DNA of 45,983 bases, from contig JAGXNP010000005.1 of NCBI GenBank assembly GCA_019894885.1, forward strand, positions 1-45,983, written 5' to 3'. The translations under genes and the position numbers were made by a program. Source of the DNA: Promethearchaeota archaeon. GTDB lineage: Archaea > Asgardarchaeota > Lokiarchaeia > Sigyniarchaeales > SOKP01. Shown here piece after piece: positions 1-45,983 of this stretch. Position 1 is the first letter of the stretch; each line of letters starts with the position of its first letter. The notes beneath the pieces were generated by a model. That model saw nothing but the letters and a program-made list of their open reading frames with translations. It did not search any database and was not told the origin of the DNA.

Positions 1-807
1 ATTTAAAAGTATCCTTCTTTTTCCTATGGGTTTTACCCATTTAACAAAATCTAACTCTTTTATTCTTGGAATTATTTGTTCTCTATTTATTCCTTCATCA
101 ACTTTAAATTCCACAATATCTCCTTCTCCTAATCTTCCCTTTAAATTGTTAGGAGTTCCCTGAGTTATTATTTTTCCATGATCTATGATAATTAACTCAT
201 CAGACAAATCATCAGCTTCTTCCATGTTATGAGTAGTTAAAATAATTGTTGTTTTTTTCTCTTGAAAATCCTTAATAAAATCCCACACAACTCTGCGAGA
301 TTGAGGGTCAAGTCCAGCCGTAGGCTCGTCAAAAAAAATTAATTCTGGTTCATGTATTACCGCCATTAATACATTTACTCTACGTTTCATTCCTCCTGAA
401 TATGTCTTTACTAAAGAATTTGCTCTTTCTAAAAGATTCATCTGACCAAGAAGATCATCCGTTCTTTCTTTATAATCCGCTTTTTTTAATCCATGCATCT
501 GTGCAATTAAATTGATATTTTCACGTGCAGTTAATCTTTCATAGAGGACTATTTCTTGGGGACAAATTCCTATACATTCTTTAATCTTATTAGATTCTTT
601 TTTAAGATCATATCCTAAAATAGTTGCTTTCCCACTGGTAGGAGGGAGAACAGTACTCAACATAGATATTGTTGTTGTTTTCCCCGCACCGTTAGGACCT
701 AAAAAACCAAATAACGAGCCTTTCGGTATTGCTAAATCTATTCCATCTACAGCATGAATATCTTTATAATATTTTTTCAGATTATTAGTTTCAATTGCTA
801 AATCCAT
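1..807 (-). CDS. ABC transporter ATP-binding protein (3' end outside the window)
   Basis: Reverse-strand translation MDLAIETNNLKKYYKDIHAVDGIDLAIPKGSLFGFLGPNGAGKTTTISML...TYSGGMKRRVNVLMAVIHEPELIFFDEPTAGLDPQSRR shows Walker A, the signature motif and Walker B. Not in the ORF track because it runs off the window edge. Confidence 0.95.
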   Translation of the reverse strand, partial: MDLAIETNNLKKYYKDIHAVDGIDLAIPKGSLFGFLGPNGAGKTTTISMLSTVLPPTSGKATILGYDLKKESNKIKECIGICPQEIVLYERLTARENINLIAQMHGLKKADYKERTDDLLGQMNLLERANSLVKTYSGGMKRRVNVLMAVIHEPELIFFDEPTAGLDPQSRRVVWDFIKDFQEKKTTIILTTHNMEEADDLSDELIIIDHGKIITQGTPNNLKGRLGEGDIVEFKVDEGINREQIIPRIKELDFVKWVKPIGKRRILLN

Positions 808-1027
808 TTTTTATATCACTTAGAATAAACTGAGTTTCACAGTGTTGTATTTAAGTTTGAATATTATTGTATTTAAACCAATTTTAGACCATTTTTTGAA
901 TTATAGATTTATTTAATATACATGCGAATAAAAATGAATAACAACTCCTATAAGTTTAATTAATAATGTTAGAAAGTGGAATAATATATCTGATCTAATT
1001 TCGATATCAGAAAAAAAAGGAAAAAAA

Positions 1028-1567
1028 TTAAGGAATTATAATAATTCCAAAGAAATCTAATACAATAAACCCTAGAGCAATTAACTCTAAGATCATCCAG
1101 ATACTTCTTTTTAAACTTCTAAAACTTTTAAATCCTTCACCTGAATAATTTATTATATTATATATTACGATGATTATCCAAGCTGTCAATAAGAACACGA
1201 TGGGCAGTGATAGTGTCAGTAAATTATATCCAACAAAGTCTAACAAATATTTGTAGCCAAGGAATGTAAATGCGATTATTACGAATGTAAATCCAAGACC
1301 GAAAGAATATTCTGCAAATGTTAGAAATTGCTTAACTTTCTTTAGATCTAAATTCTTTAATTTCGATTCAAATTGAGCTTTAGAGTTTGTAGATACTGAA
1401 TTTACAAAGAGAATGAACGCTAACATTAGGAGAAAAGTTACAGATACAATCCCATTACTAGGTATATTTTGCCAAATTAAAGCGAGTATAGTTAATATTA
1501 CTCCTATCATCGTAGTGCTCAAAATGATCCAATCTCTAACATTGAGTTTTTCTTCTTTTTTTTCCAC
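1028..1567 (-). CDS. Small polytopic membrane protein, unknown function
   Basis: 179-aa ORF with about four hydrophobic segments. Confidence 0.7.
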   Translation of the reverse strand: MEKKEEKLNVRDWIILSTTMIGVILTILALIWQNIPSNGIVSVTFLLMLAFILFVNSVSTNSKAQFESKLKNLDLKKVKQFLTFAEYSFGLGFTFVIIAFTFLGYKYLLDFVGYNLLTLSLPIVFLLTAWIIIVIYNIINYSGEGFKSFRSLKRSIWMILELIALGFIVLDFFGIIIIP

Positions 1568-1863
1568 TTTTTATCATCATTTTATATGGTTGTTAAACTA
1601 TACTTCGCTTCATTGTTATAAAAATTTTGAGTAATCTTGATTATTAGATTGATAAATAGAAATTATTGTCATTATGAATAATAATTAATCCTACGCTTTG
1701 ATTTGAACAAGGTTATTTCGTAAAAGTCATCAATTTTTATTATGGAAGTATAAGCCTACGGCATCAAAAATTAAGGCTGCATAAGAACGGGGCAAAATTT
1801 CCTATAAGTAAAGCCTATATTGATGACGAACTCTTAGATCCTGAAATTTCCTATACTCTTATT

Positions 1864-2661
1864 TTGATCCCTGAAGTTAAAATCGCTACCCAAACTATTG
1901 TTTCACTAACTTTTTTTAAAAGAAAAAGCGGACCTCTCCTATACTATTATTATCCTGAGAATTCTTTAAATGTGATAGAAAAAACTAGTGTAGCAAATAG
2001 TATGGAGTCTTTATATAAATCTGCATATACTGAAAGATACTTTATTCACCAATCGAGTAATCTATCTTCATTAAATTATTATTTTGAAATTCACTCGGAT
2101 TGGGCTCGCGGGAATAAAGAGATGTTAATGATTAGTGTTATCCTCAATACGAGAATAACTAAGTCAATTGAAGACATAATTCTTTCGATTTGTATCGATT
2201 TTGAAACAGAATTAACAGTTATTAAAGATATCTACAAAGCATTATATGATAAAGATTTAGATATGTTTTCCGATGAAGAACAATCAGATATAGAAAAAAT
2301 CAGTAGAAATCTGCGTGCGAAAATAAAAGAATTTTATAAAAAAATAAGAATATTAGACAGTCAAAAATTTACAAAGGTTATATTCAAAGGTTCAATGGAA
2401 ATAGAAAAGAAATTAGACCTAATTCACATTGCTCAAGGAATTAAAGATGCAGAGTTTAATCCAGAGAGATTTCCCGGATTAGTTATGAAAATTGAGAAAC
2501 CAAACGCCACAATTCTTATGTTTTCTGATGGTAAATTGATGATAACTGATTTGAAAAATACATCTGAAGTAGATATAGTGGTTGATATTTTTATGGAAAA
2601 ACTTAAGAGTATAGGTATTATTATACCTAAACCAGAAATTACAATAGAGAGTTCCAAATAA
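1864..2661 (+). CDS. Single TBP-repeat-like domain protein with a possible longin-like N-terminal region
   Basis: TTG-start ORF. The C-terminal part (LDLIHIAQGIKDAEFNPERFPGLVMKIEKPNATILMFSDGKLMITDLKNTSEVDIVVDIFMEKLKSIGI) matches the archaeal TBP repeat consensus ([37 protein letters not shown]...). The N-terminus (SLTFFKRKSGPLLYYYYPE...) looks like a small regulatory alpha/beta domain. The open frame continues upstream to about 1702 without ATG/GTG/TTG. Confidence 0.75.
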   Translation: MIPEVKIATQTIVSLTFFKRKSGPLLYYYYPENSLNVIEKTSVANSMESLYKSAYTERYFIHQSSNLSSLNYYFEIHSDWARGNKEMLMISVILNTRITKSIEDIILSICIDFETELTVIKDIYKALYDKDLDMFSDEEQSDIEKISRNLRAKIKEFYKKIRILDSQKFTKVIFKGSMEIEKKLDLIHIAQGIKDAEFNPERFPGLVMKIEKPNATILMFSDGKLMITDLKNTSEVDIVVDIFMEKLKSIGIIIPKPEITIESSK

Positions 2662-2819
2662 TTAGTTTTGATTTAATTAAAGAATTAAACATCTTTTTTT
2701 CTCACTTATATTAAAAGTTAAATTATGATTTCACGCTTTCTAATATCATTTTTAGGATTATCTTTCAGTAAACTAACAGACCGTATTACTTTAATATTGG
2801 TTAATGGTAAAATTAAATT

Positions 2820-2993
2820 ATGTCATCAAAAGTAGTTTCTTATTTCGACTGGACCTTAGGATTCAAAAGTAATACTACGGATAACACTTTAAAATTTAAA
2901 AGTACGAAAAAATCCAATTTGAATTCAATTGGAATATCAGATGCTGAATTTAAGATACATCTGAGTAAATGGAAGGAAAATAATTTCTCTTAA
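2820..2993 (+). CDS. Small hypothetical protein (57 aa)
   Basis: ATG ORF MSSKVVSYFDWTLGFKSNTTDNTLKFKSTKKSNLNSIGISDAEFKIHLSKWKENNFS in an otherwise empty intergenic region; too short for the track. Confidence 0.35.
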   Translation: MSSKVVSYFDWTLGFKSNTTDNTLKFKSTKKSNLNSIGISDAEFKIHLSKWKENNFS

Positions 2994-3092
2994 ACCTAAT
3001 AATTCTGCTACTTTTTGGATTTTCTTGTTTTATTTAATGTCTTTGTTCTACTTCTCTATTGTTAGAGTTCGAATAATTAAAACTACTTAAAA

Positions 3093-6000
3093 CTATACTA
3101 CAATTTCAGTAAGATAAAGAACAACTAATAATATAGTCCAAATAACTGTTAGCACTATTAAAATTATTGTAGTATAAAACCTCCACTTTATTGAAATCTT
3201 CTGTTTCTTTTCAATTCTGTAAATATAAATCGCAAGTATTGCTCCTAATATAATTATTGAAGACAATATCAGAATTATACCGAAAATAATAGAGGTTAAG
3301 TATGGTAATATCAAAGCAAATACGAATATGGTAAAACATATCCAAAGTCCTATAAAACGCTGCATTCTTTGTTTAAAAACTTGATCTACATCATCTGTTT
3401 TCGCGAATGGGAGTAAAAGGATTAAAATTCCCGCAGTTGCTCCACCTAAAAGAGATGCGTGATCCCATCTCAACAATCCTAAAACAATGTTGGAGAAGAG
3501 TATTCCAACTATTATCCCTACAAACAGGCATAAAATAATTCCTATCAATTTAAAGTGTTTTTTCAAGAAATTGAAAATAGAATAACAAACACCAACAAGG
3601 AAATTTTTAAATTTAATCAGAGCAAATCGTAGATTATCTATAATATTATTTAAGAATTTTTTCAATTCTTCTAACATAAAAATAAACAGGTATAACAACG
3701 TCCCTATTAATATCCAAGAGAAGCTCCATCCAGATGAAGTTAGATTAAGAGTAATTAAGCTTAATAGCAAGAACATTAATACGGAGTACAAGAAGGAAAA
3801 TAATTTGCTGCGTTTAAAAGGTTTGAATAGAACTAAATTTACTATCATAAAGATGAATAGTGATATGCACAAGTTTAAAATTAGATTCGGATTTATAATA
3901 AATTCTAATGTTATAAAAATATCTATCGATAGAAGGGTTTCAATACAGATAAAACCTGAAATCCGGATAAAATTCCTAGCCTTATCACTTACAACTTTAA
4001 TAAACTTGTCGATGAAGGTTAAAATTAGTAAGATAATAAACGATAATATCAATAAATTAAACGAAATAAAATAATCCGGATTAGTATAATATAAAGGCCA
4101 TGTGATTAAATCGAAGTAGACGATTAGAATTAGACCATTTTTAATCTTGGATATGTTGGAACTGATATAATCCCATTCTGATATTAACCGAAATAAGTAT
4201 GCGATTTGTATTATAAATAATATTATCGTGATAGGGAAAAGCTGTGGGAAAAACAATGAATTCCAATCAATGTAGAATAAGATTGAGAAACCTATCATAA
4301 CGATCCATGAAGTGATGATAAAAAATTTCGAGGTTTTCTTTAAAAACTTTAAAATAAACTTATCTAACAAACCTATCAAATGTGTTAGAATACTTAAAAT
4401 CAAGATAGCTATATGGAATTCTATACCAAATGCAGTCAACGAATTAAAGATGCTAGCTATTAGAAAGAAATATAAACCTATCCCTAAGTAATTCTGTCTA
4501 TTAATTTTCCATTTTCCAAATATTTCTAACTTTTCGGGATTAAATTTACTCCTAACATTGAAATATGAGATGTTAGTGTAATATTGCATTGATAAAAATA
4601 TCAAAAATATATAAAAAAGTGAAGTTATTGAAAAGCCATATAAATGAAATAAAATCAGAAGAAGAGTCCAGGAGATATTTAAGTAACTTAAACAGTGAAC
4701 AACATCAATATACCCTGCTTTTAAACGCTTTATGCCATATATTTCTAAAATACTGATTAAGAATAGAATAATCTGAGAATAAAGCAGACTTTCGAAAAAG
4801 CCAAAAAATAATCCAAAGAGTCCGAGAAATAAGACAGATATCTCTAAGTAAATGGTAAATACTAAAACTGAATAGAGTTTCTTTGTCTTTATAACCCATT
4901 CCTCGCTTTTTATAACAACTTTCGATAGATGTATTGAGTAAGCGGTAAGTATAGTTTCAGACAGTATAACTAAAACGATTCTTAAAAAATCGAGTATTGA
5001 GAATGTTATAAAAAGAGCGAGCCAGAAAATACCAAAAAACAATTGGAATGCTATGAAAGTAGAGAAAAGAATAATATTCTTATATTTTATTTCGACTGTA
5101 CGATTTAAAAAGCCATTTAATAGAAACATCAGAAATGAAAAGACAGCAAGAACGAAACTCCATGAAGGAATTCCTAATAATAATGGGTTGTAGGCTAAAA
5201 GTAAGTCATTCAATAATAGAGAAAGGTAAATACTAATCACAATAAAAATCATATTCAGTAGAATTGCTTGAGATTGATTTCTAATTTTTTTTATTCTACT
5301 AGCATCATATTTAATAATTACTTCGATATAGTAAGATAGGTAGTGTAAAGTATAGAACTGTAACATCAAAAATACTACTAAATTTAAAACAAATAATGTT
5401 GCATCCGTTCCTGTAAATTGAACAAAATAAATTAATGATCCGATCGAAATTACAAGAAATGCTACAATATTCAACAAATAGGTGATCTTTTCTATAGTTC
5501 TCTTTAAAATGTGGATATCTAATAGGGTGGAGAGGAAAAATATAGTAACGGATAATAAAATAGCTCCATATAAGTTAATATTCATTAACTCCTGAATCAA
5601 TCCAAGACTCAACAAACCAAGTTCAAAATGCGATAATAGTGACATAATTGAATCAAATTTCGTCATACCATAATCCTTTTCAGACCGCTGTTCTTCGATT
5701 TTCTTTATAAATAATAATCTTGATACCGAAAAATAAGCAGAATAAATTAAAAGTGAAAGTAAAACTATAAAATAGAGAGACTGAAATAATTCTATCAATA
5801 TTATAAATTGTAAGGTCAATAATGTTAATGCTAAAGGTGAAATGTACCATAAAATAAAACGATATTCATATAATGCTGGTCTAATAAAAATTAAATTAAC
5901 AAATATGAATATCGCACACAATAAAAAGATAGATCCTGGTAAGAAAACATAAACCAAAGAAGATAAAGTAAGCGATGTTCCAATCGATAAAATTACTAGA

Positions 6001-9000
6001 GGAAATATCTTTTTAAGGGGCATTATCATTCGGAATTTGTTAAATACAAGAACTGAGCCGCCAAAAACTGTAATTGCTAAAGATAAAGCGATGATTTCGA
6101 TATTAGGAATTAACATAAATGTATTGTAGGTAAAAAAGGAGAAATTTACAATTAATATTGACGAGATTATGGTATTAAAAAAAGTTCTGTTGAGTTTAAG
6201 AATCCTTGAAGAAAATAGACTGAAAGCGAGTATTATAAAAGAGAGGTTAATTGATATAAAGAAATTTAGAATTATTGAATTAATGATCAAAAAAATAGTT
6301 AGAAAAATACCTATCAGAGAAAGAAAATAAGAACTTACAAGTATAATGTTTTTCAAATTTTTTAAATTTGGGAAAAATGATAAAATTACGAAAAAGAATC
6401 CCAATACGATTAGATTAATTGATAAGCTAATTTCTAATGGTAATGAAATTTCTTGGAATAATATAACGAGGAAGCTTACATTTATAAAGATGTAAAATAG
6501 CCATAAGAGAGTAATGATCTTCCACATTTTCATTCTATAAATCACCGGCATTAGAAGAGATACTGCAAAAACAAAAAATACTATATTAGTAATCACTATA
6601 TTGTCAAAAAAGACATTTTGACTAAACCAGTATAAGAAGAATAAGCTAAAACTCCAAACTATTAGTAGAATCCTTGAGAAATGTTTTTTTATCCATGAGT
6701 ACCAAAAAGGTAGAGAAAGCAAAACACAAATTGTAAAAGATATTATAAATGAACCACTTATATTGAGGATCCCAAAGAAATTTAATGTGTTAGTATAAAT
6801 ATTAATGTCGGTAAAACTCTCGTTAATGATATAAAAATTTACGAAGGGAACAATAATCCATAACCTCCACCCTGTTTTCCATATTACCCAAGAGAATTTC
6901 CAGTAGTAAAAGCCTACTGATAGGTAGAATAGAAGGATGCCAATATTGATGGTTATAATAAGCAAGAAAGGATCCCATACAGGTAAATTAAAAGAGGCAT
7001 TTAAGAAAAAATACATAAAAGTTGGAATAGAAATAATGTAGGATGAAAAAGCAATATAGAAAGAACGTCGTCTGAAATTCTCAGGAGCTTTATTATAGGT
7101 TCCTACATAAGAAATACTGGTAACGCTTAAAGTTAGAGTGAATGTCAGTATTGGATTAAAATCTATAAAAATGGGATTATTAAATAGAATATAATAAGAC
7201 AAGAAACTTATTAGGTTAAATACCATAAGCAAAACACAAGGTCGGATGAACCACTTATAAAGATCATTTTTTTGCTTGTAGTAGAAATTACCTGTTAATA
7301 TTAAAAATAAGAACAGAGAGAAAGAAATGTTATAAATTAAAGGAATTATGGTATTGTAGAGTAGTAAATTAAAGGTTATAATCGATATTAATAGATATAA
7401 AGCGAATTTTTCGATTACATTAACATTCCGTATGTTTAACACAATAGAAAAGAACAAGACAATCATTAACGAAAAATTGAAATAAAAAAGATAAAAAGGG
7501 AAGTCGAATAGGTCGAGTGAAGGAAGTAACATATAATAATTTAATGTTGTAATCAATTTTACTAAAATTAACCAGCTAAGTGAGAAGTAACTAATAGTTC
7601 GAAATACATAATTGCGATTCCTATTGGAAATAAGTAGATAGATCATAATAATAAAAAATACATAAGAAAAATATTCGAAAACACTCGGAAATATAGAAAA
7701 GAAAGTAAATAGAAGTAGAGTTGGACCTAGTAATATTTTTATTAGTTTGAATTCAGACACATTCTCAATTATATCATTGTATTTAACCAGATAATAATTG
7801 AATAACGAATAGATACCACAGAATAAAATAATAAGTCGTAGTGGTTGATATGCGCTGTAAAATGGAAAAACTTGACTATAATTCCAATATAATTCACTGA
7901 ATATAATAATTAAGCCAAAATAGAAAATATAATAGATGAGTCTTTTGTAAAATGCTAGAGAATCATCAGAGATAAAAAAGTTATTTCTTAGATAATAAAT
8001 GGTAATAGGACTGATGAAGAGTAAAAATACTAAAGGTAAACCAATCCTTTGTATCAGAGATAATTGAGCAGGGATAATTAAAATATAGAAACACAATAAA
8101 ATTTTAATTAATACCCATGCGGATAAATCAAAAGCCCACCTAAGTCTTGAAAATTGAATTTTGAATAAGTAGCGACTGACTGTTGATACTAGTAGGTAAC
8201 TTAACAGAAATATTCCAACATATGTTGTTAATGTTAATAGTAGGGACTCTTGAAGCTGAAATAGCGTATGTATACTTTGCAATGGAAACAGAAAAATAGT
8301 AAGCGAAGCTACTATAAATTCGATGAAAAAATAAGATATATTTTTAGTATATTCATATATTTTATAGATTCTGTAATAATCTAATTTACTTTGTTCGTTT
8401 TCAAATATCCTCTGCTTGAGATTTTCAAGCGGAATTAAGATAACGAGATTCAAAACAAGAAATACTAATGAGGAACAACTGATATCGATTCCAACATTAT
8501 GAGTAAAGGAGTTTAAAACTACAAAAAACTTCGCAGAGATAATAAAAGATAAAATCACCCAGGTGATAATCTGGCAAGTTTTAACAGAAACGAAATAGGA
8601 TTCTTTAAGTTTATATTTATCAAAGAGAAATTCTAAAAAAACTAAGAATCCAAAAAATAAAGCAATTGCAGCACTATTGATTATATAATAATCTACAACT
8701 AAACCTAATCTATTAAAATCTAATCCTATTAGATAAGGAAGCGAAATTACTAATACAGATATGACTAAACTGTCGATTATTAACAATCTCTCTATAAATC
8801 TGGTGAAAATATTCTTATTTAGGGAATAAAATAGAGGGAATAATAGAGATATGCCTAAGATCAGCAGAGGAATATTATATGCATAAACGGAAGTAGATAG
8901 AAACAAAAATAGATAAAAAGAGATGAGAATACTGGTGAAACACAAAGTTACTATATTAAATCCATTCGAAATTTTTTCTGAAAATAAAATTCTCTTCTTG

Positions 9001-11231
9001 GATAAAAAATTGATAATCAAGCAAATAAGAACGATCGATATGTATGCTGAAAAAATTGGTTCAAATTGGAGTTGTTGGTTAAATATGGAGAACATTATGA
9101 AGAAAGCTTCTAGCATTATTAAATAGCTAATATAATTTTCAATTACCATAACTTTTTCATGGGATATAACATCTATCTTAACTCCCAATTTTAAAGTGTA
9201 ATAACACGCAATAGTTATATAGAGAATATTAAGCACGATTAACGAATTTAAAATTGTAAAAAATAGAGTAGTAATTAAATAGAAGTTGAATATAAAGACT
9301 GACAGAACTATGATGCTGGAGCAAAAGAAATGATATATCAGGAAGGATTTTCGATTCATAATATTTTTTTTATGGAGATAATAGATGGGAATATAAGAGA
9401 GCAAGCTAACTAAAATAAGAGGTATAAAATATACCAAGAACGAGTCCTTAGTGTAAATCGCACTATAATATCCCACCATAAATAAACCTAAATATAACGT
9501 AAATGAGTTTAATATCAACGCCAGGACCTGAGGAAAGATTTTACTTTCCTGTGAATCCAGATATACAATTAGGCTTATTATCGTTAATGATAAAAACGAA
9601 GAAATAAGTAAGTCTAATTTCATATAAATCATGAAAAATGTTAGAAGCAAAGCAAAAACTTCGAATACAATAGGATAAGATATAATATTCAAATAAGATC
9701 TAGATTTTGATTCTTTGAGCATTCTTATTTTCTTTCCATAAGAAATTAGGATGACTAGACAAATGGATATAAACAATAGGTCAAATAGAGTTCCAATAAT
9801 TAGATGTGCGCTAAAATATATTACAATTATAAGCAAGTTCAAAGCAAAAAACAAAAACATGAGCACCCATGAGGAACTATAAGTGTAAATTGCGATGAAT
9901 TTAGGTTTTAATACCTTTTCGCCATACAAGTAATAAATCGGAGCAAAAACCAAGAAACAAAAAATAATCGGGGTAATTAAATATACATAAAAATCATTTA
10001 TATTTGCGTCTAAAAAGAAAAATCCAACAATAACAATATCAAATATCAAGATAAATAATGTCAATGTTATTTTTACTTTTCTAGGAACAACTACTACATT
10101 CGAAGGAATTAGATTAAATATGACACCAATAACGCAACAAGAAAGGAACAAAGCAAGAAATTCGTCCAAAAGGAATACAAAACTGAAGATTCCATAAAAT
10201 AATAAGAAAATTTCAATTAATAGCGTAAAACTATCAACTCTAATTATAAAATTGAAGGTAGAATCTTTAACTTTTTTTAGAATGTGTCCAAATCTAAGGT
10301 TAAATAAAATAAAAACTGAAAGATATACTAGATCTAGAAGCAGAATCACAAAATTATTCCAAAAAATTATAAATAATGTAAAAAAAATCGAGAAAAGTAA
10401 AAACCAGCAAACATAATAGCTATATACCAAGCTAATTTCTCGAGAGAATATGCGAATTATATAGTTGAAAAGCACGAATAAAAGGAATATTATTGGAAGT
10501 AAAATTGAACATAAAATTAATTCTCCTTGAAATACCTCAGGAATTCCCAATGCTACATTATTAATAGTAACTATAACAAACCAGGTAGTTTCTAATAGTA
10601 AAAAGAGGATCACAATACAATAATTAAAAAGTTTCCAAGGTTTTTCGTATAACCGAAAGCGAGCATAAGAAAAATAAAAGGAAAGTAATGTAATTGCTAA
10701 AACAATAATGGTGTGAATTAATATATTGGAGATTAACAGTACATTTGGATCGACTATGAACTGTAAATATACAAATTCGATTATTGGAAAGAAAGAGTAT
10801 AAAATTATTGTAAAACTGGCAACAACGAGCAGATTTTGAATTATTAATACCGTTTTTTCTTGAAAATACTTAAGCCTCTCAAAAACTTGAAATATTACAT
10901 ATGAAGATAGTGAGAGTAAAAGAAATTGAACATTTAAAAGCCCTATTCCAAAATAAAATGGAAAGATCCAAAAGATTATAACGAATAACATTCCTAAACT
11001 ACTAAAAAGATATATATACCTGCCGTAAAGAATGGTAGTAAAGTTCGCTTTTTCTTCGTAATAGGTGAGAATCAAAATTATTGGTAATGTAATAATACTG
11101 ACTAAAGGATTATTATTCAATGATGAAATTGAGAGGATTAGAAGAATTAAACTGACTGAGACAATAAAATTTAACTTTATAAAAGTTTTAATCTCACCAG
11201 TATCAACCTCTTCAGCATTGTTAGAACTCAT
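3093..11231 (-). CDS. Giant polytopic membrane protein (2712 aa), unknown function
   Basis: Single uninterrupted ORF made almost entirely of hydrophobic segments separated by short charged loops. Confidence 0.9.
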   Translation of the reverse strand: MSSNNAEEVDTGEIKTFIKLNFIVSVSLILLILSISSLNNNPLVSIITLPIILILTYYEEKANFTTILYGRYIYLFSSLGMLFVIIFWIFPFYFGIGLLNVQFLLLSLSSYVIFQVFERLKYFQEKTVLIIQNLLVVASFTIILYSFFPIIEFVYLQFIVDPNVLLISNILIHTIIVLAITLLSFYFSYARFRLYEKPWKLFNYCIVILFLLLETTWFVIVTINNVALGIPEVFQGELILCSILLPIIFLLFVLFNYIIRIFSREISLVYSYYVCWFLLFSIFFTLFIIFWNNFVILLLDLVYLSVFILFNLRFGHILKKVKDSTFNFIIRVDSFTLLIEIFLLFYGIFSFVFLLDEFLALFLSCCVIGVIFNLIPSNVVVVPRKVKITLTLFILIFDIVIVGFFFLDANINDFYVYLITPIIFCFLVFAPIYYLYGEKVLKPKFIAIYTYSSSWVLMFLFFALNLLIIVIYFSAHLIIGTLFDLLFISICLVILISYGKKIRMLKESKSRSYLNIISYPIVFEVFALLLTFFMIYMKLDLLISSFLSLTIISLIVYLDSQESKIFPQVLALILNSFTLYLGLFMVGYYSAIYTKDSFLVYFIPLILVSLLSYIPIYYLHKKNIMNRKSFLIYHFFCSSIIVLSVFIFNFYLITTLFFTILNSLIVLNILYITIACYYTLKLGVKIDVISHEKVMVIENYISYLIMLEAFFIMFSIFNQQLQFEPIFSAYISIVLICLIINFLSKKRILFSEKISNGFNIVTLCFTSILISFYLFLFLSTSVYAYNIPLLILGISLLFPLFYSLNKNIFTRFIERLLIIDSLVISVLVISLPYLIGLDFNRLGLVVDYYIINSAAIALFFGFLVFLEFLFDKYKLKESYFVSVKTCQIITWVILSFIISAKFFVVLNSFTHNVGIDISCSSLVFLVLNLVILIPLENLKQRIFENEQSKLDYYRIYKIYEYTKNISYFFIEFIVASLTIFLFPLQSIHTLFQLQESLLLTLTTYVGIFLLSYLLVSTVSRYLFKIQFSRLRWAFDLSAWVLIKILLCFYILIIPAQLSLIQRIGLPLVFLLFISPITIYYLRNNFFISDDSLAFYKRLIYYIFYFGLIIIFSELYWNYSQVFPFYSAYQPLRLIILFCGIYSLFNYYLVKYNDIIENVSEFKLIKILLGPTLLLFTFFSIFPSVFEYFSYVFFIIMIYLLISNRNRNYVFRTISYFSLSWLILVKLITTLNYYMLLPSLDLFDFPFYLFYFNFSLMIVLFFSIVLNIRNVNVIEKFALYLLISIITFNLLLYNTIIPLIYNISFSLFLFLILTGNFYYKQKNDLYKWFIRPCVLLMVFNLISFLSYYILFNNPIFIDFNPILTFTLTLSVTSISYVGTYNKAPENFRRRSFYIAFSSYIISIPTFMYFFLNASFNLPVWDPFLLIITINIGILLFYLSVGFYYWKFSWVIWKTGWRLWIIVPFVNFYIINESFTDINIYTNTLNFFGILNISGSFIISFTICVLLSLPFWYSWIKKHFSRILLIVWSFSLFFLYWFSQNVFFDNIVITNIVFFVFAVSLLMPVIYRMKMWKIITLLWLFYIFINVSFLVILFQEISLPLEISLSINLIVLGFFFVILSFFPNLKNLKNIILVSSYFLSLIGIFLTIFLIINSIILNFFISINLSFIILAFSLFSSRILKLNRTFFNTIISSILIVNFSFFTYNTFMLIPNIEIIALSLAITVFGGSVLVFNKFRMIMPLKKIFPLVILSIGTSLTLSSLVYVFLPGSIFLLCAIFIFVNLIFIRPALYEYRFILWYISPLALTLLTLQFIILIELFQSLYFIVLLSLLIYSAYFSVSRLLFIKKIEEQRSEKDYGMTKFDSIMSLLSHFELGLLSLGLIQELMNINLYGAILLSVTIFFLSTLLDIHILKRTIEKITYLLNIVAFLVISIGSLIYFVQFTGTDATLFVLNLVVFLMLQFYTLHYLSYYIEVIIKYDASRIKKIRNQSQAILLNMIFIVISIYLSLLLNDLLLAYNPLLLGIPSWSFVLAVFSFLMFLLNGFLNRTVEIKYKNIILFSTFIAFQLFFGIFWLALFITFSILDFLRIVLVILSETILTAYSIHLSKVVIKSEEWVIKTKKLYSVLVFTIYLEISVLFLGLFGLFFGFFESLLYSQIILFLISILEIYGIKRLKAGYIDVVHCLSYLNISWTLLLILFHLYGFSITSLFYIFLIFLSMQYYTNISYFNVRSKFNPEKLEIFGKWKINRQNYLGIGLYFFLIASIFNSLTAFGIEFHIAILILSILTHLIGLLDKFILKFLKKTSKFFIITSWIVMIGFSILFYIDWNSLFFPQLFPITIILFIIQIAYLFRLISEWDYISSNISKIKNGLILIVYFDLITWPLYYTNPDYFISFNLLILSFIILLILTFIDKFIKVVSDKARNFIRISGFICIETLLSIDIFITLEFIINPNLILNLCISLFIFMIVNLVLFKPFKRSKLFSFLYSVLMFLLLSLITLNLTSSGWSFSWILIGTLLYLFIFMLEELKKFLNNIIDNLRFALIKFKNFLVGVCYSIFNFLKKHFKLIGIILCLFVGIIVGILFSNIVLGLLRWDHASLLGGATAGILILLLPFAKTDDVDQVFKQRMQRFIGLWICFTIFVFALILPYLTSIIFGIILILSSIIILGAILAIYIYRIEKKQKISIKWRFYTTIILIVLTVIWTILLVVLYLTEIVV

Positions 11232-12159
11232 TGATTTTATACCTCCTTAGGAATTTGCTGTAGAATGAAGTTACGTATAATCTGATTTTAAAGTAAAATG
11301 CTAAGAACACGAGAGACAATAACGATATGGTTATGATTTCTATGAGGTCGTGATGAATACCAACATAAATATAGACGATAACTATAACGAAGGGCATTTG
11401 AATTAACAGCACGAATACTAAACCTAATAAAGAATTTACAAATTTTTTCTTAAAAATTGTTAAGTCCTCTAAGAACGGTTTCTTACTGCCGATCGAACTC
11501 GTAATATTTTTAAAGTTTTTTACGCTGGAGAGTCGAGAAATAACATAAAAAATGATGTTCCAAATGAGAGGAAATAACCAAGAGACTTTTGTATTAAAAG
11601 TATAAGAGAGGAATACTATATGAACAATGTAATTAACAAATACCATGATATTATAAGGTTGGCTAATAATTTGAGAAGAAGAAATTGCATACTTGAATTT
11701 CTCTTCCGTAGGATCAAAAAAACCAATGGGTTGAAAATAATAATAATAATATACAATATTATACAAGATAATAAAAGAAATTAAAGGTAAAAGCTCAAAG
11801 TAGTTCTCTCCTGGAGTAAGTAACACAAAAATAGGGGTAACGATTAAAGCTAAGATCGTAATTAAGAAGACGATATTAATTCTTGCGGAAGGATTGTTTA
11901 ACTTATTGGAAAAAAAGGGAACTTTCCTGTATTTGTCGAATGCCTTATAAAAGAATAATAAAACAAACATAAAAGTTATAACAGACAACCCAACTGAAAC
12001 ATAAAGGTCTTTACCTATAAAAAAATAAATGAAAAATCCAACAACTGCTATTAATGACGGAACAATCATTAAATAAAAACTAAACCACCAAATTTTCCAA
12101 AGTAATTCGGTTGCCTTTTTGATCTTTTCATCAGAATAGCTGATTTTATTAGATTTCAT
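11221..12159 (-). CDS. Polytopic membrane protein (312 aa), overlapping the start of the giant membrane protein gene
   Basis: ORF with several hydrophobic segments; its 3' end overlaps the next ORF by 11 nt, suggesting translational coupling. Confidence 0.85.
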   Translation of the reverse strand: MKSNKISYSDEKIKKATELLWKIWWFSFYLMIVPSLIAVVGFFIYFFIGKDLYVSVGLSVITFMFVLLFFYKAFDKYRKVPFFSNKLNNPSARINIVFLITILALIVTPIFVLLTPGENYFELLPLISFIILYNIVYYYYYFQPIGFFDPTEEKFKYAISSSQIISQPYNIMVFVNYIVHIVFLSYTFNTKVSWLFPLIWNIIFYVISRLSSVKNFKNITSSIGSKKPFLEDLTIFKKKFVNSLLGLVFVLLIQMPFVIVIVYIYVGIHHDLIEIITISLLSLVFLAFYFKIRLYVTSFYSKFLRRYKINEF

Positions 12160-12310
12160 TTTAACAAAATAGTAATTGAATCTATTCTGAGTTATAAGTA
12201 AATTTTCATTAAAAAATGTTTATACGAAGTAAGGTGTAAAATCAAATAAAATATGGTGAAATTATAACTTAATTGATAAATTACGGTAGAACACGATAAA
12301 AATATGAAAT

Positions 12311-13633
12311 TTATTGAAATTTGGGTAAGAACTCACTCTGTAATTCTTTCATCTCGGTGAAAATTCTTTCTGCTATCTCAAAACTCCCCACATTAGGATC
12401 TATTGCTAATGCATTGATTGCTACTTCTTTGGATTTAGTAAGAATCGCTTCAACGCACAGATCTTGGATACTTGCTTCAATTCGTAGAACAGCTGCAATG
12501 TTTATCGGTAATTTTCCCCATTTAACTCCGCGTATACCCGATTTACTAATTGTTACCGGACACTCAACAATCAAATCTTGTGGTAAATTTTCTATGATTC
12601 CATCGTTTGGAATGTTGACAGCGCTCTCATAGGATGGTTGGTTAGTTATTATCGCTTCAATAATAGGAACTGCACGCTCTCCTGATATTCCTTTTGAGTG
12701 CATACCTTTTTTGAGATATTTTCCCTCTTTAAGTCGCTTATAATTCCTCATAACCTTCCTATAGATTCGTTCACCGTGCTTTTCAGTTCTATTAATCCAA
12801 TCTACCATATCTTGTGTTTCAGTAAATTCCTCACCAAACTGTAAATATTCACCAAGATGATTATCCCCTACATATGGAAAATAACCAAATCTTTTGAAAA
12901 CTTCAAATGTCAATGAAGAGAATTCGAACTTATGTTCTTGTTTTTTAAAATACTCTAGAGCTATTTTGTTAAATTTTGGCATTAAATCCATTCCAGAAGA
13001 GATTTCCTCAAGTCCCATTAAAAATCCAAAATGATTTAATCCATATGGTTTTAGTTTTAAATTCTCTAAGTTTTTATTGAGCATTTGAGGTAAATGGTAA
13101 ATGAGAGCACCAATTTGATGGCATAGCCCAATAAATTTAAGGTTTGGTGTGGTTCTTTTGATGGCTAGGCATACTCTTGCCATTGGATTAGAAAAATTTA
13201 TAAATAAAGCGTTTGGACATATATCTTCGACATCTTTTACAATATCTACAATTGGAGGTACTATTCTAAAAGCATGCATAGTTCCCCCTGGACCACCACA
13301 TTCGCCTAAAATTTGTTTTGACCCGTACTTTCGTGGAATTTTATAATCTTCTCTCCACAATTTAAAGCGATTTCCTACTTCTATGGAATTAATTATGAAA
13401 TCTGCGCCCTTTAATGCATCTCTACGGTTTGTAGTGTGCTCAATAATAAATTTATCGTTGTGGATTTTGTTTTCGGTTGTAATTAATTCATAAATTATAT
13501 TTAAATGTTCTTTATCGATGTCGTGTAATACTATTGTCGATCCATGCAAAAATTCACTTTGAAAGAGATCCAATAACGTAGAAGGTCCAAAAGAGGTACT
13601 GCCTGCTCCTATTAAAACTATTTTACATTTCAT
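12311..13633 (-). CDS. Glycoside hydrolase family 4 protein (alpha-glucosidase/alpha-galactosidase type)
   Basis: N-terminal NAD-binding motif MKCKIVLIGAGSTSFGPSTLLDLF, then GECGGPGGTMHAFRIVPP, FINFSNPMARV and IGLCHQIG, typical of GH4. Confidence 0.92.
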   Translation of the reverse strand: MKCKIVLIGAGSTSFGPSTLLDLFQSEFLHGSTIVLHDIDKEHLNIIYELITTENKIHNDKFIIEHTTNRRDALKGADFIINSIEVGNRFKLWREDYKIPRKYGSKQILGECGGPGGTMHAFRIVPPIVDIVKDVEDICPNALFINFSNPMARVCLAIKRTTPNLKFIGLCHQIGALIYHLPQMLNKNLENLKLKPYGLNHFGFLMGLEEISSGMDLMPKFNKIALEYFKKQEHKFEFSSLTFEVFKRFGYFPYVGDNHLGEYLQFGEEFTETQDMVDWINRTEKHGERIYRKVMRNYKRLKEGKYLKKGMHSKGISGERAVPIIEAIITNQPSYESAVNIPNDGIIENLPQDLIVECPVTISKSGIRGVKWGKLPINIAAVLRIEASIQDLCVEAILTKSKEVAINALAIDPNVGSFEIAERIFTEMKELQSEFLPKFQ

Positions 13634-13837
13634 TATTCTTTAGTATTATTTAAGTAAATTGTATCTATTAGTGGTATAATATCTTCTGTAAAGTTTAATG
13701 AGTTTAAAGCGTTATTGATTACTATTATTAACACTATTGTAAAAGATTTTTCAAATAATAAAACAAATGGGAATTAACACCCACAATATTTATTAGTGTT
13801 CATTTGTTTCATCTTTATAATAATGAATTTTTCACGG

Positions 13838-14040
13838 CATAATACTGATTCATGGGTTGGCTGTAAGAGCGCCAAGATTCCCTTAGTAACAGTATTATGA
13901 AGAGAATAAATCCTTTTTTCTCTCTTTTTCTTTTTAATTGTTTGGATTTATTCTCTGAGTAAAATGTCTTTCAATTAATAAAAAAAGAGGAATAAGGGCC
14001 TAATTCTTACCGTAAATTCTAAAAAAAAGAATGGAGGTGA
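13838..14040 (+). promoter_or_regulatory. Candidate structured RNA leader, copy 1 (stem CATAATACTG/CAGTATTATG; stem AGAGAATAAATCC/GGATTTATTCTCT; Shine-Dalgarno GGAGGTGA)
   Basis: 10-bp stem 13838-13847/13890-13899 enclosing GGG/CCC and TTGGC/GCCAA helices; 13-bp stem 13901-13913/13944-13956; possible SD-pairing TTACC (14007-14011) with GGTGA (14036-14040). TATA-like TTTATAATAA lies about 20 nt upstream. Confidence 0.6.
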
Positions 14041-14048
14041 AAAAAGAA

Positions 14049-14225
14049 TTGGCAGATAAAGTAGATCCTGAATCAATATTGGAGTATTATAAAGATTGGA
14101 ATTCTGATCTAGCCCCTATCATGATGGCTTTTGATATCTCAGATGCCTATCCGGGTCAGATTGAAAGCGAGGATCAAACAAAAATGGCCTATCTGAGACA
14201 AAAATACAAAAAACTGTCTAAATAA
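14049..14225 (+). CDS. Small acidic protein, paralog of the 14673 protein
   Basis: TTG start placed after GGAGGTGA; the track's ATG at 14031 overlaps the SD. Protein (M)ADKVDPESILEYYKDWNSDLAPIMMAFDISDAYPGQIESEDQTKMAYLRQKYKKLSK. Confidence 0.7.
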   Translation: MADKVDPESILEYYKDWNSDLAPIMMAFDISDAYPGQIESEDQTKMAYLRQKYKKLSK

Positions 14226-14458
14226 TTATTTTTTTTCAATTTATTCTTCTCTATTATTTATTAACTCTTAAAGCTAAGATTTTGGAAATTCTCTATTTTT
14301 ACAATTTCTAGGTTAATTAAATTGATATATATTCAGTTTCAGATGACCTTAAAAATTATTACTATAAATTCATTATATTCAGATGATTTTTTATAAAATA
14401 GGGATAATAAGTGAAACATTTAAATAGCATCATCGTTATATTTATTCTAATGATCTCA

Positions 14459-14667
14459 AATAATACTACTAAATATTCAATTGTAAGAGTTATAAGCCCT
14501 TTATTAGTTGTAGTATTAGTATTATTATTATAGATGAGAGCCGATCCTTCTCGATCTTCTTTTTAATTTTTTCTTGGATTTGCTCTCTCATCAAAGAATT
14601 TATATATAATTAAATTGAGATCATAAAGGATTCCGGCACCTCAGGATAAGTAAAAAAAAAGGAGGTG
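14459..14667 (+). promoter_or_regulatory. Candidate structured RNA leader, copy 2 (stem TAATACTAC/GTAGTATTA; stem GATGAGAG/CTCTCATC; Shine-Dalgarno GGAGGTGA)
   Basis: 9-bp stem 14461-14469/14510-14518; 8-bp stem 14533-14540/14585-14592 plus ATCC/GGAT; CACCTC (14637-14642) perfectly complements GAGGTG (14662-14667). Shares GTAAGAG, GATCCTT/AATCCTT, CTTTTTAATT and GGATTT blocks with copy 1 in the same order. Confidence 0.6.
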
Positions 14668-14672
14668 AAAAA

Positions 14673-14879
14673 ATGGAAAAAGAAGTTATTGATAAAATTG
14701 AAAATCAGATTACCTTAGAAAATAATATGACCCCTATAAAGGAAGAAAACAAACACACTAACGAAAGTACCTTCTGGAAATATCTAGATTATTCAAACTG
14801 GATTCCAGGAGAAATTGAAGTTGAGGAAGAAATCAATAAAGATTATGATTGGTGGAAAAGAAAATCTATTAAGAAATAG
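14673..14879 (+). CDS. Small acidic protein, paralog of the 14049 protein
   Basis: Strong SD GGAGGTGA then ATG; C-terminus LDYSNWIPGEIEVEEEINKDYDWWKRKSIKK aligns with FDISDAYPGQIESEDQTKMAYLRQKYKKLSK of the upstream small protein. Confidence 0.75.
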   Translation: MEKEVIDKIENQITLENNMTPIKEENKHTNESTFWKYLDYSNWIPGEIEVEEEINKDYDWWKRKSIKK

Positions 14880-14896
14880 TCAAAAATTAAAGTTTC

Positions 14897-16072
14897 CTAA
14901 TTGAGAGTTCTTTCTATTCTTTCTAAGGCTTCTTTTAATTTTTCAATTGGTTGGGTTAAAGCGAATCTTACAAAACCTTCTCCATAAGTGCCAAAGCCCG
15001 TACCGGGAGTTAGGATTACGCCTTCGTTAATTAACTTTTTAACGAACTCCATGCTATTTGTTTCTCCTTCCGGTATACGAGTCCAGACATAAAAAGTCGC
15101 TTTAGGCTTGTCCGTGTTCCAACCGATATCATTAAGACCCTTTACTAAAACATCGCGCCTTTCCTCATATATTTTTACATTATCTCTTACGATTTTAGGT
15201 TTTTCTTCTGATTTATATTCATTTAAACCTTTTATTACAGCTTTTTGGATAAAAACTGGGCATCCCGAATCAATGTGAGACTTAACCTTCCTTAATCCAC
15301 TAATAATATCCTTATCCCCCACTGCCCATCCGCACCTAAATCCTGTCATGCAGAACATTTTTGACGAGCTATTAATTTCTACGTGATTCTGATCTATCTG
15401 CAAAAGCGATGGAGCGATATAATCCTCGTAAGTGAATTCTGAATACGGATTGTCATAGACAATGATGAAATTATAATCCTCTGCGTTATCTACGGCTTCT
15501 TTTAGAAATTCTTTCGTTGCTATTGCGCCAGTTGGATTATTTGGGTAATTTAAATACATTAATTTAGCTTTTTTTAAGATTTTACTTTCAATAACTTCAA
15601 AATTGGGTAAAAAGTCATTTTCTCTTAGTAAAGGAATCGAAAATATTTTTCCATCACATAATTTAGTGGCACCATTTTCATATACGGGATAACCGGGATT
15701 AGGGCATAATACAATATCTCCGGGATTAACAAACACTCTAGCGATATTAGCTACTCCCTCCTTTCCTCCTATTAGATTAGTTACTTCATCATTAGCATCA
15801 AATTTTAAATTAAATCTGACATCATACCACTTCTGTACAGCCTCTCTAAAATCTTGTTCTCCCTTACTTGATGGGTAATTTTGATTTTCGGGGATTTTTA
15901 CTTGATTAATTAGTTCATTAATAATCATCTCTGGAGTCGTTAAATCCGGGTCACCTATCCCTAAGGGGATGAAGTCTATTCCTTCCTTTTTCTTTTCATT
16001 GATTAGTTGCTCAATTTCAGCGAATATGTATCCTGGTAACTTGTTAATCCTATTTGCATATTTTATTTTAAT
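14897..16072 (-). CDS. dapL: LL-diaminopimelate aminotransferase-like class I aminotransferase, probable non-canonical ATT start
   Basis: The track ORF (14897..15928) lacks the family N-terminus. In-frame upstream sequence IKIKYANRINKLPGYIFAEIEQLINEKKKEGIDFIPLGIGDPDLTTPE matches the DapL-type N-terminus, with TAA directly upstream of ATT (16070-16072). Confidence 0.85.
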   Translation of the reverse strand: MKIKYANRINKLPGYIFAEIEQLINEKKKEGIDFIPLGIGDPDLTTPEMIINELINQVKIPENQNYPSSKGEQDFREAVQKWYDVRFNLKFDANDEVTNLIGGKEGVANIARVFVNPGDIVLCPNPGYPVYENGATKLCDGKIFSIPLLRENDFLPNFEVIESKILKKAKLMYLNYPNNPTGAIATKEFLKEAVDNAEDYNFIIVYDNPYSEFTYEDYIAPSLLQIDQNHVEINSSSKMFCMTGFRCGWAVGDKDIISGLRKVKSHIDSGCPVFIQKAVIKGLNEYKSEEKPKIVRDNVKIYEERRDVLVKGLNDIGWNTDKPKATFYVWTRIPEGETNSMEFVKKLINEGVILTPGTGFGTYGEGFVRFALTQPIEKLKEALERIERTLN

Positions 16073-16307
16073 TTAAAACACCAAGCAAATTTTAGTAAAT
16101 AAAAAATTGTATTAACTCATTCACAAATAGATAAAAATCTTATGAAATAGATTAAGTAAAAATGAATTACCTTTATACATAAAACGCGAAATTTTTTTCG
16201 TAGAATTCAGCTTAGTTTATATTCTATAATCAATGAATTAAAATCTAAATTTATTATTATTAACACTAAATGAATAATTATTTGAAAAAAGAGGTAGCTT
16301 ACACTAA

Positions 16308-16721
16308 ATGGGTCGTCATACGAGGTTAAGACAGGTCAAAGATCCTCCACAAAATTTCTATTTTCAATCTGAAAATGACAACTCATCAATCGGATTAAAT
16401 ATCGCAGAATTCGAAGCCTTAAGGTTAAAACATTACATTTCTTTAACCCAAAAAAGTTCCGCTGATACCATGGGAGTGTCCCAACCTACATTTTCGCGAA
16501 TTTTAGAGAAAGCTCACGAAAAACTTACGCAAGCCCTAATAGAAGGAAAAGATATCCGTGTTTATGGAGGGAAAGTTAATCTTAAGCAAGATTATAAAGG
16601 TTACGGATGTTTAAATTGTGATGAAGAATGGGAAGATGAATTAGCTTCTAAAAATCGCAAAGTAAACTGCCACAATTGTAACAGTAAAAAAGTCTATTTT
16701 TTAGTAAGAGAACCCCTCTAA
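16308..16721 (+). CDS. DUF134 family DNA-binding protein with C-terminal zinc-ribbon-like motif
   Basis: GLNIAEFEALRLKHYISLTQKSSADTMGVSQPTFSRILEKAHEKL is the DUF134 HTH core; C-terminal CLNCDEE...CHNC. Confidence 0.9.
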   Translation: MGRHTRLRQVKDPPQNFYFQSENDNSSIGLNIAEFEALRLKHYISLTQKSSADTMGVSQPTFSRILEKAHEKLTQALIEGKDIRVYGGKVNLKQDYKGYGCLNCDEEWEDELASKNRKVNCHNCNSKKVYFLVREPL

Positions 16722-16851
16722 TAATATATAACTATGAAGCTGAAGCGTAAAAAAAAGCTTTACCTTTACTTAAACACAGAATTTTAATTAAATTAAAAAC
16801 TTATCAATTTAATTATTTTTAAAAAATTTCATTTTGGGAAGATGAAAATTA

Positions 16852-17961
16852 GTGGATAAAGAACATAATAAAGTATGGTATAAAGCAGCGCTAACTATAA
16901 TCAAAGCAGGACAACTTCCTATGGTAGTTAATGATGATCTTATTGAATTATTGAGACTGATAATGACTGATGAACAAGCTGAGTTTATAACAGTTTTCAG
17001 AAAACCTTCGCTAAGCATTGATCAGTTAAAAGACAAAACTAATTTGGATGAGGAAGCTTTAACACAGACTTTAAACGCTCTAATGGACAACGGAATTATC
17101 GTTGGCGTTCTTAGTAGGAGATCGGGTATTATGGTGTATAGACTTCTTGGACCGTTCCCCGGCCTTTTTGAAATGCAGTTCATGAGAGGAGAAACGGGAG
17201 AAAAACAAAAGAAACTTGCACAAATTTTCGACAATATTTTTAAGGAATTAAGTAAAGGAACTCAAAATAATTACGAAAATATCGTAGAACAATATAAAAA
17301 TTACCCTCCAATAACAAGAGTTGTCCCTGTTGAAGAGGAAATAAAAGATGTTCCTGTTGATAAGATATTACCTTATGAAGAAGCTTCTAGAATAGTAGAA
17401 AAGTATGATGATATCGCTCTAGTTCATTGTTACTGTAGACATGAAAAGGATTTACTTGAACACTCTTGTAGCGTAACAAATGAGAGATTAAATTGTTTTT
17501 TATTAGGAAAAAGCGCACAATTTGCTATTAAACATAATTTTGGTAAATCAATATCGAAAAAGGACGCAAAATCAATAATAAATAATGCGTCTGATGAAGG
17601 CCTCGTTCACAAGGCATTCCATGTTCACCTTAAACCAGAATTAGACGAAGAAGCCCTCTGCAATTGCTGTCGCTGTTGCTGTGGTATATTCTCATTGTTT
17701 TGGGAGGGTATTTCGCCGTACCATTGCTATACAAGTTATTTAGCGGAAGTTGACGAGGATTCTTGCGTTGGATGTGGTACATGTGTAAAGAAGTGCCCTA
17801 TGGAAGCAATTGATTTGGTCGAAAATATTGCATCAATTAATAGTAGTAGATGTATAGGCTGCGGTGTATGTGTTCACCATTGTCCCGAAGAAGCAATGAA
17901 ATTAAAAAGAACAGGGAATCGGGAAGTCTTTGTACCCCCTCCAAAAATAAAAACAACTTAA
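16852..17961 (+). CDS. Winged-HTH / Cys-cluster / 2x[4Fe-4S] ferredoxin-domain protein, paralog 1
   Basis: GTG start; N-terminal HTH-like region; CYCRH...CNCCRCCC cluster; two CxxCxxCxxxCP motifs (CVGCGTCVKKCP, CIGCGVCVHHCP). Confidence 0.9.
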   Translation: MDKEHNKVWYKAALTIIKAGQLPMVVNDDLIELLRLIMTDEQAEFITVFRKPSLSIDQLKDKTNLDEEALTQTLNALMDNGIIVGVLSRRSGIMVYRLLGPFPGLFEMQFMRGETGEKQKKLAQIFDNIFKELSKGTQNNYENIVEQYKNYPPITRVVPVEEEIKDVPVDKILPYEEASRIVEKYDDIALVHCYCRHEKDLLEHSCSVTNERLNCFLLGKSAQFAIKHNFGKSISKKDAKSIINNASDEGLVHKAFHVHLKPELDEEALCNCCRCCCGIFSLFWEGISPYHCYTSYLAEVDEDSCVGCGTCVKKCPMEAIDLVENIASINSSRCIGCGVCVHHCPEEAMKLKRTGNREVFVPPPKIKTT

Positions 17962-17978
17962 AAAATAAGGTTTAATAA

Positions 17979-19073
17979 ATGACAGAAAAATCTTGGTACC
18001 AACTAGCTAGAACTATCCTTAGGGCAGGAGGACCTCCCGTCCCTATCAACGATACGCTTTTAGACTTAATAAAGCTGTTAATTAATGAAGAACAGTTAAA
18101 GTTCCTTTTAAATTTTAGAAAACCTATGAACCTCGACCAAATTAAATCCAAAATAAATCTTGAGAATTTCAAATTAAATGAAATGCTTAACGATTTAATG
18201 GATATAGGAATGATAACAGGTATACCCAGTAGAAATACTGGTATAATGGTTTATAGATTAGTTGGTTTTCTACCAGGATTACTAGAATTTACTCTTATGC
18301 GTGGTGAAACTGGACTAAAACAACGGAAAATTGCTGCTTTATGGGATAAATTGTTTAAGGAAGAAGCAATTATAACTCAGAAAAATTACGAAGTCGTAAT
18401 GAAGGCATTTAAAGATGCTCCACCAATTGATAGGGTAGTCCCTATTGACCGTCAAATTGACCCACCTGAAGATATGGTAATACCTGAGGATGATATAAGA
18501 AAAATTATAGAGAAATATGACATTATAGGCGTATCCTATTGCTATTGTAGACATCTTAAAGATTTATTGGATGAACCATGTAAGATAAATGCTCCAAGGA
18601 AAAATTGCTTAAGTTTTGGTAGAACAGCAAAGTTTGCTATCGATCATCAATTTGCTGAACAAATCTCGAAAAAAGAAGCAACAAAAATAATTGAAGAGGC
18701 AGAGGAATTAGGATTAGTTCATAAAGCTTTTCACATAAAGGGAGATCCCACAAATAATGAACTAGCAATTTGTAATTGCTGCAAATGTTGTTGCGGAAAC
18801 CTTCAAGCGTTTTATTCTGGCACATCTCCAACTCATACATATACTTCTTATATCGCCAACATAAACGAAAACGATTGCGTTGGATGTGGTACATGTTTGG
18901 ATGTTTGCCCAATGAATTCAATAGAATTAGAAGATACAACCGCCTTAGTTAATGAGGAAAGATGTTTTGGATGTGGAGTATGTGCTAGTACATGTCCTGA
19001 GAACGCAATAGAATTACGAAAAACAGGACTTAGGAAAGTTTTTATTGCTGCTCCTAAAGTTTCATTATCCTAA
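17979..19073 (+). CDS. Winged-HTH / Cys-cluster / 2x[4Fe-4S] ferredoxin-domain protein, paralog 2
   Basis: Same architecture as the preceding gene: CYCRH...CNCCKCCC and CVGCGTCLDVCP/CFGCGVCASTCP. Confidence 0.9.
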   Translation: MTEKSWYQLARTILRAGGPPVPINDTLLDLIKLLINEEQLKFLLNFRKPMNLDQIKSKINLENFKLNEMLNDLMDIGMITGIPSRNTGIMVYRLVGFLPGLLEFTLMRGETGLKQRKIAALWDKLFKEEAIITQKNYEVVMKAFKDAPPIDRVVPIDRQIDPPEDMVIPEDDIRKIIEKYDIIGVSYCYCRHLKDLLDEPCKINAPRKNCLSFGRTAKFAIDHQFAEQISKKEATKIIEEAEELGLVHKAFHIKGDPTNNELAICNCCKCCCGNLQAFYSGTSPTHTYTSYIANINENDCVGCGTCLDVCPMNSIELEDTTALVNEERCFGCGVCASTCPENAIELRKTGLRKVFIAAPKVSLS

Positions 19074-19101
19074 AATTATTCCTTTCTGTTATTTAGATAT
19101 T

Positions 19102-20694
19102 TCAGATTAAGCTTTCACCAACAACGCTGGGATGTGGTTTTTTTTCTAACATTTCTAGCAGAGTTGGGACTATGTCCGTTATTTTACAATATGAAACTTC
19201 TTTTTTTGGTATATTTTTTGAACCTCCAATAATAAGCGGAACAACCGTAGATTTTTTAAGACCAATATCATGTAAATACAAATTTTTGTTTTCTTTTTTT
19301 CCATGTTTAATATTATACGCAACATCACCGCAGGTGCTAACTATTATGTCTGCCCTCCTGGGATTTTTAAAGTTCCGCGAAAGCAGATCGGGGTATAATG
19401 GATAGTCAATATGAGAAGTAGCATCCAACCACTCATTTAAAGTGTGAAATTTATTGTCTAATAACTTGCTCGCAATCTCGTCGTTAATATAATTAAACAC
19501 ATCATCATCAACAGCTTCAGTAGAGTACTTAGTTTTAAATTCCTTACCATTTCCTGTATATTCTATAGAACTTTTTATAATTTTACCTGTGTTTTGATCT
19601 TTTCTTTTTAAGTGGATTTTTCCCTTTTTAGAGGTGTTCCCATCGTCACAATAATACATTAATCGGATACCATTAAGAGTAAATAGCTTTTCTAACACAT
19701 TAATTTGATTTGGACCATAATTCTCCATTTCTGAAATTGTTGGATGATTCCAATAGAGTTCATTCGCGTTGCTGTTAGACTTAAAATTGAAAAACCCTAC
19801 GCTATTAAATCCTCCCAAATTCATATTTCCTTTAATGTTCTTTCGCGGGTGATAATGTTTTAGACCATTTTCGTTAAAAAATCCCCCAAAATCCCCTAAA
19901 CTTTTTGCTTTATAGTTTCCATGGTCAGAGGAGATTGCAATAGCGGTTTCTTCTAAATAACCTAATTTTTCTAGTCCTTCGAGTAAGATTCCAAGTACTT
20001 TATCTATGTGAAACAAATTTAGCTTATACATCTCTGAATCAAAACCGTAAAGGTGCATCATTATATCTGAAGATACGAACAAGAGGTTAGAAGCAATTGG
20101 AGCTTCTTTAGTATCAAAAAATTTCTTCGGGTTTTCAAAAGTTTTTAGTAATTTCTTCACGGCAATTAAGTTAGCTTTCATAATGTACTTATTAATGTTA
20201 TGAGAATGTTTTATTAAGAGGTAATACAAGATTAATTTAGTTTTTCTCTCGGGGTAAAGATAACTAGCACCTCTACTAATAAATTGACTAATACTTGCTG
20301 TATTTCCTTCTCCAACCATTTCGAATAAAGTTTTACAGTTCTTACCCAAATCATCGTTTAATTTATAGATTTGAATTCTTTCGTCCGATCCAATTGAATT
20401 ATATGATCTTAAAAAAGGGGGAACCTCATTTCGTTCCATCCAATGAAAAGAGGGCACTCCGTGGCATAATTCCTCTAAGTAATTGCCTGTATATGTACCA
20501 GTCATCATTGACACTTGAGTCGGAAAGGTTAATGAAGGAAAATCTGTTATACAATTTTTTGAATAAATTCCCTCATTCATTAACCGTTTCAAATTAGGAA
20601 GGGACCCATCTTCGATGAGGTTGAAAAATTGATCAGATCTTATATCATCTATAATGCAAAAAATGACATTTTTAATCTGATTCATCAAATTCAT
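19102..20694 (-). CDS. Alkaline phosphatase superfamily protein (type I phosphodiesterase/nucleotide pyrophosphatase-like)
   Basis: VIFCIIDDIRSDQF...SLPNLKRLMNEGIYSKNCITDFPSLTFPTQVSMMTGTYTG...AIAISSDHGNY. Confidence 0.85.
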   Translation of the reverse strand: MNLMNQIKNVIFCIIDDIRSDQFFNLIEDGSLPNLKRLMNEGIYSKNCITDFPSLTFPTQVSMMTGTYTGNYLEELCHGVPSFHWMERNEVPPFLRSYNSIGSDERIQIYKLNDDLGKNCKTLFEMVGEGNTASISQFISRGASYLYPERKTKLILYYLLIKHSHNINKYIMKANLIAVKKLLKTFENPKKFFDTKEAPIASNLLFVSSDIMMHLYGFDSEMYKLNLFHIDKVLGILLEGLEKLGYLEETAIAISSDHGNYKAKSLGDFGGFFNENGLKHYHPRKNIKGNMNLGGFNSVGFFNFKSNSNANELYWNHPTISEMENYGPNQINVLEKLFTLNGIRLMYYCDDGNTSKKGKIHLKRKDQNTGKIIKSSIEYTGNGKEFKTKYSTEAVDDDVFNYINDEIASKLLDNKFHTLNEWLDATSHIDYPLYPDLLSRNFKNPRRADIIVSTCGDVAYNIKHGKKENKNLYLHDIGLKKSTVVPLIIGGSKNIPKKEVSYCKITDIVPTLLEMLEKKPHPSVVGESLI

Positions 20695-20783
20695 AAAACT
20701 AAAACTTAGGAATGAAATTAAGTTTTACCAAAAATATGGTGCTTTCTCAAAAGTTTTAATAAACACACCACACAAAATTGTTT

Positions 20784-21168
20784 ATGACTTCAGATATTAA
20801 GTATAGAAAGAGATATACTTACATTTTTGTCTTTTTCTATCTTTGTGAAGGCTTTTCTCAGGGAATACCTAAAATGCACTAACCGTTGTTAACCAAACGG
20901 TACGCGGTGACTTAGTTAAAAATTACTATCCAAACCTTAAAAGCACATATTTTGCTATTTTAGTTTCACTATCAAACTTGGGTCAAAATAGGGTACAATT
21001 ATCGGTGCAGGTCTTTTTGCTCTTTTTGTACTATTTACTACCGAATTTTATTTAATATTTTTCTTTGTTTCCGTTTTCTGTGCTGTGAGTTTGTTAATAG
21101 GTTTCTTAATTTTTAGGAAAATTGATCCCATTGATTATGAATTAAGTAATGCTTCGAGTGAAAACTAA
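20784..21168 (+). pseudogene. Decayed MFS transporter remnant (N- and C-terminal pieces, interior deleted, frameshifted)
   Basis: MTSDIKYRKRYTYIFVFFYLCEGFSQGIP resembles an MFS N-terminus but stops at once; later STYFAILVSLSNLGQN (one frame) joins GTIIGAGLFALFVLFTTEFYLIFFFVSVFCAVSLLIGFLIFRKIDPIDYE (next frame), resembling the MFS C-terminal helices. Confidence 0.65.
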
Positions 21169-21231
21169 AATACATCAATTTTCTTTTTTTTTTTTAATTA
21201 GTAATATAAGAGAGAAAAAATAAAAAAATAA

Positions 21232-21331
21232 GCCTCCGACGGGATTTGAACCCGCGACCTGCAGATTACAAGTCTCAGCAATTAATAGGGGATAATTAAA
21301 TTCTGCTGCTATACCGCTAAGCCACGGAGGC
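21232..21331 (-). tRNA. tRNA-Thr(UGU) with an approximately 29-nt non-canonical intron in the anticodon stem/loop
   Basis: Reverse strand GCCTCCG TG GCTTAGCGGTATAGC A GCAGA [ATTTAATTATCCCCTATTAATTGCTGAGA] CTTGTAA TCTGC AGGTC GCGGGTTCAAATCCCGT CGGAGGC; acceptor, anticodon and T stems pair; no encoded CCA. Confidence 0.9.
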
Positions 21332-21600
21332 TTAAATGTTATATATAAAAATAATATTACTAGAATTTTTAATTTTTTGGATTTATCTAGCTATTTAAGT
21401 CCATTATTTCAATTTGAAACAAATTATTTCTTCCTTCTATCTTTTAGTGCTTCCTCTCTTGTGAGCCCAATAAATAAATTCTTAATTTTATGGTTTTAGA
21501 CGCACTTAAAATTCAATACAAATAATTATATGTTAACTTTACTTTTTCTTTATTTATATACTATTTATTCTGTATTATCGAAAAGGAGAGTTAATTCACT

Positions 21601-21948
21601 TTGTTTACTAAAGAAGATGTAGAGATTTTAGCGTATCAACGCTATACGTCGGGAGAAGATTACGATAAATCAGTCTGGTACTTAGCTGAGCTTTTAGTTA
21701 AGATCTTGAAAAATGTGAAGAATGGAGACGATATAAAACCATTTGAAACAGATAATTTGGTCTTATTACTAAATGAAAATGTTAATGGGGAACTTATAGA
21801 ACCGACTAAAGACGAAATTAAAGAAATAGCTGAAATTATTTACTACCAACATCCAGAAAAGAGTAAACTTCACTTTTTTGTTGCAGAAAAGCAATTACTT
21901 CTTAATGAAATAAAAAAGGTTATTAAAGAAAATAGAAAAGACCAGTAA
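21601..21948 (+). CDS. Hypothetical protein (115 aa)
   Basis: TTG-start ORF preceded by AAAGGAGAG; soluble charged protein. Confidence 0.65.
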   Translation: MFTKEDVEILAYQRYTSGEDYDKSVWYLAELLVKILKNVKNGDDIKPFETDNLVLLLNENVNGELIEPTKDEIKEIAEIIYYQHPEKSKLHFFVAEKQLLLNEIKKVIKENRKDQ

Positions 21949-21955
21949 TTTTTAC

Positions 21956-22180
21956 TTATTGTGTTACGGCCGTTATTGTACAATCCTTGACTTTTAATGT
22001 TGGTGTAAATGTAGGCGTTAGTACTTCCCACCAATAAATTTGTTTAACATCTTTACCAATTGCAGAAATGTTCGTACAAATTCTTAATAGATTATCAGAT
22101 AAGCGAAGTCTTCTAACTGTTTTTTTAATTTCTCCATTCTCCATTATTAAAATCCCACTATCTCTAATACTTTTGATACA
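21956..22180 (-). pseudogene. C-terminal remnant of a TldD/PmbA-family metalloprotease
   Basis: CIKSIRDSGILIMENGEIKKTVRRLRLSDNLLRICTNISAIGKDVKQIYWWEVLTPTFTPTLKVKDCTITAVTQ matches the family C-terminal pattern (NGEI...lRisdNLL..l.nI.avGkd......P.l.v.d); a stop lies immediately upstream and no catalytic region is present. Confidence 0.6.
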
Positions 22181-22395
22181 TCATATGATATTTATTTTAA
22201 TAATATTAGTTTTTTTAACGATAAAATCTAACAAATTAAGAGAACTTTAGAGTTTCTTAAAAAAAAATGGAAATAAACCTAATCTGTCTCCTATATTAAA
22301 TTATTTTAATCACTAAATATATTAAACTCAGAATAGTTGAGATTAAAACCTCAAAAATAATAATATTAAATAGAAAGTAATTTGTATTACTAAAT

Positions 22396-25300
22396 TTGGT
22401 AAGTAAATTGCCTAGTCCAAAAAAAACCAAGAAAAAAACTCCTATTGATGAAAAGCAAAGCTCTCTTTTTTCATTCGTAGAAAAAAAAGAAACTGAGAAG
22501 GAAGAAGAAAGCAGTAGGATATTAAAAGAAGAAATACAGGAAACAAAAGAACAATTAAAAACCCAAGTACCCCCTAAACCAAAAGAAATGAATGAAAACA
22601 TTAAAGTAAAAGAAGAACCGGCGTTAAAAAGAGTTCTAAAGAAGGTTTATTTCAAGAGTAATGGTATACCCTTTGGCTTAAAAGAGGATGGTATACAACT
22701 GCAAAATATTAAAAGAGAATCTGTAAGTTCGAAATATATCCGTTATCTAATTGAAAAGGGAGAAATAGTAGAAGATTTGGAGAGAGGTTTGCTTTTAGAT
22801 GTAGATTATGATGGTGGATTAAATAAAGCTTATTGTAAATTTTACGATTTGGACACCAACGATATAAAAATATGGATTGATACAACCGACCACGAGCCTT
22901 ATTGTTTGAGTAAAGAACCAATTTCAATACTTGAACAGCTAACTTATGAAGATCAAGGGGGGAAGGTAAATAAACTTGTAGATTACGAGGGTTTTAAACG
23001 ATTCGAAGAAATTAAAAAGTTTGATTTGCTTAGTGATAAAGAAATACCTATGACTAGGATATTTGGAAAAACACCCATAGATATAGGTGGATCGGGGCTC
23101 AATATTAAAAATATCTTAGCTAAAAACGAGAAAAAAGCGTGGGAAGCGGATATTCGATACCATTTAAATTACATATTAGATCGACAGTTAATCCCGGGAC
23201 TCATTTACAGAATAAATACTGGTAAACTTAAAAAAATTGATTTTAAAGAAAGTTCTGAAGAAACTAAAATGTTAACAAACGAACTGAGAGCCCTGTTTAA
23301 AGATGAAAAGCCAGAAATGCAAGAATTTTCTGAGAAGTTCATAGATATTTTCCTAACACCAATTCCTGAGGTGAAACGTTTAGCGATGGATATCGAAGTA
23401 AAAATAGGAGAACACGATTATAGTATTCCCGATGCTCGCCTTGCAAAACAAGAAATTATTTCCATATCATTTGTAGCTTCAGACGGTTTAAAATTGGTGT
23501 ATATTTTAGAGCGCGAAGAATTCAATTTTGATAAACTCCATGCAGAATTCCCTGATGACGCCAAACTCTACTTCTTTAAATCTGAAAAGGAATTATTAAT
23601 TGAATCCTTTAGAATTATATGGGAATACCCTGTGATTATTACGTTTAATGGAGACAATTTTGATTTAAATTATATGTTTCACAGAGCAGAAAGATTGAAA
23701 ATAGACAAAGATTTGAATCCAATACATGTAAAAAGGGGTTTTGGAATAATGGCGAAGTCAGAATGCGATTTAAGGAAAGGAATCCATATAGATATTTTTA
23801 ACTTCTTCTTTAATCGAAGTATTTCAGGATACGCCTTTGGTGGATCCTATCAAAATGCTTCCTTAAACGCTATCAGCGAATCGTTATTAGGTGAAAAAAA
23901 ATACGAACACGAAGAGGACATCCACGATATGGAATACGATGTTCTTTCTTGGTATAATCTTAAAGATTCAATATTAACCTTAGAATTAACAAAATTCAAT
24001 AATTCATTAGTGTGGAATTTGATCGTTCTGCTATGTAGGATAACAAAGTTACCGATTCACGATATGATACGAAGGCAAATCTCGACATGGATACAAAACA
24101 TTTTTTACTTCGAACATCGTAGAAAGGATTTTCTCATTCCAAGAAAATCAGAAATAAAAGATGCTAAAAAAGGAGGTAAAGTATCATTTAAATTTGATGG
24201 CCAAAAAGTTTTAGGATCCACTAGTATAACTACAATTCCTGAAAGTAATTTTGATGGTCAAAAGTTTTTAGGGGCTTACGTTATTCCCCCCATTCCTGGA
24301 ATTCATTTTAATGTAGTTGTTATGGATTTCTCATCTCTTTATCCATCCATCATAAAGGAGCATAATTTATCATACGAAACTGTTCTGTGTCCTCACAAAG
24401 ATGACGAAAGTAACCTTATAGATGGAACTCCTTATCATATCTGTACTCATAAAATGGGAATCTTTGCTTATGTGGTTGGTTTTTTCCGGGATACGAGAGT
24501 AAAATACTTTAAACCGAAATCTAACGATAATACTCTAACTCAAAAACAGAGAAACTATTATAATACCATCCAACAAGCGCTTAAAGTGTTCATTAACGCA
24601 AGTTATGGTGTTTTCGGAAGCCTTAATTTCCCACTTTTCTGTTTACCTGTCGCAGAAAGTACAACAGGAATTGGTCAATACTCTATAAAACAAACGATAA
24701 AGAAAGCAGAAGAACTTGGAGTCAAAGTACTTTATGGTGATACTGATTCAGTCTTCCTGTTGAGCCCATCAAAAAAGCAAATAAAGGAAATTTCTGATTG
24801 GAGTAAAAAAGAACTTGATTTAGATTTAGAAGCAGAAAAGACATATCAATTCTTAGCTCTTTCACAGAGAAAGAAAAATTACATTGGGATATATCAAGAT
24901 ACTAAATTTGTTGATATTAAAGGGCTTGTAGTAAAAAAGAAAAACACGCCAGATTTTATTAAAAAAGTATTCAGTCAACTTATAGAAATTCTTAAAGAAA
25001 TCACTAACGACGAAGAATTTAAATTAGCGAAGAAGAGAATTATCGAAATTGTTAAAAGTAACTTAAAGAAAATAGGGCAAGACGACACATTCACATTAGA
25101 AGATTACGCTATAAATATCGGCCTGCAAAAAAACCTCAAAGACTATGTAAAAACCATTCCTCAACATGTTAGAGCCGCTAATGCATACATAAAGATAGAA
25201 ATCAACAAGGCACGAGCTAATAACGCTAGTGATGATGAAATTGATGCAATAAAAAGGAGTTATCAAAAAGGAGATGCTGTTAAATTTATTAAAAGTAAAG

Positions 25301-25461
25301 GACCCCTTGGAGCAAAAGTTATTGAAATGGCAAAACTTCAAGATATCGATTCTTCGAAGTATCGCGACCTTTTAAAATCCGCTTTAGAGCAAGTTTTAGA
25401 CGCACTTGGTATGTCATTCGAAGAAGTACAAGGGATTAAAAAGATGGATTCTTTTTTTTAA
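22396..25461 (+). CDS. polB: Family B DNA polymerase
   Basis: 3'-5' exonuclease motifs MDIEV, FNGDNFDLNY, YNLKDS; polymerase motifs DFSSLYPSII, KVFINASYGVFG, YGDTDS. Confidence 0.97.
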   Translation: MVSKLPSPKKTKKKTPIDEKQSSLFSFVEKKETEKEEESSRILKEEIQETKEQLKTQVPPKPKEMNENIKVKEEPALKRVLKKVYFKSNGIPFGLKEDGIQLQNIKRESVSSKYIRYLIEKGEIVEDLERGLLLDVDYDGGLNKAYCKFYDLDTNDIKIWIDTTDHEPYCLSKEPISILEQLTYEDQGGKVNKLVDYEGFKRFEEIKKFDLLSDKEIPMTRIFGKTPIDIGGSGLNIKNILAKNEKKAWEADIRYHLNYILDRQLIPGLIYRINTGKLKKIDFKESSEETKMLTNELRALFKDEKPEMQEFSEKFIDIFLTPIPEVKRLAMDIEVKIGEHDYSIPDARLAKQEIISISFVASDGLKLVYILEREEFNFDKLHAEFPDDAKLYFFKSEKELLIESFRIIWEYPVIITFNGDNFDLNYMFHRAERLKIDKDLNPIHVKRGFGIMAKSECDLRKGIHIDIFNFFFNRSISGYAFGGSYQNASLNAISESLLGEKKYEHEEDIHDMEYDVLSWYNLKDSILTLELTKFNNSLVWNLIVLLCRITKLPIHDMIRRQISTWIQNIFYFEHRRKDFLIPRKSEIKDAKKGGKVSFKFDGQKVLGSTSITTIPESNFDGQKFLGAYVIPPIPGIHFNVVVMDFSSLYPSIIKEHNLSYETVLCPHKDDESNLIDGTPYHICTHKMGIFAYVVGFFRDTRVKYFKPKSNDNTLTQKQRNYYNTIQQALKVFINASYGVFGSLNFPLFCLPVAESTTGIGQYSIKQTIKKAEELGVKVLYGDTDSVFLLSPSKKQIKEISDWSKKELDLDLEAEKTYQFLALSQRKKNYIGIYQDTKFVDIKGLVVKKKNTPDFIKKVFSQLIEILKEITNDEEFKLAKKRIIEIVKSNLKKIGQDDTFTLEDYAINIGLQKNLKDYVKTIPQHVRAANAYIKIEINKARANNASDDEIDAIKRSYQKGDAVKFIKSKGPLGAKVIEMAKLQDIDSSKYRDLLKSALEQVLDALGMSFEEVQGIKKMDSFF

Positions 25462-25484
25462 AATAATTAATTTCTAGGTAATTT

Positions 25485-26780
25485 CTACTTAATATCTTTT
25501 AAATCAACTCCTTTCGTTTCCTTTACAAATAGGAATCCTAAAGGAATTATCAAAAAATTTCCTAAGACAAAAATTATAAATGTCAAACCTAGACCGATTT
25601 CTAGTACGATAAAACTACTCATTAGCAATCCAGTGGTAATACCTACAGCTCCAATTAGGCTTCTAACCCCCATTCCCGTCCCTCTTCTATCGGTAGGCAT
25701 TAATTCTAACGCAATAATTCTAATAATCCCCCATAATCCCCAATAAGAGATGTGACTTATAGCATAACCAAATAGTACTATTAGAAACGCATTTGTTGAA
25801 CTGTATGCCCCCCAAACCCACACAATCACTGAAAAAGGTAATAATAATGACCAGAAACATAGTAATGGTTTTCTTCCAATTCGATCGGCTAGCAATCCAT
25901 TAGTTAAATACGCGATCATAACTGTAAAAATCGTTAAAAAAAACAAAATATTTATTTGTGATTGGGGTATCGTCCCAACATCCGCAATGTACTTCTCAAA
26001 TAAACCTATAAACAAATTCGAAAATCCAAACAAGAAAGATATTATTAATAAAAATATAAATGGTTTCTTGTTATCTATTTGAAAAACTGATTTAATATCT
26101 CCAATGAAAGAGCGAGAATCTCTCTCAGTAGTACCTTTCATGGATTGAAATTCGGTTGTCTCTTTGAGAGTAAAATAAATCACGATGCTTAAAGGAATTC
26201 CAAAAATCATAGGGAAAAATGTCATCCCCCTCCAATTTGGATTTACATCTGTTATAAAAACAAAACGAAAGATTACCATTATAATAGCTCCCAATAATCC
26301 CGCCATTAATATAATGTTTGTATTCAAGGCTCGTTTATTTTGTTTTGATTCTTCATTTGCATAAATTAACCAAATGTCACTCATGAAGAAAAAATACAAG
26401 AAAAATTGAAAAGCGACATACATTACATAACTAACGGATAAAAATATTCCTAATGAAGCAATGCTCATTCCAAGGATTGTAATTACCAACATTCGCTTTC
26501 TTCCAATTTTATCAACTAAATATTGGTTGAAAAACAAAAAGTACATCCCAATTGAAATGATACTTCCTGCTAAAGTTACAATAGAGCTGGTTATATCATC
26601 TGGCACTCCAGGAAAAAATTCACCAACTATTAAAGAAGGAATTGAACCCGGGTAAAGAGTACTATAAGTATCAAGAATTTGAACAAGCATTAATACAAAA
26701 ATAAGATATCTGAAGTAAGATTTTGATCTCATTGATTTATTTTTATCATTATTTTTACTTTCCGTCATATTTATATTCAA
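25485..26780 (-). CDS. MFS transporter (sugar-transporter-like)
   Basis: Twelve-helix-type hydrophobicity with VDKIGRKRM and ADRIGRKPLL loops and ELMPTDRRGTG. Confidence 0.9.
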   Translation of the reverse strand: MNINMTESKNNDKNKSMRSKSYFRYLIFVLMLVQILDTYSTLYPGSIPSLIVGEFFPGVPDDITSSIVTLAGSIISIGMYFLFFNQYLVDKIGRKRMLVITILGMSIASLGIFLSVSYVMYVAFQFFLYFFFMSDIWLIYANEESKQNKRALNTNIILMAGLLGAIIMVIFRFVFITDVNPNWRGMTFFPMIFGIPLSIVIYFTLKETTEFQSMKGTTERDSRSFIGDIKSVFQIDNKKPFIFLLIISFLFGFSNLFIGLFEKYIADVGTIPQSQINILFFLTIFTVMIAYLTNGLLADRIGRKPLLCFWSLLLPFSVIVWVWGAYSSTNAFLIVLFGYAISHISYWGLWGIIRIIALELMPTDRRGTGMGVRSLIGAVGITTGLLMSSFIVLEIGLGLTFIIFVLGNFLIIPLGFLFVKETKGVDLKDIK

Positions 26781-26889
26781 CTTTAATCGTTTATGATATT
26801 TTTTCGATTCTAATTTATTATAATTTAAAAATAATGTTAAACTTCAATCTTAATAAAGATTTAGGAACAATAGATTCTACCAAATGATG

Positions 26890-27974
26890 TTAAAGAACTA
26901 TATAGAATAAAGTCATAGTTAAACTACAAAAAATTGGATTTAAGATATTATCATCGATTTTTAGACTTAATAAATCAATTATCAAAAATACGATTGCTCC
27001 GCTTAACGATATTATAATCATCTTGGAGGAGGTAACATGTGGCTCAAACAACCATAATGAAAACAAACTGACTCCAAATGATGCAAGAAACCCTGAAATA
27101 TATCCAATTATAGTCTTACTGCTATTTTTAGGGAAGTGGTACTTGCCAAAACCGACTCCCATAATAGAAGCAACCCCATCACCAATACTTGTAATTAAAG
27201 CAGCGGCAGTAAAGATCCCAAATGGTAAAAAAAGAGCATTGGAACTAGTGATAGGACTAAGACCGTATTTTTTGTAAATTCGTAGTTTTCGTTCCTTTTT
27301 AGTGTTTTAATTAGCAAATTCGAAAGACAGTCAGGCAAAAGACTATAAATATTCGATTTTTCAAAAATAAAAGATAATCGTATGAAATCCAATGCTGCGA
27401 ACAAAACTACTCCCGTATAGCCTATTGTTAAGATTAAAAACATCCCATACTCATACCCCGAAACTCCATATACTTGATCTGCGTTCCACAAGCCCTCCCA
27501 TATATTTATCGCGAAAATTCGTAAGATAATTATAACCAGCCCTGGAAGTAAATGAAAGATTTTTCTGTGAAAATCAGTTCTTAAAGAGTAAGACTTGTTG
27601 TTAATTTGATTCACGTTCATATAATCATACTTTTCAAGAAATTTTATAATTGTACGGTTTTCCCTAAGCTCAGGTTTATCTTTTAAGACCACTTTAGACT
27701 GATACACCAGAATAAGGAATACTAATAACGGTGCGAAAATACAAATGATACTCATAGAGAAAGACTGATGAAATCTTACAGATTCATTATCCAAGGGATA
27801 AAAATAGGGATATAAAACTCCTGATATTATCCATAATAAAAAAATTATAAACGAATTGATGAAAATATGGTTCTTTGGGAACTCCTTTTTCAATTTAATT
27901 GCAAAAAATAACTGACCAAATCCTATCGCAATAAATAATATCGTAATAGGTAAAGTAATTAAATTGAAAACCAT
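26890..27974 (-). CDS. Phytol/dolichol kinase-like (SEC59/DGK1-type) membrane protein, split by a frameshift at a T7 run
   Basis: ORFs 27195..27974 (…FHRKIFHLLPGLV…) and 26890..27162 join as …VLVLSLVPMLF / LPFGIFTAAALITSIGDGVASIMGVGFGKYHFPKNSSKTIIGYISGF…; the GDGxAS…GKxxFPxNSSKTxxG motif is family-typical. The frames switch at A7 (27227-27233, plus strand). Confidence 0.8.
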
Positions 27975-28024
27975 ATTCTAATTAAATTTCAATATAAAAA
28001 ATAATTTGTGAAATTGTAAAAAGC

Positions 28025-28297
28025 TTAATTTTTTATCTCGACAAACATTAAGGCCATATTTTTAGGGAATAATCCCACTCTATCACCATCTCTAACTTCC
28101 TTACCGATTCCACAGTATTTGCCGTTTACAAAAATGTGACTAAGTTCATTTTCATTAATTCCGTACTTCTCAAGGATATCATATATATAATGAACGCTAT
28201 TATCTTCAATACTATAGGTAGCAGGGAGCCCCTTTTCAAAGTTAAGCTCCTTTAGATGCTCTCTTAATCTTCCATATAACTTAATTAGTAATGGCAT
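28025..28297 (-). CDS. MoaD/ThiS-like beta-grasp protein lacking a C-terminal GG
   Basis: IKLYGRLREHL...IYDILEKYGINENELSHIFVNGKYCGIGKEVRDGDRVGLFPKNM is the ubiquitin-like sulfur-carrier pattern; the C-terminus ends ALMFVEIKN. Confidence 0.75.
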   Translation of the reverse strand: MPLLIKLYGRLREHLKELNFEKGLPATYSIEDNSVHYIYDILEKYGINENELSHIFVNGKYCGIGKEVRDGDRVGLFPKNMALMFVEIKN

Positions 28298-28393
28298 CTC
28301 TAAAACACACTCACTACATCAACAAGAAAAATAAAAATATTGGGTTTATTTAATATTAAAAGAAAATAATAAAATATAATTATAAAATAGGAT

Positions 28394-28681
28394 TTAGAGA
28401 CCAAATAATAAGACTCCATCTAAAAATTCGTGAACTTTTTTCAAATTTTCTTCGCCGAGAGTTTTGTCCACTTGGATTTTTACATCCAAAATTGTGCTCA
28501 TAGCTTGGACTACTGCGTTCTGAATCGTACTGTTAAACTGCGACTTTTTTTGATTCTTCTCTTTAAAATATTCAACGCGATCTATCATTGCGTTTTGATA
28601 TTCTTCAGCGGTGGATGTTTTGAGTTCTACGAGTTTCCGTAACTTCAAACCGTCTTTGGTTTCGATTACTTCATCCACCAT
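28394..28681 (-). CDS. Small hypothetical protein (95 aa) directly downstream of the radical SAM gene
   Basis: Start lies immediately after the radical SAM ORF end; operon-like. Confidence 0.75.
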   Translation of the reverse strand: MVDEVIETKDGLKLRKLVELKTSTAEEYQNAMIDRVEYFKEKNQKKSQFNSTIQNAVVQAMSTILDVKIQVDKTLGEENLKKVHEFLDGVLLFGL

Positions 28682-30424
28682 TTATTCTTCACCTAACTCC
28701 GTTTTTCTCATTCCTCCGTTCTGAGCGACTTCTTGTTGAATCTCTTCTCTCGTTTGACCTCTTGTTGTGTCGAACTCTTCTCTGACTTTTTGCGTAATTT
28801 TTTTGGCTACTTGTTTCTCGATACTTTCACGATGGATCGTGTTCATTGTACAAAAACTTACCTCTTTAACAGAACCATCGGGCATTGCTACGCCGAAATG
28901 AACGATGCATCTTTTAACGCGCTCAATATCCATGTTATATGCGTCTTGGAAGTGCATGCTGGAGAGAAGAAGTGTGCCGTGCGTAAAAGAGCTAATACTT
29001 TCCCAATCACCATTCATTAATAATCTACTAAACATTTCCATGAGTTTTCCCGGTTTCTTGGTATATTGTAATATCCCTAATAGGAATCGGGCTCGAAGTT
29101 GTGTTTTGTCTAAAAAGTCAAGACCGCTATCTAAAGTTTTACCTATGTCGCCTAACATTCCTTCAAAGAATTTAATTGGTTGTTTTTCTTTATGTTTCAC
29201 TTTTTCCCAAAATCGGTTGGCAAAATCGATAACTTTCAGAGGATCGAAGTAATCTATAATAGGAACCATCTCTTGCGTGTCGGGATCTACAACCAAGTAA
29301 GTCGCAAAACCACAGTCAGGCGAGCAGGTAAATTCAACAGGTTCTACATCAGCGAGATAAGCTATAATTCTACCAAATTCAACGATGGTTGATAAAGGAT
29401 ACCATGCTTCGTCCATTCTAATTTTACCGCCAGTCTGATTTTCAATTTCCTCTATCACATCAGCGTTAGTGATTCTTAATTCGTCCATCTCTTCAGCTGT
29501 AATACGACCGCATAAGGACACAGGTTGGAAGGTAATCCCTCTTACCACATCAATATTATCAAGAGCAAACTGAATTATGTTTCCAACTTCAATATCTGTA
29601 ATCCCTTTGACAATTGTAGCTACTAAATTAATGGATGATAATCCTACTTTTCTACAGTTTTCTACAACGCGCATCTTATAAGGCATTAAATTCTTAATGC
29701 CTCGTGTCTTCTCGTAAGTTGCATTATTTATCCCATCAAATTGTAAATATAAAGTATCTAAACCCATCTCGTATACTTTTTTAGTCCACTCAAGTCCACC
29801 GTTTTTTTTCTGGAATCCATACCCGTTGGTAGCGACTATTACTTCTTTAAATCCATAATCTTTTGCCATTTTACAAATTTCAGGAAAATCCTTTCGAACT
29901 GTTGGTTCACCACCAGTAAACATAATAGCAACCGCAGGAATTGGTTTGCTTCTGAAGTGTTTCATTATTCTATCGATTTCTTCTAATGATGGTTGAACTA
30001 AATATCCCGATTTTTGGACATTCGCATAACAGAAATTGCAATTGAAATTACAACGATTTGTTAAATCTATTAAAGCCAAAGTACAAGTTGATAAATGTTC
30101 ACTACAAAGACCACAATTATAGGGGCATCCTCTTTCGTCGTCTGAAGTACAATCAGCGGGATTTGCTTCGCCGTCTTTTTCGAATTGCCAAGCGATTGTA
30201 CCATCTTTTTTTTTCATCTGGAAGTGAGTCCACTTATAGTATTTCGCGTTGGAACTAATAATATCCTTAAAATCGCCGTGTTCGGGGCAGTTTTTAACCA
30301 TGAATATTTTTCCATCTTCTTCTTGAACTACTGCGGGTATTCGTTCTAAGCATTCTGGACAGACCGATGCGGTCTTTCTATAGTATTTCTCGTCTAAAAC
30401 ATCTGTTCCATCTAAATGATACAT
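28682..30424 (-). CDS. Radical SAM enzyme of the Tes (tetraether lipid synthase)/MJ0619-like family
   Basis: N-terminal CPECL...CPEHGDF; CPYNCGLCSEHLSTCTLALIDLTNRCNFNCNFCYA (Cys-rich region plus CxxxCxxC radical SAM motif); additional C-terminal cysteines. Confidence 0.85.
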   Translation of the reverse strand: MYHLDGTDVLDEKYYRKTASVCPECLERIPAVVQEEDGKIFMVKNCPEHGDFKDIISSNAKYYKWTHFQMKKKDGTIAWQFEKDGEANPADCTSDDERGCPYNCGLCSEHLSTCTLALIDLTNRCNFNCNFCYANVQKSGYLVQPSLEEIDRIMKHFRSKPIPAVAIMFTGGEPTVRKDFPEICKMAKDYGFKEVIVATNGYGFQKKNGGLEWTKKVYEMGLDTLYLQFDGINNATYEKTRGIKNLMPYKMRVVENCRKVGLSSINLVATIVKGITDIEVGNIIQFALDNIDVVRGITFQPVSLCGRITAEEMDELRITNADVIEEIENQTGGKIRMDEAWYPLSTIVEFGRIIAYLADVEPVEFTCSPDCGFATYLVVDPDTQEMVPIIDYFDPLKVIDFANRFWEKVKHKEKQPIKFFEGMLGDIGKTLDSGLDFLDKTQLRARFLLGILQYTKKPGKLMEMFSRLLMNGDWESISSFTHGTLLLSSMHFQDAYNMDIERVKRCIVHFGVAMPDGSVKEVSFCTMNTIHRESIEKQVAKKITQKVREEFDTTRGQTREEIQQEVAQNGGMRKTELGEE

Positions 30425-30705
30425 ATTTAATTTTACACCTTTATGTAAAATATTAATTATAAGGTTAATTAAACAAAATTAACTTTTAAGCTATTTAAAT
30501 ATAATCAGATATCTATTATTATTAATAATATTAAAGTTAGTAATAAGTTTTATAAACGAAGATCGCAGCCCCTTCAACTATTTTATTAGATGTATTTAAA
30601 AATAAACTAATTTATTCATAGTTTAAACGTTTTAGTAATATTATTATAGTTGTTTTGAATCTTTTTTGCAGCGTGTATTTTTTCTTCTATTATTAAGTAT
30701 CAAAA

Positions 30706-31767
30706 TTAACTATTTCTTCTTTTAGCTTCAAGTATTGCTACTCCCATGTCAAATACTCTATTAAATGGTTCCTCACCATCTTTTCTTGGTTTCAAGCTAA
30801 TTGCTTCTTCTTGACATACGCTGGCACATAAACCGCATCCAAGGCATAAATCCCGATTCACTATTGCAATATCTTCTATATTTATAGCTTTAACCGGACA
30901 CCTTTCAATGCAATTTCCGCAAACTACACATAGTTCTTCATCGATAATTGATTCAAACACAGCATTCATGAATTTTTTTTTATCTTGTCCAAATTGAGTC
31001 ATACCTTTCATGGAGGCACAACAACAAGGGCAACAATTACAGATATTAGAGAGGTGTTTCGAATTTGCTCCAGCATGAACTAAACCAGATTCATCTGCTT
31101 CTTTAATGATTTTAATTGCTTCTTCAGCTGTTATTTTTCTTCCGATATTGTTTTCTATATAATATTCAGCAGCAGTTCCAAAGCTTAAACAAGTTTCCAT
31201 TGGGTGTTTACATCCTTCATTTAATAGCTGCGATTCTTTTCTACAAATGCAGTCGGCTACAGCAATAACCCGCGCATTTCTTATTGATTCTTTAAGCATT
31301 AGATACGGAAAAAGCGTGGTATCAGTTTTAATAGTCTCTTCTAATGGAATCACTTTAAAGCCGGGAATATTACTTACACCTATCTCTTCAAGGCCCGCTG
31401 TATGATAATATTCTTTAAAAAGTTGAGCTAGTTCTTTATCAATTTTTTTGACAGAGTATTCATACAAGCCTATCATAAAAGGAGCAGCATTAAATAGAGT
31501 TTTGTCATCTCGCCGTGATCGAAAAATAAGTCCTTTCTTTGCCATTACTTCAAGCTTGTCTTCTATTTCAACCAAAGTTTTTCCTACTCTTTTTGCAATA
31601 CTACTGGCTCCTTCGGGTCTTATAGTTAGGAATGTAGTCAATTCAGCTTCTTCTTCAGTAAAAAGCCACCTTAAGATTTCAATTTCAACTCCAGATTGAG
31701 TTTTACGGAATCCTATTGGAAATTGATCAAGGAATTCTCTTAATTTCTCATACGAATTTACAGTCAT
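30706..31767 (-). CDS. Winged-HTH / Cys-cluster / 2x[4Fe-4S] ferredoxin-domain protein, paralog 3
   Basis: Same architecture: CICRKE...CNCCPCCC and CVVCGNCIERCP/CLGCGLCASVCQ. Confidence 0.9.
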   Translation of the reverse strand: MTVNSYEKLREFLDQFPIGFRKTQSGVEIEILRWLFTEEEAELTTFLTIRPEGASSIAKRVGKTLVEIEDKLEVMAKKGLIFRSRRDDKTLFNAAPFMIGLYEYSVKKIDKELAQLFKEYYHTAGLEEIGVSNIPGFKVIPLEETIKTDTTLFPYLMLKESIRNARVIAVADCICRKESQLLNEGCKHPMETCLSFGTAAEYYIENNIGRKITAEEAIKIIKEADESGLVHAGANSKHLSNICNCCPCCCASMKGMTQFGQDKKKFMNAVFESIIDEELCVVCGNCIERCPVKAINIEDIAIVNRDLCLGCGLCASVCQEEAISLKPRKDGEEPFNRVFDMGVAILEAKRRNS

Positions 31768-31827
31768 AGCACTAAAACTATTATTTTCTTCTATTATCTA
31801 ATACTTATTTTAATTTAAAAATAAAGG

Positions 31828-33219
31828 TTAGGTAAATTTATCTTTTAATAAGTGTGTGAGGTCACTCAATTTTTTAGAAATCCTAACTTTAAATATGTGA
31901 TTCTCTTCTAATTCTCTAAATCTATTTGGCAATTTTTTAATATTTTCTTTATAATATTGTTGAATATTATTCAGTTCAGGTAATTCTGTTATTAATATCC
32001 CGTCTTTCATCACTGGAATAAGAAGTGCCTCTGAATTTGGAGGTGCTGATTCAATATCTAACATTAATACATCTTCTTTAAAATCTCCTTGCTTATTATA
32101 AATTCTGTAGATTTGCTTTTTACCGGGATATGTTAATTTATCCTCACTAATTTTAATTTTAGGTTTACGGTTATATTCTATCAGCTTATAAACGCCCGCT
32201 ATGGTTGGATCGTCGCGAGAAGTCGCTAATTCTGTTCCAACTCCAAAAGCATCTATGGGGGCGTTACTCTCTAAGATTTTTTTTATTTTATATTCGTTTA
32301 GATCTGAACTCGCAACGATTAGCACTTTTTCACATCCATTTTCATCTAGAATTTTTCTCACTTTTTTGGCGTGTTCAATGAGATTACCTGAGTCAATTCT
32401 TACAGCCTTAATCGAGTTTTTAAATTTAGAAATCTTTTTAGCTGCTTGTTCTGTATCGTAGGTATCAATTAAGAGGATGGTATTATCTCCGTAGATATTA
32501 TTATAAACTTCGAAACTCTCCATTTCATTATCAAATCTTTGGATAAAACTATGAGCCATAGTCCCACTTGAATTAATACCTAATTCAATATCAGCGATTA
32601 CATTGCTAGAACCGTTAAAACCTGCAATATAACTAGCTCTCGCAGCGTAAACGCCAGCAAGGGGACTGTGCGATCTTCTCGTACCAAACTCTAATAAAGT
32701 CTTATCTTGAGCTACATTTCTTATTCGAGAAGCTTTCGACGCAATAAGAGTCTGATAATTAACAACATTTAACATATAGGTTTCTGCCAATTGAGCGTGG
32801 AACATCGGACCTTGAATCTTTATAATAGGCTCGTTGGGAAAGAAGTAATTACCTTCTCTCATTGCCCACACATCTAATTTGAATTTAAATTTAGGTAAAT
32901 AATCGTCAAAAAAACTAGAATCGATTTTTTTAAAAACCTCTTTTTTTCTAAGAAAATCTATCGTTTTTTCAGTAAATCTAGCATTCTGTAGGTAATGAAT
33001 CACCTGCTCTAAACCAGCAAAAATTAAGTAATTACGATTTTTAGGATATTTCCTGATAAAAAAATCAAAAACAGCAATATCGTCCTCTTCTTTAATATTA
33101 TTTTCGAGATTGTACTGATAGTAAGCTGCGCCCATTGTTAGTTCGTAAAAATCAGTACTCAAGATTAAATTTTGGTCGTTAATAAATCCCGATTTTGAAT
33201 CTTTCATTATTTTCATCAA
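31828..33219 (-). CDS. pncB: Nicotinate phosphoribosyltransferase
   Basis: LSTDFYELTMGAAYYQ..., LLEFGTRRSHSP, AHSFIQRFDNE, VRIDSGNL, FGVGTELATS. Confidence 0.93.
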   Translation of the reverse strand: MMKIMKDSKSGFINDQNLILSTDFYELTMGAAYYQYNLENNIKEEDDIAVFDFFIRKYPKNRNYLIFAGLEQVIHYLQNARFTEKTIDFLRKKEVFKKIDSSFFDDYLPKFKFKLDVWAMREGNYFFPNEPIIKIQGPMFHAQLAETYMLNVVNYQTLIASKASRIRNVAQDKTLLEFGTRRSHSPLAGVYAARASYIAGFNGSSNVIADIELGINSSGTMAHSFIQRFDNEMESFEVYNNIYGDNTILLIDTYDTEQAAKKISKFKNSIKAVRIDSGNLIEHAKKVRKILDENGCEKVLIVASSDLNEYKIKKILESNAPIDAFGVGTELATSRDDPTIAGVYKLIEYNRKPKIKISEDKLTYPGKKQIYRIYNKQGDFKEDVLMLDIESAPPNSEALLIPVMKDGILITELPELNNIQQYYKENIKKLPNRFRELEENHIFKVRISKKLSDLTHLLKDKFT

Positions 33220-33221
33220 TG

Positions 33222-34133
33222 TTATTTCTTCTTTAACCCAGTAACTCTCTTTAACATAAATCCTAAAATCCTATCCTTATTTACTCCACCGTTGCATGTA
33301 ATTTTATCCCTTAGTTTAAATTGGTCGCTCGCATAAAGTTTTTCACTTACCCTTATAATTATTTTGTCAACATTTTCAATATCTTCTTTTCGATAATCAC
33401 TTTTTTTTTTCAATTGTGGGCCAAATTCAACATCTTTTAAAGTTATAAGGTAATAGGTGGTTACATTCCCTTGGAAGTCATCTTCTTTCTCTGCTATATC
33501 TGTTATTTCGGCTTCATAGATAGTTATTCTTTTGTATCTAACTAGAAGGGAACTAACAGCACCTTCATTAATTAACATTCCATCCTTTATAACAATTTTT
33601 TCCACATTTTTTCCAAAATCTTTTGGTAGAGGAGTAAGTTTCCAATCTGATAATTTGAAATAATTTTTCTTTAAGGAATAAATAAATCCAACCCAAAAAT
33701 GGTTACATAAACCCATATTTGAACCAACTCTACAATCACAGTCTCTTTCAGGATCATGGATGTTTTTTGAGGTTATAGATAAATACGAACTTGATTTCCA
33801 ATTAAAGCCTTTGAAATTTAATTCGATTTCATGGTTCTTATCATTAACAACCTTTATATCAGTAATTGACTCTCGGTCTTCACCGTTTATTTTTGCAATT
33901 GCAGTTCTAAAATCTTTCGAAATAATTTCTACTTCCTTCTGTTTTAACAATTCTTTCAGTTCTTCCTCAGCTAAAGAATCAAGTACATGATCGATTAATT
34001 CTGATTTCTTAAATTTTGAAAATCCTTTAATACCAAAATCTCTACAGATGCTTTTTAAACCATCGGCATTTAAAGATTGGAGTAAATACTTCAAATATGT
34101 TTTATCGTCTAGTTTTTTGCTCATAATTTCCAC
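33222..34133 (-). CDS. SWIM zinc-finger protein with SAP/Rho-N-like N-terminus
   Basis: DPERDCDCRVGSNMGLCNHFW gives CxCx7CxH; N-terminal LKSICRDFGIKGFSKFKKSELIDHVL. Confidence 0.8.
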   Translation of the reverse strand: MEIMSKKLDDKTYLKYLLQSLNADGLKSICRDFGIKGFSKFKKSELIDHVLDSLAEEELKELLKQKEVEIISKDFRTAIAKINGEDRESITDIKVVNDKNHEIELNFKGFNWKSSSYLSITSKNIHDPERDCDCRVGSNMGLCNHFWVGFIYSLKKNYFKLSDWKLTPLPKDFGKNVEKIVIKDGMLINEGAVSSLLVRYKRITIYEAEITDIAEKEDDFQGNVTTYYLITLKDVEFGPQLKKKSDYRKEDIENVDKIIIRVSEKLYASDQFKLRDKITCNGGVNKDRILGFMLKRVTGLKKK

Positions 34134-34539
34134 ACTCTATTTTTTAATTGTCTGTAAGTTATTTCTATGATGTTTACCAATAAATAAATTATCCTTTCTT
34201 ATTTAATTATGATTGTCCTAAACCTTATGATTTTATATTTTTAATCCCAAGTCTTATAGTAGTTTTTGTAATAAAATAGTAAAGAAATCCATGCAAGAAG
34301 ATTTATTATTACATTATTCATGTTCGAAATATGACATAATTATCAAAATCTAAATTTTGATTATTAATTTCTTGTAAAAATTTACGGATATATCAATGGG
34401 AATACTTTCGGAACGCGAATTTTACATACCTTTACTCTTAGGAATATAACCAAAATATTTAAAAGTAAGACTTTCCATTTATGATCTATTATATAAACAT
34501 ATATTTAAGTAAAAATTTATAAGCATATAAGAAGTGTAA

Positions 34540-34755
34540 ATGAAAATGAGCGACAGTACACCAGAATACTTGAAATACTTTGGTGAAATTAAATTCGCCG
34601 AAGAAAAAAGTTTAAGTGTATGTGATTTTGAAAGCTCTCTTAGGAAACATTTTTCGAAAGAGGAAAAACTGCCAAGAGGGAGTTATAAATTTGCTGAACT
34701 TAATAATGCCAGTATAAAGGATTTCGAAGATTCCTTTAACAGTTATTTCGAATAA
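34540..34755 (+). CDS. Small hypothetical protein (71 aa)
   Basis: ATG ORF in an isolated intergenic position with a charged globular-type sequence. Confidence 0.55.
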   Translation: MKMSDSTPEYLKYFGEIKFAEEKSLSVCDFESSLRKHFSKEEKLPRGSYKFAELNNASIKDFEDSFNSYFE

Positions 34756-34966
34756 TTCTATAAAATTTTTTTTAAAAATCTCTTTATATTTTAATTTTTC
34801 TATCCAAATCTAATTTATAATATATTTTAATTTCTGTCATCTAAAATTTAATTTACTATTTGGCAGTCTCTACAGTCTTTTATTTATGTTAGGATTTAAT
34901 TGCTAGAAGTTTAATTTATATTGAAGGAAAATCAATAGAACATAATTTAATCAGTATTTTATAAAA

Positions 34967-35824
34967 TTGGTAATAAAAATGGAATTGTTTGATGAAATTG
35001 AAGAAAAATTAATTAAAACAAATGGGATAAAGCTTCACACTGTTATGATAGGGGAAGGTCCGCCCTTAGTTTTACTTCATGGTTTTCCAGATTTTTGGTA
35101 TGGTTGGAAAAGCGTAATTACAGGTCTTAAAAAGCATTACAAATTAATTATTCCCGATATGCGAGGGTACAATTTATCTGACAAACCTAAAGGTGTAAAT
35201 AAATATAAAATCGAGTTTTTAATAGATGACATTAAAGGATTAATTGAGTCTTTAAGCTTAGGAAAGGTTTCTCTTGCCGGGCATGATTGGGGGGGTGTAG
35301 TGGCGTGGGCATTTGCCGAAAAATATCCTGAATTACTGCAAAAGTTGGCGATATTGAATGCTCCTCACATGAAAATATTCCAACAAAAATTGCGAACAGA
35401 TAAAAGACAGCAAAAAGCGAGTTTTTACATTTTCGAATTTCTAAAACCCAATGGAGAAAAATTTCTTTTTAAGGACGATTATAAGTGGTTAAAATTCGCC
35501 GTTTTCGAAGGGATGAAAAATAAGAACAATTTTACTGATTTCGATAAGGAGCAGTATTTAAGTGCGTGGACACAACCAGGAGCAATTTTAGGAGGAGTAA
35601 ATTATTACAGGGCGAATGTTAGTTTTGATGATTGGACAGGAAAAATTACAGTTCCAACTTTAGTTATCCATGGTATGAAAGATATTGCAGTGTTATCTTC
35701 AGTTTTGGATGAATTACCCGATTATATAGACGACTTAAAAATTGTCCGTGCTGAAAATTCATCACATTGGGTCATGCACGACCAACCAGAATTAGTTATT
35801 TCCTCCTTTAAAGAATTTTTCTAA
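34967..35824 (+). CDS. Alpha/beta hydrolase (epoxide hydrolase/haloalkane dehalogenase-like)
   Basis: PLVLLHGFPDFWYGWK (oxyanion HG), SLAGHDWGGVVAW (nucleophile elbow with Asp), HGMKDIAV, NSSHWVMHDQPE. Confidence 0.93.
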   Translation: MVIKMELFDEIEEKLIKTNGIKLHTVMIGEGPPLVLLHGFPDFWYGWKSVITGLKKHYKLIIPDMRGYNLSDKPKGVNKYKIEFLIDDIKGLIESLSLGKVSLAGHDWGGVVAWAFAEKYPELLQKLAILNAPHMKIFQQKLRTDKRQQKASFYIFEFLKPNGEKFLFKDDYKWLKFAVFEGMKNKNNFTDFDKEQYLSAWTQPGAILGGVNYYRANVSFDDWTGKITVPTLVIHGMKDIAVLSSVLDELPDYIDDLKIVRAENSSHWVMHDQPELVISSFKEFF

Positions 35825-36018
35825 CTTTTTGTCTAAATTTTCCCTCTCATTAGCCTATCTATGATTATTAATTATTTTGTGTGATTTAGTTGTCGGTATA
35901 TCTCATTTTTCGATTTAATATAACATAAAGCATAGGTTTATATGCTTACATTTTCATGGAAAATCATAGGAAAATATTTAACTATAATCCGAAATTACTT
36001 ATATAGAAAAATTACTTT

Positions 36019-36471
36019 TTGAAAAATATGTCAGAAAAAGAAGCTTGGGCTTATCAACTTGATTGGTTAAATATTGTAACAATCTTGGGATTAGATACAA
36101 TTGACCAGATCCCCGAAGATAAAAGAATTAGCGTAATCAAGAAACTCTCTAAACTCTATAGTCCAGAATCTCTGCTATCGTTCATACCTCAAGAATTGGA
36201 TGAATTAGTCGCAAGTGAATTAAAAAGCCTTATGGAAAAAGAATTAAGGACACATGCAAAACAAAAAGAAAGAATGGAAAAGCAATTGAGGAATAGAATG
36301 CCTTCCGTTAAACGACCAGGGGTAATAGGAATTGATATGAACGATTTAAAAGATTTACCTGACGATGTCAAAAAAATGTTTTCTAAAATGTTTATGCAGA
36401 ATGAAGGGGATGACGATAAAGACGACGATAGCGACGATTATAGTGAAGATAAGAACTCTTATTATATTTAA
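36019..36471 (+). CDS. Hypothetical protein with strongly acidic C-terminal tail
   Basis: TTG (or ATG at 36028) ORF; C-terminus NEGDDDKDDDSDDYSEDKNSYYI. Confidence 0.7.
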   Translation: MKNMSEKEAWAYQLDWLNIVTILGLDTIDQIPEDKRISVIKKLSKLYSPESLLSFIPQELDELVASELKSLMEKELRTHAKQKERMEKQLRNRMPSVKRPGVIGIDMNDLKDLPDDVKKMFSKMFMQNEGDDDKDDDSDDYSEDKNSYYI

Positions 36472-36500
36472 ACTAAGTTTTGAATAAAAAGAAATAGATT

Positions 36501-38123
36501 TTAATAAATTTTAGATTTCAAGCGATTTATATCTGCTTTCTTTACTTTTTTGTAGAATAAGTAGAATATAAGATATATACTTGATGACCATATAATCCAA
36601 GAGAGGGCTTGATATGTATCCATATTTAAAAGGTAGTTAATGAAATCCTCAATAACGTAAAGCCCTGTGTCTTTAGTATCTCCAGGAATTTCAAAAATCT
36701 TATCATAAAATTGAACGGCCACTAGTGCGTGTGAATTATTTTTTAAATTTTTGAAAATATTTTCAACTGTTTTATTGTTTGGATCATCCAATTTTAATTT
36801 AGTAAAAGTGTTTAAATCTTCATTTGTATGGATATCTGATCCTGCTATACATATCAAATTATTATCTAAGCAATACTGGCGAATGGGTGCATATCTGGAA
36901 TAGCTTCCGCCATTGATAATTTCAAAACCATCAACACCCCAATTTCTTAGTTGTTCAAGAGAATACGGCATTCCATTCCCTCCTTCAGGATTCGCATTAT
37001 AATTATAATGGTTTACTGTTATAAAACCACCATTAGCTTTTACATAACTTATTAACTCAGAAGCGTTCATCGCTTTTGGACCTCCCAAGGTGTAAGATTC
37101 AGGAGGGACGATTTCCTCCTCTAATCCAAAGTAGTTTATATGAATCTCTGGGCTGGTTTCATGATTAGTCCATTCTTCTGCAACCCAAACTGTAAAATCC
37201 AGTCCATTTTTTTTAACGAATTCTCGAGCAGATTGAGCTCCTCTAATATTGTCATGATCGGAAAAAGTAGCTCCTGATATTCCATGTTCCATATACCACA
37301 GTACTCTCTCTTCGGGAGTAAGCCACCCATCAGAAAAAGTGGTATGCACATGAAAATCAAATAAAAATTCATCCTCTTCTAAAGGTGTGGTAGGGATGAT
37401 TCTGTGAGTAGGGAAATTTATAGAAAGCAGAACCACATTAGTACCAAGGAGTAATAATAAAATTCCCGTAAGAAACACAAATTCTTTTTTCAAATTATAG
37501 GTAATTCTTGTCTTTTTTGACTTAGCCCGACGAATATTATTTTCGATTTTTCCAGCAAGGTTAAGTTTAAGTCTAGGATGAATTAACTTTAAAATCGTGT
37601 ATCCAACCTTAATCCCAATTAAAATAAAGCAAAGATGTATTCCAATTTGAATAGGCAGCATAAAATAGCGGTTAACGAAATAAAAACCTTGAATTAAATA
37701 GCCTATCAGTATAATAATTAATATTACAACAAGCGTTATAGATAAAACTTTAAACGCAAAATAGATGAAATCTGTGATGACATGTCTAATGTGATTGTAT
37801 TTTTTTGAAGCTAATTTACTTCTTTTTCTTAAAAACACATAAATAACTCGAAGTATAGGATAAAATATTAAGAACAAGAAAAGCCAAGTGAACTCGTATT
37901 CTAAAGTAGTAGCGATTACCATAAACGGTTCAATTAAATACCTTGCGAATGGTAATAAGCTAAAATATTCCGAAGATACATCAATTTGATTAAGAGCATC
38001 GTAAAAAACAATCGTTCTTGGACCTATTGTTGCTAAAAGTATCAGAATCGCAAACCAAAAAAAAAAAAGTAACGTTAACAGTGAAAATACTTTGTTATTA
38101 CAGATATACGATTTTAACCGCAT
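36501..38123 (-). CDS. Membrane-anchored PHP-domain protein
   Basis: N-terminal multi-TM region followed by FDFHVHTTFSDGWLTPEERV...GATFSDHDN...GSDIHTNED (PHP motifs). Confidence 0.9.
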   Translation of the reverse strand: MRLKSYICNNKVFSLLTLLFFFWFAILILLATIGPRTIVFYDALNQIDVSSEYFSLLPFARYLIEPFMVIATTLEYEFTWLFLFLIFYPILRVIYVFLRKRSKLASKKYNHIRHVITDFIYFAFKVLSITLVVILIIILIGYLIQGFYFVNRYFMLPIQIGIHLCFILIGIKVGYTILKLIHPRLKLNLAGKIENNIRRAKSKKTRITYNLKKEFVFLTGILLLLLGTNVVLLSINFPTHRIIPTTPLEEDEFLFDFHVHTTFSDGWLTPEERVLWYMEHGISGATFSDHDNIRGAQSAREFVKKNGLDFTVWVAEEWTNHETSPEIHINYFGLEEEIVPPESYTLGGPKAMNASELISYVKANGGFITVNHYNYNANPEGGNGMPYSLEQLRNWGVDGFEIINGGSYSRYAPIRQYCLDNNLICIAGSDIHTNEDLNTFTKLKLDDPNNKTVENIFKNLKNNSHALVAVQFYDKIFEIPGDTKDTGLYVIEDFINYLLNMDTYQALSWIIWSSSIYLIFYLFYKKVKKADINRLKSKIY

Positions 38124-38184
38124 AATTATAACTTTGTTTTTATCCTTTAAAATAGTTTAAATTTTATTCAAACCGCTTAACAAT

Positions 38185-39369
38185 TTACATAAAAATGTCA
38201 ATCGTTTTAAGGAAATTAGAAAACTTTTGATAAATTCTTGCGTCTACAACTGGAAGGTTCTCGATCAGTAAATCAGTTAATTCTTTCGTGTTAATTTTAC
38301 ATTTATGGTGAGGTTTCATACCCTTTAATACCAAAAAGAGCACAGGAATTTGTATGCTTCTCAAGCCTGAATCAGAGTTTTTGATTGGATCGAATATATT
38401 TTTCAATTTTCGAATAACATAATTATACAGATTTTCATTGCTCCGAAGTTCTCGTTTTAAATATATAGTTTCCCAACGGTATGTTCTATTCATTAATCGA
38501 ATTTTTTTGACGCATTTGGTATAGTTCTCGTTATTGGTTACTGTGATTAAAAATATTCCTCTTATGAATGAAAAATCCGAGGAACATGCGGATTCAGAGG
38601 ATCCCGGATTAAAAATCCAGTCGTCTAAGATAAATTGTAAATGATAATGACCAAGTGCTAAATAATTTACTCTATCCTTTAGTATTTGAATTCTTTGGTA
38701 ATTAACACCAGGAACTTGTGCCATTTGGCCTTCAATCCCAAAATGCTGAAGAAGAATGTGAAAGAGATTGTCGTCTCTTACGATTCCGTCCCTCAATTTT
38801 GAAAGATATTCTTCTGGATTTTGCCCTAAGTATCTTGTACCATAAATAATTACATCTTTTATTCTGATCTTGCCACCTTTCCCCGTTTTAAAGTCGTATT
38901 CTTTAAATATTTCATCTGGCGCTAATTCTACATCCGCATCCAACAAAATGATTAATCCTAAACTCGCTAATAACTTCAACCAAGACTGATCCCGCTGTTT
39001 AAACCTTTGTCCTCTCGAAAATTTACGGATATCGTGATTTCCTTCAATTGCTACAATTTTAATTCGATTATCGGTCTCATTTTTAAATTTATTAAGTAAA
39101 TTAACTACTCTAGTTAACTTTCCAGGCAACATTTCTAAAGAAGTAAAAACATCACCCCCTAACAGAATAAAGTCTACTTGATGAATAACCGCGGTCGTCA
39201 GGATTTCTTCGAACGCACTTATAAAATCGTTCGCGCGATCTTCGTTTCGATATTGATGGCTACCTAAATGAATATCGCTCGCATGTATAAACTTTATTAA
39301 ACTTGTCACTGCTTTTTGAGCTTTTACTATGCTCTCCGATTGAATATTGGTTCCATTAGCGCTCGTCAT
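38185..39369 (-). CDS. Mre11-like DNA repair exonuclease (metallophosphoesterase)
   Basis: FIHASDIHLGSHQYRNEDRANDF, FILLGGDVF, AIEGNHDIR, ILLQHFGIEG, LALGHYHL. Confidence 0.88.
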   Translation of the reverse strand: MTSANGTNIQSESIVKAQKAVTSLIKFIHASDIHLGSHQYRNEDRANDFISAFEEILTTAVIHQVDFILLGGDVFTSLEMLPGKLTRVVNLLNKFKNETDNRIKIVAIEGNHDIRKFSRGQRFKQRDQSWLKLLASLGLIILLDADVELAPDEIFKEYDFKTGKGGKIRIKDVIIYGTRYLGQNPEEYLSKLRDGIVRDDNLFHILLQHFGIEGQMAQVPGVNYQRIQILKDRVNYLALGHYHLQFILDDWIFNPGSSESACSSDFSFIRGIFLITVTNNENYTKCVKKIRLMNRTYRWETIYLKRELRSNENLYNYVIRKLKNIFDPIKNSDSGLRSIQIPVLFLVLKGMKPHHKCKINTKELTDLLIENLPVVDARIYQKFSNFLKTIDIFM

Positions 39370-39573
39370 AACTATCTATCTTAAATTATCATTTAGCAAA
39401 AGTAATAAATAAGATTTAACAACAATTTATAAATTAAAAAAGTCTAAAGAAGTAGTGAAACCATAGAAAAGACAAATTTATTAACTTTATACGATATATT
39501 CGAATAATATTCTTGTGAAAATTTATTATTTTTTCAATCGAATACGTAAAAAGCTTCTTAGAATTATAATTAC

Positions 39574-40150
39574 TATGCCAAAAAACAAATTTAAATATGA
39601 TTTAGGCACGATTCATGGAAGATTTCAAATTTTCCATAACGACCATATGAAATTTTTAATGGCCGGAAAAAAATTATGCAAACACTTAATAGTGGGAATC
39701 ACTAACCCGGATCCATCTCTAACGAAAGAACACGACTCAAATCCACATCGCAGTACGCCTGTTGCTAACCCTTTAACATACTATGAGCGATATGTAATGA
39801 TTAAAGAAGCTTTGTTAGAAGAGGGACTCAAGTTCTCAGAATTTTCAATAGTACCGTTTCCTATTAATGTTCCTGAGTTGCTAAAATATTATGTCCCCAT
39901 GGATGTGGTGTTTTTCCTCTCGATTTACGATGGTTGGGGAAGACAAAAGAAAGTGTATTTAGAGTCGTTAGGGTTAAAAGTTCATGTTCTATGGGAAGTA
40001 CCGTTAGAGAAAAAAGGATTGAGTGGAACCGATATTCGCTATTCAATGATAAAAGGAGAACCCTGGGAACATTTCTTGCCCACCGCTGTCGTCAAACTTG
40101 TAAAAAAATGGGAAATAATAACAAGAATAAGGGAATTAAGCATAAAATAA
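39574..40150 (+). CDS. Nicotinamide-nucleotide adenylyltransferase-like nucleotidyltransferase
   Basis: Likely start MPKNKFKYDLGTIHGRFQIFHNDHMKFLMAGK; HxxH nucleotidyltransferase motif and SGTDIRYSMIKGEPWEHFLP C-terminal motif. The track start (39515) is further upstream. Confidence 0.85.
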
Positions 40151-40235
40151 ATTAAATCGTTCTATTATTTCATCTTAATACTGCAACCTAAGACTTAGAA
40201 TCCCAATCTTAATAGAAATTTTGAGGATCATTTCT

Positions 40236-42920
40236 TCAATTTTCCGAGGAAGCTAACGGAATTAAAAGAATAAAGTTACTTCCCTTGGAATAATCTCCAG
40301 GAACTTTATCTTCTACCCAAATAAAACCATGATACCTATCTATAAGAATCTTAACGAGCGTTAATCCAATGCCCATTCCTTTGGTGTATTCGTCTTTTTT
40401 GTGCCCTTTTTGAAAAATATTTTCTTTCCTTTCGTTAGTAATTCCTATTGCATTGTCGATAAATTCCATTTTTAGAAATTGAACTCCGTCTTTTTCTTCC
40501 TTGGTTAAACGTATCGTTATTTTTTTGATAGAATTTTGGTTATGTTTTATAGCGTTAATTAAAAGATTTTCAAAAACATCAAGTATTAGATCGTTTGCGA
40601 ACACAAAAATTTGTGTAATGCCGGAATCGACGCTAATTTCAACGCTTTTTCCCTCATAACATTCGTTAATGTATTTAATACATTTTGTTAGTGATTTGCA
40701 AATATCAATGGATTTAAGGACAGGTTTATCACTATTAATTTCCGACATTCTTTGGACATTTTTGATTAAAAGTTTTGCTCTCATAACTTGCTCTCTGATT
40801 CTAGTAAGATTAACTTTTACATCTTTCGCTTTCTCTGGATCTTCTAAAAAAAGAGAACATAGTTGGGAAGAACCATTAATAACAAAGAGAATATTCGAGA
40901 TGTCGTGAGCAAATAAATTTTTATAAAAATCCGCTTGATCGTACGCGACTCTATATTTTTCTTCGGATTCTAGTAATTTTTGTCGGATTTTTTTTTGTTC
41001 AGTAATATTTCGATTTATACTACCTAACATAAATCCTTTTTTTGTTCTAATTGAGAAAGGTAACAGTTGAATACATTGATAAGAGCCATCAGCGCTTTGG
41101 ACGTCAATTTCTTGGAGCTTATTAAGCCATGGAGCTTTCCCTGTTTTAAAAAAGTTTTCTAAAATGGATTTTAGTAAATTATAACTCTTAAACGTCCTAT
41201 ATTTCTCTGGCATATCCCTATAAAAAGCTTCCCAAGCGAGTTGACCAATTCTATCCTTTTTTTGAATTCCAGACATTCTTTCTTGCTCCTTATTCCATTT
41301 AATTATAATCCCATTTTCATCTGTGAGAGTAACACCATCTTGGGATTCTTCAAAGAATTTCTGAAACAATTCCTCGCTTTCTCGAATTTTTTCTTCCACC
41401 TTTTTCCTTTCTGAGATGTCTGTAATTATGACTTGGATTAAATTGGCGTCTCCAACTTTCACCATTGCAGTTTGAACTTCTATCCACTCTAAATTAGGTT
41501 CTATTAAATTTTTATTCAAAATATCCATTTGAAATTCAAAAGTATCTGAAAATCCTTTATGGAATAAATCCTTGTATATAGTTTTAAGCTTCTTTATATG
41601 TTTTAAAGGAATAAAATTTAAATTGAGAAAATTTTTACCAATTAAATCGTTTTTATTCATATCTTTTAAATACTTGAGCGTGTTTTGATTGAAATCAATA
41701 AGATCTCCTTTTTCATTTATTAAAATTATCATATACGGAGAATTTTCGAACAAGTGTCGATATTTTTCTTCTGATTCTTTAAGAGCTTTTTCAGTTTTTT
41801 TCCTCTCGGTAATATCGCGAGATATAAATAAGTATTTTTGATCACCTTTTTCATCAGTAAACATTTTTGCCTTGTTCTCAACCCATACCCAATTACCATT
41901 TTTATGTTTTATCCTCGTTTCATGCGTATTTTCTCCATATTTGAACAATTTGACCATAAACCGTCGGACTTTTTTATAATCATTAGGATGGTTTAACATA
42001 CTTGAATTTTTACCTAATAGTTCTTGCTTAGTGTAACCTAATAAATTTTTGAGAGAAATTTCGTTTACATATTCCATTTCAAATTTTTCGTTTAAAACTC
42101 TTATGAGATCGTTAGATTGTTCCGTAATAAGACGATAGTTTTCTTCGGATTCCTTTAATTTAAATTCAATTGATTTTCGTTTTGCTATATCTCTTAGTAT
42201 AATGATTCCTTTTAATTCACCCCTGATGCCAGTAAATGTTTTCCCGATTGCTTCCATCCACACGTAATAACCTTCTTTGTGTCGATATCTTATTTCTGTT
42301 ACCGCCTGACCGTCTTCGATTCCTTTTTTTACACTAAGAAGTGCTGTTTTTATATCATCAGGGTGGATAAAATCTAATCCTGAGAACCCAATAATTTCTT
42401 CTTTTGAATATCCTAATAAATTCTTAAGTGCTTGCTCATTTACATATTCAGCTTCGTATTTTTCATTAGTCATTATAAGTATATCGTTTGCGTTTTCTGT
42501 AATAAGATGGGAAATCTCCTCAGATTCTTTAGCTTTCTGTTCTAAGAGGTTTTGCTTAGTTCTATTTATCGTTTGAACTAAAATAAAGTCAGGGGGAATA
42601 AAATCCGTTTTAACTAATAACGATTTGACCTCATTTGATATATTGCAAAAATATTTAATATCTTTTGAAATAGATGTAGATTTATTAGCACATTCTTTTA
42701 AAACACGCATTAAATCTATGTTCTCTTTATAGTATTCTGATGCTATAGAACCCAATTTATTCTTAATTTCTCCGTTTGTTTCTAAGTAGGCTGCGTTATT
42801 ATAATCAATTAAAAAAAGATTATTTTGCCGATTTTGCCAAGCATAAATAGGAATTGGGATAGTATTCAAAAATGATTTTAATTTTTTTGGTGATTTTATT
42901 AATATATTTGCCAAACTCAT
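40236..42920 (-). CDS. Multi-PAS sensor histidine kinase
   Basis: At least four PAS/PAC repeats (e.g. RDITERKKTEKALKESEEKYRHLFENSP), H-box-like LFAHDISNILFVINGSSQL, and HATPase NAIKHNQNS / GMGIGLTLVKILIDRYHG. Confidence 0.93.
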   Translation of the reverse strand: MSLANILIKSPKKLKSFLNTIPIPIYAWQNRQNNLFLIDYNNAAYLETNGEIKNKLGSIASEYYKENIDLMRVLKECANKSTSISKDIKYFCNISNEVKSLLVKTDFIPPDFILVQTINRTKQNLLEQKAKESEEISHLITENANDILIMTNEKYEAEYVNEQALKNLLGYSKEEIIGFSGLDFIHPDDIKTALLSVKKGIEDGQAVTEIRYRHKEGYYVWMEAIGKTFTGIRGELKGIIILRDIAKRKSIEFKLKESEENYRLITEQSNDLIRVLNEKFEMEYVNEISLKNLLGYTKQELLGKNSSMLNHPNDYKKVRRFMVKLFKYGENTHETRIKHKNGNWVWVENKAKMFTDEKGDQKYLFISRDITERKKTEKALKESEEKYRHLFENSPYMIILINEKGDLIDFNQNTLKYLKDMNKNDLIGKNFLNLNFIPLKHIKKLKTIYKDLFHKGFSDTFEFQMDILNKNLIEPNLEWIEVQTAMVKVGDANLIQVIITDISERKKVEEKIRESEELFQKFFEESQDGVTLTDENGIIIKWNKEQERMSGIQKKDRIGQLAWEAFYRDMPEKYRTFKSYNLLKSILENFFKTGKAPWLNKLQEIDVQSADGSYQCIQLLPFSIRTKKGFMLGSINRNITEQKKIRQKLLESEEKYRVAYDQADFYKNLFAHDISNILFVINGSSQLCSLFLEDPEKAKDVKVNLTRIREQVMRAKLLIKNVQRMSEINSDKPVLKSIDICKSLTKCIKYINECYEGKSVEISVDSGITQIFVFANDLILDVFENLLINAIKHNQNSIKKITIRLTKEEKDGVQFLKMEFIDNAIGITNERKENIFQKGHKKDEYTKGMGIGLTLVKILIDRYHGFIWVEDKVPGDYSKGSNFILLIPLASSEN

Positions 42921-43177
42921 GAGAAGACCCTTTAATTTTATATTGTTAATTATTTTAAGTGTTTAATTTTCAACCCTAAAGCTGGTGCTTAGTTATGATT
43001 TTCTTAGCCTAAAGAAAATCTATTCTACATTATTAGTCAATGATTTATTTTATAAACTTTATACATTTTAGTGAATATTTGAAATTTTTTTGGTTAAATA
43101 GAGTTTACATTATCTTCAATAAATCGCTATTAGCTCTCACATTATACAATTTTATTACCTTAAAACTAGTTTTGAAA

Positions 43178-43219
43178 TTACTGGAGGTTCTTTCCAGTAA
43201 TGCATTTCTTAAAAGAAAT
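43178..43219 (-). repeat. Two adjacent small inverted repeats downstream of the C25 peptidase gene
   Basis: TTACTGGA…TCCAGTAA (43178-43185/43193-43200) and ATTTCT…AGAAAT (43204-43219). Confidence 0.4.
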
Positions 43220-43241
43220 ACACTGAAGGATTAAAAACGAG

Positions 43242-45401
43242 CTAAAACCGTGAATCTTTTTTGAAACTTCTCACACTTTTGAAGACAACTATGCATGAAC
43301 TACCGAAAAGAGAAACTATTAACAGCGATAATACAACGATAGGAATGTAACTCAATGGGGGTTCTATCTTGAAACTAATTATTTGATTGCCAATAATCGT
43401 ATTATTACAATAGTCACGAGCTACAAACATCATGATGTAATCACCAGGTTGTAACTTATTTAACATAAAACTAAATCTCTTTCGATTCTGGTTCCATGAA
43501 TTGAGATATTGGTGGAATTCGTACGTCTTCATATCATTTGTGGAAACTAAGAGAAATAAACTTTCTAAACCCGATTCATTCTCGTTCAATCTTATGTCGA
43601 ACTGCATGTTGTCCAAAACAGTTGGTTCAAGAGGTAAACAATATACATTCGCAATTTCTGGTTGAATCGTGTCAGGAATCGTTCTAAAGCTATAGTTGGA
43701 GGGAATTAAATTATGACCTGTGATAACAACGCTATAATTTTCGTACGGTCGGTCAGGCAACCTAATGATAACTTGACCGTTCTTGTCGGCACATACCGTA
43801 TGATAACTACCATTAGAAGATTTAAAATGGACTCGAGCGTAAGGAACAAGTTCAGAATTAACATCATTAATTGAAGTATTTATCAACTGCCCTGAGAAAT
43901 AATAATCCTCAAAGGGATATTGAATATTTATAGGCGCCTTGGTGTAAATATCGACTATCGGATCTCCAAGCAAGTTATAAGTTAGAATGTTTTTTCTCTC
44001 AAATTCGAATCGAATCGAACTTCTATCTTCTCTATCTCCAGTAAAATAATCGCTCTCTAAATACGCTACTTTAGAATCAAATAAAGCTTGACCTTGCCGA
44101 AACTTTTTCTCCTCAAAAAACTGCTGCCAAAACAACTTAGCGTTCCCCCTATTAAGTTTTTCTAAATAATAATCATAATCCAAATACCAAGTTACGCGAA
44201 GCCCGCCAATATAACCAATAGCACCAGAGCTACTTTGCTTAATAAGACGTTCTCCTATGCTGTTATCCTCTTTACCAGCAAAAGAAATATCGTAAGAGCT
44301 AGTAGAACAAGCGTCGGCGTAAAATAAGGAGGGCATATACATATTACTGCTTGATAAAGCATCTACATTGTTATAATAACTTGAACTAAATGATAAACTA
44401 ACATCGGTAATTTTAGAGGGGTCCCCATGACCAGCAATAATAACAGTTGAATATCCTGAATTAAATTCAGAACGGAAACTAGTCGTAGTAAGAGAGTCAA
44501 GATTATTTGGGGATGGTGGTTCGCTTGGGTTAAAATTAGAAGTTGTTTTTGTCAAATGGGTAAAATTGCTTTCAGAAATTACAGAATTTTGCCAAATGTA
44601 TTCTGTAAGGCGTGCTTCGTCTTCAGGAGGAGAATTCGACGATATACCCCCAGCTAAAAGCATTTGATTCATCCAGCTACCTATAAAGGGGTCACTCTCG
44701 TATTTAAGGGTTTTATTAATCATATACGCTAACTCGGAGGGATTACTCGCAGGAAGTCTGCCAACATAGACGTCTGGAACCCAAGTTATCTCGTCAATTC
44801 CGTTAGCGTTATATACTTCCGATTCTCCATAGTATCCATCTCCATCGTCGTCCCAAGTACCAGAAAGCGATGAATAGTAAAAATCTGTGGGTTTTAAAGT
44901 ACTTGAACCAACATTCTCTGATCCATCATATAAAACCGTATCAGGATTATATACATATCTTATGGGAATTAAACTCTCTTCAGCGTCACCAGCCAGAAGA
45001 ACCCATCGAATGTTTTCCTTTTCGTAAAAATCCTTTATCATGTTCCTAATCTTCTCGGGAGTATCAACACCGTCGTATTCCGAAAAATTCGAAAGAATTT
45101 GAGTTTTTACTCCAATACTATCTCTCCATTCTTTTAAAGGTTTTACAGCGTCAATAAATTGACTGTCGTTGGGTGTAATTATTAGCATTTCCGTTTTAGG
45201 ATCGTTCCAAGAAACTTGATTAATACCGGGAAGATGTGTGAGATCTAGAGTAGAGTTATAATCGTTGAGAAGTATTGTACTTGCGACAACTGGTCTATCA
45301 CTCTTAAAAAATAAATGAGAGAAGGATAGTATCGAAGGAAAAAACAAAATCAATAACAAGATAATGGAACTTCTTCTTTTCAAGAGATTAGGTTTTTTCA
45401 T
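43242..45401 (-). CDS. Gingipain-like C25 family cysteine peptidase, secreted and membrane anchored
   Basis: N-terminal signal-like segment; MLIITPNDSQFIDAVKPLKEWRDSIGVKTQ...WVLLAGDAE...YVGRLPASNPSE...VIIAGHGDPS...YADACSTSSYD; C-terminal TM segment. Confidence 0.9.
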   Translation of the reverse strand: MKKPNLLKRRSSIILLLILFFPSILSFSHLFFKSDRPVVASTILLNDYNSTLDLTHLPGINQVSWNDPKTEMLIITPNDSQFIDAVKPLKEWRDSIGVKTQILSNFSEYDGVDTPEKIRNMIKDFYEKENIRWVLLAGDAEESLIPIRYVYNPDTVLYDGSENVGSSTLKPTDFYYSSLSGTWDDDGDGYYGESEVYNANGIDEITWVPDVYVGRLPASNPSELAYMINKTLKYESDPFIGSWMNQMLLAGGISSNSPPEDEARLTEYIWQNSVISESNFTHLTKTTSNFNPSEPPSPNNLDSLTTTSFRSEFNSGYSTVIIAGHGDPSKITDVSLSFSSSYYNNVDALSSSNMYMPSLFYADACSTSSYDISFAGKEDNSIGERLIKQSSSGAIGYIGGLRVTWYLDYDYYLEKLNRGNAKLFWQQFFEEKKFRQGQALFDSKVAYLESDYFTGDREDRSSIRFEFERKNILTYNLLGDPIVDIYTKAPINIQYPFEDYYFSGQLINTSINDVNSELVPYARVHFKSSNGSYHTVCADKNGQVIIRLPDRPYENYSVVITGHNLIPSNYSFRTIPDTIQPEIANVYCLPLEPTVLDNMQFDIRLNENESGLESLFLLVSTNDMKTYEFHQYLNSWNQNRKRFSFMLNKLQPGDYIMMFVARDYCNNTIIGNQIISFKIEPPLSYIPIVVLSLLIVSLFGSSCIVVFKSVRSFKKDSRF

Positions 45402-45825
45402 TTTAGTATCCGAAAGGTAATAACCTTAGATAAATAATATAATAGAGCTATTTAATTATAACATCTTTGATTTTATTTAAAAGCTATATTGTTTAAATAT
45501 AACCAGTACTAAAAGAACGAAGGTTAAAATATTTCGATGTAAGTTTTAACACTATAAAAGATCTTTATTTCGTTTGATTTCTTAGATAGTAGTAGGTTTC
45601 AGTGGATTGAATAAGTAAAGTTAATATCCCTTTCTCACTTTATCCTTTAATTTATCAAGGAATTTTTCTCGATCTACACAGAAACCCTATTTAAAAGTTT
45701 AGTAACCTTGGAACTCTTTAATATTTTCAAATTAAATATAAAATAAAATAAAATAAAAGTAGATTAGTTATTGCTTTCGTTTCACATTAAATAAATAAAT
45801 AATTAGTCTATTTCTCTATTATCAA

Positions 45826-45983
45826 ATGAAATTAATACAAAAGTTAGTAAAAAAGAAGGACACTCTTAAGGAGAGTTTCTTTAAAAGCGTAATATATAGG
45901 ATAATTACAATCTTACTTGGAATGTTAGTTATTTTCATAGTTACAGGGAATTTGTTTGCTGCCTTTTCTATCGGATTTGCCAC
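45826..45983 (+). CDS. DUF2061-like membrane protein (3' end outside the window)
   Basis: MKLIQKLVKKKDTLKESFFKSVIYRIITILLGMLVIFIVTGNLFAAFSIGFA... resembles the DUF2061 N-terminal pattern. Confidence 0.6.
   Translation, partial: MKLIQKLVKKKDTLKESFFKSVIYRIITILLGMLVIFIVTGNLFAAFSIGFA

Follow-up and report, generated by a model that had tools for sequence, protein, structure and literature searches.

The window, a 45,983-nucleotide stretch of Lokiarchaeia DNA from contig JAGXNP010000005.1, carries two small protein genes, A and B, each preceded by its own structured leader, with every feature of the locus on the forward strand. Synteny at the A/B locus extends to most genomes, which have a GH4-family gene on one side of it and a class I/II aminotransferase gene on the other. 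Gene A (14049..14225) encodes a 58-residue protein with a likely TTG start; an upstream ATG at 14031 overlaps the Shine-Dalgarno (SD) sequence GGAGGTGA (14033..14040), which is kept in relatives. The start codon of gene A (14031–14060; compared with L018–L023) is weak: relatives of one clade carry ATG at the position of the window's TTG, and several relatives have instead an ACG that is conserved, as is its spacing from the SD. This may be a deliberate low-efficiency start. Gene B (14673..14879) encodes a 68-residue protein, begins with ATG behind an SD of the same sequence (14661..14668), and is present in 8 of 25 genomes of the genus. Its reading frame is shortened near the C-terminus in three genomes (L006, L008, L014), with the leader intact.

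Homologs of protein A occur in 22 of the 25 genomes of its own genus and, at a wider range, in four of 21 Lokiarchaeia genera searched (its own and three others of the same family), and in other genera leaders of this kind precede B-like proteins of 45 residues. Searches of proteins A and B against Pfam and NCBIfam returned nothing significant, and the AlphaFold model of protein A, two helices with a pTM of 0.34, is not informative. As for the paralogy of the two proteins proposed in the first-pass annotation, direct A–B similarity is weak, and a joint profile built with both proteins finds both.

Each transcript begins with a TATA-like box and a short open reading frame (ORF). The box of transcript A (AATATTTATTAG; 13785..13797) lies ~30 nt upstream of leader ORF A (13823..13900), which comprises 25 codons (MNFSRHNTDSWVGCKSAKIPLVTVL, then a stop) and is in frame in 21/21 same-genus A leaders compared. 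The TATA box region of transcript B (ATTTAAATAG; 14415..14429) is likewise ~30 nt from leader ORF B (14450..14533), whose 27 codons (MISNNTTKYSIVRVISPLLVVVLVLLL, then a stop) include a Val/Leu run 5′ of the stop and are conserved in eight genomes, always in frame and 26–30 codons long. The spacing is general among relatives of these leaders: 95 of 112 have at least a 6/7 match to TTTAWAW 29–42 nt before the ORF ATG. Because a TATA box lies ~30 nt upstream of each ORF, the leader ORFs are probably leaderless.

Stem P1 is contained within the ORF, whose start pairs with its last codons. In leader A, P1 strand 1 (CATAATACTG; 13838..13847) pairs with strand 2 (CAGTATTATG; 13890..13899), the final codons of the ORF. 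Strand 3 (13895..13914) starts over the stop codon and is common to two exclusive helices, 3:4 and 3:4′. It pairs with strand 4 (TGGATTTATTCTCTGAGTAAA; 13943..13963) to form hairpin P2 (13901–13913/13944–13956), which encloses a U-rich loop (13915..13942, including CTCTTTTTCTTTTTAATTG). The loop is a candidate archaeal U-tract terminator and doubles as the 5′ strand of a third helix, P3, its partner being a tract downstream (TCAATTAATAAAAAAAGAGGAAT; 13971..13993). Strand 4′ (13990..14016) is the alternative partner of strand 3, with a cognate duplex energy of −14.4 kcal/mol. Leader B has the same parts. P1 joins 14459..14471 to 14514..14526, the latter built of Val/Leu codons; strand 3 (14532..14548) begins within the stop codon TAG and pairs with strand 4 (14575..14590); the U-rich loop and P3 5′ strand (CGATCTTCTTTTTAATTT) occupy 14552..14569, and the P3 3′ strand (TAATTAAATTGAGATCA) 14607..14623. 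Strand 4′ (GGATTCCGGCACCTCAGGAT; 14628..14647) gives −17.3 kcal/mol with strand 3 and contains CACCTC, complementary to the SD. The predicted fold of leader B (14450–14597) lies 3.6 standard deviations below that of shuffled sequences, and 0/200 shuffles equal it.

This anatomy bears out much of the first-pass annotation, which had described paired blocks, pyrimidine-rich loops, an A-rich tract and a perfect SD in both leaders behind TATA-like boxes, all of which are present. It had missed that stem P1 is contained in a short ORF, that the stop codon of this ORF adjoins hairpin P2, which starts there, and that the P2 loop of leaders A and B pairs with a tract ~30 nt downstream (P3). Since the 5′ half looks like a translated leader peptide, the element is not purely non-coding.

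A covariance model built only from the A and B leaders (R1) found 39 further inspected leaders in Lokiarchaeia, each with a short ORF and in sense before a gene. The downstream genes encode archaeal-type LeuRS (19), bacterial-type LeuRS (one), FrhB (seven), B-like proteins (10), a branched-chain aminotransferase (one) and an acyl-CoA dehydrogenase (one), with enzyme identities checked by HMM on representatives. With a second model (R2), matches at E ≤ 0.3 came from 64 of the 86 Lokiarchaeia genomes, and further leaders of LeuRS, aminotransferase and acyl-CoA dehydrogenase genes joined the family; E-values in these searches are rough. In all, 112 leader copies were analysed, from draft metagenome-assembled genomes in which leaders within a class are related, and all confirmed members fall within one Lokiarchaeia family. 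This genome holds four copies, namely A, B, one before FrhB (contig C103) and one before LeuRS (contig C246). The leader is thus not private to the A/B pair, and the homologs sought at the outset exist 5′ of similar small ORFs, with covariation. The FrhB-type F420 hydrogenase beta protein under the Ile-rich leader (L160, C103) carries a C-terminal TrmB-like helix-turn-helix. Separately, some Lokiarchaeia genera place a bacterial-type LeuRS under the same Leu-rich leader type (L179, L245, L252, L253, L257), and their sister genera have the archaeal-type enzyme under the same kind of leader, which suggests that the leader outlasted the replacement of the enzyme or was gained again at that time.

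Beyond the family, the only match of a phylum-wide search at E ≤ 0.05 was an R2 hit to a different Asgard family (G104, E 0.014), rejected as a false positive that sits at an ORF end, and 0/10 LeuRS genes examined from other families carry such a leader. The weak R2 matches L262, L264, L265 and L266 were set aside as chance or unclear. When the window leaders and nine related loci were compared with Rfam, no family scored above its gathering threshold, with one sub-threshold match to a CRISPR repeat (E 0.42), so the description of a duplicated cis-regulatory leader outside the known families holds.

The pairings were assessed by comparing cognate with non-cognate duplex energies in 44 or 39 non-redundant leaders. 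P1 coevolves (z = −10.1, 44 leaders), as do helix 3:4 (z = −13.3), P3 (z = −8.6) and helix 3:4′ (z = −9.8). The control pairs 1:4, 1:down, 2:down and 4:4′ gave z between −0.2 and 1.7 (the last value for 4:4′), and strand 3 against the next 38 nt gave −1.7; lower-grade signals appeared in some other segment pairs (3:loop, −4.2; 2:4′, −2.5). The compensatory changes first noticed between the A and B stems are real: among 53 leaders aligned to the model, double changes occur at 21 of 22 pairs, and 80% of cells in the P1 and P2 columns pair, versus 39–51% when the partner is slid. None of 500 shuffles reaches any of the measures in this set, whose alignment is itself fitted to the model.

Because helices 3:4 and 3:4′ both coevolve, strand 3 has two exclusive partners. 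Helix 3:4 is the local hairpin P2, with the U-tract in its loop. Helix 3:4′ is continuous with P3 and makes with it one long hairpin in which the U-tract is buried. P3 could instead form a pseudoknot with P2, an arrangement that we set aside; since P3 and 3:4′ together give a simple long hairpin, we count P3 with the alternative fold. Partition functions show both exclusive folds, with a balance that varies by class. When the stop-codon region is masked in these calculations, 3:4 disappears and 3:4′ is mostly lost in nearly all classes; predicted SD accessibility shows no consistent change with ribosome position.

An ATG-to-stop frame of 22–34 codons is kept in 112/112 leaders. A leader ORFs span 23–29 codons in the first genus and 26–31 in the second, in frame across indels, and most second-genus genomes have an ORF that reads into hairpin P2 and ends there. 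The encoded residues follow the gene downstream. LeuRS leader peptides are 30% Leu overall and 49% Leu in their last 15 residues; FrhB leader peptides are 24% Ile; branched-chain aminotransferase leader peptides are 24% Ala, with Val and Ile in addition; and B-like leader peptides are 23% Val and 25% Leu. Label permutation gave p = 1e-4 for each tested contrast. Codon runs relevant to the downstream gene are thus found in LeuRS and branched-chain aminotransferase leaders, and B-like and FrhB leaders carry Val/Leu and Ile runs, respectively. No such run is present in the A leaders, the window's own included, whose peptides are not enriched in branched-chain residues. The ratio pN/pS of the leader peptides is 0.60–0.72 in four sets and ~1 or above in two small sets, which points to weak selection on the peptide; such values suit a control-codon leader and would be thin proof of coding if taken alone. 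Drift of the peptide would be expected if the codons, rather than the peptide, matter. One genus has two A-leader peptide types before the same downstream gene (L064 and L090 versus L058–L077), SHHNTT..GYK.AFIIP and ..IRSIIKRE, with 3′ ends in different frames. The pattern resembles what an exchange or a frameshift of the leader ORF would leave.

At least two U4 tracts are found in 87 of 112 P2 loops versus 1–7 of 112 in other leader segments, and only seven of 112 leaders have them directly 3′ of P2. A bacterial-type terminator, in which a GC-rich hairpin precedes a U-run, is not what the leaders contain, as their U-tract lies within the P2 loop. In Methanococcus maripaludis, efficient aCPSF1 binding requires at least two U4 tracts, and a Lokiarchaeota aCPSF1 can support termination in that organism (PMC8716108). 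FttA prefers U-rich RNA ~30–36 nt behind the RNA 3′ end (PMC11616081).

Taken together, these features make it likely, in our judgment, that the leaders are ribosome-mediated attenuators composed of a leader peptide, mutually exclusive folds and a U-tract. A putative role in sensing amino acids is well supported by the comparison of leaders. The ORFs, the gene-matched codon bias, both pairings and the U-tract can be read from the sequences; from them we infer ribosome stalling, the direction of the switch, the level at which it acts (transcription or translation) and termination as its output. In the proposed mechanism, the leaderless ORF would encode a leader peptide of 22–34 residues; in most of these ORFs the 3′ part is a run of codons whose amino acids relate to the gene downstream. 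With ample charged tRNA, the ribosome would finish the ORF and leave, and P2 would form at once; the exposed U-tract could then be bound by aCPSF1/FttA, leading to termination and low expression, and in B-type leaders strand 4′ would be available to cover the SD. Under a shortage of charged tRNA, the ribosome would stall on the codon run; as this run adjoins the stop codon, the stalled ribosome should cover strand 3 while P3 forms, which would delay 3:4 and leave time for P3 and strand 4′ to pair. The long hairpin would then win, the U-tract would be buried, and expression would be high. The window's B leader fits this model directly. The A leader shares this RNA anatomy, though the peptide that it encodes lacks branched-chain enrichment.

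Because strand 4′ of B-type leaders carries an anti-SD, a translational switch must be taken seriously, either in place of transcription attenuation or alongside it. In such a switch the leader ribosome would move 4′ between strand 3 and the SD without premature termination. We regard this as possible though rather unlikely as the explanation for the family. It accounts well for leader B, where CACCTC in strand 4′ is the exact complement of GAGGTG and the SD is mostly inaccessible in predictions (0.15–0.31), and for several B-like leaders in which CTCCT or TTTTCTG in 4′ faces AGGAG or CAGAAAA. It accounts less well for the LeuRS and branched-chain aminotransferase genes, whose starts lack a consistent SD and yet have strand 4′ and the U-tract conserved before them, and for the second-genus A leaders, where the SD is largely open in three of four modelled states and 4′ and the U-tract are still conserved.

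The remaining readings bear on the ORF itself. Were the structure a ligand-binding riboswitch or a protein-binding leader, with the ORF incidental, the strong conserved structure and the A leaders without a codon run would be explained; an in-frame ORF in 112/112 leaders, gene-matched codons and the lack of any Rfam match make this improbable, and neither the metabolite-binding riboswitch nor the free small RNA considered in the first-pass annotation is favoured. Still harder to credit is that the leader peptides are functional products, such as small membrane peptides or type I toxin-like peptides, whose own expression the RNA controls. Hydrophobic C-termini in the B and LeuRS peptides are compatible with that idea, and against it are the A leaders, which have no hydrophobic runs, the drift of the peptide (pN/pS from 0.6 to >1) and a composition that follows the downstream gene. 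It is equally doubtful, and in our view very improbable, that the Val/Leu runs are a mere by-product of P1 pairing, in which GTA and TTA codons complement AATAATACTAC. P1 does coevolve and its strand 2 is built of Val/Leu codons, so pairing accounts for some of the run, of which that strand is a part. The bias nevertheless persists in codons outside strand 2 (32% Leu in LeuRS leaders, 29% Ile in FrhB leaders), 82 of 270 Leu codons in LeuRS leaders are not TTA, and the A leaders have P1 without any run.

The ribosome-mediated attenuator that we favour resembles several bacterial systems in its arrangement. In the ilvGMEDA, ivbL, leu and trp leaders of Escherichia coli, a short leader ORF that contains runs of codons for the relevant amino acid is combined with mutually exclusive hairpins. 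The Lokiarchaeia leaders share the short codon-run ORF, the exclusive hairpins and the position 5′ of genes for amino-acid synthesis or tRNA charging, but they are archaeal, have a leaderless ORF, lack the hairpin-plus-U-run terminator, enclose the U-tract in the first hairpin's loop, and have control codons adjoining the stop. Erm-type translational attenuators combine a leader ORF with an anti-SD strand and respond to an antibiotic; B-type leaders have the same combination, unlike the LeuRS members, which lack a consistent SD. In Actinobacteria, leuS attenuators of Streptomyces place a Leu-codon leader ORF before leucyl-tRNA synthetase, as do the LeuRS members here, and the LEU element of leuA has alternative folds and a pseudoknot (PMC1262725). 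The LEU element pairs its Leu run with the SD (PMC1262725), whereas the Lokiarchaeia leaders pair the ORF end with the ORF start (P1) and use the stop-codon strand as the shared strand. Common descent with the bacterial leaders is not claimed; the likeness appears to be one of arrangement. The Corynebacterium ilvB-II motif and ilvBNC uORF constitute a conserved uORF leader of branched-chain amino-acid genes and differ in being bacterial and restricted to the ilv operon (PMC10272879, PMC11857589).

According to a 2021 paper, archaea have no known attenuation or antitermination mechanism (PMC8448881), and we found no later report of archaeal transcription attenuation or antitermination in the open-access literature. 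Whether archaeal transcription–translation coupling and FttA termination serve quality control or regulation is an open question (PMC11616081). The present leader family seems to be the first example of an amino-acid attenuator from archaea. The fuller proposal, to which we give an even chance, is transcription attenuation by way of a stalled leader ribosome, which would set whether the U-tract of the nascent RNA is exposed to aCPSF1/FttA or buried in the long hairpin; it would be the first amino-acid-responsive attenuation in Archaea and, within one Asgard family, would control a branched-chain amino-acid regulon that includes LeuRS and two uncharacterised small proteins. The predicted signals are leucine, valine and isoleucine, and the A and B families are marked as probable parts of the response to branched-chain amino acids. 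With more than 100 natural sequences that carry a clear predicted signal and targets, archaeal attenuation becomes directly testable.

Outside the A/B locus, the window contains a 101-nt tRNA at 21231–21331 on the reverse strand, which matches Rfam with 55.8 bits and was missed by ARAGORN; its length suggests an intron-containing archaeal tRNA.
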